Positions 1-64,000 of a DNA stretch of 64,000 nt are shown here, piece by piece. A model generated the notes under the pieces. That model saw only the letters and a program-made list of their open reading frames with translations, did not search any database and was not told the origin of the DNA. The stretch lies in assembly GCF_036924745.1 (NCBI RefSeq), contig NZ_JAZHSD010000001.1:3720001-3784000 (forward strand), in the 5' to 3' direction. This DNA comes from Bradyrhizobium sp. AZCC 1693 (GTDB lineage: Bacteria > Pseudomonadota > Alphaproteobacteria > Rhizobiales > Xanthobacteraceae). Made by a program: the position numbers and the translations under genes. Each line of letters opens with the position of its first letter. The first letter of the stretch is position 1.

Positions 1-68
1 GCCCAGATCAGGCCCAGCGCGAGAAAATTGATAACGAACACCGTCCAAAGCGTCGGAACGCTCAGCAT
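1..68 (-). CDS. N-terminus of a membrane protein (truncated by window edge)
   Basis: A reverse-strand reading frame begins with ATG at 66-68 and runs off the left edge with 22 complete codons. They encode MLSVPTLWTVFVINFLALG and three more residues, a hydrophobic first transmembrane segment. The opening resembles what I remember from Bradyrhizobium GGDEF-type diguanylate cyclases, but nothing of the catalytic domain is visible, so the function stays open. No strong Shine-Dalgarno sequence is seen. Confidence 0.55.
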   Translation of the reverse strand, partial: MLSVPTLWTVFVINFLALGLIW

Positions 69-506
69 CGCGAACCCGGGACGCGCACGTCCCGTCTCCC
101 CTGTTGTCTAACGACCGCTCAAGACTCCAGCCTTGGGCCTTCTCCCACGACGATTCTTGTTGTCTTGCCCCGCCGTCTTGCGGGACAAGGTGCATCTGCG
201 CCGCTTAACGGACCCTGACTGTCGCCGGCCAATCCAAACCGTGGTTTTGAATTGATGAAGATCGACGTTGGGACATCGTTAAGCATGATGCGTGCGCATG
301 CGAACGGCGATGACGAGGCTCGTTTCGGCACAAAATCGCATCAAAATGCATAACAACTGTGGATAACGTGATGACAACGCCATGACAGCACGCGGCATGA
401 GCCTGCGAATCTGCTGGGATTGTCATCGAGGATGTTGCGAGGCTGGCCCTCCGCCAAGCATGCCTCGGTGTCGCGTTTCAATCCATGAAAACCTTGAGAG
501 GATACT
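69..506. other. intergenic region with one DnaA-box 9-mer
   Basis: About 440 bases lie between the leftward gene and the small gene at 507. I see no convincing protein gene; the short frames here have no ribosome binding site or recognisable product. At 358-366 there is a perfect match to the 9-base DnaA box (TGTGGATAA, reverse of TTATCCACA). It stands alone and the region is not AT-rich enough to suggest an origin. Promoters for both flanking genes should lie here. Confidence 0.4.
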
Positions 507-575
507 ATGGCTAAGAAAGCGAAGAAGGCGAAGAAGGCCAAGGCGAAGAAGGCCAAGAAGTCGAAGAAGAAGTGA
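507..575 (+). CDS. 22-residue lysine-rich micro-protein
   Basis: ATG at 507 to TGA at 575 encodes a 22-residue peptide built from repeated AKK/KKAK units; all residues except Met, Ala and one Ser are lysine. It resembles the C-terminal tails of histone-H1-like bacterial proteins (AlgP/Hc1 type), which bind nucleic acid, so a nucleic-acid-binding role is inferred. GAGAGGA lies about 6 bases upstream as a ribosome binding site, and a hairpin plus a T-tailed terminator follow within 90 bases. That arrangement makes a real independently transcribed gene likely despite the size. Function unknown. Confidence 0.6.
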   Translation: MAKKAKKAKKAKAKKAKKSKKK

Positions 576-581
576 ATTTTG

Positions 582-612
582 GCCCGGGTGGAGTGCTCAG
601 CTCCGCCCGGGC
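582..612 (+). other. GC-rich hairpin downstream of the micro-protein gene
   Basis: GCCCGGGTGGAG (582-593) pairs with CTCCGCCCGGGC (601-612) across a 7-base loop, with one wobble. There is no T-run directly after it, so it may be an mRNA-stabilising 3' structure acting together with the terminator at 641. Confidence 0.5.
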
Positions 613-640
613 TCCCAACTCCGGGTGCAATTTGGAGAAT

Positions 641-664
641 GGCGGGCCGCGGGTCCGCCTTTTT
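641..664 (+). terminator. rho-independent terminator
   Basis: GGCGGGCC-GCG-GGTCCGCC forms an 8-bp stem (one wobble) with a 3-base loop, followed by TTTTT. It probably ends the transcript of the lysine-rich micro-protein gene. Confidence 0.65.
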
Positions 665-699
665 CATTCCGGATCTGTCCTCCCGTCGTCCCTGCGAAC

Positions 700-2038
700 G
701 CACATCGGCGCTAAAATAGTGTTGCGGGTCGGAATCGTTTGTGATTCCAGCGTGTCATGAGGCACGAATCACTGGTGAATGAGGACTGGGCGAACGTTGT
801 CGCCCGGCTTGGCGGGGTGGAAACGCTTGAAGTTACGGCGCGTAAGACGAGAGCGTTTTTGCGTCCGCGTGAGATCACCAATGCGGTGGATTTGCTGAGA
901 TTGATCTTGGCTTACTGTCTGTGCGAGCGCGGATTGCGCTCGACCGTTGCATGGGCGACATCGGTAGGTCTTGTCGATATTTCCAACGTGGCTCTGCTAT
1001 ATCGACTGCGTCAGTGCGGGGACTGGTTCGCAATGCTGGTGGGTCAGGTACTTGCGGCCACTGCCCCGTCAGCGAGCCGGGGACGAATGATCCGCATCAT
1101 CGATGCCACTTCGGTGCCGAAGAAAGGATCGGAGGCCAGGAAGAAGAACAAGGTGTGGCGCATCCACAGCGCGTTCGATCTGCCGCAGGAACGCTTTGGC
1201 CACTTCGAACTGACCGATCAGCGGGCGGGCGAGACGCTCGACCGGATACCGGCGGTGGCTGGAGAGATCCGCCTTGCCGATCGCGCCTATTTGCAACCGG
1301 ACCGCATGGCGACCCTGCTCGAAGCCGGAGCGGACCTCGTGATCCGGGCCGGCTGGAAGAGCGCGCGCTGGCTCGATGCCGAAGGTGAGGTGTTCGATCT
1401 CCTCGCCGCGTTGCGCAAGGCGGCAGTCCGCGGGCTGATCGATCGGCCGATCTGGGTAAAACGCAAGCGCGGCGCACCTCTCGCCTTGCGTCTGGTCGCC
1501 ATCAAGAAGCCGGTGCAGGCGGCTGCCGACGCGCGACGCAAGGCGCGCCGCGACGCACAGCGAGGCGGTCACCAACTCTCGAAGCAAACGCTCGAGGCCG
1601 CCGAATGGGTGATCCTGATCACCTCACTCAAGCCCAAGGACTTCGCAACCGCCGATGTCCTGGCCCTATATCGCCTTCGATGGCGGATCGAACTCGGCTT
1701 CAAACGATTGAAGAGTCTGATCGGCCTGAAGGGACCGCCAGGAACCGATGAAGGCTCCGCCAGACCCCACGTTCTGGCTCATCTATTGGCCATTCTGCTG
1801 CTCGAGCCGTTCATCGACGAACTCGAGGTCTCTCCCCGCTTGGCCGAAGCCGCCTGACGCCGCCTGGCGCTTGGCGTCTGCTTCAGAATCTCGTCGCCTC
1901 GCTGCTTCAGGCGATTATCCCACAGCCCACAATCGCCTGCCTGCGCCGGTCAAAGTCGGCGCTCCAGCGCCATCTTCGCGAACCCCCAAGAAAACGCACG
2001 TATCAAACAATGATCCAACTACCTTAGCGCCTATGTGC
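700..2038 (+). mobile_element. IS4-family-like insertion sequence, 1339 bp
   Basis: The ends are inverted repeats matching at 18 of 21 positions (left begins GCACATCGGCGCTAA at 700; right, read inward from 2038, begins GCACATAGGCGCTAA). The flanks are direct repeats GAAC (696-699 and 2039-2042), a 4-bp target duplication; one base of ambiguity is possible because C precedes both copies. It carries one transposase gene at 757. The target is the centre of a palindromic repeat arm. The 4-bp duplication is shorter than for classical IS4/IS10/IS50 members, so the subgroup is uncertain. Confidence 0.8.
757..1857 (+). CDS. IS4-family DDE transposase (C-terminus frameshifted)
   Basis: The 366-residue frame has an RNase-H-like DDE core: D116 (IIDATSVPKKG), D175 (LADRAYL) and the IS4 signature Y-2-R-3-E-6-K with Y305, R308, E312, K319 in LYRLRWRIELGFKRLK. 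It should cut and paste the surrounding element. The frame stops at 1855-1857, but another forward frame continues with protein-like sequence from about 1860 (WRLLQNLVASLLQAIIPQP, then an Arg-rich tail) to TAG at 2025-2027, inside the right inverted repeat. The natural protein is therefore probably about 420 residues and this copy has a single-base indel near 1850-1865. Whether the truncated protein is active is unknown. Confidence 0.85.
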   Translation: MRHESLVNEDWANVVARLGGVETLEVTARKTRAFLRPREITNAVDLLRLILAYCLCERGLRSTVAWATSVGLVDISNVALLYRLRQCGDWFAMLVGQVLAATAPSASRGRMIRIIDATSVPKKGSEARKKNKVWRIHSAFDLPQERFGHFELTDQRAGETLDRIPAVAGEIRLADRAYLQPDRMATLLEAGADLVIRAGWKSARWLDAEGEVFDLLAALRKAAVRGLIDRPIWVKRKRGAPLALRLVAIKKPVQAAADARRKARRDAQRGGHQLSKQTLEAAEWVILITSLKPKDFATADVLALYRLRWRIELGFKRLKSLIGLKGPPGTDEGSARPHVLAHLLAILLLEPFIDELEVSPRLAEAA

Positions 2039-2212
2039 GAACGCAGGGACCCACAACCACCGTCCTCCCTAACAGCAAACGACGACTGCCACAGCGCCCA
2101 AAGGAAAAGCCGCGGCGTATGGGTCCCTGCGCCCGTGCGCAATTGCGCACTACGCAGGGACGCCGTGTGGAGATGACAGCGCGCGACATCTGCGCCACGC
2201 ATTGCGAAGCAG

Positions 2213-2830
2213 TCAGCGCTCCGCCAGCGCGAGCTTGGCGCCGAGTGCGGCAAATCCCGCCGCAAAGCTCCGGCGCAGCCAGGCCATCGCCTCCGGGCGG
2301 GTGATGACACGGTCGCGCAGCGAGGCTGCGAACAGGCCGTAGACCGCGAACACCGCAAACGTCATCGCCATGAAGGCTGCGCTCAATTCCAGCATCCGCG
2401 CCAGCGGGTGCGGCTCGTCGACGGCCACGAACTGCGGCAGGAAGGCCAGGAAGAAGATCGACAGCTTTGGATTGAGGATGTTGATCAGGATCGCGGTTGC
2501 GATGACGCGGCGACTGGAGCGCGCCGAAGCCGTGGGGCGCGTATCAATCGACAGCGCGCCCGTCTCGCGCAACGCCTGCCAGGCCATGTAGAGCAGATAC
2601 GCAACGCCGCACCATTTCAGCGCGGCAAACGCCAGGGCGCTCGTGTGCAGCACCGCGGCAAGCCCGAGCATGGCGGCCAGCATGTGCGGCAGGATGCCGA
2701 GCGTGCAGCCAAAGGCCGCCGCAACGCTCGGCCGCGCGCCCAGCGTCAGCGCCACCGCGAGCGTATAGAGCACGCCGGTGCCGGGTGAGGCGACCACGAT
2801 CAGCGAGGTCAACAGGAACGACAGCGTCAT
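2213..2830 (-). CDS. LysE/RhtB-family amino-acid exporter
   Basis: A 205-residue inner-membrane protein with about six hydrophobic segments. The first segment with SPGTGVLYT and the ILNPKLSIFFLAFLPQF stretch in the middle are typical of LysE/RhtB translocators, which export amino acids or related small molecules by proton exchange. Length fits the family. The substrate cannot be read from sequence. The start at 2830 is preceded by GGCAGGG. A second, more distant family member lies at 22671-23288. No clear operon partner; the insertion-split repeat ends about 50 bases past the stop. Confidence 0.88.
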   Translation of the reverse strand: MTLSFLLTSLIVVASPGTGVLYTLAVALTLGARPSVAAAFGCTLGILPHMLAAMLGLAAVLHTSALAFAALKWCGVAYLLYMAWQALRETGALSIDTRPTASARSSRRVIATAILINILNPKLSIFFLAFLPQFVAVDEPHPLARMLELSAAFMAMTFAVFAVYGLFAASLRDRVITRPEAMAWLRRSFAAGFAALGAKLALAER

Positions 2831-2883
2831 GCCCTGCCATTAACACGGCGGCATACGGCAGGGAAGCGGCGCGCGGCGGCTTC

Positions 2884-3291
2884 TTACGAACGCGGCCGCG
2901 CCTCGTCGTTGCGGCGCCTTTCATACAGCATCCGTTCGGCCTCGCGAATCACGTCGAGCGGCGCCCACGGCTTGGACCAGAACTGCACGCCATCGGGCAA
3001 TTCCTGATGCAGCGGTTTGCCCGAGGTGACGATCACTCCCATGTCGGGATTGTACTTCCGGGCGATGTGCGCGAGCTCAACGCCGTCCATGTTGCCGGCG
3101 AGCTGCACGTCGGTCATCATCAGGACCAGACTGCCGGCCGCGCGCTCCAGCACCAGCTCGGCGGCCTCCGCACTCTCGCATTCGATGACATCGACCTCGC
3201 TCTCTTCCAGCAGCAGGCAAATCATGTCCCGTTGCATCGGATCGTCTTCGACAATGAGGGCCGTCGCGCGATGGGGTTTTGATTGTCCCAT
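2884..3291 (-). CDS. single-domain response regulator (CheY-like receiver)
   Basis: The 135-residue product is just one receiver domain: acidic pair D16/D17 (VEDDP), phospho-acceptor D61 (MMTDVQLAG), T90/S91 and K108 (WSKPW). It has no output domain, so it probably passes phosphate to or competes with partners in a two-component pathway. The start at 3291 is chosen because GAGGAGG sits 6 bases upstream; the frame is open for another 31 codons, which lack domain character. No sensor kinase is adjacent, so its partner is encoded elsewhere. It is divergent from the SDR gene and the two promoters share about 150 bases. Confidence 0.88.
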   Translation of the reverse strand: MGQSKPHRATALIVEDDPMQRDMICLLLEESEVDVIECESAEAAELVLERAAGSLVLMMTDVQLAGNMDGVELAHIARKYNPDMGVIVTSGKPLHQELPDGVQFWSKPWAPLDVIREAERMLYERRRNDEARPRS

Positions 3292-3439
3292 ATGAGCCTC
3301 CTCTGGATTCGCGCCGGTTTGGCGATGCCCCTTCTGTCGGGTAGTCGACGTTAAGGCCCGAAGCGCTTTATTGTTCAGTTCCAATTTGCGAAAGTTGCGG
3401 AACCCCGCCTTCCTTCTCGACCTGCATGGAGTTCACCCA

Positions 3440-4285
3440 ATGACTGCGATATCCGGAAGTGCGGCCGCCGTGACCGGCGCTGCCAGCGGCATCGGCCGCG
3501 CGCTGGCGCTGGAACTGGCCGCGCGCGGCTGCGATCTCGCGCTGGCCGACCGCGACGAGGCTGGGCTGCAGCAAGTGGCCGCCGAGATCGGCAAGGCGGG
3601 CGCGCGCCAGATATCGACCCACCGCGTCGATGTCGGCCAGCCCGCCCAGATCCAGGCATTCGCGCACGCGGCCATTGCCGCCCACCCCCGGCTCAACATC
3701 GTCATCAACAATGCCGGTGTTGCGCTGCTCGGCGCCTTCAACGAGGTCGACCAGGCGCAGATGGAGTGGCTGATCAACATCAATTTCTGGGGCGTGGTGC
3801 ACGGCACCCGCGCGTTCCTGCCGCATCTTTCGACGCAGCGCGAGGCGCATATCGTCAACCTCTCCTCGATCTTCGGCATTCTCGCCCCGCCCGGCCAGAC
3901 CGCGTATGCGGCGGCAAAATTCGCGGTGCGCGGCTTTTCAGAAAGCCTGCGGCATGAGCTGGCGATGGCGAAAAGTCCGGTGAAACTCTCGGTGGTGCAT
4001 CCCGGCGGGGTATTGACCAACATCGTGCGCAACTCCCGCACCGGCAGCGGTATCGCCGACAATGCGCGCCGCGCCGAATCCATCGACCGCTTCGATGCAA
4101 TCGCCAAGACCACGCCGCCGATTGCAGCCCGGCGCATCATCACCGGCATCGAGAAAAACCAGCCGCGGATTCTGATCGGCAACGACGCGTGGTTCATGGA
4201 TCTGTTGCAACGATTTCGTCCGGCGACGTATTGGGCGGTGCTGGCGAAGCGGATCGGGAGGACGGCGGAGCGGGAGGGGAAGTGA
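3440..4285 (+). CDS. short-chain dehydrogenase/reductase (SDR)
   Basis: The 281-residue cytoplasmic oxidoreductase has the classical SDR features: cofactor motif TGAASGIG (12-19), NNAG (90-93), catalytic S142/S143, Y156 and K160 (YAAAK). An acidic/basic pair after the second strand (ADRDE) suggests NAD rather than NADP preference, an inference. The start at 3440 has GGAG about 10 bases upstream; the upstream extension to 3371 is not domain-like. The substrate is unknown. A repeat element begins right after the stop. Confidence 0.88.
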   Translation: MTAISGSAAAVTGAASGIGRALALELAARGCDLALADRDEAGLQQVAAEIGKAGARQISTHRVDVGQPAQIQAFAHAAIAAHPRLNIVINNAGVALLGAFNEVDQAQMEWLININFWGVVHGTRAFLPHLSTQREAHIVNLSSIFGILAPPGQTAYAAAKFAVRGFSESLRHELAMAKSPVKLSVVHPGGVLTNIVRNSRTGSGIADNARRAESIDRFDAIAKTTPPIAARRIITGIEKNQPRILIGNDAWFMDLLQRFRPATYWAVLAKRIGRTAEREGK

Positions 4286-4311
4286 GTTCGGCATGCGGAT
4301 GGTGCCCCTTC

Positions 4312-4446
4312 GCAGGATGGGTGGAGCGAATCGATACCCATCAATGCCGACGTGTGCGGCGATGGGTTTCGCTGTAGCGTGCCCACCATCACGAGCGAAC
4401 GTGAAATGGTGGGCACGGCGCTGGCGCGCCTTTGCCTACCCTACCA
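4312..4446. repeat. interspersed repeat (GGATGGGTGGAGCGAA / GGTGGGCACGGCGC type)
   Basis: About 135 bases between the SDR gene and the lytic transglycosylase contain inverted pairs: ATACCCATC against GATGGGT, and GTGCCCACCAT against ATGGTGGGCAC. I recall this type as a common dispersed repeat in Bradyrhizobium-like genomes. It has no coding potential. Confidence 0.55.
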
Positions 4447-4467
4447 AGTTACGAAGCGACGAGGCTC

Positions 4468-5274
4468 TTATCGCCCGACCAGCCTGTCGGCAAAATACCC
4501 GATCGTCTTGCGGTAGATCGTGGCCCTGTTCCACTCGCGCATCGCTTCGAAATTCGCGGTGCCCTCGCCGTAGGGCGCGCCGCCCTTGAAGCCGCTCGTG
4601 TGCAGCAAGTTCGCGGTGGAGGCGAGCACGTCGGGGACGCTGTGACGCAAATCGACGTGGCCGTTGCCGTCGAAGTCGACGCCGTACTTGATGTAGGACG
4701 ACGGCAAGAATTGCGTCTGGCCGATTTCGCCGGCGTAGGCGCCGATCAAATCGCGCAAGGGCAGATCGCCGCGCTGCACGATCTTCAGCGCCGCCAGCAG
4801 TTCGCCCTGGAACAGTTCGGTGCGGCGGCAATCATGCGCCATGGTGGCGAGCGTGCGGATGACCGGCATTTTTCCGATATCACCCTTGCCGAAATCCGAC
4901 TCCAGCCCCCAGATCGCGACCACGATCTCGGGCGGCACGCCAAACTTCTGCTCGATGCGCGCCAGCAGCGAGCCATGCCGCTGCAGCATCTGCCGCCCGA
5001 TGTTGATGCGCCCGGGGCCGACGCGGGTGGAGACATACTGCTCGAACGATTTGTTGAAAGTGCCGCGCTGGCGGCGGTCGAAGGTCAGCACCGCCGGATC
5101 CTGCGTGATGCCGGCAAAGGCCTGACTGATCACGGCCTGCGAGACGCCGGCCGCTGCCGCCTCCTGCGACATCGCGGAAACGAAGGTGTTGAAATCGCCG
5201 CCGCAGCGGGCGGCGTAGGTCGGGGTGGAGCAGATGACGGCACTGAGGAAAATGGCCCAACGAATGATGCGCAT
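4468..5274 (-). CDS. lytic murein transglycosylase, MltB-like (SLT_2 domain)
   Basis: A 268-residue exported protein with a signal peptide (residues 1-21, cut after TYA) and no lipobox. It cleaves the MurNAc-GlcNAc bond of peptidoglycan, forming anhydro-MurNAc. The catalytic glutamate is E125 in GLESDFG, and the MltB landmarks AHDCRRTE, GEIGQTQFLPSSY and DFDGNGHVDL follow. It has only the catalytic domain without a C-terminal peptidoglycan-binding domain. A paralog in the same orientation lies at 5475-6266, with a palindromic repeat between them, so the pair probably arose by duplication. Confidence 0.92.
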   Translation of the reverse strand: MRIIRWAIFLSAVICSTPTYAARCGGDFNTFVSAMSQEAAAAGVSQAVISQAFAGITQDPAVLTFDRRQRGTFNKSFEQYVSTRVGPGRINIGRQMLQRHGSLLARIEQKFGVPPEIVVAIWGLESDFGKGDIGKMPVIRTLATMAHDCRRTELFQGELLAALKIVQRGDLPLRDLIGAYAGEIGQTQFLPSSYIKYGVDFDGNGHVDLRHSVPDVLASTANLLHTSGFKGGAPYGEGTANFEAMREWNRATIYRKTIGYFADRLVGR

Positions 5275-5333
5275 GCGAATCCCTTGTTAGCTCCCGCTCC
5301 GATCATGGCATGGAAAATAGCGCGCGAAACCCC

Positions 5334-5455
5334 GTCGTCCCCGCGCACGCGGGGAGCCATACGCCGCGGCCGATATTGTTAAAGCGGACTGGTTGACGGC
5401 TTGGCTTCAACAATTGCCGACTGTGGTTATGGGTCTCTGCTTTCGCAGGGACGAC
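5334..5455 (+). repeat. palindromic paired repeat element
   Basis: Left arm GTCGTCCCCGCGCACGCGGG, then AGCCATACGCCGCGGC, a spacer of about 60 bases, GGTTATGGGTC, and the inverted right arm CTGC-TTTC-GCAGGGACGAC. Same family and orientation as 27634-27754, and the reverse of the copy split by the insertion sequence at 685-2164. It separates the two transglycosylase genes. Confidence 0.75.
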
Positions 5456-5474
5456 GACACAATTAGCCCCCTAC

Positions 5475-6266
5475 TCACTCCCCGCCGTCGATCTGGCGGC
5501 CCATCAGCGCGATGGCTTTCTGATAGACACCCGCGGCATTCCAGGCCTGGATGGCAGCAAAATTCGGCTCGCCCGGCTGGTAGCCTGCGCCCGCGCGCCA
5601 GCCATGGGCCTTCAAGAAGTTCGCGGTCGAGGAGAGCGCATTGGCGGCGTTTTCGAGATTGCCGGTGCCGTAGGCCAAAATGGCTTTGGGCATGAACTGG
5701 GTCTGGCCGACTTCGCCATGCATGGAGCCGCGCTGGGCTGGCGAGAGCGCGCCGCGATCGATCAATTGCAGCGCCGCGTAAAGATGCTCGGTGAAATATT
5801 CCGAACGCCGGCAGTCATAGGCCAGCGTCGCGATCGAGGCGAGCATGTTCTGGTTGCCGCGCTGGCTGCCGAACCCGGTCTCCATGCCCCAGATCGCAAG
5901 CAGCGGCCCCGGCGGCACGCCGTAGCGGCTCTGAATGGAGGCAAACAGCGCGCCCTGCGACTGCTTCAACTGCCGCCCTCTCGAGACGATGGTCGTAGCT
6001 CCCCGCTTGGCGAGAAACTGATCGAGCGAGAGATTGAAACTGCGCTGGCCGCGGTCGGCATTGATGGTCGCCTGCGCGTAGTTCGTCGCCATCAGCGCCT
6101 GGATGGTCGAGGCGCTGATGCCCTTGGCTTGCGCCTCGCGAGCGAATTCCTGCTTCCAGGCAGCAAAGCCGGCGGACGAGCTGCCGCATTGGGCGGCGCG
6201 GGCCTGCGAGTTGAAGCATGCGAACATTGCCAGAGTGGCGCTGAAAGCAAATGCGAGGCGGAGCAT
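5475..6266 (-). CDS. lytic murein transglycosylase, MltB-like (paralog)
   Basis: The 263-residue paralog of the 4468 gene has a signal peptide (cut near QARA) and the same SLT_2 fold: catalytic E129 in GMETGFG, AYDCRRSE, GEVGQTQFMP. It lacks the DFDGNG segment of its neighbour, which is shortened to GTGNLE, so substrate contacts may differ. The start at 6266 is chosen for its signal peptide and the AAGGAATGG upstream; the frame runs 13 codons further back. Role: periplasmic peptidoglycan remodelling. Confidence 0.9.
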   Translation of the reverse strand: MLRLAFAFSATLAMFACFNSQARAAQCGSSSAGFAAWKQEFAREAQAKGISASTIQALMATNYAQATINADRGQRSFNLSLDQFLAKRGATTIVSRGRQLKQSQGALFASIQSRYGVPPGPLLAIWGMETGFGSQRGNQNMLASIATLAYDCRRSEYFTEHLYAALQLIDRGALSPAQRGSMHGEVGQTQFMPKAILAYGTGNLENAANALSSTANFLKAHGWRAGAGYQPGEPNFAAIQAWNAAGVYQKAIALMGRQIDGGE

Positions 6267-6486
6267 GGAAAAGCCATTCCTTAAGAGAGCACTGCAAATA
6301 AGCATCGGCTTCTAGCACGTCCTTGGCCGCGCTTCGAGCGGTTGCGGCAAACGCACGGGCAAAATCTCCCCGAAAACGGCCATGATTGCGACTAATTTGA
6401 ACCGGGTGGTGTTCTGCCGCGACCCTTACGAGTCGTATTTCGTCCCGCCCTTCCCCTCGATCGTTTCTCGAACCAATGGATTTCCC

Positions 6487-7431
6487 ATGGGCTTACCGCG
6501 CATACTGTTCAGGCCGATCCTCCTGCTGCTCGCCTTGTCGCTTGGCGCGATGACGAACGCTTCCGCGCAGACGCGCGACGTGGCCGGCGCAAAAGATTAT
6601 CCCGGCATCGGCCGGTTCGGCGGCAGCGTCATCACGGGCTATCAGGTGAAGGATTTTGACGCGGCGCGGATACAAGGAGCCGCCTTCAAGGACGGCCAGC
6701 CCACCGACGCGCGGCGGCTGGAAGGCCGCATCACCCGCATCGCCTATCGCACCAATCCCGGCCCCTCGATCCTGGAAGTGTCGCGCAATTTCGAGACGCA
6801 ACTGGCAAAGGCCGGCTTCGAAACGCTGCTTGCCTGCGACACCGAGGCCTGCGGCGGCATTCCCTTCTCGGAAGCGATCGACGCGCTGCCGATCCCGCAG
6901 ATGTGGGTGGACGGCTTCAACTATCGCTATTTTGCGGGGCGCAAGACCGATGGCGGGCGCGAGACCTATGCCAGCCTCATCGTCAGCGAGAACAACCGCG
7001 ACATCTATGCGCAGCTCGTGATCGCCGAACTCGGCGCCATCCAGAACAAGATGGTGGATGCGGCGGCAATGGCAAAGGGCCTCGGCGAAGCCGGCCACAT
7101 CGCACTCTACGGCATCTATTTCGACACCGACAAGGCGGTGGTCAAACCCGAAAGCCGCCCGACGCTCGAACAGATCGCAAAACTGCTGACGGGCCAGCCG
7201 CAGCTCAACGTCTTCATCGTCGGCCACACCGACAACCAGGGCGCTTACGACTACAATCTCGATTTGTCGCGGCGGCGGGCTGAGGCGGTGGCGGCGGAAC
7301 TTGTGAAGAACTTTCGTATTGTGCAGGCGCGGCTGAAGACCGCCGGCGTAGGATTTCTGGCGCCGGTCGGCTCCAATGCCAACGAGGGCGGCCGCGCGCT
7401 GAACCGGCGGGTGGAGTTGGTGGCGCCGTAG
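6487..7431 (+). CDS. OmpA-family outer-membrane/peptidoglycan-associated protein
   Basis: A 314-residue exported protein. The signal peptide ends at NASAQ, a mixed alpha/beta middle region follows, and the C-terminal 100 residues form an OmpA/MotB peptidoglycan-binding domain with IYFDTDKAVVKPES, FIVGHTDNQG and DLSRRRAEAV. The domain binds diaminopimelate in the wall. The middle domain, with a Cys pair (ACDTEACGG), I do not recognise. The start at 6487 is chosen because the hydrophobic leader begins there; 35 in-frame upstream codons look non-coding. The TAG at 7429-7431 is followed by the low-GC island. Confidence 0.88.
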   Translation: MGLPRILFRPILLLLALSLGAMTNASAQTRDVAGAKDYPGIGRFGGSVITGYQVKDFDAARIQGAAFKDGQPTDARRLEGRITRIAYRTNPGPSILEVSRNFETQLAKAGFETLLACDTEACGGIPFSEAIDALPIPQMWVDGFNYRYFAGRKTDGGRETYASLIVSENNRDIYAQLVIAELGAIQNKMVDAAAMAKGLGEAGHIALYGIYFDTDKAVVKPESRPTLEQIAKLLTGQPQLNVFIVGHTDNQGAYDYNLDLSRRRAEAVAAELVKNFRIVQARLKTAGVGFLAPVGSNANEGGRALNRRVELVAP

Positions 7432-7680
7432 GGCCCGCGGGAACTCGAGCCAGGCGCGCAGCAGGAACGAACTTTCAGCCAACCGCGGAAGTCTCGTAGA
7501 ATGGGCCGCGCCAGCGAGAGGCGAGCTCTCGCGCCGGGGACCGCGTTGGAGCATTGCCTGTTCCGCATTCAATCTGCCCCGCTGATCAGGAATAAAATCA
7601 TGTTAACCTAAGGATGTTTCTTCATCTGATAGGATACTTTTTGAATAGCAACTGTTCTTGTTTTGTTCTAAGGTGGCTTT
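7432..7680. other. left boundary of the low-GC island, promoter region
   Basis: Sequence composition changes here from GC-rich to AT-rich at about 7580. The AT-rich tract 7585-7680 directly precedes the three-Cys-motif gene and should contain its promoter. I do not find an integrase, tRNA or clear direct repeat that would mark an attachment site. Confidence 0.4.
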
Positions 7681-8457
7681 ATGGCATCCTCGACGCAAAT
7701 CGAATGGACTGACGCAACCTGGAATCCTGTCACGGGTTGCACAAAGATCACTCGTGGCTGCGACTTTTGCTATGCGGAGCGTTTTTCAGAACGCTTTCGA
7801 GGAGTCCCTGGCCATCCGTTTGAAAATGGTTTCGACCTAAGACTACGACCGGAGCGGCTAACCCAACCGCTAAGCTGGCGACAGCCGCGCCGTATCTTCG
7901 TCAACTCTATGAGCGACCTCTTTCACAAAAACATACCTAGACCCTTCATTGATTCGATATTCGACACAATGGAGGCTGCTGACTGGCATACGTTTCAGGT
8001 TCTAACCAAGCGCAGTTCGCTTATGGTCCGATATCTTCGCGATCGATACGGCATAGGCAAAGCACCCTCGCATATTTGGTTGGGGGTATCCGTCGAAGAC
8101 GCGAAAAATGCAGTTCGATTGAAGCATCTCCTCGCTGCACAGGCATCCGTCAAATTTGTCTCCTTCGAGCCTCTGCTAGGTTCTGTAGGCAAGATCGATC
8201 TCAAGGGAATCGACTGGGCCATTGTGGGCGGGGAGAGCGGCCCGAGTGCACGTCCTATGGCAGAAGAATGGGCGATAGAAATTCGAGATCACTGCCGTTC
8301 GGCCAAAGTCGCGTTCTTCTTTAAACAATGGGGCGGCGTTCGGCCTAAGTCCGGCGGTCGACTTCTTAGGGGCCGCGAGTGGAACGACTATCCTCGTGTG
8401 TCTTGCCTTAAACCTGTGGTTTCTTCCTTGCCACCAGTTGATTTTAACGCGAATTAG
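7681..8457 (+). CDS. phage Gp37/Gp68-family three-Cys-motif protein (radical-SAM-like)
   Basis: The 258-residue protein opens with EWTDATWNPVTGC and a C-x6-C-x2-C cluster (C20, C27, C30 in GCTKITRGCDFCYAERF), which resembles an iron-sulfur-ligating radical-SAM motif. Further family landmarks are FVNSMSDLFH, FQVLTKR, WLGVSVE, SFEPLLG and VGGESGPSARPM. This matches the Pfam Gp37/Gp68 family, seen in phages and in bacterial islands beside TcmP. The reaction is not known; a radical-SAM-type chemistry on nucleic acid is inference. It leads a three-gene operon (45-base gap to tcmP). A 60-base line counted by hand (7921-7980) is 40% GC against 62% for a counted line in carB, pointing to horizontal transfer. 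Confidence 0.85.
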   Translation: MASSTQIEWTDATWNPVTGCTKITRGCDFCYAERFSERFRGVPGHPFENGFDLRLRPERLTQPLSWRQPRRIFVNSMSDLFHKNIPRPFIDSIFDTMEAADWHTFQVLTKRSSLMVRYLRDRYGIGKAPSHIWLGVSVEDAKNAVRLKHLLAAQASVKFVSFEPLLGSVGKIDLKGIDWAIVGGESGPSARPMAEEWAIEIRDHCRSAKVAFFFKQWGGVRPKSGGRLLRGREWNDYPRVSCLKPVVSSLPPVDFNAN

Positions 8458-8502
8458 GTCTGGACTTGGCAGGATCAGACAAAATCCATTAGGCAGCTTC
8501 GG

Positions 8503-9606
8503 ATGCAGCCAAGAACGACAATTTGGGAACTTGAGCCGCATACCGCGGCAAAGCATGAGATTCTCCGTCGATATATTCAGGCTTGGGCACCAATCCTAAG
8601 CCAAGGAAATTTTCCTCATCTCGTTTTTGTTGATGGATTCGCTGGGCCAGGCCGCTATTCGGAAGGCGAGGAAGGCTCACCTGTCATCGCGGCAAAGGCC
8701 GTAATCAATCAGCTCCGCCCAATCAAAGCCAAGGTCGATTTCCATTTCATCGAACTCGATGAGAAACGGTCCGATCACCTCGCTACCGAGATTGGGTTAC
8801 TAACATTCCCGTCAAATGTCTCGGCCAAGATCCACGGCGGCCGTGCCTTTCAAGACACGTTCCCTGAGGTTTGGGACAGCTATGCATCCAGGCCAGGTCG
8901 TTCGCGACCACCGACATTCGTGTTCATCGACCCGTTTGGATTTAAGATACCCTTTTCGAATGTAGTGAAAGTGCTAAGCGCACCAAGCTGCGAGGTGTTG
9001 ATCACCTTCATGTTCGAGGAGATCAACCGATTCCTGTCACAAGGCCAACAGCCCGACAATTTTGATGATCTCTTTGGCTGCCGCGACTGGCGGGAAGGAA
9101 TTGACATAAAGCTACCGAGAGAGCGCGTGAAATTCCTTCACGACCTCTATCAGAGGCAACTTACGCAAGCCGCCGGGGCCCGCTTCGTACGCTCTTTCGC
9201 AATGCGCAATGAGCGCAATACAATGGACTATTTTCTCTTCTTTGCGACGAATAACGAACTTGGATTGAAGAAAATAAAAGAGGCTATGTGGCGAGTTGAC
9301 GAAAGCGGAACATACACATTTTCTGACGCAACAGACCCAAACCAATCTGTGCTCTTTTCAGCAGAGCCTAACCGTGAATTGCTCAAACGACTCATCGTGG
9401 GCAAGTTTGAAGGAACTGAGGTAACAGCCAGCGAGATAGAGCGTTTCGTGGTTCATGAGACACCGTTTCGGGAGACCCATTACAAGAAAGTGCTTCAAAC
9501 TCTGGAGGGAGCCGAGAGACTAATCCCAATTGATCCCCCAGCAAACCGGCGACGCGGAACTTATGCCGATATAAATATGAAATTGCGCTTCGAGCCCAAG
9601 ACATGA
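8503..9606 (+). CDS. tcmP: three-Cys-motif partner protein TcmP
   Basis: A 367-residue protein that fits the TcmP family, which is defined by its co-occurrence with three-Cys-motif Gp37/Gp68 proteins. The N-terminal WELEPHTAAKHEILRRY is typical. I read a methyltransferase-like Rossmann pattern: motif I FVDGFAGPG (42-50), an acidic strand FIELDE (82-87) and FIDPFGF (141-147) at the place of the DPPY-type motif IV. SAM binding is therefore an inference, not established. The C-terminal third looks like a winged-helix module. It shares the low GC of the island; the next gene starts 3 bases after its stop. Confidence 0.85.
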   Translation: MQPRTTIWELEPHTAAKHEILRRYIQAWAPILSQGNFPHLVFVDGFAGPGRYSEGEEGSPVIAAKAVINQLRPIKAKVDFHFIELDEKRSDHLATEIGLLTFPSNVSAKIHGGRAFQDTFPEVWDSYASRPGRSRPPTFVFIDPFGFKIPFSNVVKVLSAPSCEVLITFMFEEINRFLSQGQQPDNFDDLFGCRDWREGIDIKLPRERVKFLHDLYQRQLTQAAGARFVRSFAMRNERNTMDYFLFFATNNELGLKKIKEAMWRVDESGTYTFSDATDPNQSVLFSAEPNRELLKRLIVGKFEGTEVTASEIERFVVHETPFRETHYKKVLQTLEGAERLIPIDPPANRRRGTYADINMKLRFEPKT

Positions 9607-9609
9607 ATT

Positions 9610-10197
9610 GTGAAAGACATGCTGGCCATAGATTTTGAGCAGCAGGAGGGAATCACCGTTCCTTACCCTCCGCTATTCGATGGCGTCCGCAACAACTATG
9701 GCTTCGTAGACCTCCGAGGACGGCCCGATCTCGCCGCTAGAATTTCTGAGGGATGTGCCTCAGATGCATTAAAGAACCTTCTTGTTAGGTTGTCTGAGCG
9801 CGGCTCCCCATTTTTCACGGTTGGCTGCGATCTTGGTTCACACGAAGAGCCAGACGGTGATAAGAACGCTCGATACGTTGCGGGCGGATATGTTCAATTA
9901 ATGCACTGTCGTTATGCGGACCGATCGCCAGAAGACTATTATTCATTCGGCGAGGTAATAGCGAAAGAGTTGGGCGAATTATCCCAAGATCACAGTTGGC
10001 TTCTGCGTTTCGTTCTAACGTTTGTGGCCTTTAACCTCGACGATTTCTCGAGCCTCACTCCCTCAGTTTGGATGTGGTTTTATGCAAAGGGGCACAATCC
10101 AGAAGCAGCCGTGGCATCCCGCGAAATATTGATTTCTGAATTTCGTGAGACTCTGGCGAGCAAACAGCTAAACCTTCTTCTCGAAGAATGGTGCTAA
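9610..10197 (+). CDS. unknown protein, third gene of the TcmP island
   Basis: The 195-residue product starts at GTG 9610, 3 bases after the tcmP stop; ATG at 9619 is the alternative. I recognise no family. It is acidic, soluble, with no signal peptide or transmembrane segment. The first half has FTVGCDLGSHEEPDG, and the middle RFVLTFVAFNLDDFSSLTPSVWMWF is hydrophobic and probably buried. Close spacing implies co-translation with tcmP, so it may be an accessory, substrate-recognition or immunity-like part of the same system. Codon use is AT-rich like its two upstream neighbours. Confidence 0.75.
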   Translation: MKDMLAIDFEQQEGITVPYPPLFDGVRNNYGFVDLRGRPDLAARISEGCASDALKNLLVRLSERGSPFFTVGCDLGSHEEPDGDKNARYVAGGYVQLMHCRYADRSPEDYYSFGEVIAKELGELSQDHSWLLRFVLTFVAFNLDDFSSLTPSVWMWFYAKGHNPEAAVASREILISEFRETLASKQLNLLLEEWC

Positions 10198-10349
10198 GGG
10201 AAAATCTCGAACAAATGAAAACGGCGAATTCTCGCCCGCTGCCTTGTTTCTAAGGAACCCAAGTCTATCCCGGTCATGACGATCTGAATCAACTATCCAA
10301 GAACGACTGCAACCTTCTGCTCCGGCTGCCGCTTTGGCTGCCAAGGACA

Positions 10350-11936
10350 ATGGCTATGACCAGGTCCAATGGTTTCAAAGTCGGAATCGGAATTGTGATC
10401 GCCGCGCTGGCGGGAAGCCAGCAGGCATCCGCCCAGACGCCAACGCTTTCCGTAGACCCTTCACGATTGCCGCGTCTCGGCACCATCGACGCGCGTTTTC
10501 AATCGTACAACGTTGAAATGGTCGAGGTCACCGGCGGACGGTTCTGGAAGCCTTACGCAGCGAGCGCCTCCGCGCCGTCAGATCGCGGCGCCGATAACGC
10601 CGGGAATATGCCTGCGGGCGGCAATCCCGACCTCTACGCGTATCGGGAGCCGATCGACCTGTCGAACCCGCGGCTCCGCGCATTGGCTGCGGCGCTGGCG
10701 CCGGCCTACCTGCGCGTCAGCGGCTCCTGGGCCAACAGCACCTACTTTGCAGAAAGCGATGAGACGCCGTCGGTGCCGCCCAACGGCTTCCGCGCGGTGC
10801 TCAGCCGCGAACGCTGGAAAGGCGTCATCGACTTTGCCCACGCCGCCAGCGCAGAGATCGTGACCTCGATGGCCACGAGTGCCGGTGCCCGGGACGCCGC
10901 AGGCCGATGGCAGAGCGATCAGGCGCGTCGCTTCTTCGCCTACACCAGATCCGTCGGTGGCAGAATAGCCGCCGCCGAGTTCATGAATGAGCCGACGCTG
11001 GCCGCGATGGGCGGTGCACCCAAAGGCTACGATGCGGCAGCTTACGGGCGGGACTTCAAAGCCTTTGTTGCGTTCATCAGGGCGAGCGAACCGGATGTGA
11101 TGGTTCTCGGCCCCGGTTCGATCGGCGCGACTATAGCGCCGCAATCATCCAGGCCGTCCGGCTCCGGATTCATCTCTACGCGGGACTTGCTTGCAGCATC
11201 CGGCCCCGGCATCGACGCTTTTTCCTATCATCACTATGGCGCGGTCTCGCAACGGTGCTCTCCGGATCAAACCACACAAGAGGCCGCGCTTTCGGAAGCG
11301 TGGCTGGCGAGCACGGGCCGGACGCTCGCGTTCTACCAGTCGCTCAGGGACGAATTTGCGCCTGATAAGCCGATGTGGCTGACCGAAACCGCCGAGGCGG
11401 CTTGCGGCGGCAATCCCTGGGCTTCCACTTTCCTCGATACGTTCCGATATCTCGACCAGCTTGGCCGGCTTGCCAAAGCCGGCGTCCAAATGGTCGCGCA
11501 CAACACGCTGGCTGCGAGCGATTACGGCCTGCTTGACGAGAAGACGTTCCGGCCGCGGCCAAACTATTGGGCGGCGCTGCTCTGGCGCAGGCTGATGGGC
11601 ACAATTGTTCTCGACGCCGGCGCGCACGAGGGGATGCACCTCTACGCGCATTGCCGACGAGGCGTGCGTGGGGCCGTCGCGCTGCTGGCCATCAATACCG
11701 ACAGGACAATCGCCGCCACCTTGCGATTGCCCGTGTCCAGCGAGCGTTACACGCTGTCGGCGGATGATCTGCAAAGCACCGGCGTGAAACTGAATGGATC
11801 GGCTCTCGAACTCGGCCTAAACGACGATCTTCCGCGGCTTACCGCAGTGACATCGCCACCCGGTTCGATCGAGATCGGACCGGCCACGATCACTTTCCTC
11901 ACGGTCGGGGAAGCCAAAAATCCGGCATGCGATTGA
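10350..11936 (+). CDS. exported heparanase-like glycoside hydrolase (GH79-type, clan A)
   Basis: A 528-residue protein with a signal peptide (residues 1-29, QASAQ) and a TIM-barrel glycosidase pattern: YLRVSGSWANSTYF, AEFMNEP with putative acid/base E214, FSYHHYG, and MWLTETAEAACGG with putative nucleophile E346. A small C-terminal beta-domain ends the protein. The layout recalls heparanase and beta-glucuronidases of GH79, acting on uronic-acid polysaccharides; the exact substrate is unknown. ATG 10350 or 10356 can serve as start. Its last 38 bases overlap the convergent DUF817 gene. Composition has returned to host-like GC. Confidence 0.75.
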   Translation: MAMTRSNGFKVGIGIVIAALAGSQQASAQTPTLSVDPSRLPRLGTIDARFQSYNVEMVEVTGGRFWKPYAASASAPSDRGADNAGNMPAGGNPDLYAYREPIDLSNPRLRALAAALAPAYLRVSGSWANSTYFAESDETPSVPPNGFRAVLSRERWKGVIDFAHAASAEIVTSMATSAGARDAAGRWQSDQARRFFAYTRSVGGRIAAAEFMNEPTLAAMGGAPKGYDAAAYGRDFKAFVAFIRASEPDVMVLGPGSIGATIAPQSSRPSGSGFISTRDLLAASGPGIDAFSYHHYGAVSQRCSPDQTTQEAALSEAWLASTGRTLAFYQSLRDEFAPDKPMWLTETAEAACGGNPWASTFLDTFRYLDQLGRLAKAGVQMVAHNTLAASDYGLLDEKTFRPRPNYWAALLWRRLMGTIVLDAGAHEGMHLYAHCRRGVRGAVALLAINTDRTIAATLRLPVSSERYTLSADDLQSTGVKLNGSALELGLNDDLPRLTAVTSPPGSIEIGPATITFLTVGEAKNPACD

Positions 11937-12867
11937 ATTTCTTGCGGATGCCGGTCGTGCGCTCGTCCATGCGCCTGTCCCGCGGCGCGTTGACCAGACT
12001 CACCAACGTGTAGCTGATGATCAGCAGCAGGAACCAGGAGCCGAACTTTCCGAAGGAAACCATCGACCAGCCGTGCCGCTGCGATGGATAGAGCCAGGTC
12101 TTGGTGAAGGTACCGATGTTTTCCGAGAACCAGATGAAGAGCGACACCAGCGTGAGCCCGAGCAATAGCGGCATCGAACGATGGTGGTGCCAAACCCTGA
12201 AATAGACGCGGGTGCGGAAGAACAGCCAGCCGGCAAGAGCGAACAGCAGCCAGCGCAGGTCCGGCATGAAGTGATGGCTGAAGAAATTGACGTAGATCGC
12301 GACGCTGAGCACGGCGAGGCCGAGGCGCCGCGGATGATGGGAAAACTCGAAATCGAACAGCCGCCACGCGCGGCAGAGATAACTGCCGATGCAGGCATAC
12401 ATGAAGCCGGAGAACAGCGGCACGCCACTGACGCGGAAGAAATTCGGCTCCGGGTAAATCCAGGAGCCGGCCTGTGTCTTGAAGATCTCCATCGCCGTTC
12501 CGACGAAATGATAGATCAGGATCACCTTCGCCTCGTCCGCTGTCTCCAGCCGGCCCGCGAGCAGCGCGACCTGAACCGTGATCATGCAGAGAAACAGAAA
12601 GTCGTAGCGCGGAAGCCACGCTGCCGCCGGATAGAACCACCAGGTGGCGATCATCAGGAAAACAGCGATCCCGCCGAACAGGCAGGCCCAGGCCTGCTTC
12701 ACGCCAAAGCGGAAAAATTCGTAAAGCGCTGAGGTCCAGCGGCCCTTCGCCATGAAGCGGCCGAGCCGGTATTCGCCCGCGATGAAGGGGCGCAGCGGCG
12801 GCCAGATGGCGGCGGCGCTCGGCAGGGGTTTTGAGGTGTCGGGCTTGCGGTCCGGGGGGCGATGCAT
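11899..12867 (-). CDS. DUF817 integral membrane protein
   Basis: A 322-residue protein with about eight predicted transmembrane helices. The stretch around IYHFVGTAMEIFKTQAGSW, then GVPLFSGFMYACIGSY and WFSENIGTFTKTWLYPSQ are characteristic of the uncharacterised DUF817 family. Glu and His residues inside helices (HFVGTAME, NFFSHHF) could bind metal or cofactor; this is speculation. The N-terminal 50 residues are soluble. It overlaps the 3' end of the glycosidase gene tail to tail, so the two transcripts are complementary there. Confidence 0.82.
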   Translation of the reverse strand: MHRPPDRKPDTSKPLPSAAAIWPPLRPFIAGEYRLGRFMAKGRWTSALYEFFRFGVKQAWACLFGGIAVFLMIATWWFYPAAAWLPRYDFLFLCMITVQVALLAGRLETADEAKVILIYHFVGTAMEIFKTQAGSWIYPEPNFFRVSGVPLFSGFMYACIGSYLCRAWRLFDFEFSHHPRRLGLAVLSVAIYVNFFSHHFMPDLRWLLFALAGWLFFRTRVYFRVWHHHRSMPLLLGLTLVSLFIWFSENIGTFTKTWLYPSQRHGWSMVSFGKFGSWFLLLIISYTLVSLVNAPRDRRMDERTTGIRKKFNRMPDFWLPRP

Positions 12868-12998
12868 GCCATCGACGATGGCGGCGGAACGCGGTGCAAA
12901 ATTGGCAAATATTTGCAGATTGCGCTTAGTCCCTGCGCTGTTCTTGCGCAGCGCTATTTTGCTTTGACAACGTCGCCCTGATCGAAGAAAAGCCGCCC

Positions 12999-13235
12999 AT
13001 GGCCAAGAAACCCGGGACCAATCCCAAAGGCGAGTTCGCCTTCTTCAACGTCGTCTATGAAGACGACTCGCAACGCTCCAACCGGCGCGTGCCTTCCGAG
13101 CTGCTCGGCGGGCTCGACGGCGACGAGCCGGCGCGCGGCTACATCATGGAGCAGGACCGCGAGATCGCCGAAAAATCCGGCCGCACGCCGCTGGCGATCA
13201 AGAGCATCAGCCGGGTTGGGGCGAAGAAGAAATAG
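12999..13235 (+). CDS. conserved small hypothetical protein (78 residues)
   Basis: The 78-residue, charged, soluble product begins MAKKPGTNPKGEFAFFNV, has VYEDDSQRSNRRVPSELLGGLDG in the middle, and ends in a basic tail (RVGAKKK). I have a sense of similar small proteins in bradyrhizobia but know no function. The frame is clean and the start is preceded by AAGAAAAG about 8 bases upstream. It is divergent from the DUF817 gene. Confidence 0.7.
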   Translation: MAKKPGTNPKGEFAFFNVVYEDDSQRSNRRVPSELLGGLDGDEPARGYIMEQDREIAEKSGRTPLAIKSISRVGAKKK

Positions 13236-13274
13236 GGCGCCGCGGTCTAGGCCATTCGGGTGAAACGGCGGCGC

Positions 13275-13655
13275 TCACCAACGCCCCTTCCGTCTATTCC
13301 AGGCAAACAGCAGGTCGGCAAACCGGTCATAGACAAACCGCGTGACCGGCAGCATCGCCCGATTGCCGAACAGCGAAGCCAGCCATCCCTCGCCCTTTGT
13401 TTTCAGCCAGATCGCGATCGCGACATCCGCGCCGACGATCAGGCGGCCGGTCTCATCCGTCGCGTGCAGGCGGCGACGCACGTCGTCGAGCGACGCGCCG
13501 TATGACGCGAGCGCGTCGGGTCGCTCGTTGATGTCGTTGAAGGAGATGTGGCCGGCGCGGACGGCCTGAAGCAGCTTGTTGCGCTGCCAGTCGATGCCGG
13601 CGTCGCAGACGGGGCAGCGCGTGTTGTACCAGACAACAAGGCGATGCCCCGTCAT
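13275..13655 (-). CDS. DCC-family thiol-disulfide oxidoreductase (DUF393)
   Basis: A 126-residue protein with CPVC (C14, C17) right after the first strand (LVVWYNTRCPVCD), the mark of the DCC/DUF393 thioredoxin-like family. The C-terminal NRAMLPVTRFVYDRFADLLFAWNRRKG, with conserved Tyr and Asn-Arg, also fits. No signal peptide, so it is cytoplasmic. The substrate is unknown. It ends 7 bases after the rpoD stop in the same direction, so it may be read through from rpoD. Confidence 0.85.
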   Translation of the reverse strand: MTGHRLVVWYNTRCPVCDAGIDWQRNKLLQAVRAGHISFNDINERPDALASYGASLDDVRRRLHATDETGRLIVGADVAIAIWLKTKGEGWLASLFGNRAMLPVTRFVYDRFADLLFAWNRRKGRW

Positions 13656-13661
13656 GATCGG

Positions 13662-15771
<2,110 letters not shown>

Positions 15772-16167
15772 TCATCAAGCTCCCGAAACGCGCTCGTGCG
15801 GGATGGCGCGCAACGCCACCCGCCTCTGAATTACTGAAGTCGTCAGCAGGATGTCTTTTGTTCGAAAAGCCAACCCGCTAGATCCTTGCTCTTTGCGCGT
15901 GATCGTTTCGGAAAACCGGATATCCATTTTTCCGGATCACGCTCGTGCCCCTGAGTATTCCGCATGCTCACGACGCGGAAAGGGCGGCGCAGACTGTCGC
16001 CACCCCTGTAACCCGCCATCGCCGGTGTTATGCCAATAGCCCTTCGGCGCCGTTAAAGTAACCTTCGGACTATTAAGCTTCGCTTAACCCTGTTTTTGCC
16101 GCCAAACCATGGATTTGGCGAGTCTTTTTGCGGGCACGGCCGCCGCCGTCCGCATCATTTTTTTATC
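15772..16167. other. intergenic region between dnaG and rpoD
   Basis: About 400 bases without a credible gene. The tract is locally less GC-rich, with runs such as TTTTTTAT near 16160. It must contain the rpoD promoter and the 3' end of the dnaG transcript; both genes point left. I find no unambiguous terminator hairpin. Confidence 0.35.
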
Positions 16168-18186
16168 TCACACGCTCTTCCGGAACCGGCCCGAAAGCTC
16201 GCCGAAACCCTCGATCAGGGCCTCCGTGCCGTCGAGCGACTCAAGTCGGGCGCTGACGTCCTTCAGCCACGCCATGTTGGCGTCAGTGGGCTCATCGCCC
16301 AACGCCAGCTCGGCATCTTTCTTCTCCCTAAGTAGGGCATGTGTTTTCTGATGCAAGACAACGAGTTGCTGCCAGGTCGCCAAAACATCTTCCCGGGCCG
16401 CGCCGGGCTTGGCGCCCCAGACGGCCGCGGTCGTGATCGCTCGCTCAACCCTTTGAAGAACCTCGCCTAATCCTCGCGCTTCGAGATCGGCCCGCATTTT
16501 CTCGGCCTGCTCCTCGACGTCGGGAGAATGGTGATGGTCATTGGCGAAGGCGGCGATAATGCCGGCGCGGAGCTTGTTGGCCTCGGGATGGGCCAGTTCC
16601 AGGGCGGCTACCTCCTCCAGATGGTCGTGCAGCAGCCAGGGGTGATTGATCAGGGATTGCAGGATCAGCGCCTCGCGGCGGGACATCGCGCTGCGCTGGC
16701 CGCGCATGATCGGACTGGTCGCGAGCTGGGGGCTGGCCGCCTGGTAGGGGCCCGGGGAGATCGCAGGGCTGCCACCCGCCCCCGGTCCGCGCCCGCCCCG
16801 GGGGGCGAATCGGCCGACCTGGCCCTGGCTGAACCCGCTGCGGGGGGCAAACGTGCGGGGTGATTCGCCCCGCCCGGTCCGGAAATTACCCCGACCGTAG
16901 CCGCCGCCCCCACCTTGCGGCGCAAAGGCGCGCTGCAGGCGATCGGCGAGATCGTCGCGATAATAGCGACGCACCACCTCATCGCGGATGCCCTTGCTGA
17001 GTTCGTTGATGCGTGCTTCCAGCGCCGCGCGCCGCTCGGGGGTGGCAAAGCTGCCGCCCTCGATTTCGCGCGACCAGAGCATGTCGACGAGCGGCCGCGC
17101 GGCTGAAATCACTTCCTCGATCGCGCCGCGACCGCCGGTGCGCGCGAGGTCGTCGGGGTCCTGCCCTTCCGGCAGCAGCGCAAAGCGCAGGCTCTTGCCG
17201 GGAAGGAGCGCAGGCAGCGCGAGGTCGGCGGCGCGATAGGCCGCCTTCTGGCCGGCGCGGTCGCCGTCGAAACAAAGAATCGGCTCGTCGGCCATCTTCC
17301 ACAGCAGCGCGAGCTGGTTTTCGGTCAAGGCCGTGCCGAGCGGGGCGACCGCGCCGCCAAAGCCCGCGGTGACCATGGCGATGACGTCGACATAGCCTTC
17401 GACCACGATCAGCGGCGAGCCGTTATGCGTCGCCTGCCGCGCGGTTGAGAGGTTGTAGAGATTGTCGCCCTTGTGAAACAGCGGCGTTTCCGGCGAGTTC
17501 AAGTATTTTGCCGGAACGTCCTTTTCCAGCGCGCGGCCGCCGAAGGCGATGACGCGGCCCCTCGCATCCGTGATCGGAAACATCACGCGATCCCTGAAAC
17601 GATCGAACGGAACGGGCTTGTCCTCGCCCGCCACCAGCAGCCCCGCTTCCACCATGTCCTCGGTCGAAATGCCCTGCGCGCCCAGATGCTCCTTCAGCGC
17701 AAAACGATCCGGTGGCGCATAGCCAAGGCGAAACTGCAGCTGCGTCGCCGGCGAAATGCCGCGGTCGCCGAGATAGCCGCGCGCCTTGGCGCCGTTGCGC
17801 GAGGCGAGTGTGTCGGCAAAGAATTTGGCCGCGAGTTCCATCACGTCGTGGAGCGTCTTGCGGCGCTGCTCGTGGCGCGCGGCATCGGGGGTGGTCGCCG
17901 GCAGCGCCATGCCGGCCATGGAAGCCAGCCGCTCGACGGCTTCCGCGAAGCCGACGCCCTCGGTCTCCATCAAAAACGAGATGATGTCGCCGTGCTTGCC
18001 GGAGGAGAAGTCGTGGTAGAAGCCCTTCTGGTCGTTGACCGTGAACGAGGGCGACTTCTCCTGCTGGAACGGCGACAGCCCCTTGAACTCCCTTCCTGCC
18101 TTCTTCAGCTTGACGCGCCGGCCCACGACTTCCGAAACCGGAAGCCGGGCGCGCAGTTCGTCGAGGAATTGGGGCGTGAAGCGCAT
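16168..18186 (-). CDS. dnaG: DNA primase DnaG (zinc ligands absent)
   Basis: A 672-residue primase that lays RNA primers for replication. The N-terminal zinc-domain fold is present but the usual Cys-His-Cys-Cys ligands are replaced by S38, Q41, D59 and S62 (GLSPFQQEK and FYHDFSSGKHG). I recall this as common in rhizobial DnaG. The catalytic core has YLGDRGIS, FPITDARGRVIAFGGR and the TOPRIM motifs VVEGYVDVIAM and FDGDRAGQKA. A Gly/Arg-rich linker (about 420-500) leads to the C-terminal DnaB-interaction domain. It lies upstream of rpoD in the same direction, the classic arrangement. Confidence 0.96.
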   Translation of the reverse strand: MRFTPQFLDELRARLPVSEVVGRRVKLKKAGREFKGLSPFQQEKSPSFTVNDQKGFYHDFSSGKHGDIISFLMETEGVGFAEAVERLASMAGMALPATTPDAARHEQRRKTLHDVMELAAKFFADTLASRNGAKARGYLGDRGISPATQLQFRLGYAPPDRFALKEHLGAQGISTEDMVEAGLLVAGEDKPVPFDRFRDRVMFPITDARGRVIAFGGRALEKDVPAKYLNSPETPLFHKGDNLYNLSTARQATHNGSPLIVVEGYVDVIAMVTAGFGGAVAPLGTALTENQLALLWKMADEPILCFDGDRAGQKAAYRAADLALPALLPGKSLRFALLPEGQDPDDLARTGGRGAIEEVISAARPLVDMLWSREIEGGSFATPERRAALEARINELSKGIRDEVVRRYYRDDLADRLQRAFAPQGGGGGYGRGNFRTGRGESPRTFAPRSGFSQGQVGRFAPRGGRGPGAGGSPAISPGPYQAASPQLATSPIMRGQRSAMSRREALILQSLINHPWLLHDHLEEVAALELAHPEANKLRAGIIAAFANDHHHSPDVEEQAEKMRADLEARGLGEVLQRVERAITTAAVWGAKPGAAREDVLATWQQLVVLHQKTHALLREKKDAELALGDEPTDANMAWLKDVSARLESLDGTEALIEGFGELSGRFRKSV

Positions 18187-18315
18187 GAATCAGGTAGCTG
18201 CCAGAGTCGTGGGGCCGTGCCAACCGATTAGCGATACAGGGACCGGCCGACAAAATACGAAGGTTGGCGGGTTTCTCGCCACTATTCACAGCCGGGAAGC
18301 GGCAAAATCTCTCCT

Positions 18316-18482
18316 CGTCATGGCCGGGCTTGCCGCCTCCGCTAAAACTTCGGCGCGCCAGCACGGGAAAGCCGCGGCGAAGCCTTGGCGTAGCCGGGAC
18401 CAGGCCATCCACGTTCTAGGCCGCCACCTTGCAAGAAAGGCGTGGATGCCTGGGTCAAGCCTGGTCAAGCCCGGGCATGACG
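18316..18482. repeat. interspersed repeat, CGTCATGGCCGGGCTTG...AAGCCCGGGCATGACG type
   Basis: The ends are inverted: CGTCATGGCCGGGCTTG at left and CAAGCCCGGGCATGACG at right, with internal GTGGATGCCTGGGTCAAGC. It belongs to the same family as 30826-30960 and 37446-37523. It fills the divergent gap between dnaG and the chlorite-dismutase-like gene. Confidence 0.6.
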
Positions 18483-18540
18483 GCGGAGTGCGGCACGCAC
18501 ACAGCTTGAACCGCGCCCAGTTCCGGGCTTCCATATCCCC

Positions 18541-19107
18541 ATGTTCACGGTGTTCCGGGGTGGCAAGAGCGGGGCGTGGCGGGTGACGCGGTTCGCGCCG
18601 GTGAAGGGCGCGGCGCTTTCGCCGACGCCATCGATGTCGGTCGTGCATTCGCTGTCGATCGCGCTGCCGATGCTGCCGTCAGCAACCTCGTGGCGGCTGG
18701 CCGGCGTCGCCAGCCACCTGCGCTATACCGAGCGGCCCGAGAAGGAGCAGCTTGTCGCCGTGCAGGCCGAGATCGGCCGGCCCGAGGCGACGTACGCGGC
18801 GCTGATCCCGATCAAGAAATCGGCGGCGTGGTGGGAACTGACCCAGGAGGAGCGGCGGCAGATTTTTGAGGACCGATCGCACCACATCGCGAACAGCCTG
18901 AAATATCTGCCGGCGATCGCCCGCCAGCTCTATCACTGCCGCGACCTCGGCGAGACCTTCGACTTCCTGACCTGGTTCGAATACGCGCCTGCGCATGCGG
19001 ACGAATTCGAGGAACTGGTCCGCACGCTGCGCGCCACCGAGGAATGGCGCTATGTCGAGCGCGAGGTGGATATCCGCATGGAGCGCGAGCGGCTGGATGC
19101 GGGCTGA
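18541..19107 (+). CDS. cld: short chlorite-dismutase-like heme protein
   Basis: The 188-residue product closely resembles, from memory, the short dimeric chlorite dismutase of Nitrobacter winogradskyi: MFTVFRGGKSGAW at the start, KSAAWWELTQEERR, the SHHIANSLKYLPAIARQLYH segment and FDFLTWFEYAP. Candidate proximal heme ligand H115 and distal arginine R128 are 13 residues apart, as in active enzymes that split chlorite into chloride and oxygen. Activity is inferred from these residues. It has no signal peptide, so it is cytoplasmic. There is no perchlorate or chlorate reductase gene nearby, so detoxification or another heme role is likelier than respiration. Confidence 0.85.
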   Translation: MFTVFRGGKSGAWRVTRFAPVKGAALSPTPSMSVVHSLSIALPMLPSATSWRLAGVASHLRYTERPEKEQLVAVQAEIGRPEATYAALIPIKKSAAWWELTQEERRQIFEDRSHHIANSLKYLPAIARQLYHCRDLGETFDFLTWFEYAPAHADEFEELVRTLRATEEWRYVEREVDIRMERERLDAG

Positions 19108-19115
19108 CCCATTCT

Positions 19116-19252
19116 CGTGCCCCAGCTTAGCAGCGCAGCACGAAAGTGCTGCGCTGCTAAGCCGGGGCCCACGCTTGCGGCGTAACGGGCTTGGGCTTGG
19201 GTCCCGGCTCTGCGGCGCAGCGCTACGCACCGCACCGCGTCCGGGACAAGAG
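19116..19252. repeat. interspersed palindromic repeat
   Basis: A strong hairpin AGCAGCGCAGCAC-GAAA-GTGCTGCGCTGCT is followed by GGGTCCCGGCTCTGCG and CGTCCGGGACAAG. It lies between the convergent ends of the chlorite-dismutase-like and cyclotransferase genes and could also act as a bidirectional terminator. Confidence 0.5.
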
Positions 19253-19254
19253 AG

Positions 19255-19653
19255 CTAGTTCTCCAGAAACTTCCCCGAGGCGATCTGTGGCAGGCCGGTG
19301 ACCGGCCAGTTGTAGACATAGGTCCACGCCTCGCCGGCCGCGCCGTCCTCCTCCGTCACGGACAGCATGCGGCGGATATATTCGGTCGGCTCCGGAAAAC
19401 CCGCGCCGCAGGCCTCATACATGTCGAACTCGCCGAGCAAAGCGTCGCGGTCGCGCAGGCGGTACAATTCGCCGAACACGATGTCACCAGCGTCGTCCGA
19501 GAGCACGAGCCCCGGATAATGCTTGATCAGGTAGAGCCGGCCGCGGCAGGTGGCGGTCCCGAGAAAATCCGCGCTGCGCGACAGAAGCTGCGCCATCGGA
19601 TGGTCGAAGCCGCGCATCAGCGTGCCGTAGACGAACAGTCGATCTGAAATCAT
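19255..19653 (-). CDS. gamma-glutamylcyclotransferase-like protein (AIG2/GGCT fold)
   Basis: A 132-residue cytoplasmic protein with FVYGTLMRGFDHP at the N-terminus, the substrate-binding loop of the GGCT fold. GELYRLRDRDALLGEFDMYEAC follows, with E in the position of the catalytic acid. The family turns gamma-glutamyl amines or peptides into 5-oxoproline plus the free amine. The actual substrate is unknown. The Tyr-rich C-terminal strand AWTYVYNWPV also fits. Confidence 0.85.
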   Translation of the reverse strand: MISDRLFVYGTLMRGFDHPMAQLLSRSADFLGTATCRGRLYLIKHYPGLVLSDDAGDIVFGELYRLRDRDALLGEFDMYEACGAGFPEPTEYIRRMLSVTEEDGAAGEAWTYVYNWPVTGLPQIASGKFLEN

Positions 19654-19664
19654 GGGCTTTCTAT

Positions 19665-19762
19665 GTCATTGCGAGCGCAGCGAAGCAATCGGGCCGCAAG
19701 CCGCGACATCGATTGCTTCCGCCTTCGCTCGTTGAGCTACGGCGGACACGGTCGCAATGACG
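19665..19762. repeat. interspersed repeat, GTCATTGCGAGCG...CGCAATGAC type
   Basis: About 98 bases begin GTCATTGCGAGCGCAGCGAA and end GGTCGCAATGAC, an inverted pair at the borders, with CAATCGG...CGATTG inside. I recall this as a widespread dispersed element in Bradyrhizobium and relatives. It sits between the cyclotransferase and transglutaminase genes. Confidence 0.6.
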
Positions 19763-19788
19763 GTGTCAGCCGACCCCGATCGCCATGG

Positions 19789-20709
19789 TCAGACCTTCTC
19801 CGCCTGCGGCGCTTCGCGTTGCTCTTCCGGCTCTTCGCCGACGGAAACGACCTCGATGTGGACCTCCATGCCCGCGAACGCGTCGGTCGGGCCGAGATAC
19901 GTTCCGTGCAGCGGAATCGCCTGACGCGGGTCGCGGGCGACTGCGACGCGGATCAGGTCGCGGGTGCCGACGATGCCGTTGGTCGGATCGAACTCGATCC
20001 ATCCCGCACTCGGCAGATAGACCTGCACCCAGGCATGGGTCGAGCCCCCGCCGACATAGCCATGCGCGCGGTCGCCGGGAATGAAGACATAGCCGGAGAC
20101 GAAACGCGCGGCGATGCCGAGCCGGCGCAGCGCCTCGATCATGAACAGCGCATAGTCGCGGCAGGTGCCGGAGCCGGTCTGCAGCGTGTCGAGCGGATGC
20201 TGGGTGCCCTGCTCGTGGCGCTTGCGATAGGTAAAGGCCTCGCGGATGCCATGCGTCATGCCGCTCAGGATGTTGAAGGTCGGCGTCGGCCCCTCGGCGT
20301 CGAGAAATTTTCGGGCCCAGGCCGACAGTTCGCCATGCGGATCGCCATATTGCGGCGTGACGAACTGCAGCAGGTCCGGGAATTCCTCGTCGTCATAGAG
20401 GAAGGGATAGAAATAAGCGGGATCGTCCGCAGTGAGCGCGAACTCTTCCTCCGGATTGTGCTCCACCGTCACGGTCGAGGTGAACGACAAGGTGTCGGCG
20501 CGCTCGTCGAAGGTAGCGATCGCAACGCTGTTGCCGAACACATCGTGAATCCAGCGCAGCCGCATCGGCTGCGGCTCGATATCGAGACTGCTGGACAGCA
20601 CCCGCAGGTCATGACCGTCGCGCGGGCGCAGCATGATGCGGTGCTCGCCGAACGCGACGGGACGGCTGTAGCGATAAACGGTCTTGTGGTTGATGGTCAG
20701 GAGCGGCAT
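19789..20709 (-). CDS. transglutaminase-like cysteine peptidase family protein
   Basis: A 306-residue protein with an N-terminal beta-sandwich domain (TINHKTVYRYSRPV, then PQPMRLRWIHDVFGN) and a transglutaminase-core domain holding a Cys-His-Asp triad: C183 in GSGTCRDYA, H225 in STHAWVQVY, D241 in FDPTNG. Such proteins are proposed to be peptidases or amide-modifying enzymes. ATG 20709 is preferred over the TTG two codons upstream. It is divergent from the N-formylglutamate amidohydrolase-like gene with a 100-base gap. Confidence 0.88.
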   Translation of the reverse strand: MPLLTINHKTVYRYSRPVAFGEHRIMLRPRDGHDLRVLSSSLDIEPQPMRLRWIHDVFGNSVAIATFDERADTLSFTSTVTVEHNPEEEFALTADDPAYFYPFLYDDEEFPDLLQFVTPQYGDPHGELSAWARKFLDAEGPTPTFNILSGMTHGIREAFTYRKRHEQGTQHPLDTLQTGSGTCRDYALFMIEALRRLGIAARFVSGYVFIPGDRAHGYVGGGSTHAWVQVYLPSAGWIEFDPTNGIVGTRDLIRVAVARDPRQAIPLHGTYLGPTDAFAGMEVHIEVVSVGEEPEEQREAPQAEKV

Positions 20710-20811
20710 CGTCAAACAATCATCGATTCTGGTACGTCTAATCTAGGTCGAATCCTGCTCAATTGTAGATCGGGGTGCCGATTCGATAGGCACTGCTTTA
20801 AGGAAAACGCT

Positions 20812-21615
20812 TTGGACGACGCCGCCGATACAACACTACTCCTCAGCTCCGAAGACGTTCCTCCGGTCCACGAATTCAACGCCGCGGGACGCTCGCCGTT
20901 CCTGTTGACCTGCGACCACTACGGAAGGCTGATCCCGCGCATACTCGGCGATCTCGGCCTGCCGGAGAGCGAATTGACGCGCCATATCGCCTGGGACATC
21001 GGCATTGCCGGCGTCGCGGAGGCACTCTCAAAACATCTCGACGCCCATCTGATCGTGCAGCGCTACTCCCGGCTCGTCATCGACTGCAACCGCCCGCTCG
21101 ATGTCGCAAGCTCGATCCCGCGCATCAGCGAGGCGACCACGATTTCCGGCAACGAGGGCATTTCGCGCGAGGCCGCCGCGATGCGGCGCGCGCAGGTCTT
21201 CGATCCCTACCACCGGCGCATCGGCGAGATCATCGACCGGCGCGGCAGCGCAGGAATGCCGACGGTGCTGGTGTCGCTGCACAGCTTTACGCCCATTTAT
21301 GCCGGCATAGCGCGGCCCTGGCATATCGGCACGCTCTATCACCGCGACACGCATCTGCCGCCGCTGCTGCTAAAGCTGCTGCGCGCCGAGGGCGATCTCG
21401 TGGTCGGCGACAACGAGCCCTATGCGGTCAGCGACGAGACCGACTACACGATTCCTGTGCATGGCGAGGCGCGCGGGCTGATGAACACGGGGATCGAAAT
21501 CCGCCAGGACCTGATCTCGGATCCCGCGGGCGAGAAAGCGTGGGCCGAGCGGCTGGCGCGAATCTTTGCTGAAATCGAGCCCATGCTGCGCGCGCAGCAA
21601 TTGCTGTCCGCCTAG
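20812..21615 (+). CDS. N-formylglutamate amidohydrolase family protein
   Basis: The 267-residue product has the family motifs FLLTCDHYGRLIP, HIAWDIGIAGVAEAL, VIDCNRPLD, VSLHSFTP and GTLYHRD, with His/Asp/Glu residues fitting a metal-dependent carboxypeptidase-like site. Family members release formate or related groups from N-formylglutamate in histidine breakdown; no hut genes are near, so the substrate may differ. I choose the TTG at 20812 because AAGGA lies 7 bases upstream; the frame stays open far upstream over the antisense of the transglutaminase gene. Its 3' end overlaps the next gene by 4 bases, tail to tail. Confidence 0.85.
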   Translation: MDDAADTTLLLSSEDVPPVHEFNAAGRSPFLLTCDHYGRLIPRILGDLGLPESELTRHIAWDIGIAGVAEALSKHLDAHLIVQRYSRLVIDCNRPLDVASSIPRISEATTISGNEGISREAAAMRRAQVFDPYHRRIGEIIDRRGSAGMPTVLVSLHSFTPIYAGIARPWHIGTLYHRDTHLPPLLLKLLRAEGDLVVGDNEPYAVSDETDYTIPVHGEARGLMNTGIEIRQDLISDPAGEKAWAERLARIFAEIEPMLRAQQLLSA

Positions 21616-22586
21616 CCGTGCACCGCCGCATAATACGCGACGCCCCAGATAAAGGTGACGGACGCCCAGAGTATCCAGATCTGGCTAACGTGAGGCTCCA
21701 GCACGGCTTCCGACGGATTAAGCGGATTGACGTAGACTTTGACTTTGGCGCCGGTGGGATATTTTCGGGCGAAGCGCTCCACCAGGCCCCTCGACGTCGA
21801 CGAGACCTTGCCGCCGAGGCTGGCGTGCTGGCTAACATAATCGATGCCGTTGAAGCGATACGCGAAGGAAACCTTGGACTGGAACGTGAGCTGGCTGCGT
21901 TCGGCGGGCTCCGACGGCGCGGACATGAATTGTTCGAGGCCCGATGATTTGATGGTGCCGGGCACGACCGGCCATTTCCTCGCCAGCGAAGCCTGGCGGT
22001 GCAGCGCCAGCCCGAACAGCGCAATCAGAAATCCGAACGCGCTCATGGCGACGACAAACGGCGACACTTTGGGGTTCGTGAGATGTTTCGATGCGAATTC
22101 AGTCAGCTGATGCAGGCCGAAAGCCGAGCCGAACACGATCGCCAGCACGATCGCCGTTCCGATTCCGAGGCAGCCCCATAGGCCCTTCGGCAGGTCGCGC
22201 TCCAGCACCGCCTGGTCCGGATGCAGCGGATTGTAATAGACGGTGACAACGGTGCCGACCGGATATTTCGCGATGGTCTCCGCGACCTCGAAATTTCCGC
22301 GATCCTCGCCGATGCTGACACGGTTGTTGCGCAGCTTGCGGCCCGCGACGGAATATTCGTAGACGACGTTGGCGAAGTTGCGCTGTTCGATCCGATGCCT
22401 GTCCTGGCGGTCGCTGTCGATCACCTCGACGTCGCGCACTTCCGCCTTCGAGATCACGACCTTGCCCGGCGCAGACGGCCAATCGCGGGCCGCGCGCACC
22501 TGCAGGCTCTTGTACGCGGCTGCGACCAGAATCAGCCCGAGCGGCGCCAGCAGCATCGCATAGACGAACCACGGCAGATCGGGCAC
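21612..22586 (-). CDS. membrane protein with two DUF3592 domains
   Basis: A 324-residue protein built as an internal duplication. Each half has a transmembrane helix, a DUF3592 beta-domain ending in YNPLHPDQAVLE (first) or YVNPLNPSEAVLE (second), and another helix. The halves also share WPSAPGKV / WPVVPGTI and KYPVGTVVTVYY / KYPTGAKVKVYV. The domains probably face the periplasm. Function unknown; DUF3592 appears in many uncharacterised membrane proteins. Confidence 0.82.
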   Translation of the reverse strand: MPDLPWFVYAMLLAPLGLILVAAAYKSLQVRAARDWPSAPGKVVISKAEVRDVEVIDSDRQDRHRIEQRNFANVVYEYSVAGRKLRNNRVSIGEDRGNFEVAETIAKYPVGTVVTVYYNPLHPDQAVLERDLPKGLWGCLGIGTAIVLAIVFGSAFGLHQLTEFASKHLTNPKVSPFVVAMSAFGFLIALFGLALHRQASLARKWPVVPGTIKSSGLEQFMSAPSEPAERSQLTFQSKVSFAYRFNGIDYVSQHASLGGKVSSTSRGLVERFARKYPTGAKVKVYVNPLNPSEAVLEPHVSQIWILWASVTFIWGVAYYAAVHG

Positions 22587-22670
22587 GAAATTCTCCCCCA
22601 GAACGGGCGGGAAATCCGCCCCGTTCCTCAGACGCGCCGAGGCCGCGAATGGTTCAATTGGCGGGAAAGA

Positions 22671-23288
22671 CTACCTTGCCCGCGTCAGCGCCAGCCAGAT
22701 GCCGCCGCCGATCATGAAGCCGCCGGAGACGCGCGACAGCAACCGCGTGCGCTGCTTGGAGAAGAACAATCGCGCCCGGCCGGCCAATAGCGCATAGATG
22801 GCGTCGGTCGTGGCCGCGATCACCATAAAGGTGATGCCGAGCAGCGCCACCTGCGGGAGGTGGTCCTTCTCCATGTCCATGAACTGCGGAATGAAGGCGC
22901 CGAAGAACACCAGCACCTTGGGGTTAGAAAGCAGGACCAGAAAGCCCTGCAGGAAAAACCCGCCGCGCGGCGGCGGCGGCGGTTCATCGGCGTTGACGCC
23001 TTCGACCGGCGAACGGATCAGCTTGATGCCGAGCCAGATCAGATAGGCCGCGCCGGCAAAGCGCACCCAGTCGAACCAGTAGCCCATGGTCGCCATCAGC
23101 GAGGTCAGGCCGACCGCGACGATGCCGATCACGATGGCGAGGCCGGTCTGCGCGCCGGCGCAATTGATCAGCGCCGCGCGGGTGCCGTGCCGCAGGCCGT
23201 TGGCGATCAACAGCGTCACCACCGGACCCGGTAATAGCGCGAGCGCGATACAGGCGGCGACAAAGGCGAGATAGGCTTGAAGGGACAT
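22671..23288 (-). CDS. LysE/RhtB-family translocator
   Basis: The 205-residue, six-helix inner-membrane exporter has LLPGPVVTLLIANGLRHG in the first helices and LSNPKVLVFFGAFIPQF in the middle, both family hallmarks. The proline-rich loop ADEPPPPPRGG between helices 3 and 4 is longer than usual. The start at 23288 gives the normal family N-terminus; the 48 in-frame upstream codons lie in repeat sequence and are not coding. The substrate is unknown. Confidence 0.9.
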   Translation of the reverse strand: MSLQAYLAFVAACIALALLPGPVVTLLIANGLRHGTRAALINCAGAQTGLAIVIGIVAVGLTSLMATMGYWFDWVRFAGAAYLIWLGIKLIRSPVEGVNADEPPPPPRGGFFLQGFLVLLSNPKVLVFFGAFIPQFMDMEKDHLPQVALLGITFMVIAATTDAIYALLAGRARLFFSKQRTRLLSRVSGGFMIGGGIWLALTRAR

Positions 23289-23365
23289 GGGGGAACCCGG
23301 CTGGAGAGCGATTTGGTCATTATGCATGTGAGGGAGGCAGATGGAAGGCGCGCGCGGCTGGTAAG

Positions 23366-23517
23366 CTCCCTCTCCCCGTTCTTTACGGGGAGAGGGTTGG
23401 GGTGAGGGGCTCTCTCCGCGGATGCGCTCCATCGATAGACCTGTACCCCCTCACCCGGATCGCATCTTCGATGCGATCCGACCTCTCCCCGCAAGCGGCC
23501 GCTTGCGGGGAGAGGTC
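23366..23517. repeat. interspersed repeat, CTCCCTCTCCCCGTT...GGGGAGAGGTC type
   Basis: Two hairpins (CTCTCCCCGTTCTTTACGGGGAGAG and CTCTCCCCGCAAGCGGCCGC followed by its complement) flank GGTTGGGGTGAGGGG and its inverted partner CCCCTCACCC. The whole is a large nested palindrome of about 150 bases. It lies upstream of the LysE gene and could fold into a stable RNA structure. Confidence 0.65.
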
Positions 23518-23528
23518 AAGAGGCACCG

Positions 23529-24098
23529 TCACCGTCCTTCCATCGCCGCCATCACCCAGCGCGTCATTTCGCTGCGCGCCAGAAACGCCAGCGCCGCGCG
23601 CCGCAGCTCGGGCGCGTCACCCTTGCCGTGCGCTACCGCGACGAGGAGATCGCAGCCGCGTGAGACTGCGACGCCGATCGCAGTGTGCGGCACGCCGCTG
23701 GACATTTTGAGATCATAGGCCCTGATCCGTCCGGCCAAATCGCCGACCCTGACGACATCGCCCGGCGCCAGCGGTGCAAAATGTTCGCTCAACAGATCGA
23801 GATCGGCGACCCGATCGACCTCATCATCGTCGGCGACGCCACGGTCGCAATTGCAGAAACCCATTTTCGGCCGAACATAGACTTCGACCTCGCCCCCGCA
23901 CGCAGCCGCGCCGCAGCGGAAGGCCTTGCCCGCAGGCCAGCCATCGCGGGCAAACGGCCAGGCGATCTCTTGCCACTCGCCTTTCTCTTCGTCTTGGCGC
24001 GGCGCGACGTGTTGATAGGCGGCAGCGCCCGATAGCGCACCGAGCGCCACGATGGCTGACACAATGAGCGGCCAACGACGCACCGCTCCCGTCCTCAC
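23529..24098 (-). CDS. membrane-anchored hypothetical protein
   Basis: The 189-residue product starts at GTG 24098, which overlaps the TGA of the upstream LVIVD gene (GTGA), so the two are translationally coupled. A single N-terminal transmembrane anchor (WPLIVSAIVALGALSGAAAY) is followed by a periplasmic domain with two Cys pairs (RCGAAACGG and FCNCD). I do not recognise the family. The coupling suggests it works with the exported LVIVD-repeat protein. The frame continues upstream inside the other gene, which is a shadow. Confidence 0.7.
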   Translation of the reverse strand: MRTGAVRRWPLIVSAIVALGALSGAAAYQHVAPRQDEEKGEWQEIAWPFARDGWPAGKAFRCGAAACGGEVEVYVRPKMGFCNCDRGVADDDEVDRVADLDLLSEHFAPLAPGDVVRVGDLAGRIRAYDLKMSSGVPHTAIGVAVSRGCDLLVAVAHGKGDAPELRRAALAFLARSEMTRWVMAAMEGR

Positions 24099-25540
24099 GG
24101 CAGACCGGCGACAGCGCGCGCCGGGCCGGCCAATTCCAGAATGTGCAGGCCGGTATTGGCGCGGTCGACGATGTAGATGTAGCCGCGCTCGTCGGTTTCG
24201 ACATTGTTGGTCTGGATCGCGACCTTGCAGCGATCCTTGCCGTCGATCTTGACGCAGCGCTTGTCGGTCGCCGCCGTGATCGCCGGAATGAAATAGCCGA
24301 CTTCCACCGGGTGATAGGGATCGCGAATGTCGAGCGCGCGCACACCGGCATTGAAGAAGGATATGAACGCCATCTTCTTGTAGAAGACCGGCGCCATGCT
24401 CTCGTTGGAGGAATGCGCGCCGAACCGCCCTCCCCGTTCGCAGAACGCCCCGCTCGCTTCCGACACCGTGTAACTCGATATCATCATCGGCCGGTTCTCG
24501 ACGGTAACATCGGCGAACCACACCATCTGCCGCGGCTCGTTGCATTCGTTCAAAATCGCCTCATCGACGATCATCACGATGTCGCGGGTCTTGCCGTCCT
24601 TGTCGCGGGCGAATTCCGCGATCGGCATGCCCGGCATCGGAAACGTCGTGTGGGCGCCGTTGAATGCCGACATCGCCAGCCGTGCAATTTCCGGGATCCG
24701 CAGATTGTCCGCGGTCGGCTCCCTGGGCCCGTTGAGCAATTTCTCGCGATCGACGATCTGCAGGAAGCCGCCCTTGTTGGTGCCGTAGCCGAAATAGACC
24801 CGGTTGGCGGAAGGCCCGGTCGAGATCGGTCCGTGCAGTTCGGTCGGCACCGCACCCGTCGAGCCGGGCTCCTGGCCGGGCAGGCCGAAATCGCGGATCT
24901 TCTGCGGATGCGCGGGATCGGAGAGATCGTAGACTTGCGTCATGCGGCGGGTGCGCCAGTCTGGCGCGCCCGACACCAGGAAGGCAATGCCGGTGTCGCA
25001 TTCCCACCAGTTCTTGTGCGTGTCCTTTAATCCGGCGATCCGCGTCACCAGCACGGGATTGGCGGGATCGGCCACGTTCCAGATCTCATGCGCCTCACCG
25101 CCAAAAGTCCGCAGCATGTAGACCGCGTTGCGGTCGCCCTTCGGCAGCGCCTTGCCGTCGCAGATCCGCACCATCTGCGCGCCGCCCGCTTCATACTTGC
25201 CTTCCTGGCCCGGCAGGTGGCGCAAATATCTGGGCTGCGCGGGATCGGTGACGTCGACGATCGACGTGCCGTTCGGCTCAGTCTTGCCGGTCTGCGGATT
25301 GACCGGCGCCGGGATATCATCGCTACCGCCGTGATGGCCGATATAGGCGATCCAGCGGTCGCCCTGATGATGGATGGTCGGCTGATAGGCGCTGCGCGCC
25401 TGCAGGTCGCTGGTACCAACCAGCTTCATGTTGAGCGCTTCGGGCGGCGCGCCGATCACCTGTTGCTGCGCGGAAGCGATGGCTGGGTATACGAGGAAAT
25501 AAATCGAGAACGAGGCTGCGAGTTTAAGGCGACCGCTCAT
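24095..25540 (-). CDS. exported LVIVD-repeat beta-propeller protein
   Basis: A 481-residue protein with a signal peptide (cut near ASAQQ). Its body shows repeated blades of the pattern '..hVVDVsDPa.P..' (TSIVDVTDPAQPRYLRHL, EIWNVADPANPVLVTRI, TQVYDLSDPAHPQKIRDF, VRALDIRDPYHPVEVGYF, IYIVDRANTGLHIL), typical of LVIVD repeats. Such propellers act as surface or periplasmic binding scaffolds. The ligand is unknown. The gene pairs with the anchored protein at 23529 through an overlapping stop and start. Confidence 0.8.
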   Translation of the reverse strand: MSGRLKLAASFSIYFLVYPAIASAQQQVIGAPPEALNMKLVGTSDLQARSAYQPTIHHQGDRWIAYIGHHGGSDDIPAPVNPQTGKTEPNGTSIVDVTDPAQPRYLRHLPGQEGKYEAGGAQMVRICDGKALPKGDRNAVYMLRTFGGEAHEIWNVADPANPVLVTRIAGLKDTHKNWWECDTGIAFLVSGAPDWRTRRMTQVYDLSDPAHPQKIRDFGLPGQEPGSTGAVPTELHGPISTGPSANRVYFGYGTNKGGFLQIVDREKLLNGPREPTADNLRIPEIARLAMSAFNGAHTTFPMPGMPIAEFARDKDGKTRDIVMIVDEAILNECNEPRQMVWFADVTVENRPMMISSYTVSEASGAFCERGGRFGAHSSNESMAPVFYKKMAFISFFNAGVRALDIRDPYHPVEVGYFIPAITAATDKRCVKIDGKDRCKVAIQTNNVETDERGYIYIVDRANTGLHILELAGPARAVAGLP

Positions 25541-25621
25541 GTTCCACCCGACTGTTCAAGGCCAATCTGCGCTGGCTGAGCGCACGATAACACAGCGGTG
25601 GGCAGCGCCCAACACACGCCC

Positions 25622-25651
25622 TTGACATGCAACCTTTTGGTTGCCTATTAT
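25622..25651 (+). promoter_or_regulatory. promoter with an embedded ArsR-type operator
   Basis: TTGACA (25622-25627) and TATTAT (25646-25651) are separated by 18 bases. The spacer is almost entirely the perfect inverted repeat GCAACC-TTTT-GGTTGC (25629-25644), placed where a bound dimer would block RNA polymerase. The ATG of the regulator follows only 7 bases after the -10 box, so the mRNA is probably leaderless. The layout predicts self-repression by the ArsR-like protein. Confidence 0.75.
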
Positions 25652-25658
25652 CCAACCC

Positions 25659-25973
25659 ATGGATGAAGTCTTCAAAGCGCTTGCCGATGCGTCGCGGCGC
25701 TCGCTGCTGGACAGGCTTCACGCCAACAACGGACAGACACTGAACGAACTCTGCGACGGCCTCGCCATGACGCGGCAGGCGGTTACAAAACACCTTGGGA
25801 TTCTCGAAGCGGCCAACCTCGTCACCACGCTCAGGCATGGCCGCGAGAAGCTGCACTACATCAATCCGGTTCCGATCCATCAGATCGGCGAACGCTGGAT
25901 CAAGAAATTCGAGCGCGGGAAACTTACAGCGCTCAGCGAGTTGAAACGGCAATTGGAGAAGCGTGATGAGTAA
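25659..25973 (+). CDS. ArsR-type winged-helix regulator of an SRPBCC operon
   Basis: A 104-residue repressor-like protein: LADASRRSLLDRL at the start and the recognition region LAMTRQAVTKHLGILEAANLVTT, then the wing HGREKLHYINP and a C-terminal helix. No metal-binding Cys motif of the classical ArsR type is seen. It belongs to the ArsR-like regulators regularly paired with SRPBCC (AHSA1) proteins. The ATG at 25659 fits the predicted leaderless transcript. Its stop overlaps the next gene by 8 bases, and the promoter contains its likely operator. Confidence 0.9.
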   Translation: MDEVFKALADASRRSLLDRLHANNGQTLNELCDGLAMTRQAVTKHLGILEAANLVTTLRHGREKLHYINPVPIHQIGERWIKKFERGKLTALSELKRQLEKRDE

Positions 25974-26502
25974 GTCCGAGGGCAGTGTCGTGAACGTCGG
26001 TAACTTCAAGCCGGCGATCGTCTACACAATCTATATTGCGTCAACGCCGGAGAAGGTGTGGGAGGCGCTGACACGCGCGGAATTTTCCAGGAAGTATTTC
26101 TCCGGCCATGCGGTCGAGGTCGACCTCAGGGTGGGCGGCGCCTTCATCATGCGCACGCCTGACGGCGCCCTGCATATTTCGGGCGAGGTGATCGAATGCG
26201 CCCCCCTGAAGAAGCTCACCGTCACCTTCAACGTCAACTGGCCGGCGCTGGTGGAAAAGCTCGGGCCGACGCTTGTCACGTACGAGATCGAGCAGACCGG
26301 CGACGCGGTGAAGCTGACGATGCTGCAGTCGCACGATCGAGAGATCAGTGACGATATCCTTTCGGGCGGCCGCACCGGCTGGCCGGCGATCCTGTCGAGC
26401 CTCAAGAGCCTGCTGGAGACCGGCAATGCGATGGTGATCAAGATGCAGCCGCCGGAACGGATGCTGGCCGCGCTGCAGGAAATGGGCATCGGAACGCCGT
26501 AG
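25966..26502 (+). CDS. SRPBCC/AHSA1-family protein
   Basis: The 178-residue product has the START-like fold of AHSA1-type proteins: YTIYIASTPEKVWEALTRAEFSRKYFSG, then VEVDLRVGGAFIMR, GEVIECAPLKKLTVTF and the C-terminal helix GWPAILSSLKSLLETG. Such proteins have a deep hydrophobic pocket for lipophilic ligands. It is translated from the ATG at 25966 inside the end of the regulator gene. The pair may form a ligand-sensing or detoxifying unit; the ligand is unknown. Confidence 0.9.
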   Translation: MSKSEGSVVNVGNFKPAIVYTIYIASTPEKVWEALTRAEFSRKYFSGHAVEVDLRVGGAFIMRTPDGALHISGEVIECAPLKKLTVTFNVNWPALVEKLGPTLVTYEIEQTGDAVKLTMLQSHDREISDDILSGGRTGWPAILSSLKSLLETGNAMVIKMQPPERMLAALQEMGIGTP

Positions 26503-26529
26503 GTCGAACGCCCCCGAAACATCGAAGGA

Positions 26530-26704
26530 CAAGCGAAAAAGCTATTCGACGATTTGCGATCGGCTGACTACCTTCACAACCTCGACAAGCAAACGTTCGC
26601 GGGACAGGGCCGCGCACTTCCCGGCAGAGCTCAACGCCATCCATGCCTTCCGCGAAGGAAACGGCCGCTCGCAGGCCGATGTGATCAGTGGCCTCATTGA
26701 ATGA
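26530..26704 (+). pseudogene. remnant of a Fic/DOC-family gene
   Basis: One forward frame gives KKLFDDLRSADYLHNLDKQ followed by TFAG; at about 26600 the reading shifts to DRAAHFPAELNAIHAFREGN followed by GRSQ, ending at TGA 26702-26704. The HxFxEGNGR motif is the Fic AMPylation signature. The fragment lacks both the N-terminal half and the region after the motif, and it is frameshifted. It was probably the toxin part of a Fic system and is now inactive. Confidence 0.75.
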
Positions 26705-26752
26705 TGGCCTCACACGCCGCCTGCGCCCGAAGCGCAACGACCGTGCAGTTCC

Positions 26753-27529
26753 TCACCCCACCGGCGCAATGATCCGCCGGTAGAGATGCCAGGTGGTGTG
26801 GCCGAGCACCGGCAGCGTCACCACCAGGCCGAGGAAGTACGGCACCGCCGAGACGGCAAGCAGGACTACGATGAGGGCGGCCCAGCCGATCATCGGCAGC
26901 GGGCTCATCACTACCGCGCGCACGCTGGTGATCATCGCGGTGACGAAATCGACGTCGCGGTCGAGCAATAGCGGAAACGACACCACGGAGAGCGAAAACA
27001 GGATCAGCGACAGCGCCGCGCCGACCGCGTTGCCGATGGCGAGAAACAGCAGCCCTTCGTTGGTGGTGAGCACCACCGTGATGAACTCGCGCAGGCTGGA
27101 GAACGAGGCGTTGAGCCCGAGCAGCAGCGCGATCAACAGCCGCACCTGGTACATCCAGATCACGAAGACGAACAGCGTGACGAACGCCATCCAGCCGATC
27201 TCGCTCCGCGTCCGCACGGTGGCCGAGATCGCGCCAATCGAAATCGGCTGCCCCGCTTCGCGCCGCCGGCTGACCTCGTAAAGGCCTGTGGCGACGAACG
27301 GGCCGATCATCGCGAAGCCGGCGGCGAGCGGATAGGCCAGATAGATCATCCCGAACGCGGTCAGGCAAAGCACGATCGCGATGCCGCCGGCGGCATAGAA
27401 CGCGCCGAAGGCGAGGCCATAGAGCGGCACCGCCTGAAAATCCCGCAACCCCTGGCTCAGCGCTTCGGCGATGTCGGCCGCCGATATGCGCCGCACCACG
27501 GGATCGACCTTGCCGGAGATCGATGTCAT
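26753..27529 (-). CDS. DUF2189 membrane protein
   Basis: A 258-residue inner-membrane protein with about six helices. The N-terminal ALSQGLRDFQAVPLYGLAFG and the following YPLAAGFAMIGPFVATGLYE are characteristic of DUF2189. Function unknown. I set the start at 27529 because GGAGGGA lies 4 to 10 bases upstream; the frame extends 9 codons further back. Its promoter region carries the palindromic element at 27634. Confidence 0.88.
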   Translation of the reverse strand: MTSISGKVDPVVRRISAADIAEALSQGLRDFQAVPLYGLAFGAFYAAGGIAIVLCLTAFGMIYLAYPLAAGFAMIGPFVATGLYEVSRRREAGQPISIGAISATVRTRSEIGWMAFVTLFVFVIWMYQVRLLIALLLGLNASFSSLREFITVVLTTNEGLLFLAIGNAVGAALSLILFSLSVVSFPLLLDRDVDFVTAMITSVRAVVMSPLPMIGWAALIVVLLAVSAVPYFLGLVVTLPVLGHTTWHLYRRIIAPVG

Positions 27530-27633
27530 CGATCCCTCCGTTTGTTTGCTGCGCATTGAGGCAGGGCGGCAAGGAAGATGTGTTGATCTCGGTCAACATT
27601 TGAGCGGAAGCGGCTAGGCACGCTCCCTCGGTG

Positions 27634-27754
27634 GTCGTCCCTGCGAACGCAGGGACCCATACGCCGCGGCGGCCGTTTTGAACAATGCTGGTCGACGACT
27701 TGTGCGCAACAACAAAGGTCGGTGGTTATGGGTCCCTGCGTTCGCAGGGACGAC
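27634..27754 (+). repeat. palindromic paired repeat element (best-preserved copy)
   Basis: The 121-base element has perfectly inverted arms: GTCGTCCCTGCGAACGCAGG-GACCCATA at left and TATGGGTCCCTG-CGTTCGCAGGGACGAC at right. Each arm is itself a palindrome (CCCTGCGAACGCAGGG). Between them are CGCCGCGGC and a variable spacer. This copy defines the family also found at 5334-5455 and, split, at 685-2164. Confidence 0.8.
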
Positions 27755-27806
27755 GGCGAGGGTTGTGCTCCCTCCTCATGGTGCGGGGATTGTAGTCGAT
27801 CGCTTG

Positions 27807-28250
27807 TCAGGACCGGGATACGAGCAGCAGGGCGACAACAAGATTTGCCATGAATAGCATCGCATCGATGGCAAAAATCCGAAGCATCGGGCCCCTCAAC
27901 ACGGGCCAATACGCCACCCCGACCCGTCCGCCGCGCATCAGGACCGGGAGGTTGTAGGCGAACTGGCTGAAGTGGCACGCGGCAAAGAACAGGAACAACG
28001 CAAGCTGCGCGTCGTCAGCCTGAAAGAAGGGCGGCCGGAACAACAGGAGATACAGGGACAGAAGGCCGATCGGGAGATTGATCCCGCCGAGAAAGGCCAC
28101 GCTGGCCGACAAGGTCGGAGCGATCGGATTTCCGCGCTCCTCCCGCGGCACCAGGATCTTCAGCGTGTTGCCCTGGGCGATGCCGAACTGGATGAAGGCC
28201 GCGCCAAACCAGAGCGTGTTGAGGAGCAGGATAAAGTCCGAGAATCGCAT
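27807..28250 (-). CDS. four-helix membrane protein of unknown function
   Basis: The 147-residue product has four hydrophobic segments (FILLLNTLWFGAAFIQFGI, LSASVAFLGGINLPIGLLS, QLALFLFFAACHFSQFAYNL, IFAIDAMLFMANLVVALLL). I do not recognise the family. It starts 2 bases after the stop of the NTF2-like gene, so they form an operon. The frame stays open upstream across the neighbour; ATG 28250 is chosen because the membrane segment begins there. Confidence 0.75.
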   Translation of the reverse strand: MRFSDFILLLNTLWFGAAFIQFGIAQGNTLKILVPREERGNPIAPTLSASVAFLGGINLPIGLLSLYLLLFRPPFFQADDAQLALFLFFAACHFSQFAYNLPVLMRGGRVGVAYWPVLRGPMLRIFAIDAMLFMANLVVALLLVSRS

Positions 28251-28252
28251 GG

Positions 28253-28621
28253 CTACTTTCCGTAGAACGCCTCGCTGCGCACCACACGGCCGGCGCCGTC
28301 GAAGTCCATGAACTCGCTGGCGCGGCTTTCGCCCAGTTGCCACCACACCGTCAGGCGCGCGATCGTATCGTCCCAGCTCCAGCTCAGGATTTTCAGGTCC
28401 GCGCTCTCGATGCCGCCGTAAGCCCTCTGCCAGTAGGCGCGGATGTTCTCGGCGCCTGGGACTACCGGGGATTCCGTCAATTTGAGCGCCAACGGGCTGC
28501 GCATCTCGGCGTTTTCGGCGAAGTGCGAAACGACCGCGTCGATATCGACCTTGCGCCAGTTCGCGCACCACGCCTCGACAAAGCGTCCGGCCGCCGCGCG
28601 GTCCATTGTCTGTCCGCTCAT
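28253..28621 (-). CDS. NTF2-like / SnoaL-like protein
   Basis: A 122-residue cone-shaped-fold protein: AGRFVEAWCANWRKVDIDAVVSHFAENAEMRSP at the N-terminus, then ENIRAYWQRAY, LSWSWDDTIARLTVWWQL and the closing DFDGAGRVVRSEAFYG. This matches the nuclear-transport-factor-2-like superfamily, which includes small isomerases, dehydratases and binding proteins. No catalytic pair can be named with confidence. It is the first gene of an operon with the four-helix membrane protein. Confidence 0.85.
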   Translation of the reverse strand: MSGQTMDRAAAGRFVEAWCANWRKVDIDAVVSHFAENAEMRSPLALKLTESPVVPGAENIRAYWQRAYGGIESADLKILSWSWDDTIARLTVWWQLGESRASEFMDFDGAGRVVRSEAFYGK

Positions 28622-28703
28622 GCTTGCGCCCTCCCTCGGTGCAACTGCGGAAGAGATGACACAGGGCGACTATCACGTCAACTATATTGACCTGAGAAAA
28701 CTG

Positions 28704-29174
28704 TCAGTTGTTGTCGGCAATGACCCCCATGACGGCCATCCAGGCGGCAGCGCCGGGTGGGCCGACACGATCGAACGCCTCGCGCAGAACCTTGCGCTCA
28801 TGGCCCGATGCCCGTTGCTCAATGCGTTTTCCTGCTTCCGTCAGCCGCAGCAATTTGGAGCGATGCTGCTCGGGCGACCGCTTCGATGTCAGGAGTTTAC
28901 GTTGCAGCAACAGGTTTAGCGGCCGATTCACGGCTTGCTTGGATATGCCGAGCACCTCGATCAGCGCGCCGATCGAGATGTCGGGCTGTCGCGCAACCAC
29001 GTAGAGAATGCGATGGTGCGGACGTGAGAGGCCGAGCGTGGCGAGATACTGGTCGGCCGAGAGCGTCATGCCGCGCCAGCCGTAATACATGAGCTCAAGC
29101 GCCGCATCCAGATCGTGGAACTTCGTGAGCGAGGCGCGATGCAAGCCCGCAGCGCGCTTGGCAGCTTTCTTCAT
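28704..29174 (-). CDS. MarR-family transcriptional regulator
   Basis: A 156-residue winged-helix regulator: LGLSRPHHRILYVVARQPDISIGALIEVLGISKQAVNRPLNLLLQRKLLTSKRSPEQHRSKLLRLTEAG contains the helix-turn-helix and the wing. The basic N-terminus (MKKAAKRAAGL) is unusual. It probably dimerises and represses nearby genes; the acyl-CoA synthetase gene ends 18 bases upstream of its start in the same direction, and the NTF2-like gene lies just downstream. The effector is unknown. Confidence 0.9.
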   Translation of the reverse strand: MKKAAKRAAGLHRASLTKFHDLDAALELMYYGWRGMTLSADQYLATLGLSRPHHRILYVVARQPDISIGALIEVLGISKQAVNRPLNLLLQRKLLTSKRSPEQHRSKLLRLTEAGKRIEQRASGHERKVLREAFDRVGPPGAAAWMAVMGVIADNN

Positions 29175-29192
29175 TTGCCCCTCGAACCAATG

Positions 29193-30803
29193 CTAGCCCA
29201 GTGCCCGCAATTCGCGCCGCAACACCTTGCCCGTCGCCGTCATCGGCAGCGTCTCGGCAAACTGCACGAAGCGCGGGTATTCGTGGGCGGCGAGCTGCAC
29301 TTTCACGAATTCCTGGATCTCGCGCGCCAGTTCATCGCTCGCCGCAAAGCCCGGGCGCAGCACGATCCATGCCTTGATCGACTCGGTGCGGATCGGATCT
29401 GGAATGCCGACCACCGCCGACATCGCCACCGCCGGATGCTTCATCAGCGTGTGCTCGATCTCGGACGGGCCGACGCGATAGCCGGCGGTGGTGATGACGT
29501 CGTCCTCGCGGCTGACGTACCAGAAATAGCCGTCCTCATCCTGCACGCCGAGATCCCCGGTCAGCAAGAACTCGCCGGCGTATTTTTTCGCGGTCGCTTC
29601 CGGATTGCGCCAATATTCGATCATGGTGCACGGACAGGGCTGGCGCACACCGATGATGCCACGCTGTCCTCGCGGCAACTCCTCGCCCTTGTCGTTGACG
29701 ATGCGCACGTCGAAGCCCGGCGTCGCCTTGCCCATCGAGCCGGGACGGATCGGAAACAGTTTTGAATTACTGCCGATTACCAGATTGCATTCGGTCTGGC
29801 CGAACACTTCATGCGCGTCGATGCCGAAGGTGTCGCGGACCCAGTCCAGCAATTCGCCGCCGAGCGATTCACCGCCGGTGAAAATGCTGCGGAGTTTTAC
29901 ACCCGGATGCTTGACGTTTGCCTGCCGCATCAGCTTTAGCGCTGTCGGCGGCAGGAACACGTTGCGGATGCCGTGCTCGGCCATCATTTGCATGGCCGCC
30001 TGTGGCTCGAATTTTCGCGCGCGATGCCCGACAATCGGCACGCCATGATACCAGAAGGCGAACAGCGCGTTGATCAAGCCGCCGATCCAGGCCCAGTCGG
30101 CCGGCGTCCACATCAGGTCGCCGGGTTTTGGCATGAAGTCGTGGCACATCTCGACATTCGGCAGATGGCCGAGCACCACGCGATGGGCGTGCAGCGCGCC
30201 CTTCGGATTGCCCGTCGTGCCCGAGGTGTAAATGATCAAGGCGGGATCATCCGCCGAGGTATCGACGGTGGGGAACACATCGTCCGCCGCCTCGATCGCC
30301 GGCCAGAAAGGTTTTGCGCCGGCATGCGCGATGCTGGTGGTGACGTAGATATCCTGAAGATAGGGCAGCCGGTCGCGAATTTTCGTGAGCTTCTCCCAGC
30401 CAGCCTCGTCGGTAATGATGGCCCTGGCACCGGAATTCGACAGGCGGAATTCCAGCGCGTCCTCGCCGAACAGCGCAAACAGCGGGATCGAGATCAGGCC
30501 GGAGCGAAACGCCGCAAGATGCGCGATCGGCAATTCCAGCGACTGCGACAGGAACACCGCGACACGGTCGCCGCGCGAGAGGCCATCGGCCTTCAGCACA
30601 TTGGCGAAACGGCGCGACATCTCGGCGACCTCGTCGAACGAGGTGCGCGTGGTGGCGCCGTCCTCATCGACATAGATCAGCGCCAGCCGGCCCGTACCGT
30701 CCGCATGCCGGTCGCAGCACGCGGTCGCCATGTTGAAGCGATCGGGAATATCCCAGCGGAAGTTGCGGTAGAGTTCGTCGTAGGTCGAGGCTTCGGTTAG
30801 CAT
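29193..30803 (-). CDS. AMP-dependent acyl-CoA synthetase
   Basis: A 536-residue adenylate-forming enzyme that activates a carboxylic acid to acyl-AMP and then acyl-CoA. Visible motifs: P-loop IIYTSGTTGNPKGALHAHR, the A5 motif FGQTECNLVIGSN, the hinge region LLTGDLGVQDEDGYFWYVSREDD, and the C-terminal catalytic lysine in MTATGKVLRRELR. It resembles acetyl-CoA-synthetase-like medium-chain enzymes (VDEDGATTRTSFDEV). The acid substrate cannot be read. It is followed closely by the marR gene. Confidence 0.92.
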   Translation of the reverse strand: MLTEASTYDELYRNFRWDIPDRFNMATACCDRHADGTGRLALIYVDEDGATTRTSFDEVAEMSRRFANVLKADGLSRGDRVAVFLSQSLELPIAHLAAFRSGLISIPLFALFGEDALEFRLSNSGARAIITDEAGWEKLTKIRDRLPYLQDIYVTTSIAHAGAKPFWPAIEAADDVFPTVDTSADDPALIIYTSGTTGNPKGALHAHRVVLGHLPNVEMCHDFMPKPGDLMWTPADWAWIGGLINALFAFWYHGVPIVGHRARKFEPQAAMQMMAEHGIRNVFLPPTALKLMRQANVKHPGVKLRSIFTGGESLGGELLDWVRDTFGIDAHEVFGQTECNLVIGSNSKLFPIRPGSMGKATPGFDVRIVNDKGEELPRGQRGIIGVRQPCPCTMIEYWRNPEATAKKYAGEFLLTGDLGVQDEDGYFWYVSREDDVITTAGYRVGPSEIEHTLMKHPAVAMSAVVGIPDPIRTESIKAWIVLRPGFAASDELAREIQEFVKVQLAAHEYPRFVQFAETLPMTATGKVLRRELRALG

Positions 30804-30825
30804 GGCCTTGGCGTTTCCGTCTTTC

Positions 30826-30960
30826 CGTCATAGCCGGGCATAGTAGTCTGCTTTTGCGCAGACTACGTACACTTGTCTGCTCTGCGCTCCCGGCCATCCA
30901 CGTTCTTGCTTTGTCGTAAGTTTAAGGACGTGGATGCCCGGGACAAGCCCGGACATGACG
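30826..30960. repeat. interspersed repeat, CGTCATAGCCGGGCA...AAGCCCGGACATGACG type
   Basis: The borders are inverted (CGTCATAGCCGGGC and GCCCGGACATGACG). Inside is a perfect hairpin GTAGTCTGC-TTTT-GCAGACTAC and paired CCATCCACGT / ACGTGGATG. Same family as 18316-18482 and 37446-37523. It lies between the acyl-CoA synthetase and oxidoreductase genes. Confidence 0.65.
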
Positions 30961-30987
30961 TGGAGAGACGTTTTTGTCGCCCCTGAC

Positions 30988-32514
30988 TCAAGGCGCCCGC
31001 GCCTTCTCCATCGCAAGCTCAGCCTCGAGGCTTGCGACGTCGCGATAGATCGAGGCGACCGCGAGCACGCGGCCACGGCTCTTGTACTGCAGCAGGCAAT
31101 CCTTGCCGGCGATGTCGCCGTCGACGGCGATTTCGTCCCATTTCTCGGCGTGACCGACATAGTTGATCGGCACGTCGTAGTGCTGGCTCCAGAAGAACGG
31201 CACCGCATGGAACGGCTCGCGCTGCCCAAGCATGTTTCGCGCCGCGGTCTGGCCCTGGCGCTCGGCCACCACCCAATGTTCGACGCGAATGGTCTCAAGG
31301 GAATGTGGATCGGGCCAGCGCGCAATGTCGCCAGCGGCGTAGACGCCGGGAACGCTGGTTTCCAGATAGGCGTTGACGGTGACGCCCCGATCGATCGCCA
31401 GCCCGGCCTGCTCGGCCAATCCAAGACGGGGCCGCACGCCGACGCCAACCACGACGATATCGGCCTCGATCGCGCCGCCGCTTTTCAACGTCGCGCGCTT
31501 GCCGTCGATCGCGGTGACGGTGTCGCCGAGATGGAAGATGACGCCATGCTCTTCATGCAGGGCGCGGACGAAGTCGCCCATCTCGGGCCCCAGCACGCGC
31601 TCCATCGGCCGCTGCTCCAGCCCGACGACGTGAACCTCGATATTTCTGGCGCGCAACGAGGCAGCGGCTTCGAGCCCGATAAAGCTCGCGCCGATCACGA
31701 CCGCGCGCCGGGCGCCATCGGCCAATGCGATGATGGCGCGGGAATCGGCCAGCGAGCGCAGCACGTGCACATGGGACTGGTCCGCGCCCGGTATCGGCAG
31801 GTGCACCGGCTCCGCGCCGGTCGCCAGCAGCAAGCGGTCGTAGGGGATGGTTTCGCTGCCAGCCGTGACGACATGGCGCGCGCTGGTATCGATTGAGGTG
31901 ACCTCGGTGTTGAGCCGCAGGTCGATCTTCACCTCGGTGTAGAATTCATCCGGCCGCAGCGGCAGCCAGTCCTCCGGCGCGCTGCCGGCGAGATAGTCTT
32001 TTGACAGGTTCGGCCGATCGACCGGCGCTGCGGCGTCATTGCTCAGCATGACGATGCTGCCGCGATATTCCTGCCGCCGCAGCATCTCGGCTGCGGCAAA
32101 GCCCGCCGCGCCACCGCCGACGATCACGATCCGGCCGGGCGCGTCGGTGGCGCCCTTCACCCGCGGCTTGGGCTGTTCACGCTTCTCCCGAACGAAGATG
32201 CGGCCATCTTCGAGCTCGACCTTCCAGACCGCGACCGGACTGAGCGCCGGCGCCCTTGTGGCTTCGCCGGTGCGCAAATCGAAACAGGCGTGATGCCAGG
32301 GACAGCGGATGCCCTCCCCGGTCACGAGGCCTTCGGCGAGCGGCCCGTGATAATGAGTGCAATGCGCGCCGATCGCAAAAATCTCGGAGCCCGAACGCAC
32401 CAGCAACACTTCATCCTCGCCGACATGGCCGAGCAAGGTCTCATCGGCGAACTCGGACAGGGTTATGCCCTTTGACAGATCGGGACCGGCGGGTGGCGCT
32501 TGCTGGTCGGCCAT
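30988..32514 (-). CDS. Rieske-fused FAD/NAD(P)-dependent ferredoxin reductase-like protein
   Basis: A 508-residue fusion. Residues 1-110 are a Rieske [2Fe-2S] domain with CTHYHG and CPWHHACF supplying the Cys-His ligands. Residues 125 onward are a two-Rossmann flavoprotein: FAD motif IVIVGGGAAGFAAAE, NAD(P) motif AVVIGASFIGLEAAASL and the GVYAAGDIARWPD FAD segment. This layout is that of AIF3-like or dioxygenase-reductase-like proteins. It would shuttle electrons from NAD(P)H; the acceptor is unknown. The start is 33 bases after the folE stop, so both may be on one transcript. Confidence 0.9.
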   Translation of the reverse strand: MADQQAPPAGPDLSKGITLSEFADETLLGHVGEDEVLLVRSGSEIFAIGAHCTHYHGPLAEGLVTGEGIRCPWHHACFDLRTGEATRAPALSPVAVWKVELEDGRIFVREKREQPKPRVKGATDAPGRIVIVGGGAAGFAAAEMLRRQEYRGSIVMLSNDAAAPVDRPNLSKDYLAGSAPEDWLPLRPDEFYTEVKIDLRLNTEVTSIDTSARHVVTAGSETIPYDRLLLATGAEPVHLPIPGADQSHVHVLRSLADSRAIIALADGARRAVVIGASFIGLEAAASLRARNIEVHVVGLEQRPMERVLGPEMGDFVRALHEEHGVIFHLGDTVTAIDGKRATLKSGGAIEADIVVVGVGVRPRLGLAEQAGLAIDRGVTVNAYLETSVPGVYAAGDIARWPDPHSLETIRVEHWVVAERQGQTAARNMLGQREPFHAVPFFWSQHYDVPINYVGHAEKWDEIAVDGDIAGKDCLLQYKSRGRVLAVASIYRDVASLEAELAMEKARAP

Positions 32515-32547
32515 ATCTTCCTCCGCTATGTCTTGCTCCGCTCGCGT

Positions 32548-33165
32548 CTACGTCGCCATTCCCAGAAATTCCTGACGGGTCAGCGCATTGTCGCGAAAGC
32601 AGCCCAGCATACGGCTGGTCACGAGATCGGTGTCCGGCTTGTGCACGCCACGCGTCGTCATGCAGTGGTGCGCCGCCTTGATAACGACGCCGACGCCCTG
32701 CGGTTTCAAGACGTCGTTGATGGTGTTGGCAATTTGCGCCGTCATTTTCTCCTGAATCTGCAGGCGCCGCGCATAGACGTCGACCACGCGCGCCAGCTTG
32801 CTTATGCCCACCACGCGGCCATTTGGAATGTAGGCCACCCAGGCCTGACCTGTGATCGGCGCCATGTGATGCTCGCAATGGCTCTCGAAACGGATGCCGC
32901 GCAGCACGATCATCTCGTCATAGCCCTCGATCTCCTCGAAGGTCCTCTCCAGGATCTCGACCGGGTCCTCACCGTACCCTGCGAAGAATTCCTCGAACGA
33001 GCGCGTTACACGCGCCGGCGTCTCACGCAGGCCGTCCCGTTCGGGATCTTCGCCGGTCCATCGGATGATGGTGTGCACGGCCGACTCGACCTCGGCCCTG
33101 CTCGGCCTCTGGATCTCGGACAGCGACGCTCTTGCGCGATCCAGCGCATGTACGTTCGGATTCAT
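32548..33165 (-). CDS. folE: GTP cyclohydrolase I
   Basis: A 205-residue enzyme converting GTP to 7,8-dihydroneopterin triphosphate, the first step of folate synthesis. Signature stretches are [31 protein letters not shown] with zinc-binding Cys and His, [16 protein letters not shown] and [11 protein letters not shown] with the second zinc Cys, so it is the zinc-dependent type. The start at 33165 has GGAAAGG 7 bases upstream; the upstream 18 codons are excluded. The downstream Rieske-FAD gene is close and co-directional. Confidence 0.95.
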
Positions 33166-33455
33166 TGAGATGCCTTTCCAAGACGATTGCCAAGGGAGTT
33201 TGAACCTATTGGATGTCACGTCGGCGGAAAGGTTCCCGATCGCGGACGGTCCTCCCGCTTCAGCCGCGGCAATGTGTGCCGAGGGGTCCGCTTACCGGCC
33301 GGGTGCAGGCATGGTATCAAGACTTGCTGGAGGACCGCCTGAACGCATTGCGGTCATTCGCTGGACGCCGTGTTTCGCTTAAGCGGCTGATCGGTCGAAT
33401 CCTCTCGCTGCGCTCAAGCGGTCGACGCGAAGCGTGGACCGACGGGAGCACAATC

Positions 33456-34187
33456 ATGAAAACGTTGCTGCTGGTGCTTTCCATGGTTGCCGGCGCGCGG
33501 GATGCGACCGCGCAGGAGGACGCACAATGCGTCCGCGAACGCGCCGCCATGGTCGAAACCATCAAGGACTACGCCCGGTCCCACACCGTTGTTTCGGGAC
33601 AGCAGGGTTTTTCGGAGCGGGTCCTTGAGGCCATGGGGCAAACCAAACGCCATCTGTTCATTCCCGAGCGATCCTGCTCGATCGCATACGCGGACATGCC
33701 GGTTCCGATCGGCCGCGGCCAGACCATATCGCAGCCATTCATCGTGGCCTTGATGACAGCGTTGGCAGAGGTCGCGCCCGATCATGTCGTGCTCGAAGTC
33801 GGTACGGGTTCGGGCTACCAGGCCGCCATCCTCGCGCACCTCGCGCGAAAGGTCTGCACCATCGAGATTATCCCTGCATTGGCCGAGGCCGCCACGAAAA
33901 CACTCAAAGACCTTGGGTATGACAATGTGAGCGTCAGGCTTGGCGACGGCTATGCTGGCTGGCCCGAATGCGGTCCGTTTGACGCCATCGTGGTGACCGC
34001 CGCGCTCGGGGAGGTGCCGCCGCCGCTCATTGAGCAGCTTAAAGTGGGCGGCCGGCTCGTCATGCCGGTGGGAGGTTACGGCACTCAGCACCTTACGGTC
34101 GTCGAGAAGATCGCCCCTGAAAAGACAACAACGCGCGCCGTCGCCCCCGTGCGGTTCGTGCCCTTCACGCGCTCACCGAGCCGGTAA
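33456..34187 (+). CDS. pcm: exported protein-L-isoaspartate O-methyltransferase
   Basis: The 243-residue protein has a signal peptide (MKTLLLVLSMVAGARDATAQ) before a complete PIMT core: TISQPFIVALMTALAE, SAM motif LEVGTGSGYQAAILAHLA, DGYAGWPECGPFDAIVVTAA and a C-terminal VPFTR. It methylates damaged isoaspartyl residues so they can revert. Most PIMTs are cytoplasmic, so the signal peptide points to a periplasmic version. The start at 33456 has GGGAG 8 bases upstream; the frame runs on to 33213 without domain character. Confidence 0.9.
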   Translation: MKTLLLVLSMVAGARDATAQEDAQCVRERAAMVETIKDYARSHTVVSGQQGFSERVLEAMGQTKRHLFIPERSCSIAYADMPVPIGRGQTISQPFIVALMTALAEVAPDHVVLEVGTGSGYQAAILAHLARKVCTIEIIPALAEAATKTLKDLGYDNVSVRLGDGYAGWPECGPFDAIVVTAALGEVPPPLIEQLKVGGRLVMPVGGYGTQHLTVVEKIAPEKTTTRAVAPVRFVPFTRSPSR

Positions 34188-34209
34188 CGGCAGCCCGGAT
34201 GAAGCGAGG

Positions 34210-34665
34210 TCAGGACGACAATGCCGCCTTCACCATGCCGCTGGCTTTACCGAAATCCATCTGGCCGGCGAACTTTGCGCGCAGCACGCCGATCACCTTG
34301 CCCATGTCCTTCATGCCGCTCGCGCCGGTCTCGGCGATCGCGGCTGATATCACGGCCTTCATCTCATCCTCCGACATCTGCTTCGGCAGATAGGCCGAGA
34401 TGATCGCGATCTCCTCGCGTTCCTGCGCGGCAAGCTCGGCGCGGCCGCCCTTGTCGTAGAGCTCGACCGATTCCTGGCGCTGCTTGATCATTTTTTGAAA
34501 CACGCCAAGCAGATCGGCGTCCGACAGCGGCGGCTTGCCTTCCCCGCGCGCGGCGATGTCGGCGTTCTTGATGGTCGAATTGACCATGCGCAGCGTGGAG
34601 AGCTTTCGCTCGTCCTTCGCCTTCATGGCGTCCTTGACCGCGTTGTTGATGTCGTCGCGCAGCAT
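34210..34665 (-). CDS. GatB/YqeY domain protein
   Basis: A 151-residue cytoplasmic protein, all helical, opening MLRDDINNAVKDAMKAKDERKLSTLRMVNS and ending MKDMGKVIGVLRAKFAGQMDFGKASGMVKAAL. It equals the YqeY family, related to the tail of the tRNA amidotransferase subunit GatB and thought to bind tRNA. In many alphaproteobacteria it lies near carA or dnaG-rpoD; here carA is 1.6 kb away on the other strand. Confidence 0.93.
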   Translation of the reverse strand: MLRDDINNAVKDAMKAKDERKLSTLRMVNSTIKNADIAARGEGKPPLSDADLLGVFQKMIKQRQESVELYDKGGRAELAAQEREEIAIISAYLPKQMSEDEMKAVISAAIAETGASGMKDMGKVIGVLRAKFAGQMDFGKASGMVKAALSS

Positions 34666-34815
34666 TTTTCAGTCCTTCGGCTTTTCAGAGCCCTGATCTA
34701 GGCCGTCCCCGGCAATGAAACAATGCCAATGGCCCGTTTCTACAGTTCGTTGCTGATCCGCGTTGCCAAGTAAGAATTTCGGGCAGTATCCCAGTTTGAA
34801 TTGTTCGAAGAGCGG

Positions 34816-35256
34816 CTACCAGCAGGCCGTGTATACGTCGTCCTCGACCTCAGAGACGATTCCCGCATTGTCTGTCCGCCAATACACGCCCCAATCAACG
34901 ACGCAGACTATGACGGCGTCTTGAATGCGGGCGTAGCGGCGACCGAGGCCATGTGCCCCCTTGATTTCATAGCCGTGCTGCGCCAGCGAAGTCAGCAATT
35001 CGGTTTCTGGGATGCCGGTCGGAAACGCGGCACGGACGCGCTGGCGATAAACGTCTTTCCCGTCAGGCAGCCCATGTCGAAAAAAGCCTGCAGTGATGTC
35101 ACGAATAATAGGTGGGCGGCCAAACCAACACAAAGCCTCCAGTCCAGCTACGACGATCGCCATACACAGCAAGAGTATTGCCACTCCTGCGGCGCACTTA
35201 CGCGCCAGTCCCCGCAGGGCATAAAAACGGGACCTAGCTACCTCTTGCTCCGTCAC
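34816..35256 (-). CDS. membrane-anchored hypothetical protein
   Basis: The 146-residue product has one N-terminal transmembrane helix (AAGVAILLLCMAIVVAGLEAL) and a roughly 100-residue outer domain ending in ARIQDAVIVCVVDWGVYWRTDNAG and an acidic tail. I do not recognise it. The region around it (34670-35370) is visibly less GC-rich than its surroundings, which suggests acquired or relaxed sequence. Start ATG 35256 follows GGCGTG, with no strong ribosome binding site. Confidence 0.55.
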   Translation of the reverse strand: MTEQEVARSRFYALRGLARKCAAGVAILLLCMAIVVAGLEALCWFGRPPIIRDITAGFFRHGLPDGKDVYRQRVRAAFPTGIPETELLTSLAQHGYEIKGAHGLGRRYARIQDAVIVCVVDWGVYWRTDNAGIVSEVEDDVYTACW

Positions 35257-35366
35257 GCCTGATGGTTCTCCTAGTGGTTCGCGGACTTTACAACAAGCGC
35301 GATGCTGGAATTTAAAACTGAAACACTACCGAAGAGACAAAGGGCGCACTTACAAGTTTAATGATA

Positions 35367-36068
35367 TTAGCCCTGCAGCCATTCGACCAGTGCGTCCGCG
35401 GTCGCCTCAGGCTGTTCCGGCTGCGGCAGGTGACCGCAATTGGGCAGGATCACGAGCTTTGCGTTGTGAAGGTTGTCGGCCATCTCGACCGACAGCGCGT
35501 TCGGGATGGTGTTGTCCTCGTCGCCCGAAAGCACCAGCGTCGGGCATTTGATCGCCGCCAATATCGGCCGAGAATCCGGCCGGCTGATGATGGCCTCCTG
35601 CTGGCGCACGAAGCCTTCCGCCCCGACATCTTCGCCCATGTCGTAAATGAGCCGGCGCAGGTCCGCATCCTCGCGGCGCGACGGGTGGACGAAGCCGCGA
35701 AACAGCTCGTCCAGCACGGCGCGGTATTCGCCGCTTTTCGCACGCGCCATCATGGTTCGGCGGCGGGCGGTCGCCTCCGGCGTATCGGGCCGTGCCTGGG
35801 TGTTGAGCAGCGCCAGTTTTGCCACCCGCTCGGGCGCCTGCCGCATGACCTCGAAGGCGATATAGCCGCCCATCGAATGGCCGGCGAGCGCGAAGCGCGG
35901 CGGCGCCTCGGCCAGAATCCGCCGCGCGATCAGGGCCATATGGTCGTCGCGGATGTGGTTGGCGATCGTCACCGGGCCGAACCGCCACAGTGCCGGCAGC
36001 ACAGGGGCATAGATCCGCGGCGAGCTGACCAGGCCGGGGACGAGCAGGATCGGCATCGAATTGTCCAT
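35367..36068 (-). CDS. alpha/beta hydrolase
   Basis: A 233-residue alpha/beta-hydrolase with the nucleophile elbow GHSMGGYIAFEVM (Ser), an acid in VLSGDEDNTIP and the catalytic His in PNCGHLPQPEQP. Oxyanion-loop residues LLVPGLVSSP are near the start. Substrate unknown; size fits esterases or lactonases of the family. The start at 36068 is chosen for the fold and the upstream GGAG; the 40 upstream in-frame codons are excluded. It is divergent from carA. Confidence 0.88.
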   Translation of the reverse strand: MDNSMPILLVPGLVSSPRIYAPVLPALWRFGPVTIANHIRDDHMALIARRILAEAPPRFALAGHSMGGYIAFEVMRQAPERVAKLALLNTQARPDTPEATARRRTMMARAKSGEYRAVLDELFRGFVHPSRREDADLRRLIYDMGEDVGAEGFVRQQEAIISRPDSRPILAAIKCPTLVLSGDEDNTIPNALSVEMADNLHNAKLVILPNCGHLPQPEQPEATADALVEWLQG

Positions 36069-36232
36069 GCCCGGCTCCGGATTGGGGGCAAAAGCTCGCA
36101 AAAGTGTGGAAAAGCCCCGTCTAGGGCCGCGGAACCGGCTGTCAAATATGCGGCAAACGCATGTGAATCCCTTGCTTTTCTTGGCCATCCGGCTTTGACG
36201 CGCAGGGGCGCTTGCGACTATGAAGTGCGCTC

Positions 36233-37423
36233 ATGACAACATCTGAAAACGCCTCAGCCTGGCCGGACCACAAACCGACCGCGCTCCTCGTGCTTGCCGA
36301 CGGTACCGTGCTGGAGGGCTTTGGCCTCGGCGCGGAAGGCCACGCCGTCGGCGAGGTCTGCTTCAACACCGCGATGACCGGCTATGAGGAGATCCTGACA
36401 GATCCCTCCTATGCCGGGCAGCTCATCACCTTCACCTTCCCGCATATCGGCAATGTCGGCACCAATGACGAAGATATCGAAACGGTGAACATGGCGGCGA
36501 CGCCGGGCGCGCGCGGCATGATCCTGCGCTCGGCCATATCAGATCCATCGAACTACCGCGCGACAAAACATCTCGACCAGTGGCTGCGCGCCCGCGGCAT
36601 CATCGGCCTCTTCGGCATCGATACCCGCGCGCTGACCGCGCTGATCCGCTCCAAGGGCATGCCGAATGCGGTGATCGCCCACGCCAAGAATGGCCAGTTC
36701 GATCTGCATGGCATGAAGGAAGAGGCGCGCGAATGGCCGGGCCTCGAAGGCATGGACCTGGTGCCGATGGTCACATCCGCCCAGCGCTTCACCTGGGACG
36801 AAACGCCATGGGCCTGGGAAAAGGGTTTTGGCCGGCAGAGCGAACCGGAGTTCAACGTGGTCGCGATCGACTACGGCATCAAGCGCAACATTTTGCGGCT
36901 GCTCGCCGGTGAAGGCTGCAAGGTCACGGTGGTGCCGGCGACCACATCGGCCGACGACATTCTGGCAATGAAGCCGGACGGCGTTTTCCTGAGCAACGGC
37001 CCGGGCGACCCGGCCGCCACAGGCAAATACGCGGTGCCTGTCATCCAGCAGGTGATTGAATCGGGCACGCCGACCTTCGGCATCTGCCTCGGTCACCAGA
37101 TGCTGGGGCTCGCCGTCGGCGCCAGGACCATGAAGATGCACCAGGGCCATCACGGCGCCAATCATCCGGTCAAGGACGAGACCACCGGCAAGGTGGAGAT
37201 CACCTCCATGAACCATGGCTTTGCCGTGGATCAGGCGACGCTGCCGGAAGGCGCGACACAGACCCACATCTCGCTGTTCGACGGCTCCAATTGCGGCATC
37301 GAGCTCAAGGGCAAGCCGGTATTCTCGGTGCAGTATCACCCCGAAGCCTCGCCGGGCCCGCGCGACTCGCACTATCTGTTCAAGCGGTTTGCCGATCTGA
37401 TGCGGGCGAACAAGCGGGCATAA
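36233..37423 (+). CDS. carA: carbamoyl-phosphate synthase small subunit
   Basis: The 396-residue glutaminase subunit hydrolyses glutamine and channels ammonia to CarB for arginine and pyrimidine synthesis. The N-terminal domain has LADGTVLEGFGLG and FNTAMTGYEEILTDPSY; the class-I amidotransferase domain holds C285 (GICLGHQM), H369 and E371 (QYHPEASPGP). Length is normal. It is separated from carB by about 4.7 kb. The start has no strong ribosome binding site but matches the family N-terminus. Confidence 0.96.
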   Translation: MTTSENASAWPDHKPTALLVLADGTVLEGFGLGAEGHAVGEVCFNTAMTGYEEILTDPSYAGQLITFTFPHIGNVGTNDEDIETVNMAATPGARGMILRSAISDPSNYRATKHLDQWLRARGIIGLFGIDTRALTALIRSKGMPNAVIAHAKNGQFDLHGMKEEAREWPGLEGMDLVPMVTSAQRFTWDETPWAWEKGFGRQSEPEFNVVAIDYGIKRNILRLLAGEGCKVTVVPATTSADDILAMKPDGVFLSNGPGDPAATGKYAVPVIQQVIESGTPTFGICLGHQMLGLAVGARTMKMHQGHHGANHPVKDETTGKVEITSMNHGFAVDQATLPEGATQTHISLFDGSNCGIELKGKPVFSVQYHPEASPGPRDSHYLFKRFADLMRANKRA

Positions 37424-37445
37424 GCGCTCCTACGATTCACTCCAT

Positions 37446-37523
37446 CGTCATGCCCGGACTTGTCCCGGGCATCCACGCTCTTGATGGTATCACCGCAGCC
37501 AAGACGCGGATGGCCGGGTCATA
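37446..37523. repeat. interspersed repeat, CGTCATGCCCGGACTTG type
   Basis: Begins CGTCATGCCCGGACTTGTCC with CGGGCATCCACG, and ends GATGGCCGGGTCATA, inverted relative to the start. It is a short copy of the family at 18316-18482 and 30826-30960. It lies between carA and a truncated thioesterase gene and may mark the rearrangement that removed the gene's N-terminal part. Confidence 0.6.
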
Positions 37524-37573
37524 GGCGAGCGGAAGCGACGCCGTCCTTCGGACGGTTTTTCCCGGCCATGGCG

Positions 37574-37744
37574 GGAATCAAGGGAATGACCAAGGATACC
37601 GGGCCCGTGCGCACCGAGGGCAAGACGCTCAGCGTTGGCCGCCGCGCCGCCACCGCAGAGGCGCGCATCACCGACGCCAAAGGCCGGCTGCTCGCGCATG
37701 CGACGACGACGTGTCTGGTTTTCGAGATTCCAAAGGGAACGTGA
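37574..37744 (+). pseudogene. C-terminal remnant of a PaaI-family thioesterase
   Basis: About 57 codons encode KGMTKDTGPVRTEGKTLSVG and RRAATAEARITDAKGRLLAH, ending TTTCLVFEIPKGT before TGA at 37742. This is the last strand-helix section of a hotdog-fold PaaI thioesterase. The catalytic N-terminal half is missing, and the upstream sequence is a repeat element. The frame alone is open but cannot give a functional enzyme. Confidence 0.7.
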
Positions 37745-37798
37745 GCGGCGGACTTTGGTTTGATCTTGCTACAATTCTGCGATTTCGGAGGAAGGCCC

Positions 37799-38332
37799 AT
37801 GTCCGTCGTCAGCGCCGATATCGAGCCCCTCACCTTCAACTTCGAGGATGACGGCCTCGTGCCGAACAGCCCGATGCCGTTCCTGGTCTACAAGGGCGCG
37901 GTCGATGTCGCCAACGATCATCCGGAAAAGACCATCGAGGGGCTGTTCGGCGCCAATGGCTGGGGCGCGATGTGGCGCAACGGCGTGTACGATTATCTGC
38001 ACTACCATTCGACCGTGCATGAGGCGCTCGGCGTCGCCCGTGGGCATGCGCGGGTGCAGTTCGGCGGTGACCGCGGCAAGCCACTCGATATCTCTGCCGG
38101 CGACGTCGCGATCCTGCCGGCGGGGACCGGGCATCAGTTGATCTCGGCAAGCGAGGACTTTTGTGTGGTCGGCGCCTATCCTCCGGGGCCCCCGATGCAG
38201 ATCACGCGGCCGACGCCGGGAAACCATGCGAAGGCGTTGAAGACCATCCCGCAAGTAAAGCTGCCGAAGACCGATCCGGTGCAGGGAGAGAATGGCCCGC
38301 TGGTCCGGCTATGGAAGCGCAGCGCGGCTTAA
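37799..38332 (+). CDS. cupin-domain protein (YjlB-like)
   Basis: A 177-residue single-cupin protein. The metal-site region is DYLHYHSTVHEALGVARGHARVQFGG (His residues and Glu of cupin motif 1) and the second motif is AGDVAILPAGTGHQLI. The C-terminal GPPMQITRPTPGNHAKALKTIPQVKLPKTDPVQG is typical of YjlB-like proteins, whose role is unknown. The start at 37799 has GGAGGAA 5 bases upstream, a strong site. Confidence 0.9.
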   Translation: MSVVSADIEPLTFNFEDDGLVPNSPMPFLVYKGAVDVANDHPEKTIEGLFGANGWGAMWRNGVYDYLHYHSTVHEALGVARGHARVQFGGDRGKPLDISAGDVAILPAGTGHQLISASEDFCVVGAYPPGPPMQITRPTPGNHAKALKTIPQVKLPKTDPVQGENGPLVRLWKRSAA

Positions 38333-38345
38333 ACGACTGCGCCCG

Positions 38346-38585
38346 TCATTTGGGAGGCTGCAATTCGCCTTTGATCCAGCCAACAGCGTTGGATTCGAGC
38401 GGATCGTACGCCACCGTCCTGGTTTCGGTGTGGCCGCATTTTGCGCATTCGAACGTGCGTTGCTCCAAACCTTCCGGCCCATCCGAAACGGCAGTCGTGA
38501 TCATCCGCGCCTCGCAATCGGGGCAACGCGGCCGCATCGGCAGGAGCTCTGGAGGGGGTCTTTCCGGGGCTAGCATGACACTCAC
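38346..38585 (-). CDS. small zinc-ribbon protein
   Basis: The 79-residue product carries two CxxC knuckles, C21/C24 (RCPDCEARM) and C47/C50 (ECAKCGHTE), the layout of a zinc ribbon. The remainder is short and charged. I remember similar small proteins in bradyrhizobia but no function. It is convergent with the cupin gene, 13 bases between stops. Confidence 0.75.
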   Translation of the reverse strand: MSVMLAPERPPPELLPMRPRCPDCEARMITTAVSDGPEGLEQRTFECAKCGHTETRTVAYDPLESNAVGWIKGELQPPK

Positions 38586-38678
38586 CCAGCGTTGAGTTGA
38601 ACCTACGGCGCCTGCAATTCGCGCGCCGCCAACCTTTACATAGGCCTAATCTAACCAGTGAAAACGCCCTTCGATCCG

Positions 38679-38741
38679 TCCAATACCCGACACTTGGGAT
38701 AGTAGCTGCAAATATATCCGCCGAACTGTCCGATACCCGAC
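38679..38741 (+). promoter_or_regulatory. two operator-like sites upstream of the Crp-family gene
   Basis: TCCAATACCCGACAC at 38679-38693 and TGTCCGATACCCGAC at 38727-38741 share ATACCCGAC in direct orientation, 48 bases apart. A third, fully palindromic copy is at 39590-39607 after the gene. The half-site spacing (5-4-5) is that of Crp/Fnr-type operators. They may bind the regulator encoded at 38869, giving autoregulation; this is inference. Confidence 0.5.
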
Positions 38742-38868
38742 TATCCGCCGAGAATTAATTAGCTATTGCCGGTAGTTGCGCCCATTGTGGGTCTATCGCC
38801 GGCTTCAGCCCTTAGGCATCGGCGACGGAGAGAGTTGAAGCTCCCGCCTATGTCGCGTTGGAGCTACT

Positions 38869-39567
38869 GTGGCCGCTGAAAATCACATTCTGAGCTTGCT
38901 GGATGCTTCAGCGCTGGCCCTGCTGAAACCGCACATGCGAACGATTGCGGTCGAACATGGCGAGTTGCTCCACAACTCATCGTCGGAAATCGAGTTCGCC
39001 TTTTTCCCGCGCTCCTGCATCATTTCCGTTCTCGCCAGCACCGACCAGGGCGCGACCGCCGAGACCTCCATCGTCGGCCGCGAGGGCATGATCGGATCCT
39101 CCACCATCCACGGCATCACGACTTCGTTTGCAGATTCGATCGTGCAGGTCGCCGGCGAAGCCGTCCGCATCCCTGCCGCGGAAGTTCATCGGGCCGGACG
39201 GGAGAGCGAAAGCTTCCGAAAGACCGTTGCTTTGTTCGATCTCTCCTTGCTCGCGCAGTCGCAGCAATCGACCGCCTGCCAGGCGCTGCACCAGGTGGAA
39301 AACCGGGCGGCGCGCTGGCTCATGCAGTGCAGGAAACGGCTGGGCAGCAACGACATCCGCCTGACCCAGGAGTTCTTCGGACAGATGCTCGGGGTTCAAC
39401 GCACCACCATCAATCTGGTCGAGCGCACCCTGCAGAATGCCGGTCTCATTCAGATCGGCCGGGGCCGCATTTCCATCCTCGACGCCAAGGGGCTGGAGGC
39501 TGTCTCATGCGACTGTTACGAGCGCATCGAGAAGCGGTACGAGGAGCTATTGGGCCCGCTCGAGTAA
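38869..39567 (+). CDS. Crp/Fnr-family transcriptional regulator
   Basis: A 232-residue regulator starting at GTG 38869. Residues 1-135 form a cyclic-nucleotide-binding-like beta-barrel (EFAFFPRSCIISVLASTDQG, SIVGREGMIGSSTIHG), but the usual phosphate-binding GE..L..R..A motif is not evident, so the ligand may not be a cyclic nucleotide. Residues 160-225 are the winged HTH (LTQEFFGQMLGVQRTTINLVERTLQNAGLI). No N-terminal Cys cluster for iron-sulfur is present. Repeated ATACCCGAC sites flank the gene. Confidence 0.9.
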   Translation: MAAENHILSLLDASALALLKPHMRTIAVEHGELLHNSSSEIEFAFFPRSCIISVLASTDQGATAETSIVGREGMIGSSTIHGITTSFADSIVQVAGEAVRIPAAEVHRAGRESESFRKTVALFDLSLLAQSQQSTACQALHQVENRAARWLMQCRKRLGSNDIRLTQEFFGQMLGVQRTTINLVERTLQNAGLIQIGRGRISILDAKGLEAVSCDCYERIEKRYEELLGPLE

Positions 39568-39589
39568 ATTTTTCCTGCCGCCGGAAGTA

Positions 39590-39607
39590 GTGTCGGATAC
39601 CCGACAC
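39590..39607. promoter_or_regulatory. palindromic operator-like site
   Basis: GTGTCGG-ATAC-CCGACAC is a perfect 7-bp inverted repeat with a 4-base centre, starting 23 bases after the Crp-family gene stop. It shares the right half with the two sites upstream of that gene. It might also act on the leftward gene at 39684, whose 3' end it faces, or be a weak terminator. Confidence 0.5.
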
Positions 39608-39683
39608 TCTAAGGCAATTTGCCCCTGCCAGCCACAGGGCCCCTGACAGCCCAGCGCTCGCAATTGATCCAGGGCTAGCGCCG

Positions 39684-39986
39684 TCATCCGCGGCGGGCGA
39701 TCGGCAAGTTCGAGTTGGCTGAAACATCCGCTGCCTGCTCGCCCGAAGACAGCCGCATCGCGGCGACCCGGGCGACAAAAAGTCCGATGACGAGATTTGC
39801 CCGTTCAGTTTCCAGCCTGTCACGGATCGGCCCGATCGGCTCGGTCGCGCACATGATCTTGATGCAATCGAGGGTGCGGGACAATGATTCGACCACTGCC
39901 AGAATCGGCTCGATGGACGGCGGCGCGGCCGGTGGCTCCGACACGTCTTCAAACTTCGGGCCACGAAATTCAATCACTTTCTGCAT
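39684..39986 (-). CDS. small hypothetical protein (100 residues)
   Basis: I prefer the ATG at 39986 (MQKVIEFRGPKFEDVSEPP); the frame is open to 40052. The product is soluble, with a central amphipathic helix IEPILAVVESLSRTLDCIKI and a second helix ETERANLVIGLFVARVAAMRL, and a polar tail. I do not recognise it. No strong ribosome binding site is visible, so its reality is moderately supported. Confidence 0.5.
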   Translation of the reverse strand: MQKVIEFRGPKFEDVSEPPAAPPSIEPILAVVESLSRTLDCIKIMCATEPIGPIRDRLETERANLVIGLFVARVAAMRLSSGEQAADVSANSNLPIARRG

Positions 39987-40223
39987 CGTTCGATTCCAAA
40001 CCTGAACAGCCGGTAAAGCATGGTCCGGTAGTTTCTCCGCATCATCCTGCACGGGCCCATCGGGCGGCTTTCATCATAGCGACGCCTCGCACAGGCTCGC
40101 TTAAATTGATTATCGGAATCTTGCAGTACCATCTAAAGACGTGTGCTTTTTTCGCGCATCCTGACCGGAACGGGGACCCCGGTTTCGACCCGGAGCCGCC
40201 GCCCTTCGGCCCCGCGAGCCTGC

Positions 40224-40757
40224 TCAGGCCGCGTTGGCGCCTTCCTGACGGCTGGCCTCGAACAGGAACCAGGTGCGGCGCTCGGTCTCGTCGATGAACA
40301 GCTCCAGCAACTGCGCGGTGCCCCTGTCCTCATTGTCATCGGCGAGCTTGTGCGCCTTGCGCATCGCCGCCGCCATGTGCTTGTTGTCTTCCATCAGCTC
40401 GCGCAACATTTCGCGCGGCGGCACATAGGCCTCGTTGTTGTCCTGGATGGTCTGCAGCTTGGTGATCTGCCCGATCGAACGGAGCGTGATGCCGCCGAGC
40501 TTGCGCACCCGTTCGGCGAGCTGGTCGGTGGTGGCGAAGATCGCTTCCGATTGTTCGTCGAGCAACAGGTGATAATCGCGGAAATGCCGGCCGCTGACAT
40601 GCCAATGGAAGTTCTTGGTCTTCAGGTAGAGCGCGAAGGCGTCCGCCAGCAGGGTGTTGAGCGAAGCCGAAATCTTCTCGACGGCGGCCGGCGCCAGGTC
40701 GGTCGGTGTGTCGAGATCGGGGGAAACCTTGCCGGCCTTATTGTTGGTTTTGCTCAC
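40224..40757 (-). CDS. dps: Dps-family DNA-protection ferritin
   Basis: A 177-residue Dps/miniferritin. The inter-subunit ferroxidase residues are visible in TKNFHWHVSGRHFRDYHLLLDEQSEAIF (His, His, Asp, Glu). It oxidises and stores iron, consuming peroxide, and may bind DNA through its Lys-rich N-terminus (VSKTNNKAGK). I choose the GTG at 40757, since AGGAAGG lies 7 to 13 bases upstream; the 15 earlier codons look non-coding. The gene is divergent from the methyltransferase gene at 40880. Confidence 0.93.
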   Translation of the reverse strand: MSKTNNKAGKVSPDLDTPTDLAPAAVEKISASLNTLLADAFALYLKTKNFHWHVSGRHFRDYHLLLDEQSEAIFATTDQLAERVRKLGGITLRSIGQITKLQTIQDNNEAYVPPREMLRELMEDNKHMAAAMRKAHKLADDNEDRGTAQLLELFIDETERRTWFLFEASRQEGANAA

Positions 40758-40879
40758 GTTGCACCTTCCTGTTAGGAACCGGAGACTGGCGGCGGTGGAC
40801 ATTGGCCGCCGGACGACCTAACGCATCATTTTCCCGCTGGTTCCGGCTCCCGGAACCGCTGTTTTTGCCGGAAGCGCGC

Positions 40880-41581
40880 ATGGATGATTGGATCGACTAT
40901 TACGATTCCACGCATACGATTTATGCGAGCAAGCTGCATCGCGACCTGCATTTCCAGATCATCGCGCGCGACATCATCGGCTACATCTCCTCGCCCGACG
41001 CCGTCGTGCTGGACTATGCATGCGGCGAGGCGCTGTCGGCCGCCAAGGTGGCGGACGCCTGCGGCAAGCTGTATCTGGCCGAGCCGGCGCCCGGCGTCCG
41101 CGGACGGCTGATCGCGCGCTTTGCGCCGAACACCAAGATCCGCGTTCGCTCGCTGGATGATCTGCGGAAAATGGACGAGACGGTCGATCTCGTCGTCATG
41201 AATTCGGTCGCGCAATACATGACGCCGGACGAACTGGATTCGGCGCTCGCCGTCATGCGCCGGCTGCTGAAGCCCAACGGCCGCCTGGTGCTGGGCGACA
41301 TCCTGCGGCCCGAAGTCGGCATGGCCAGGGACGTGCTGGCGCTATTGAAATTCGCACGCGCTCACGGCTTCCTGAAAGACGCCCTGTATGGCCTTGCGAG
41401 CACGGCGCTGTCGGACTACCGGCAGCTGCGCACCCGCGTCGGGCTGCAGCGCTACCGCGAAGACGAGATGATCGAAAAACTCGCCGCCGCCGGCTTTACC
41501 GCCTCGCGCGCGCATCTCAACATTGGCCACAACCCGTGGCGGATGACATTTGTGGCGCGCCACGCTTTCCAGCGCACCTGA
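40880..41581 (+). CDS. class I SAM-dependent methyltransferase
   Basis: A 233-residue enzyme with Rossmann motif I VLDYACGEALSAAKVADAC (the usual glycine triplet is CGEAL here), motif II LYLAEPAP, motif IV DLVVMNSVAQYMTPDEL, and LKPNGRLVLGDI as in many methyltransferase-11 members. The C-terminal part, with ALSDYRQLRTRVGLQRYREDEMIE, would bind substrate. Substrate unknown. The start at 40880 is chosen for the fold; the frame goes back to 40706 through the dps promoter. Confidence 0.88.
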   Translation: MDDWIDYYDSTHTIYASKLHRDLHFQIIARDIIGYISSPDAVVLDYACGEALSAAKVADACGKLYLAEPAPGVRGRLIARFAPNTKIRVRSLDDLRKMDETVDLVVMNSVAQYMTPDELDSALAVMRRLLKPNGRLVLGDILRPEVGMARDVLALLKFARAHGFLKDALYGLASTALSDYRQLRTRVGLQRYREDEMIEKLAAAGFTASRAHLNIGHNPWRMTFVARHAFQRT

Positions 41582-41614
41582 GTTCTAATCGCGCGCTAAG
41601 GTTGTTAACCCTAA

Positions 41615-41642
41615 GGCGCGGTAAGGGGTGGTTCACCGCGCC
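41615..41642 (+). other. GC-rich inverted repeat after the methyltransferase gene
   Basis: GGCGCGGT (41615-41622) and ACCGCGCC (41635-41642) form a perfect 8-bp stem with a 12-base loop, without a T-tract. It may be a 3' mRNA structure or lie in the promoter region of the tRNA-like gene 22 bases downstream. Confidence 0.4.
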
Positions 41643-41663
41643 GTGATAGGCAATGATCGCCGC

Positions 41664-41739
41664 GGCCCGGTGGCGGAAGCGACAACGCGGGAGCAGTGCA
41701 ATGCTCCTTATCCTGGTTCAAATCCAGGCCGGGCCTCCA
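41664..41739 (+). tRNA. tRNA-Cys(GCA)-like gene with aberrant anticodon arm
   Basis: The 76-base sequence has a perfect 7-bp acceptor stem GGCCCGG/CCGGGCC, encoded discriminator U73 and CCA, a 3-bp D stem GCG/CGC, and a 5-bp T stem CCTGG/CCAGG with the normal loop TTCAAAT. The acceptor and T arm match what I remember of rhizobial tRNA-Cys. But the anticodon stem GGAGC/GCTCC encloses an 8-base loop AGTGCAAT instead of 7, and the D loop GAAGCGACAA lacks the GG pair. Reading U-GCA-A gives a Cys anticodon. It may be a divergent tRNA, a frameshift-suppressor type, or a decaying copy. Confidence 0.6.
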
Positions 41740-41837
41740 CGCTTCGCCCTGATGGGCTACGCAGCCACGCCGGAGACCGGCAGGGCAAAGCGGATGCGCT
41801 GGCGGCAAGGAAGAGCGGATAAGCCACATATGCGTTC

Positions 41838-41973
41838 GTCGTCCCCCGCGAAGGCGGGGGGATCCAGTACGCCGCGGCCTCTCGATTCAATCCTGGCGTC
41901 TCTGGAATACCGGGTCACCCGCCGGAGCCTGTCATCGGGCGCGCATTCGCGCGACCCGTTGGCGGGTGACGAC
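41838..41973. repeat. interspersed repeat, GTCGTCCCCCGCGAAGGCGG...GGCGGGTGACGAC type
   Basis: Begins CGTCGTCCCCCGCGAAGGCG with GGGGGATCCAGTACGCCGCG, includes CTCTGGAATACCGGGTCACC, and ends CCCGTTGGCGGGTGACGAC. The ACGCCGCGGC core is shared with the elements at 5334 and 27634, so it is probably a distant member of the same superfamily. It lies between the tRNA-like gene and carB. Confidence 0.65.
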
Positions 41974-42108
41974 ATTTTTCGCGAAGGCGGACCGACCGCC
42001 AAAATCCCTGAATTTCCCCGTTGATGGCCCGTTTTTGGGGGTTTCGCGGGTGCGGAATCTGGTCTAAAGACCACCCGCGCGCGAGGGTGACCCGCGCTCT
42101 TGGCTTAG

Positions 42109-42137
42109 GGGACGCGCAGCATGCGCGCCCTTTTTTT
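42109..42137 (+). terminator. terminator or attenuator in front of carB
   Basis: GGGACGCGC-AGCAT-GCGCGCCC forms an 8-bp stem with one bulged A, followed by seven T. It ends 26 bases before the carB ATG at 42164. It either ends an upstream transcript or attenuates carB expression; no competing anti-terminator is obvious to me. Confidence 0.65.
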
Positions 42138-42163
42138 GTGCCCAATTTCCAGTCTGAGAGCTG

Positions 42164-45628
<3,465 letters not shown>

Positions 45629-45843
45629 TCATTAGTCGGGCGTAAATGCCCGCTAAGCGATTGGCAAGAAAGCCGCATGGCTGGAACTCACCGTTCGTTC
45701 GCTTGTTGAATCGCCCTTGAATGGGGCCGAAAATCGGCAGGCTGGCGGGCTCGCGTTGGGGCCATGAAAGCCCGAATCGAAATCTAAAAACTGCCTCGTG
45801 CGCGCACGCAGGTTGCGGTTCGCACGATGGAAGGACGGAAGAC

Positions 45844-46320
45844 ATGATGGAAAAGGTACCGATGACCGCGAGCGGCTATGCCGCACTGGAGGTCGAATTG
45901 AAGCAGCGCCAGTCGGTGGAGCGTCCGCGCATCATCGAGCATATCGCGGAGGCGCGCTCGCATGGAGACCTTTCGGAAAACGCGGAATATCACGCCGCCA
46001 AGGAAGAGCAGTCGCACAATGAAGGCCGCATCGCCGAGCTCGAAGACAAGCTCGCGCGCGCCGACATTATCGACATCAGCAAGCTCTCGGGCGACACCGT
46101 CAAGTTCGGCGCCACCGTCACGCTGGTCGACGAAGACACCGAGAAGAAAACCGTGTGGCAGATCGTGGGCGAGCCGGAAGCCGACGCCAAGAAGGGCCGC
46201 ATCTCGATCACCTCGCCACTGGCCCGCGCCCTGATCGGCAAGAAAAAAGGCTCGACGGTGGAAGTCGTGGCGCCGGGCGGCGCCAAAGCCTACGAGATCA
46301 CCAAGGTCGAGTGGCGATAG
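45844..46320 (+). CDS. greA: transcription elongation factor GreA
   Basis: A 158-residue factor that rescues backtracked RNA polymerase by stimulating transcript cleavage. The N-terminal coiled coil has [47 protein letters not shown] with the acidic tip D/E residues, and the C-terminal FKBP-like domain ends with [16 protein letters not shown] 45844 or the adjacent ATG 45847 can start translation, with GGACGGAAG upstream; the frame extends to 45721 without domain character. A strong terminator follows. Confidence 0.95.
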
Positions 46321-46344
46321 TCACCCGCAAGTTACTGTTGCGAC

Positions 46345-46371
46345 AAAGCCGCGTTTCGACGCGGCTTTTTT
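46345..46371 (+). terminator. rho-independent terminator of greA
   Basis: AAAGCCGCG-TTTCGA-CGCGGCTTT forms a 9-bp stem with a 6-base loop, the 3' arm merging into a six-T run. It lies 25 bases after the greA stop. Confidence 0.9.
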
Positions 46372-46712
46372 GTTGGGCGCATGACGACGCCGTCGCTGAC
46401 AGGATTGTGAGTGGAGTTGCGGCGGATTCCATAATAACCGATCCTGGATAATGCTTATAAAGCATAACTAAATCGACGAGCATCGGCGCTGCATGCCGCC
46501 GTTTTCGCCGCAAGGCGCGCGCGGTGAGCGGCAGGCCCGGGCGTTTCGCAACGGCATCTTGTTGCGCTGCAATCGCGACAATGCCGCGAAGCGATGACGT
46601 GCGAGGGGAATGATTCAATTTCGGGGGTGTTGTGTCGGCATCACACGCAATCGGCCAACACCGTGTAATGTTGTGACGCTAAGTTCTAGTGTGTCAAACA
46701 GGGGACAATGAC
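46372..46712. other. intergenic region upstream of the DoxX gene
   Basis: About 340 bases without a recognisable gene. It is somewhat less GC-rich around 46430-46470 (ATAATGCTTATAAAGCATAA), which contains the inverted repeat ATGCTTATAAAGCAT and could be part of a promoter. Confidence 0.35.
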
Positions 46713-47123
46713 ATGGACCAAATCGACAAGATGTTCGCGAAATGGCAGCCGACGGCGCTGAGCCTGTTTCGTTTTATCACCGGGCTGCTGCTGTTTCAGT
46801 ATGGCGTCGCCAAGATCTTCAAGTTTCCAGTTGTTGCGATGTTCGCCAACCCCCCGCCCTTGATCATGACCGCCGGTACGATCGAGCTGGTGCTTGGTGC
46901 GCTGCTGATGATAGGCCTGTTCACGCGCATTGCCGCGTTCGTTCTGGCCGGCGAAATGGCGGCGGCCTATTTCATGGGCCACATGTTCAGGGATGTCGCC
47001 AAGCCGGTGTTCCTGCCGCTGCTCAACAACGGCACGCTGGCGATCCTGTTCTGCTTCGCCTGTCTCTATCTGGCGACGTCAGGCGGCGGGCCGTACAGCG
47101 TCGACGAGATGCGCAAGAAGTAG
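46713..47123 (+). CDS. DoxX-family membrane protein
   Basis: The 136-residue, four-helix inner-membrane protein has SLFRFITGLLLFQYGVAKIF in helix 1, GTIELVLGALLMIGLFTRIAAFVLAGEMAAAYFMGH in helices 2-3 and NNGTLAILFCFACLYLATSGGGPYSVD at the end, matching DoxX. Related proteins take part in sulfur or thiol redox; the role here is unknown. The start at 46713 has GGGGA 6 bases upstream. A repeat element follows the stop. Confidence 0.9.
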   Translation: MDQIDKMFAKWQPTALSLFRFITGLLLFQYGVAKIFKFPVVAMFANPPPLIMTAGTIELVLGALLMIGLFTRIAAFVLAGEMAAAYFMGHMFRDVAKPVFLPLLNNGTLAILFCFACLYLATSGGGPYSVDEMRKK

Positions 47124-47131
47124 GTGGTCCA

Positions 47132-47214
47132 GTCATTCCGGGGCGATGCGAAAGCATCGAACCCGGAATCTCGAGATTCCGGGTTCGCGTCTTCGACGCG
47201 CCCCGGAATGACCC
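47132..47214. repeat. interspersed palindromic repeat, GTCATTCCGGGGCG...CGCCCCGGAATGAC
   Basis: The borders are perfect inverted repeats (GTCATTCCGGGGCG and CGCCCCGGAATGAC), and the centre is a second long palindrome GAACCCGGAATCTCGAGATT-CCGGGTTC. The element fills the convergent gap between DoxX and Lrp and would form a cruciform or a bidirectional terminator-like hairpin. Confidence 0.75.
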
Positions 47215-47220
47215 GAAGGG

Positions 47221-47700
47221 TCAGCTCACGACCTTCACATCGAGCGGCACCGCCGCCTCGTACTTCGAATTGTGCAGTACCAGCGACGTCCGGACGTTGC
47301 GCACGTGGGGTGCAGCGGTCAGGTGCGTGACGAAATCCTGAAACGTCGCCATGTCGGGCGCGACGCATTTCAAGATGAAATCCACCTCCCCCGACAACAT
47401 CCAGCATTCCCGCACCAAGGGCTCGGCGCGGACGAAATCCTCGAACGCGCGCAAATCGGCATCCGCCTGGCTGGACAGGTGGACGGACGCAAACACCGTG
47501 ACGTCAAAGCCGAGGCGGCGCGGATCGAGCAGGCCGCGGTAGCCCTGGATGTAGCCCTCTTCCTCCAGCGTGCGGACCCGGCGCAGGCAGGGCGGCGGGG
47601 AAATCCCGACGCGTTTGGCCAGTTCCACGTTGGTGATTCGGCCGTCGGCCTGGATTTCGGCAAGAATTCTGAGGTCGATTTCGTCAAGATTCTTCGACAC
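47221..47700 (-). CDS. Lrp/AsnC-family transcriptional regulator
   Basis: The 159-residue regulator has an N-terminal HTH (DLRILAEIQADGRITNVELAKRVGISPPPCLRRVRTLEEEGYI) and a C-terminal RAM ligand-binding domain (FASVHLSSQADADLRAFEDFVRAEPLVRECWMLSGEVDFILKCVA). Such proteins form octamers and sense amino acids. It is divergent from trxB, with about 280 bases between, so it may regulate trxB or itself. Confidence 0.93.
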   Translation of the reverse strand: MSKNLDEIDLRILAEIQADGRITNVELAKRVGISPPPCLRRVRTLEEEGYIQGYRGLLDPRRLGFDVTVFASVHLSSQADADLRAFEDFVRAEPLVRECWMLSGEVDFILKCVAPDMATFQDFVTHLTAAPHVRNVRTSLVLHNSKYEAAVPLDVKVVS

Positions 47701-47978
47701 GCGCGTCGGGTTCCCTGGTTTTGGCTGCGCTGGGCGGCCTTACTGGCAACTCTCTTAGCGCACGCGGCGCAGCTTGCGCAATTTTATTGCGCGTGCAGCG
47801 CCCCATTTCGCGATTGTTACTTCAGTTCCGGGGAAAATTCGCTGGGATGAATTGCAATTCTTGCATAGCTACCCAGATATCTTAGACTTGGATTTGACAC
47901 TTTCGGCGCCCCGCGACGTCCTTCCGGGCGCTTTCTGCTCAGTCAACAAAAACCCCCGAATAAGAGAGGGATCCGCCG

Positions 47979-48944
47979 ATGCCCGCGCCTATCCATGCCA
48001 AGGTCGTCATTATCGGTTCCGGCCCCGCCGGTTACACCGCGGCGATCTACGCGGCGCGTGCGATGCTGGAGCCGGTGCTGATCCAGGGCATCCAGCCCGG
48101 CGGGCAGCTCACCATCACCACCGACGTGGAAAACTATCCGGGCTTCGCCGACGTCATCCAGGGCCCGTGGCTGATGGAGCAGATGGAGAAGCAGGCGGCG
48201 CATGTCGGCACCAAGATCGTCACCGATCACGTCAACAAGCTCGAACTCGCGCAGCGGCCGTTCCGGCTGACCTGCGATAGTGGCGACGTCTATCTGGCGG
48301 AAACGGTGATCCTCGCCACCGGCGCGCAGGCGCGCTGGCTCGGCATCGCTTCCGAAGAAAAGTTCAAGGGTTTTGGCGTCTCGGCCTGCGCGACCTGCGA
48401 CGGCTTCTTCTACCGCGGCAAGGAAGTGATCGTGGTCGGCGGCGGCAACACCGCGGTCGAGGAAGCGCTGTTCCTGACCAACTTTGCATCGGCCGTGACG
48501 ATCGTGCATCGCCGCGATCATTTCCGCGCCGAGCGAATCCTGCAGGACCGGCTGTTCAAGAACCCCAAGATCAAGGTGGTCTGGGACTCAGCGATCGACG
48601 AGATCTGCGGCACCGAAAACCCGGGCAAGGTCACCCATGTGCGGCTGAAGAACGTCAAGACCGGCAGGCTTACGGACGTGCCGGCCGACGGCGTCTTCAT
48701 CGCCATCGGCCACGCGCCCGCCACCGATCTCGTCAAGGGCCAGATCAAGCTTAAATCCTCGGGCTATGTCGAGGTGGCGCCGAACTCGACCGCTACTTCA
48801 ATTCCCGGCCTGTTCGCCGCCGGCGACGTGGCTGATGAAACCTACCGGCAGGCGGTCACGGCTGCCGGCCTCGGCTGTATGGCGGCCCTTGAGGCCGAAC
48901 GTTTCCTGGCTTTGCGCGCGAGCGATCGCGCGGCGGCAGAATAA
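47979..48944 (+). CDS. trxB: thioredoxin reductase
   Basis: A 321-residue NADPH- and FAD-dependent enzyme that keeps thioredoxin reduced. FAD motif VVIIGSGPAGYTAAIYAARA at the start, redox disulfide C137-C140 (SACATCDGFFYRG), NADPH motif VIVVGGGNTAVEEALFL and the C-terminal IPGLFAAGDVADETYRQAVTAAGLGCMAA all match bacterial low-molecular-weight TrxB. The lysR gene begins 32 bases after its stop and may be co-transcribed. Confidence 0.95.
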   Translation: MPAPIHAKVVIIGSGPAGYTAAIYAARAMLEPVLIQGIQPGGQLTITTDVENYPGFADVIQGPWLMEQMEKQAAHVGTKIVTDHVNKLELAQRPFRLTCDSGDVYLAETVILATGAQARWLGIASEEKFKGFGVSACATCDGFFYRGKEVIVVGGGNTAVEEALFLTNFASAVTIVHRRDHFRAERILQDRLFKNPKIKVVWDSAIDEICGTENPGKVTHVRLKNVKTGRLTDVPADGVFIAIGHAPATDLVKGQIKLKSSGYVEVAPNSTATSIPGLFAAGDVADETYRQAVTAAGLGCMAALEAERFLALRASDRAAAE

Positions 48945-48976
48945 TCATGCCTAGAACACGGGACGGATCATCGGAC

Positions 48977-49870
48977 ATGGATTGGGACAAGCTGAAAGTC
49001 TTTCACGCGGCTGCAGAGGCTGGAAGCTTTACCCACGCCGGCGAACAGCTCGGGCTTTCGCAATCGGCGGTATCGCGGCAGGTCAGCGCGCTGGAGCAGG
49101 AACTCGCGGTGTCGCTGTTCCACCGCCACGCGCGCGGGCTGATCCTCACCGAACAGGGCGATCTGCTGTTTCGCACCGCGCATGACGTGTTCATGCAGTT
49201 GCAGGCGGCGCGCGCCAAGCTCACCGACAGCCGCGAGCGGCCGAGCGGCGACCTCAAGATCACCACGCCGCCGGCGCTCGGCATCAACTGGCTGATCCCG
49301 CGGCTCGACGAATTCACCGCGCTCTATCCGGACATCCGCATCTCCATGATCGTGACCGACGAGGATCTCGATCTGTCGATGCGCGAGGCTGACGTTGCGA
49401 TCCGGACCCGCAAGCCGACCCAGCCGGACCTGATCCAGCGAAAACTGTTCTCGATCGGCTTCCACGCCTATTGCTCGCCGGAATACATCAAGCGCTTCGG
49501 CACGCCGCGCACGCTCGACGACCTCGACTCGCACCGCATCATCATGCTCGGCGATTCACAGGTGCCGCCGCATTTGCAGAACCGTAGCTGGCTGATCGAC
49601 GCCGGCCGCAACGGCTCGGGCCCGCGCGAGGCTTATTTTAAGGTCAACAATATCTTAGGACTGGTCCGCGCCTGCCAGCAGGGGCTCGGCATCGCCGCGC
49701 TGCCCGACTACCTGGTCGAGGAAAACAACCGCCTGGTTCAGCTGTTCGGCGAAACCGACTCGATCGCGATCGACACCTACTTCGTCTATCCCGAAGAGTT
49801 GAAGACGGTCGCACGCGTGCAGGTGTTCCGCGATTTCGTGGTGAGCAAGGCGCAGCGCTGGCCCTCCTAG
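48977..49870 (+). CDS. LysR-family transcriptional regulator
   Basis: A 297-residue LysR protein: MDWDKLKVFHAAAEAGSFTH and AGEQLGLSQSAVSRQVSALE form the winged HTH, and the remainder is a periplasmic-binding-like effector domain (FTALYPDIRISMIVTDEDLDLSMREADVAIR). I prefer ATG 48977, the normal family start; an earlier ATG at 48947, 3 bases after the trxB stop, would add 10 residues. Target genes and effector are unknown. Confidence 0.9.
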   Translation: MDWDKLKVFHAAAEAGSFTHAGEQLGLSQSAVSRQVSALEQELAVSLFHRHARGLILTEQGDLLFRTAHDVFMQLQAARAKLTDSRERPSGDLKITTPPALGINWLIPRLDEFTALYPDIRISMIVTDEDLDLSMREADVAIRTRKPTQPDLIQRKLFSIGFHAYCSPEYIKRFGTPRTLDDLDSHRIIMLGDSQVPPHLQNRSWLIDAGRNGSGPREAYFKVNNILGLVRACQQGLGIAALPDYLVEENNRLVQLFGETDSIAIDTYFVYPEELKTVARVQVFRDFVVSKAQRWPS

Positions 49871-50113
49871 AGCATGATCGGGAGCAGGTGACGTTTCGTC
49901 ATCCCGCTTTGCGGATTAGCCTGTTTAATAGAGGGCCCGCTCACCGCATGTCAGACATGCGGCTCGGACGGTTGCTGCACAGCACTGATGAGGATCATAG
50001 TGCTTGAACGCTGAGCGGTCGCGTCGCGCATATGTCCCCCTCCTCCAGTGGCGCGGCGGTTCAGTAATCCCTCTTGGAAGGTGATTGTGTCGGCCTCACG
50101 TGGCCAATACCTC
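49871..50113. other. non-coding stretch ending at a strong terminator; possible small RNA
   Basis: About 240 bases follow lysR with no credible protein frame. There are hairpins such as CCGCATGTC-AGA-CATGCGG (near 49943) and AGCACT...AGTGCT (near 49982), and the stretch ends at the terminator 50114-50144. It is either a long 3' untranslated region of lysR or an independent small RNA. I cannot match it to a known RNA family. Confidence 0.4.
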
Positions 50114-50144
50114 AAGCCGGGCTCTCTTGGGCCCGGCTTTTTTT
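50114..50144 (+). terminator. rho-independent terminator
   Basis: AAGCCGGGC-TCTCTTGG-GCCCGGCTT is a perfect 9-bp stem followed by a seven-T run (counting the last stem bases). It ends the transcript of lysR or of a small RNA upstream. Confidence 0.88.
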
Positions 50145-50181
50145 CGTGCCCGTTCTCACGCCCGCGTCATCTTGCGGTGGA

Positions 50182-50350
50182 TTGACATTGAAGCCTTCCA
50201 CAACCATCATCCGCACATGATCACGCGTTCGTGCGCAGCTTTGTCGTCGAAAAAAGGTCCCCTCCTGGGGACCCGAGATCGACGCGCGCGCTAGACCTGC
50301 CGCAACCCGCGATCCCGAAAGCCCCGCCGTCTGGACGGGGTTTTTTTATT
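50182..50350 (+). promoter_or_regulatory. structured leader with terminator before the DapA-family gene
   Basis: A possible promoter (TTGACA 50182-50187, 17 bases, CATCAT 50205-50210) is followed by a perfect hairpin GGTCCCC-TCCT-GGGGACC (50256-50273) and then a hairpin CCCCG...CGGGG with seven T (50322-50347). The DapA-family ATG is 40 bases further. This looks like an attenuator, riboswitch-like leader or a short small RNA of about 135 bases. I cannot assign a known class. Confidence 0.5.
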
Positions 50351-50389
50351 GGTCCCGTCTCCGGCTTAACCCCACGAGGAGATGGAACG

Positions 50390-51322
50390 ATGACTGCCCA
50401 ACCAACCAGCGATCTGGCAAGCCGGCTGCAGGGCCTGTGGCTGCCGCTCATCACGCCGTTTCGCGACGGCGAACTCGACGAGGCGTCGTTACGCCGGCTC
50501 GTCAGGCATTATGCGGCCGGCCCGGTCGACGGCTTCATTCTCGCGGCGACGTCGGGCGAAGGCATGTCGCTTCGTCCCGATGAGCTCGAGCGGCTGGTGA
50601 CGGTGACGCGCAGCGAGCTATCCGGCAGCGGCCACTGCCTGCCGATCCTGTTGGGCCTGTCCGGCGCCTCCACCGCGAAGCTTTTGGATGCGCTGGATGA
50701 GACGGCGGCATGGCCGATCGACGGCTACCTGATCGCGAGCCCCTATTACATCCGCCCCTCGCAGCGCGGCCTGGTGCAGCATTTCACCGCGCTCGCCGAT
50801 CACGCCTCATGGCCGATCGTGCTCTACAACATTCCCTACCGGACCGGCGTCAGCCTCACCAACGAGACGCTGCTTGAGCTCGCCTTGCACCCGAACATCG
50901 TCGGCATGAAGGATTGCGGCGCCGACCGCGCGCAGACGATCGACTTCTTAAGCCGGCGGCCACCCGGCTTTGCCGTGCTGACCGGCGAGGACGCGCTGTA
51001 TCACGAAGCGCTGGCCGACGGCGCCGACGGGGCGATCCTGCTGTCGGCGCATCTGGAGACCGACGCGTTCGCATCGGTGCAGACGCTGTTGAAGCAGGGC
51101 GATCGCGGCGGCGCCCAGGCGTGCTGGAAGGCCATTTCCGGACTGACCCGGCTGCTGTTCGCCGAGCCGAGCCCGGCGCCCGCCAAGTATTGGCTCAAGC
51201 GCAGCGGGCTGATCGACAGCGCCGAGGTTCGCCTGCCGATGGTGGAGGTGAGCGCGGAGCTCGGCGCGTTGCTGGACGAGGAAATCGAGCGGCGCACGCC
51301 ACGGCTCTTGCGCCAGGCGTAG
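50390..51322 (+). CDS. dihydrodipicolinate synthase-family aldolase (DapA-like)
   Basis: A 310-residue class-I aldolase-fold enzyme with Schiff-base lysine K174 (VGMKDCGADR), Y146 (LYNIPYRTG) and the substrate loop AATSGEGMSL where typical DapA has GTTGES. That change and the extended C-terminus make true lysine-pathway DapA less certain; it could be a paralog acting on another 2-oxo acid. The start at 50390 is set by GAGGAGATGGA just upstream; the open frame to 50231 runs through the leader. Confidence 0.85.
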   Translation: MTAQPTSDLASRLQGLWLPLITPFRDGELDEASLRRLVRHYAAGPVDGFILAATSGEGMSLRPDELERLVTVTRSELSGSGHCLPILLGLSGASTAKLLDALDETAAWPIDGYLIASPYYIRPSQRGLVQHFTALADHASWPIVLYNIPYRTGVSLTNETLLELALHPNIVGMKDCGADRAQTIDFLSRRPPGFAVLTGEDALYHEALADGADGAILLSAHLETDAFASVQTLLKQGDRGGAQACWKAISGLTRLLFAEPSPAPAKYWLKRSGLIDSAEVRLPMVEVSAELGALLDEEIERRTPRLLRQA

Positions 51323-51370
51323 GATGCGATCGGCTTCCTCTCGCCTCAATGGCGAGAGGGAGAAACCGGA

Positions 51371-51511
51371 TTAGCTGACCAGCAGGCGATAGGTCAGCAC
51401 CGGCGCGAAGCCGAGCACCATCGCCCAGATGGCGAACGACGACACCAGGAGAACGTCGTGCGCTCGCTGGGCGTACGCGCTGACCGGATACTCCTTGTCG
51501 TGCGTGGTCAT
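51371..51511 (-). CDS. 46-residue single-pass membrane protein
   Basis: From ATG 51511 the frame gives MTTHDKEYPVSAYAQRAHDV and then one transmembrane helix LLVSSFAIWAMVLGFAPVLTY, ending LLVS. GGGGGAATGG stands 4 to 13 bases upstream. Charge and helix layout suggest an inner-membrane micro-protein with a cytoplasmic N-terminus. Function unknown. Confidence 0.65.
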   Translation of the reverse strand: MTTHDKEYPVSAYAQRAHDVLLVSSFAIWAMVLGFAPVLTYRLLVS

Positions 51512-51746
51512 TTGCCATTCCCCCCGGTGATGTTCTTTGAGGAGAAACCTACAGATCAAATTTTAATGTCGCGATCGGGCCTTCGCTCGAAGTTTCGGCT
51601 TCGCACTCACCAGCCATTAACCAGGATACCTTGGTGGTTAATCGGCGGTAGCAGGCGCGGTCAAATGCAAGCGAAATCGGAATCGGGTTTTTAAAACTGG
51701 TCGCGTATCAAGATGGCAGGAGCAACAAGAAACGCGGGGGCGCGTC

Positions 51747-51884
51747 GTGCATTTCGAATACAACAACACCATTTCTCCGGAACAGGGCTTTAGCACCGAG
51801 GACATTCTGTGGGCCGTCGGCATCTGGTCGGTGATCCTGACAATGTCGCCGGTCGTCGTGTTCTACGTGCTGATGGTGGCGTAG
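51747..51884 (+). CDS. 45-residue single-pass membrane protein
   Basis: From GTG 51747 to TAG 51882-51884 the frame gives MHFEYNNTISPEQGFSTEDI followed by a transmembrane helix (WAVGIWSVILTMSPVVVFYV) and LMVA. GGGGG lies 8 to 12 bases upstream. It is divergent from the 46-residue membrane protein gene and has similar size and layout (polar 20 residues, then one helix with a central Trp and a Pro). Function unknown. Confidence 0.55.
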   Translation: MHFEYNNTISPEQGFSTEDILWAVGIWSVILTMSPVVVFYVLMVA

Positions 51885-52038
51885 AGCGACTTTCGTCATT
51901 GCCTGCGACAAGCGCGAAGCGTTTGCGCAAGGGAGCGCGAGCGACGATACTGTTTGCCCGCCACAAAAGAAAAACGCGCGGAGCGCCGCGCGTCTTTGTC
52001 AGTCCAGAAAAATCAATCCAGAAAAGAAAGCGGCGTTG

Positions 52039-52719
52039 TTACGCCGCCTGCTTGTGCATGGCGCCAGAAGCGGACGCCGACCCGCGGATCGCCTTGATCG
52101 AACGTTCGATCGCGCCCCAAAGCCTGGTGATCTCCGCCGCGGCCCGGCCTTCCGCGTAATATTCGCGGGCGCCTTCGCCCTGGCTCAGCGCCATGATCAG
52201 ATCGGCGCGGTTGGTGATCTGGCCGCTCCACACCGGCGCACGGAATTTCGCCAGCGCTTCGCGCGCGATGGTGACGATGCGGCTCTCGACGCCGTCGCGT
52301 TCGGCGGGCGCGCCGTTGACCACGACCGCGTAGGGCTTGCGCGCCGAGCGGCAGGTCTGAATCGTTTCCTGCACGGCGTTGACGTCGAACACGCCCGGCC
52401 GCGCCGGAATGATCACCATCGTCGCGTTGCGGATCGCATCGTCGACGACGGCCGAAAGATTCGGCGGCGTGTCGATGAACACCCATTCGACGCCGTCGCG
52501 CTTGGCGGCAGCGACGATGCCGCTGACGGAATTCACCGCGGCCTTGATCGGCGGTTCGTTGGTGCCGCGCAATTTGTGCCAGAGTGTAAGCGATCCCTGT
52601 GGGTCGGCATCGACCAGAAGGATGGGCTTCGTTGCCTTGTGAACATGGGCAGCGAGGTGAGCAGCCAGGGTACTCTTTCCCGAGCCCCCCTTACGTGATG
52701 CAAATACTATTACGTTCAT
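52039..52719 (-). CDS. ParA-family ATPase
   Basis: A 226-residue P-loop ATPase with deviant Walker A KGGSGKST (10-17), Walker A' LLVDADPQGSLTLW, and Walker B WVFIDTPPNL, as in ParA/MinD-type positioning proteins. It has no ParB partner next to it, so it is more likely an orphan ParA for positioning or a protein-localisation role than the chromosome ParA. The start at 52719 has GGAGGCCAAGG upstream. Confidence 0.9.
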   Translation of the reverse strand: MNVIVFASRKGGSGKSTLAAHLAAHVHKATKPILLVDADPQGSLTLWHKLRGTNEPPIKAAVNSVSGIVAAAKRDGVEWVFIDTPPNLSAVVDDAIRNATMVIIPARPGVFDVNAVQETIQTCRSARKPYAVVVNGAPAERDGVESRIVTIAREALAKFRAPVWSGQITNRADLIMALSQGEGAREYYAEGRAAAEITRLWGAIERSIKAIRGSASASGAMHKQAA

Positions 52720-52896
52720 ACCTTGGCCTCCAAGTTGACCCCAGAAGCTGAAAATGAATCAGCGGGCTGATTCGCGAAAGAAAAATTTAAGGGATGTCGC
52801 GATGAAGCCACGTAATTGCCAACAAGGCTGGTTTTTGAGTCACACGTGCGTGCAGGCCCGCAACCGGAAACGGAGCGGTTGAGCGCCTTGATCGGC

Positions 52897-53226
52897 TTAC
52901 GGCGTGCTTTTTGTGCGCTCGCGTTCGAGCTTCATGCGCTGCCGTTCGAGCCATTTGCGCTCGATCCATCCGAGCCCCTGCGCCATCGGCTTCTGCAGCG
53001 GCGGCACGTCCTGCGCGAACAAAAGGAGTCCGAGCGGCAACATCCAGAGTCCGAGCACCGGCAGGAAGCTGAGAAAGCCGCCGGCGATCAGCAGTATGGC
53101 GAGCGGAATCCGGACGTAGATCGACGACGGCTTGCGTACCCAGCTGACGAACTTCGCCGGCCGCGGCGGCAGCTTCTTCTCGAACCAGGCAAAGTGCCGG
53201 TCGAGTTCCTTTTGATGTGCGCTCAA
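52897..53226 (-). CDS. conserved membrane protein (109 residues)
   Basis: The N-terminal 45 residues are amphipathic (ELDRHFAWFEKKLPPRPAKF), followed by two close transmembrane helices (PLAILLIAGGFLSFLPVLG and WMLPLGLLLFAQDVP) and a basic tail (RKWLERQRMKLERERTK). I remember similar proteins in rhizobia without assigned function. The start at 53226 is preceded by GAGAGGG. Confidence 0.75.
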   Translation of the reverse strand: MSAHQKELDRHFAWFEKKLPPRPAKFVSWVRKPSSIYVRIPLAILLIAGGFLSFLPVLGLWMLPLGLLLFAQDVPPLQKPMAQGLGWIERKWLERQRMKLERERTKSTP

Positions 53227-53320
53227 TGAAACCCTCTCCTCTTGCGCAAGGAGATGTTCATTGCAGGGGGCGCAAACAAGGCGTCAGTCGGCCGCGCGAG
53301 GGGACCTTGAAATGGCGATG

Positions 53321-53371
53321 GCGCCGTCAGGTCGCCCGCGCCGTCAGGTCGCCCGCGCCGTCAGGTCGCCG
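53321..53371. repeat. 17-bp tandem repeat, three copies
   Basis: GCGCCGTCAGGTCGCCC occurs at 53321-53337, 53338-53354 and 53355-53371 (last base changed). The third copy contains the stop codon of the leftward gene at 53361; the other two lie just downstream. It is a small minisatellite that could vary between strains. Confidence 0.85.
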
Positions 53372-53726
53372 GTTTCGCCGGCTTTTTGGTTTTGCGCGCC
53401 TTGGCGCTCACGGCCTTGCGCGGCGTCGCCGGCCGGATCATGGTCGGCCGGCCAGCCGGCCTGGCCGCAGCCTCGCGGGGCTCGGGATCATCCGGCCTGA
53501 ACTGGGCGCGGCAGGGCGGCGAGAGCTGGGATTTTTTGGCGACCATGCAGGCGGTCACCCGGCTGACATCGGGAATCTCGGAGCTGCACAGCCGGAACGC
53601 ATCGCCGGTGCAGGCCTGCTCCTGTTCGGGAGTGTAGGCCTGACCGGCGGCGGGCGAGATCGAAACCGCGAGTGCGGTAGCCAGCAACCATCCAAACCGG
53701 AAATTCCCTGCTCGAAAAATCATCAT
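53361..53726 (-). CDS. exported cysteine-containing hypothetical protein
   Basis: A 121-residue protein with a signal peptide (cut near AGQA) and a small domain with four cysteines C39, C47, C60 and C72 (QACTGDAFRLCSSEIPDV, TACMVAKKSQLSPPC), probably two disulfides. A Pro/Lys/Arg-rich tail (KARKTKKPAKPAT) follows. The Cys spacing recalls small 'cysteine-rich repeat' proteins of bradyrhizobia. ATG 53726 or 53723 can start. Function unknown. Confidence 0.75.
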   Translation of the reverse strand: MMIFRAGNFRFGWLLATALAVSISPAAGQAYTPEQEQACTGDAFRLCSSEIPDVSRVTACMVAKKSQLSPPCRAQFRPDDPEPREAAARPAGRPTMIRPATPRKAVSAKARKTKKPAKPAT

Positions 53727-53907
53727 CCATCCCCCCAGCCCAAAGTTTGGCTGAATTGTGGGTGAACGGATCAGAATTCGCAAGCACGGGTGGACAACAC
53801 GCCACAGCACAAGTGTCGCGGCAGCTCGAGGGGGGCAATGCAGTATGGGTGCGGGATACAGATGGGTTTGAGCACGACGTGGTGGTTGATGGTCAACTGC
53901 TTGACCG

Positions 53908-55989
53908 TCACCCGGAACGAGCGGCGGTCCTGGGCATCAGGAGGAAAGCCGCGAGGTAGAGCAGGCCCGTCACGATCAGCAGATTGTTGTAGCCGGTAAC
54001 GAGCGCTGCATATTCCAGACAACCGCCGACGATCGCACCCAGCAGGTTGACTGCAAATGCCGACTGCGAGTCCGACGAGTTCTGGAAGCGCTTCGAGAAG
54101 GCCACGTTGGCGAGGTAAATCGGCAGGAACGCCAGCAGGGTCGCAGCCAGCAGCCTGGGCACGAAGGGGAGAGGCAGCAGCCACTCGGGACGGATGACCC
54201 AGGCTAGGGCCAGAGATGCGGCGATACCGGCGTAGACTACCGGCAGTGATGGCGTCCGGAACTTCCGCGTCGTCTCCACCGCAGCGAGCACGATGACGAG
54301 CACGGCGGCGAAGACCAGCGCGTTGACGAACCACGTGGTGCCGAAAAGGAGGGCAAAGGTCGCTACGTTCTTGGTCTCCAGCAGCAGGAACGCCGCCCCC
54401 ATGAAGAACAGGTCGGCATAGGGGCGCATGTCCCGCAGCGGCCCGCCCAGCGTGCGTACGGCGACCAGGGACGTCAGGAGAACAGCGAGTAGCGTAATCG
54501 TATAGAGCGGGGGGAACGAGCCGCCCCTGAAGTAGAGGAACGGCGTATTGTCGGTTGCCGGAGAAATCACGCCGTCGCGCGAATCCTGGGCCCAGGTCGT
54601 TTCGCAGCGCTGGTCCGCGGCCGTCATCCCGATTGTGATGACCGCTTGCGCATCGGCGAATGTGTCGACGCATGGAGCGTGCCCGAATGCCGTAGCGGCG
54701 GTTCCGGCCAGCCTGTCGATGAGCCAGCGCTCCCGGTAGTAATTGTACATGGCGAAGGCGCCGTGGGGTTTCAGGTGCTCGCGCACGGAAGCCAGCGCTT
54801 CCTGCGTGAACAGGAATGACTCGAGCCGAATCTGCGAGGCCCCGCTGACCAGTGTCAGCGAGTCGGGCAGCGCGAAAAGAACAAGGTCGTACTTGCGGCC
54901 GGTGCTTTCGAGGAATGCCCGCCCGTCATTCGTGTGCATCTTCACCCGCTTGTCGGCGTATGGCCGGTCGGGGTTCTGCTCCACGCCGATCTTGAGAATT
55001 CGCGGGTCGATGTCGACTGCATCGACATGGCGGGCCTGCTTGCGCAGGGCGATCGCCACGTCGGACCCGGACCCCGCTCCGATGATCAGAACGTCATCGA
55101 GGGGATTACCGGGCAGCCGGAGATAGGGCGTCTCGTAAATTCTTTCGCCCTGCTCCAGCTTCCACTTCGCGGGGGCCATCAACTGGTGGGGCACTCCGTT
55201 GACGCCGATGAGGAGCAGGTTCGAGTCCGCCGGGCCGACTTCCTTGGTGACGACCTTGTAGTAAGGGGACCAGCTTACGCCGGGAGCCAGCGTCTCCTGC
55301 AGCAGCTTGCCGACCAGCATCAGCGCCCATGCGCAAGTCACAAGCCGGCGGGACGGGCTGGCCAACGCCAGATAGAGGGTGAACGCGATGAAACCCCAAG
55401 CCACCGACGGCGCATGCAGAAAGCTCAGCGCCGTGAACACGGATATGCCGAGAAGCGATCCGATCAGATCGTAGCGATATGCCGTCAGGGGAGGCAGTTT
55501 GCCGAAACAGCGACCCACGACTTCGGCCGGCCCGGCCATGACGACTGCGACCATCGCGAAAATGATCGGCAGTGCGAGCCAGGCGGGCGGGCCGCTGGCT
55601 TCGAGCGAGGTGAAATAGATTACGTCGGAGCCGGTCCGTTCGATCGTGACGGGGAACCAAAGCACGCCCACGATGAGAATGCTCAGCAGCGGCATCGATG
55701 CCGGCCATATGGACCAGCTTTTCCTGCTGATGAGGAAGCCCGCGCCGATACCGAGGAACGAACCCAGGAGGACGAAATTCGAAAAATACGACAGGTGTAT
55801 AACGTTCGCGCCGAGCCATCGGATCAACGCCAGTTCGAGGAAGAGCATAAGACAGCTTGCCAGCACCATTCGAACGACCGTGCGCCCCGGCCTGCTGCTG
55901 CTTGCCTTGGCATCGGCCGTGACGTGTGGCGGGGCGCCGTCAACCGGCGAAATGGAGTCTGCTAGACCCGGATCAACAACTCGAAGCAA
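53908..55989 (-). CDS. polytopic membrane protein with spermidine-synthase-like core
   Basis: A 693-residue protein: an N-terminal block of about six helices (ASCLMLFLELALIRWLGANV onward), a soluble Rossmann domain (about 290-440: DDVLIIGAGSGSDVAIALR, VDAVDIDPRILKIG, KMHTNDGRAFL, YDLVLFALPDS) and a C-terminal block of about seven helices. The core resembles the polyamine-synthase/methyltransferase fold. The catalytic Asp pair of true spermidine synthases cannot be confirmed, so the reaction is open. It has no close operon partner. Confidence 0.75.
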   Translation of the reverse strand: MLRVVDPGLADSISPVDGAPPHVTADAKASSSRPGRTVVRMVLASCLMLFLELALIRWLGANVIHLSYFSNFVLLGSFLGIGAGFLISRKSWSIWPASMPLLSILIVGVLWFPVTIERTGSDVIYFTSLEASGPPAWLALPIIFAMVAVVMAGPAEVVGRCFGKLPPLTAYRYDLIGSLLGISVFTALSFLHAPSVAWGFIAFTLYLALASPSRRLVTCAWALMLVGKLLQETLAPGVSWSPYYKVVTKEVGPADSNLLLIGVNGVPHQLMAPAKWKLEQGERIYETPYLRLPGNPLDDVLIIGAGSGSDVAIALRKQARHVDAVDIDPRILKIGVEQNPDRPYADKRVKMHTNDGRAFLESTGRKYDLVLFALPDSLTLVSGASQIRLESFLFTQEALASVREHLKPHGAFAMYNYYRERWLIDRLAGTAATAFGHAPCVDTFADAQAVITIGMTAADQRCETTWAQDSRDGVISPATDNTPFLYFRGGSFPPLYTITLLAVLLTSLVAVRTLGGPLRDMRPYADLFFMGAAFLLLETKNVATFALLFGTTWFVNALVFAAVLVIVLAAVETTRKFRTPSLPVVYAGIAASLALAWVIRPEWLLPLPFVPRLLAATLLAFLPIYLANVAFSKRFQNSSDSQSAFAVNLLGAIVGGCLEYAALVTGYNNLLIVTGLLYLAAFLLMPRTAARSG

Positions 55990-56342
55990 ACGTCACCCCC
56001 TCTGTCCGCTGCGGAATCCTCTCGCGCGAAAACGCAAACTGAAAGATCCGCCATGGCACCGCTTCTCAGGCAGCGGGGCAAGGTACCGGGTGGCGGTCTA
56101 AGGGCGGGTTAATGTGGCGAAACTGGAAAGCGGCCGGCCAATCCTACGGGACTATCGGCGAGGTCTGGCCCTTGCCGAGCCCGCTGAGAGGGCGGCGTGA
56201 TGGTACCCCGGGGGTCCGCACGTCCAACCCGAGACGGCGTGCGCCGTTCTTCGACATGCACTCGCAGACCGGCGCCACGATCGAGGCATCTACGCCCGAC
56301 GCCTAACCGGATCAAAAACCGTAATTATTTCAGTGTTTTATG
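55990..56342. other. intergenic region between the membrane protein and tRNA-His
   Basis: About 350 bases. A 64-codon forward frame (56112-56306) ends with RRRAPFFDMHSQTGATIEAS but lacks a convincing ribosome binding site and body; it may be a degraded gene. I see no clear terminator or promoter. Confidence 0.35.
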
Positions 56343-56419
56343 TGGTACAGTTGGGTGGGCTCGAACCACCGACCTCCTGTTCCACAGACAGGCGCTCTAA
56401 CCAACTGAGCTACAACTGC
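56343..56419 (-). tRNA. tRNA-His (anticodon GTG)
   Basis: Read leftward, the 77 bases fold into a full cloverleaf: acceptor GCAGTTG/CAACTGT, D stem GCTC/GAGC, anticodon stem CCTGT/ACAGG with loop CTGTGGA, T stem GGTGG/CCACC with loop TTCGAGC, then A73 and encoded CCA. The base before G1 is T, so there is no encoded G-1, and the discriminator is A73 with a G1-U72 wobble. This fits the special tRNA-His of many alphaproteobacteria. Confidence 0.95.
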
Positions 56420-56584
56420 ATCCCTCACGCGGGGCCCCATAAAGAGGGGTCGCGAATGGGCCGGAAACTAGGTGCAACGCCTCGCTTTGGCAAGGCCGGG
56501 AAGCGTCTGATTATAGTCGCTCCGGGGGCATTTTGCGTTCATTTGCCGGGGCTCCGCAGATGGCGGCAAAGCATCCCTTGGCAG

Positions 56585-56615
56585 CAAAAAGCCCGGGCCG
56601 CTTCGCCCGGGCTCT
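56585..56615 (-). terminator. rho-independent terminator of the first phasin gene
   Basis: On the reverse strand GAGCCCGGGC-GAAGCG-GCCCGGGCTT is followed by TTT. It lies about 22 bases past the phasin stop. Confidence 0.85.
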
Positions 56616-56637
56616 TCGTCATCGATACCGGAAGCGA

Positions 56638-57081
56638 TCAGGCCGCCGGCTTGTAAAGCTTCGAGGCGGAAGCCTTGATCGGCTCGACGGTCTCGGTGGC
56701 GACCTTCTGGCCGAGCTCGGCGAGCTCTTTCGCTTGCGCCGTGATGGTCTCGTACTGCTTCTTGGCGTGCGAGGTCCACAGCTCGAGCGCCGCGGCCGGC
56801 GTCTTCACGCCGAACAGCTCCTGCGCGAAATCGAGCGAGGACGTGGTGTTGGCCTTGAAGAACTCGATCAGCTTGGCGTTGTACTCGCTGGCGCCCTTGC
56901 TGGCCGAGGTGAACACGGCCTCGATGGTGCCGTTGTGGGTTTCGGCGGCATCCTTGAACTTGGCGTAGCTGTCGCGGGCCTGCGAGACGCCCTTTTCGGC
57001 AAGCGCGCGCATCTGCTCGGGGACTTCGAACGGGATGATGGAGGCAGAGAAGGGATCGGTGGAGCTGGTCACGGCTTGCAT
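56638..57081 (-). CDS. phasin
   Basis: The 147-residue, mostly helical protein matches phasins, which coat polyhydroxyalkanoate granules: FEVPEQMRALAEKGVSQARDSYAKFKDAAE, a central NAKLIEFFKANTTSSLDFAQELFGVKTPAAALELW and AQAKELAELGQKVATETVEPIK. The tandem with the gene at 57324 suggests duplication, with a separate terminator here. Start ATG 57081, with AAGGATGC upstream. Confidence 0.92.
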   Translation of the reverse strand: MQAVTSSTDPFSASIIPFEVPEQMRALAEKGVSQARDSYAKFKDAAETHNGTIEAVFTSASKGASEYNAKLIEFFKANTTSSLDFAQELFGVKTPAAALELWTSHAKKQYETITAQAKELAELGQKVATETVEPIKASASKLYKPAA

Positions 57082-57323
57082 CCTTCACAATGGGGTTGAA
57101 ACGGCATTCCCCCCTGCGGACCGCCGGGCAGGCAAGGCGGGCCGAAAGGTCACGCACACACTCACGAAAAGTGCCCATCCACGGGCTGGCCCAATTAGCA
57201 CCAATATCATGTCAAATTTGTGCAGCGCACTGCAATTTCTGATGCATCGCCGCATATTTAACCCGGAATACGGGTTCCACTCCCGGCTAACCCGGTGCCG
57301 GGCTTCTCGCCGATGGCGGCCAC

Positions 57324-57707
57324 TCACACTTTCGGCTTCGCCGCGTCCATGGCGGCCTTGCCGACGGCCTGGCTCATTTCGCTGGCTTGCTCCGCCAGCG
57401 CACGCATCTGCGCCTGCACATACTCGCTGTGCAGCCGCATCACCTCGGGCAGATCCTTGGCCTTCAGCAGTGACTGCGTGTGATCGAGCGAGTCCTGCAC
57501 GTTCTTCTCGGCAAAGGCCATGGCCTTGCTGCCGACATCCTTGGCGCCGGCGCGAACCGCGGCGTTGCGCTCCTCGATAGTGCCGGCGGTGGCCTGCGCG
57601 GCGGTGACGAATTTCTCAAAAGCCTTGCGGGCCTGCTCGACGCTCGCTTCCGCCATCGATCGCATTTCCTCGGGTATCTCGAATCGGTCTCGCACTTCGT
57701 CACTCAT
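57324..57707 (-). CDS. phasin (second copy)
   Basis: The 127-residue helical protein is a divergent phasin: FEIPEEMRSMAEASVEQARKAFEKFVTAAQ, then AMAFAEKNVQDSLDHTQSLLKAKDLPEVMRLHSEYVQAQMRALAEQ. It lacks the C-terminal extension of the neighbour. The start at 57707 has AAGGAA 6 bases upstream; the frame is open to 57764. A gap of about 240 bases separates it from the other phasin gene, so each probably has its own promoter. Confidence 0.9.
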   Translation of the reverse strand: MSDEVRDRFEIPEEMRSMAEASVEQARKAFEKFVTAAQATAGTIEERNAAVRAGAKDVGSKAMAFAEKNVQDSLDHTQSLLKAKDLPEVMRLHSEYVQAQMRALAEQASEMSQAVGKAAMDAAKPKV

Positions 57708-58000
57708 GGTGCGTTCCTTTGTCCTGGCTGGGATTTGCGCCCGGATACCGTCAGGGGGCCGCATCCTGGACGGAATGCGGCGCCGGGGGGTTCCCCTTTG
57801 AACCCTTGACGGCCGTTTGCAACCACCTAACGCAGCGGCCGGGCCAAAGGGTCCAGCCGGGTTAAGGTTATCCGCCGCTTAAATTACCCCCGGCCGGCCG
57901 GGCCGTGGACCTGCAGCGGCCGGCTTGCGATAGTAATGTTCCCTTAACGCTTTCGGCGTTTTGGCAGCCGATTTTGAAGCCGGACGGTCATGTAGTCGCG

Positions 58001-61000
58001 ATGCAGGATGCGGAATTTCAGTGGCGGGCGCACGGCGATCCGCGATTGGCGGCCTACGCGGCGAGCCGCCTGCCCGCCTGGTTGTGGACGGCGGATGGCC
58101 GGCGGATCCTGTGGGCCAATCCGGCTGGCGCCCGCCTGTTCGGCGCAGCCAATGCCGCAGCCCTTGCCGAAAAAACCTTTGGGCCGGCCGACCAGCACCG
58201 GCGGCAGATCGCGCGGCTCGCGGGCCGGCTGCTCGCCAACGGCGCCATCCGGCTGGAGCGCTTGCAAGGGTTTGGCGCGGCGCCCGGCGGGCTTGCGACC
58301 TGCGGCTGCTCGCGGTTCGACTTTCCCAATGGCAGCCACGGCGTTCTGATCGCCGCCGGCAACATTGCGCTGATCGCGCCGCGTCCGGCGCTGGCGCAGC
58401 CCGACGACGAGGTGCAGTTGGACGCCGCCTCATCAGAGCCACCTTCATCAGAGCCACCCCCGCAGCCGAGCGCACCCGTCATGCCCGTCATTGAGCAACC
58501 GGTCGCGCCGCAACCGGCTCCCGATTACGAGCAGCCGGCACAATCGGGCGAAGCGCCCGCCGAGTTTGCGTTGTTCGATGCGTTTGCCGAGCCTGCCGCC
58601 GCCGACGAGCCGCCCGCGGCCGAAACGATTGCGCGCGCGCCATCGCCTGCGATCGAAGCCTTTGCCGGCCGGCCGGCGCCGCAGGCGCGCCGCCTGCCGC
58701 TGCGCTTCACCTGGCAGATGGATCGGGAAGGCCGCTTCACGCTCGGCACCGACGAATTCGCAGGCCTGATCGGCCCGCGCACCACGGCCGCTTTCGGCCG
58801 GCCATGGCGCGAGATCGCCGAGACCTTTGGATTCGATCCCACCGGCCGGATGATGCAGGCCTTTGCGACGGGCGCGACCTGGAGCGGCATCACGCTGAAC
58901 TGGCCGGTGGACGGCGGCGGCACGTTGCCGGTCGAACTGTCCGGCCTGCCGATCTTCGACGCGACGCAAAACTTCATCGGCTATCGCGGCTTAGGCGTCT
59001 GCCGCGATTTCGACGCCGTCGCGCGGCTCGCCGCCCTACGCCTGGCGGAATTGTCCGGCGAGATGGTGACGCCGCAAGAAGTGCCCGCTGCGCCATCTGC
59101 CGAGCCGGCCAGCGTTGCATTGCCTTCATCCGACGAATTGCCTGAACCGATTGCTGCAAGAACTTCCACTGCGGAGACCCATGCTGGAGAGACTTCTGCT
59201 GCAGAGACTTCACATCAAAAAGATTTGGAAACGCCCGTGGAACCTCCCAAGGAAGCCTTAGAGGAAAGCGTCCGAGAAAACGTCCAAGAAGACGTCCAAG
59301 AAAACGTCCAAGAAAACGTCCGAGAGCTCGTCAAGGACGCGCTGACGGAAACCGCAACGGAGTTGCCGGCAGACGCTGCCGCAAACGTCCTGCCGTTCCG
59401 CGCCCCGGGCGAAGCGAAGCAGCCAGCGCTGTCGCCGGTTGAAAACAGCGCCTTCGACGAACTCGCGCGGCAATTGTCGGCGCGGCTCGACTCCGAGAAC
59501 GGCAACGAGGCGGCCGAGGCCTGCGAAACCTCTCCGGCCGTGCGCGAAGCCGCGAGCGCGCCGCCCGAATGGCTGGCGCCACCTGAGCCGCCGGCGCGTG
59601 GCGAAACCGCGCGCGACAAGGCGCTGCTCGATTTGCTGCCGGTCGGCATCCTGATCTACCGGCTCGACCGGCTGCTATATGCCAACCCCGCCTTCCTGAC
59701 GCAGATGGGCTATCCGAGCCTGCACGCGCTGGAAGATGCCGGCGGCCTCGACGCGCTCTATGTCGAACCCGGCTCCTCCAACACCTCCTCGACGTCGGAC
59801 ACCGGCAGACCGGTGACGATTTCGGCAAGCCAGCCGACGGACGCGGATACGCTGTCAGCGTCGGCCGACGCACGCCTCTACACCATCTCGTGGGACGGCG
59901 ATTCGGCGCTGGCCTTGATCTTCTCGGGCACGCAACATGAGGGCGCAGCGATCGCGGCCGCCATCGCGCGAGCCGAGCCTGCATCAGAGCCTGACGTCTT
60001 CGAACCGTCGGTATCGGAGTTCGAACCGGCGGTATCGGAGTTCGAACCGGCGGTATCGGAGTTCGAACCGGCGGCACCGGAGCCTGACGGCTCCGAACCG
60101 TCGGATGTCGGCCATGCCAACGCCGAAGACCTTGCCGCCATCCTCGACACCACGGCCGAAGGCATCCTGATGTTCGACGCCGAGGGCAACATCCATACCG
60201 CCAACCGCAGCGCCGAAGCGCTGTTCGGCCATGACGGCGACGAACTCGCGCGACGCAATCTCGCCGATCTGTTTGCGCCCGAAAGCCGGCATGGCGTGTT
60301 CGAATATCTCGCCGGCATCAAGGCGTCCGGCGTCGCAAGCCTGCTCGATCACGGCCGCGAGGTGCTGGGCCGCGAAAGCAAGGGCGGCATCATCGCGCTG
60401 TCGATGACCATGGGCCGCACCCGCCCTGAAGGCCCGAATTTCTTCGCGGTGTTCCGCGATCTTTCGCAAGCCAAGCAGACCGAGAGCGAATTGCGCGAGG
60501 CGCGGCGGCTGGCGGAACGCGCCGCCAATGCCAAGGCCGACGTGCTGGCCCGGATCAGCCACGAGGTGCGGACGCCGCTGAACGCCATCATCGGCTTTTC
60601 CGAAGTGATGATCGGCGAGCGGTTCGGCGCGCTCGGCAACGAGCGCTACCTCGAATACATGAGGGACATCCGCGCCTCCGGCGAACGCGTGATCGCCATC
60701 ATCAACGACCTGCTCGACCTCTCAAGGATCGAAACCGGCAAGCTCGATCTGGCTTTCACCAACCAGAACCTCAACGAGCTGGTCGAGAGCTGCGTTGCGG
60801 TGTTGCAGCCGCAGGCCAACCGCGAGCGCATCATCATCCGCACGTCACTCGCGCACATGCTGCCGCCGGTGATCGCGGACGCGCGGGCGTTGCGCCAGAT
60901 CACGCTGAACCTGATCGGCAATTCGATCCATCTCGCCAATGCCGGCGGCCAGGTCATCGTCTCCACGGCGTTGTCCGATTTCGGCGAGGTGATGCTGCGG

Positions 61001-61222
61001 GTCCGCGACACCGGCCACGGCCTCAACGACAATGAGGTTGCCGCAGCCCTGCAGCCGTTCCGGACGCCTGCGCCATCGGATCGGGCCGAGAGTTCGGCCG
61101 TCAGCCTGTCGCTAACCAAAGCCCTTGTCGAAGCCAACCGCGCCAAATTCCAGATCAAGACTGGCGGCCGTTCCGGCACGCTGATCGAGATCGTGTTTCC
61201 GCACGCGGTCGTGCGCGCCTGA
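58001..61222 (+). CDS. PAS-domain histidine kinase, PdhS/PleC-like
   Basis: About 1073 residues from ATG 58001 (GTG 57905 would add 32). N-terminal PAS-like module (AWLWTADGRRILWANPAGARLFG), a long acidic/Pro-rich linker with tandem repeats, two further PAS modules (one at PVGILIYRLDRLLYANPAFL, one at AILDTTAEGILMFDAEGN), then the dimerisation domain with phospho-acceptor H854 (ISHEVRTPLNAIIGFSEV) and an ATPase domain with NLIGNS and DTGHGL. The G2 lid that normally reads GTGLGL is SAVSLSL. It resembles the cell-cycle kinases PdhS/PleC/DivJ; the lid suggests altered kinase/phosphatase balance. Confidence 0.85.
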   Translation: MQDAEFQWRAHGDPRLAAYAASRLPAWLWTADGRRILWANPAGARLFGAANAAALAEKTFGPADQHRRQIARLAGRLLANGAIRLERLQGFGAAPGGLATCGCSRFDFPNGSHGVLIAAGNIALIAPRPALAQPDDEVQLDAASSEPPSSEPPPQPSAPVMPVIEQPVAPQPAPDYEQPAQSGEAPAEFALFDAFAEPAAADEPPAAETIARAPSPAIEAFAGRPAPQARRLPLRFTWQMDREGRFTLGTDEFAGLIGPRTTAAFGRPWREIAETFGFDPTGRMMQAFATGATWSGITLNWPVDGGGTLPVELSGLPIFDATQNFIGYRGLGVCRDFDAVARLAALRLAELSGEMVTPQEVPAAPSAEPASVALPSSDELPEPIAARTSTAETHAGETSAAETSHQKDLETPVEPPKEALEESVRENVQEDVQENVQENVRELVKDALTETATELPADAAANVLPFRAPGEAKQPALSPVENSAFDELARQLSARLDSENGNEAAEACETSPAVREAASAPPEWLAPPEPPARGETARDKALLDLLPVGILIYRLDRLLYANPAFLTQMGYPSLHALEDAGGLDALYVEPGSSNTSSTSDTGRPVTISASQPTDADTLSASADARLYTISWDGDSALALIFSGTQHEGAAIAAAIARAEPASEPDVFEPSVSEFEPAVSEFEPAVSEFEPAAPEPDGSEPSDVGHANAEDLAAILDTTAEGILMFDAEGNIHTANRSAEALFGHDGDELARRNLADLFAPESRHGVFEYLAGIKASGVASLLDHGREVLGRESKGGIIALSMTMGRTRPEGPNFFAVFRDLSQAKQTESELREARRLAERAANAKADVLARISHEVRTPLNAIIGFSEVMIGERFGALGNERYLEYMRDIRASGERVIAIINDLLDLSRIETGKLDLAFTNQNLNELVESCVAVLQPQANRERIIIRTSLAHMLPPVIADARALRQITLNLIGNSIHLANAGGQVIVSTALSDFGEVMLRVRDTGHGLNDNEVAAALQPFRTPAPSDRAESSAVSLSLTKALVEANRAKFQIKTGGRSGTLIEIVFPHAVVRA
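59268..59333 (+). repeat. short tandem repeat encoding ENVQ/EDVQ units
   Basis: Within the histidine kinase gene, 12- to 15-base units of GAAAACGTCCAA type repeat about four times and encode ENVQ, EDVQ, ENVQ, ENVR. They lie in the charged linker between PAS modules and may form a short coiled coil. Confidence 0.7.
60001..60084 (+). repeat. 21-bp in-frame tandem repeat, four copies
   Basis: The units CGAACCGGCGGTATCGGAGT+T recur at 60001, 60022, 60043 and 60064; the middle two are identical. They encode FEPAVSE-type heptapeptides in the linker before the last PAS domain. In-frame slippage would change linker length without breaking the protein. Confidence 0.85.
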
Positions 61223-61463
61223 TATCACCGGCATCGGTCGAAACGATGCCGCTGTCGCTTTCAGTGCAATCGCTCTGATCCGGCAACTCGCCGGCCATTT
61301 TGCTCGTGTTCCACGCAGCCAAACGGGTTTGCGGCAAAACAAGCGCGTTTGCCGCAAAAGATGACGCGGCAATCGACAGTCCTTCTGGACAGCGACGCCT
61401 TTTCCGGCTGATATGCGGCGAATTGACACACAATGGCTCCACGTGAGCCTTGGAGGAAACCCC

Positions 61464-62432
61464 ATGATCCCGTTTCATACGCGCCTGTTCGGCGCGGTCG
61501 TCGCGTTGACGCTTGCAGCATATAGCCCTGCCCTCGCGCAGCAGCTCGAGCTCAAGATCATGGCGCCCGCCGCCCCCGGCGGCGGATGGGATCAGACCGC
61601 CCGATCGATGCAGCAGGCGCTGGTCGCCGCCAAGATCGCCCGCAGCGTCCAGGTCACCAACGTGGCCGGCGCCGGTGGCAGCGTCGGCATCGCGCAGTTC
61701 GTCAACGGCGCCAAGGGCGACGGCAACCAGCTAATGGTGAACGGCTTCGTCATGGTGGGCGCGCTCGCCATGAACAAATCGCCGGTGACGCTTGAACAGG
61801 TGACGCCGATCGCGCGCCTCACCGAGGAGATCCAGGTGATCGTGGTGCCGGCGAATTCGCCGATCAAGACGGCGCAGGATCTTGCCGCTGCCGTCAAGGC
61901 CGACATCGCCAAGGTCACGTTTGCCGGCGGCTCGGCCGGCGGCGTCGACCATGTGATGGCGGCGTTGTTTGCGGGAACGATCGGCGCCGACGCCAAGAAG
62001 GTCAACTACATTCCATTTTCCGGAGGCGGTGAATCGCTGGCGGCCATTCTCGGCGGCAAGGTCACCGCAGGCATTTCGGGAATGAGCGAATACGAAGGAC
62101 AGATCAAGTCCGGCAAATTGCGCGCGCTCGGCGTGACGTCGGAGAAGCGCATCGCCGGCAGCGACATTCCGACCTTCAAGGAACAGGGCATCGATCTTGT
62201 ACTGGCCAACTGGCGCTCGGTGGTCGCGCCTCCCGGCATCACGCCGGAACAGCGCAAGACGCTGAGCGCCGCGGTGGAGAACATGGTCAAGTCGGACGCC
62301 TGGAAGGACATCCTCAAGCAAAAGGGCTGGGATGACGCCTATCTCGGCGGCGACGCGTTCGCGGATTTCCTGAAAAAGGAAACCGCGCGCGTCACCGACG
62401 TGCTGAAGTCGGTCGGCCTCGTCAAATCATGA
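61464..62432 (+). CDS. tctC: tripartite tricarboxylate transporter, substrate-binding protein
   Basis: A 322-residue periplasmic binding protein of the TTT family with signal peptide (cut near ALAQ), then LKIMAPAAPGGGWDQTARSMQQAL at the ligand loop, VAGAGGSVGIAQF, GGSAGGVDHVMAALF and TFKEQGIDLVLANWRSVVAPPGI. It captures a carboxylate and delivers it to the TctA/TctB membrane complex. The start at 61464 has GGAGGAAA just upstream. It overlaps tctB by 4 bases (ATGA). Confidence 0.92.
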   Translation: MIPFHTRLFGAVVALTLAAYSPALAQQLELKIMAPAAPGGGWDQTARSMQQALVAAKIARSVQVTNVAGAGGSVGIAQFVNGAKGDGNQLMVNGFVMVGALAMNKSPVTLEQVTPIARLTEEIQVIVVPANSPIKTAQDLAAAVKADIAKVTFAGGSAGGVDHVMAALFAGTIGADAKKVNYIPFSGGGESLAAILGGKVTAGISGMSEYEGQIKSGKLRALGVTSEKRIAGSDIPTFKEQGIDLVLANWRSVVAPPGITPEQRKTLSAAVENMVKSDAWKDILKQKGWDDAYLGGDAFADFLKKETARVTDVLKSVGLVKS

Positions 62433-62917
62433 CGGATCTTCCGCAAGGCGGCCCGGCGTCGCGGCGCGTCGATCGCGCGGGCCTGGTCATTGCCGCGGCG
62501 CTCGCAGCGCTTGCCGCGGTGCTGGTATGGGACTCGCGGCAACTGCCAACCACCACGATGTACGGCATGGGACCCGAGGTGATGCCGGTCGTCATCGCGA
62601 TCGGGCTCGGTCTGCTTGCGATCGGCAATCTGATCGACGCGCTGCGTGGCAATCTGCCGGCGCGCGAGAGCGCCGATCCCAGAGCGGTGTGGCTCATTCT
62701 CGGCGGGCTTGCGCTTCTGATCGCCATCATCGGCCTTGGCGGCGGCTTCATCCTGGCGACGTCAGCGCTGTTCGTCACCACCTCGGCGGCATTCGGACGG
62801 CGCGCCATTCTCGTTGACTCCGCCATCGCACTCGTGATGACCACCCTGATCTATCTCGCGTTCGATCGGCTGCTGACGTTGAGCCTTCCCACCGGGCCTC
62901 TGGAAAGACTGCTGTAA
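62429..62917 (+). CDS. tctB: tripartite tricarboxylate transporter, small membrane subunit
   Basis: A 162-residue, four-helix protein in the position and size of Tct[19 protein letters not shown] in helix 1, [24 protein letters not shown] in the next, two further helices at the end. TctB is weakly conserved in sequence; placement between tctC and tctA is the main support. ATGA overlap with tctC and TAATG overlap with tctA indicate translational coupling. Confidence 0.9.
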
Positions 62918-64000
62918 TGGAAACCTTCGCCGCGCTCGCGCATGGCATGGCTGTCGCCGTGCAGCCGATGAACCTGCTCTACGCGCTGATCGGCGTGTTC
63001 CTCGGCACTGCAGTCGGCGTGCTGCCCGGCATCGGTCCGGCGCTCACGGTCGCGTTGCTGTTGCCGGTTACCTACAAGCTCGATCCCGGCGGCTCGCTGA
63101 TCATGTTCGCCGGAATCTACTACGGCGGCATGTATGGCGGCTCGACCACGGCGATCCTCATCAACACGCCCGGCGAAAGCGCGTCGATGGCGACGGCGCT
63201 CGAAGGCAACAAGATGGCCAAGGCCGGCCGCGGCGGGCCGGCGCTGGCGACGTCCGCGATCGGTTCGTTCGTTGCGGGCACCATCGCCACCATCGGTCTC
63301 GCCTTTCTGGCGCCGTGGCTGGTCGATTTCGCGGTGCGCTTCGGGCCTGAAGATTATTTCGCGCTGATGTGCGTGGCGTTTGTCACGGTGTCCGCAACCT
63401 TCGGAGATTCGCCGATCCGCGGACTGACCAGCCTGTTTGTCGGGCTAACGCTCGGACTGATCGGCATCGACAAGCTCACCGGCCAGGCCCGGCTCGCTTT
63501 CGGCATCCCCGAACTGCTCGACGGCGTCGAGGTGACGACGCTTGCGGTCGGCCTGTTCGCCGTCGGCGAAGCGCTCTACGTCGCCTCGCGCCGCCATCAC
63601 GCCGAGGAGAAGATCGAGCCGGTGCGCGGGTCGCTGTGGATGACGAGGGAGGACTGGAAGCGGTCATGGAAGCCGTGGCTGCGCGGGACGATGTTCGGCT
63701 TTCCGATCGGTGCGCTGCCGGCCGGCGGCGCCGAAATTCCGACGTTCCTGTCCTACTCCACCGAGAAGCGGCTGACGAAACATCCGGAGGAATTCGGCAA
63801 GGGCGCGATCGAAGGCGTCGCGGGGCCGGAAGCCGCCAACAATGCTTCCGCCGCCGGTACGCTCGTGCCTCTGCTGACGCTGGGCCTGCCTACCTCGGCA
63901 ACGGCTGCGATGATGCTGGCGGGCTTTCAGCAATACGGCCTGAACCCGGGACCGCTGCTGTTTGCCGAGCGGCCCGATCTGGTATGGGGCCTGATCGCCA
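62917..64000 (+). CDS. tctA: tripartite tricarboxylate transporter, large permease subunit (partial)
   Basis: The frame starts at ATG 62917, sharing one base with the tctB stop, and runs off the right edge after 361 codons. Typical TctA stretches: [20 protein letters not shown] and [11 protein letters not shown], then [40 protein letters not shown], and [20 protein letters not shown] with [16 protein letters not shown]. TctA forms the sodium-driven translocation channel, normally about 500 residues with 12 helices, so about 140 residues are missing. Confidence 0.95.

What the first reader, a model, noticed from the sequence alone, without database searches (positions are those of the whole stretch)
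7585..10200. Low-GC three-gene island: three-Cys-motif protein, TcmP and an unknown third protein
Seen: three co-directional genes with gaps of 45 and 3 bases, AT-rich composition (two hand-counted 60-base lines are 40% GC, against 62% in a carB line), sitting between two ordinary exported-protein genes with no integrase. Known: Gp37/Gp68 proteins with a CxxxxxxCxxC motif recur beside TcmP proteins, and no reaction is assigned to the pair as far as I know. Inference: the Cys cluster looks radical-SAM-like, while TcmP shows FVDGFAGPG, FIELDE and FIDPFGF in the order of motifs I, II and IV of class I methyltransferases. Together this suggests a nucleic-acid or small-molecule modification system, possibly anti-phage. 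The third gene (9610-10197) has no family I can name and may be an undescribed component.
Basis: partly seen in the sequence, partly recalled or inferred. Interest (0 to 1): 0.78.

Follow-up and report, generated by a model that had tools for sequence, protein, structure and literature searches.

The report
Three-gene mobile candidate phage-defence module
A small stretch of foreign DNA in a bacterial chromosome carries a known but untested candidate phage-defence gene pair plus a third, undescribed gene that is found with it elsewhere, and in relatives one half of the pair stays nearly constant while the other half is swapped for very different versions.

Summary
Three co-directional, AT-rich genes (7681-10197) lie between an OmpA-family gene and a glycoside-hydrolase-like gene. 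Four same-genus genomes have only 21-23 bp there.

Genes 1 and 2 are DUF5131 (Gp37/Gp68) and TcmP. PADLOC already lists the pair as the unvalidated phage-defence candidate PDC-M30. The TcmP model has a class I methyltransferase fold; Pfam finds a C-terminal winged helix. DUF5131 resembles "radical SAM mobile pair protein A", but its Cys motif is CX6CX2C and no general radical-SAM profile matched.

Gene 3 (best start 9619) has no named family and a confident, unmatched alpha/beta model. It is rare, yet DUF5131 lies within 1.2 kb in 5 of 5 independent loci with a close relative, and TcmP in 4 of 5, in different gene orders. Two more distant relatives lack both. Gene 3 is therefore probably a real accessory component.

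An unasked result bears on mechanism. In seven Gordonia phages DUF5131 is 92-97% identical in 21 of 21 pairs, but TcmP only 23-29% in 18 of 21: TcmP is replaced wholesale.

I read this as a mobile-element exclusion or defence module: constant SAM-chemistry core, exchangeable recognition subunit, occasional third protein. Function is untested.

The parts
7681..8457 (+). DUF5131 (Gp37/Gp68) gene, 258 aa; C20-x6-C27-x2-C30, GGESG and KQWG motifs
   Evidence: PF07505 E 2.2e-94; PADLOC PDC-M41B/M30B; TIGR04471 E 1.4e-19, far under its cut-off; the three Cys, GGESG and KQWG invariant in the 18-row alignment
8503..9606 (+). tcmP, 367 aa: methyltransferase-fold domain (about 12-265) plus C-terminal winged helix (273-345)
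   Evidence: TIGR04474 E 8.6e-58 and PF22560 GMT-wHTH E 7.6e-8; PADLOC PDC-M30A; model pLDDT 82 with class I methyltransferase matches
9619..10197 (+). gene 3, 192 aa from ATG 9619 (195 aa from GTG 9610): undescribed accessory protein
   Evidence: 187 relatives, none of the 120 listed with a Pfam domain; 0 families in Pfam, NCBIfam, PADLOC; weak phrog_18578; model pLDDT 93.1; within 1.2 kb of DUF5131 in 5 of 5 close-relative loci
7432..10328 (.). segment absent from the corresponding place in four same-genus genomes (21-23 bp there)
7432..7527 (.). left part of that segment, homologous to sequence lying beyond the GH gene in G160; probably older local DNA, not cargo

Best explanation
A horizontally acquired, mobile-element-type exclusion or defence module. 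DUF5131 is the conserved core enzyme, probably doing radical-SAM-like iron-sulfur/SAM chemistry. TcmP is a methyltransferase-fold protein with a winged helix that most likely binds the target, probably nucleic acid, and sets specificity; it is the part exchanged between otherwise near-identical modules. Gene 3 is an optional third subunit or regulator of the same module. Shown: gene linkage, the methyltransferase fold model, insertion at a place that is empty in relatives, partner exchange. Inferred: the chemistry, nucleic acid as target, anti-phage role, role of gene 3.
Against: No functional data. General Radical_SAM profile not listed for 18 members, Cys spacing not canonical, DUF5131 not folded here. 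No defence gene among 10 window neighbours scanned. Phages themselves carry DUF5131 (161 of 50,697 records), which fits phage self-interest as well as host defence. DUF5131 also occurs with no annotated tcmP within about 2.5 kb. Two more distant gene 3 relatives have neither partner. Gene 3 is broken in two of the five close-relative loci.
Confidence: 0.5

Rival explanations
1. Nucleic-acid modification carried by mobile elements for their own benefit: TcmP and DUF5131 install a modified base in DNA or tRNA that protects the element's genome or tunes translation, with no attack on other phages. Gene 3 is a substrate or cofactor protein.
For: The pair or its parts occur on phages, a viral contig and plasmids; a winged helix; RNA methyltransferases among the tied fold matches.
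Against: Wholesale exchange of TcmP against a constant DUF5131 is not expected of a simple self-marking enzyme, though it does not exclude one.
Confidence: 0.25
2. Toxin-antitoxin-like or abortive module: one component damages a host target when the balance is disturbed, and gene 3 or TcmP restrains it.
For: Compact operon; rare third gene; gene 3 carries a stop in L039/L078 and is cut short in L060.
Against: TcmP has an enzyme fold and DUF5131 resembles an enzyme family, neither a known toxin (inference); the pair also exists without gene 3 (for example L063, L079).
Confidence: 0.12
3. Gene 3 is a chance neighbour and the locus is only the known DUF5131-TcmP pair.
For: Gene 3 is far rarer than TcmP (187 against 3956 relatives in single-sequence searches); more distant relatives stand without the pair.
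Against: DUF5131 lies within 1.2 kb in 5 of 5 close-relative loci with different TcmP lineages and gene orders; 6 shared contig lengths between the listed gene 3 and TcmP hits against a mean of 1.4, maximum 4, in 120 shifted comparisons.
Confidence: 0.1

Closest known systems
PADLOC phage-defence candidate PDC-M30 (and PDC-M41)
   Same: Both components found side by side: TcmP hits PDC-M30A (E 9e-62); DUF5131 hits PDC-M41B (1e-101) and PDC-M30B (9e-101).
   Different: No PADLOC model matched gene 3 of the window (0 families). The candidate is itself unproven.
NCBIfam TIGR04474 three-Cys-motif partner protein TcmP with Pfam PF07505
   Same: Same gene pair, above curated cut-offs.
   Different: A third linked gene and partner exchange: I saw no mention of either in the papers searched (listings and passages only).
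Radical SAM mobile pair protein A (NCBIfam TIGR04471)
   Same: All 18 DUF5131 members scanned match it; by its name it too is half of a mobile gene pair.
   Different: Window protein scores 70 bits against a cut-off of 355; its partner here is a methyltransferase-fold protein.
Type I restriction-modification with exchangeable HsdS (analogy, recalled, no call)
   Same: Constant core with an exchanged partner.
   Different: No sequence kinship tested, no nuclease seen here; only the pattern is alike.

Membership tests
PADLOC PDC-M30 | component A (TcmP type) | tested here: met
   PDLC04567 E 9.2e-62
PADLOC PDC-M30 | component B (DUF5131 type), adjacent | tested here: met
   PDLC04569 E 8.7e-101; genes 45 bases apart. 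PDC-M41B scores slightly higher for this component
PADLOC PDC-M30 | anti-phage activity | not testable with these tools
   candidate only; no assay seen in the listings and passages
TcmP (TIGR04474) | score over curated cut-off | tested here: met
   196 bits against 53
Class I SAM methyltransferase | fold | tested here: met
Class I SAM methyltransferase | motif I and acidic motif IV residue | tested here: met
   D44, G48 and D143 invariant in 16 divergent members; the motif names are recalled
Class I SAM methyltransferase | SAM binding and methyl transfer | not testable with these tools
   needs an assay
Radical SAM superfamily (DUF5131) | canonical CX3CX2C motif (recalled) | tested here: not met
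   CX6CX2C in the window, longer loop in L060; three Cys invariant in 18. Not filed as a member
Radical SAM superfamily (DUF5131) | match to the general Pfam radical SAM family | tested here: not met
   not among families listed at E up to 5 for 18 members; the filters drop most matches above about 0.1
Radical SAM superfamily (DUF5131) | similarity to a curated radical SAM family | tested here: met
   TIGR04471 by 18 of 18 at E up to 1, best 2e-25; window protein E 1.4e-19 but under that family's own cut-off
Radical SAM superfamily (DUF5131) | TIM-barrel fold with iron-sulfur cluster | not tested
TYW3-like proteins (gene 3) | fold similarity | tested here: inconclusive

The most novel reading that the evidence does not exclude
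DUF5131-TcmP is a polymorphic immune or exclusion system of a new kind: a constant iron-sulfur/SAM enzyme aimed by interchangeable methyltransferase-fold recognition proteins, with gene 3 as a third subunit widening or controlling it. The prediction is that which phages or nucleic acids are affected depends on the TcmP present.
Probability: 0.3. Interest if true: 0.82.

Novelty: new variant of a known kind. Interest (0 to 1): 0.55.

Why it matters
The pair is widespread (DUF5131 over the cut-off in 107 of 265 same-genus genomes; TcmP in 96 of 72,556 plasmid records), yet I found no reaction or target in the papers searched. Constant-core, swapped-partner geometry gives a direct test: closely alike Gordonia phage loci already supply natural swaps. 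Gene 3 adds an undescribed component with a confident model and strongly conserved residues (R36, G92-G93-Y94, W130 in 105 of 105 aligned members).

Tried and rejected

Gene 3 by sequence: no PDB match at E up to 1 or, as a profile, up to 10. Over 105 members, Pfam and PADLOC gave only scattered weak matches, best E 0.01 and 0.004, at most 5 members each; phrog_18578 was matched by 100 of 105 at E up to 0.1, best 9e-10, function unknown. Further hunts for gene 3 loci: three more viral-contig scans with P0118, P0120 and P0113 found none; plasmid searches with P0265 and P0118 found the same single record; P0120 found no phage record. A distant relative from L062 found 3 phage records (Pasteurella, Mannheimia), whose surroundings I did not look at.

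Rapid drift instead of exchange of TcmP: rejected for the Gordonia phages, because Easley and Bosnia align at 87 and 89% DNA identity on the two sides of tcmP and not across it, and the TcmPs have different best matches elsewhere (Easley and Angelique types to the window's, Jablanski to L026's, PantheRoc to L035's).

Site-specific insertion: no direct repeat at the two ends found. A copy of the OmpA 3' end beyond the GH gene in G160 shows the site is rearranged, but the history was not resolved.

Literature: searches in the held library showed no study of DUF5131 or TcmP function. I saw listings, and passages of PMC12429752, PMC12445080, PMC10855318, PMC11878078, PMC12988326 and PMC7824862; PMC7387457, which mentions the motif once, was not opened. 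Subscription papers and preprints are mostly not held.

Rows dropped: 34 DUF5131 loci were used after leaving out four duplicates; 5 of the 34 had no TcmP ORF of 200 aa or more (some loci are short) and were left out, so pairs come from 29 loci. L038 was not among them, its DUF5131 piece being under 200 aa. The loci are the 30 returned plus L001, L037, L039 and L060, not a random sample. Pairs are not independent: I see at least three separate exchanges. Across all pairs the two identities still correlate (Spearman 0.47). In one search I used 7 Gordonia phages; one search counts 49 Gordonia records with DUF5131. Six of the seven were chosen because TcmP was also detected (8 distinct phages; WelcomeAyanna and Pytheas were not used). 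Two further phages looked at (TChen, Cashline) have no annotated tcmP within about 2.5 kb. In one search only the 120 listed hits of each search were used, less the window's own entry and entries with no contig length.

Full report
OBSERVATION. Third-position GC is 0.50-0.53 against 0.73-0.82 for three neighbours. The genome is a single 7.6 Mb contig with one DUF5131 match.

EMPTY SITE. The region was sought in 41 genomes, 24 of them other genomes of the same genus. In four of these (G192, G160, G065, G062) the OmpA-family gene is followed after 21-23 bp by sequence matching window 10329 or 10337 onward. The window has about 2.9 kb there. The first 96 bases of that segment (7432-7527) have a 79% identical counterpart in G160 that lies, together with the OmpA 3' end, beyond the GH gene. 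The site is therefore rearranged and the cargo probably starts further right. In two other genomes (L063 = G014, L079 = G233) a related pair lies a few kb away in the same neighbourhood, between a DCC1-like gene and rpoD (those two named by eye from their likeness to window genes). Its DUF5131 is 85-90% identical to the window's but its TcmP only 29-30%, and no gene 3 match was found there.

GENES 1 AND 2. DUF5131: PF07505 at E 2e-94. TcmP: TIGR04474 at E 9e-58, and the winged helix PF22560 at E 8e-8. PADLOC assigns them to PDC-M30/M41. PMC10855318 (passages seen) calls PDC systems putative and not experimentally validated, found by guilt-by-embedding. It reports PDC-M30 in 32 strains of a 100-strain P. 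aeruginosa panel, 68.8% of them resistant; this is a correlation among strains carrying many systems. PMC11878078 (passage seen) lists two PDC-M30 in PA14. A DUF5131-TcmP fusion of 634 aa exists (P0223), so the two proteins very likely work together.

DUF5131: the three Cys, GGESG and KQWG are invariant in 18 members. All 18 match TIGR04471, radical SAM mobile pair protein A, at E up to 1, best 2e-25. The general Pfam radical SAM family did not appear; 9 of 18 matched PF17338 (gene product 88, best 2e-5), of unknown bearing. No PDB sequence matched convincingly, and no model was made. Radical-SAM-like chemistry is likely by kinship to a curated family, but formal membership is not shown.

GENE 3. 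No family in Pfam, NCBIfam or PADLOC for the window protein, and a weak phage family of unknown function (phrog_18578, E 3e-4). 187 relatives among 5.8 billion proteins, 544 with a profile and a capped candidate set. It is rare in genomes: 4 of 265 in the genus, 1 of 397 in an order sample, 2 of 385 in a class sample with either of two queries, each count including the window's own genome. The window protein finds 1 of 72,556 plasmid records and 0 of 50,697 phage records. The model is confident (pLDDT 93.1, pTM 0.89) and has no convincing solved relative. R36, G92, G93, Y94 and W130 are identical in 105 of 105 aligned members.

LINKAGE. Loci that I located with a gene 3 relative and examined: the window; L060 (G220: DUF5131, TcmP, gene 3, the last cut short beside what look by eye like insertion-sequence genes); L037 (Methylobacterium plasmid carrying RecA, ribonucleotide reductase and dUTPase genes: DUF5131, gene 3, then TcmP on the other strand); L039, whose DUF5131 and TcmP are identical to those of L078 in genome G697 (viral contig: DUF5131, gene 3 with one stop, TcmP); L038 (Mesorhizobium: a short DUF5131 piece beside gene 3, no TcmP found); and L061 and L062, more distant (29-41% over part of the protein), with neither partner. 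So DUF5131 lies within 1.2 kb in 5 of 5 close-relative loci and 5 of 7 in all; TcmP in 4 of 5 and 4 of 7. The TcmPs of L060, L037 and L039 pass the TIGR04474 cut-off, yet the four linked TcmPs are very different (42% at best, otherwise about 24% or no match at E 1e-4). Gene 3 thus follows the module, not one TcmP lineage. An indirect check agrees: the listed hits of the two protein searches share 6 contig lengths, against a mean of 1.4 and a maximum of 4 in 120 shifted comparisons.

PARTNER EXCHANGE. In 29 loci with both genes, 45 locus pairs have DUF5131 at 80% or more, and in 20 of these TcmP is under 40%. Seven Gordonia phages make this sharper: DUF5131 92-97% in 21 of 21 pairs; TcmP 23-29% in 18, and 97, 88 and 51% in the other three. 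Six of these seven TcmPs were scanned and all six pass the TIGR04474 cut-off (ThankyouJordi, 97% like Easley, was not scanned). Easley and Bosnia match at 87% DNA identity up to the end of DUF5131 and at 89% again from just beyond tcmP, through the repressor (88% identical), with no match across tcmP at E 1e-5. That is replacement of one gene between alike flanks. In the seven stretches, 6 show an annotated integrase, 6 an annotated immunity repressor, and most a metalloprotease or peptidase gene, as expected for genes of a lysogeny region.

READING. The most economical account is a module whose DUF5131 part is a constant enzyme and whose TcmP part sets what is recognised, under selection to change. 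Such exchange is typical of conflict systems (general knowledge). Gene 3 is an optional third part. Whether the target is phage nucleic acid, host RNA or something else is open, and no experiment was seen in the searches made. Confidence by step: TcmP methyltransferase fold about 0.95; gene 3 belongs to the module 0.85; DUF5131 radical-SAM-like 0.75; TcmP as specificity part 0.5; anti-phage or anti-element role 0.45.

Noticed in passing
L082-L088 (Gordonia phages): tcmP alone is replaced by very different versions beside a conserved DUF5131 and, in Easley/Bosnia, between it and a conserved immunity repressor.
   Followed up: yes
L063 (G014) 3006-4922 and L079 (G233) 5809-7735: A DUF5131-TcmP pair with 85-90% identical DUF5131 sits between a DCC1-like gene and rpoD, a few kb from where the window's copy lies: the rpoD neighbourhood seems to receive such modules more than once.
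   Followed up: partly
L065 (G160) 3117-3307: A second copy of the OmpA-gene 3' end plus its downstream sequence lies beyond the GH79-like gene, suggesting that the GH gene was itself inserted after the OmpA gene with duplication of its end; in G161 (L073) the OmpA match is followed after about 75 bp by the gene that lies beyond the GH gene in the window.
   Followed up: partly
P0223: Natural 634-aa fusion of DUF5131 and TcmP.
   Followed up: yes
PMC12445080 Table 1 (passages seen): In Sinorhizobium meliloti TcmP (SMa2243) is listed next to the Hna defence gene (SMa2245), both raised about twofold in the nolR+ strain.
   Followed up: no
L062 8941-9555, L061 11356-12072: More distant gene 3 relatives without DUF5131 or TcmP, so the wider family has other contexts.
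   Followed up: partly
window 41664-41739: ARAGORN reports a tRNA-like hit with an incomplete anticodon call.
   Followed up: no
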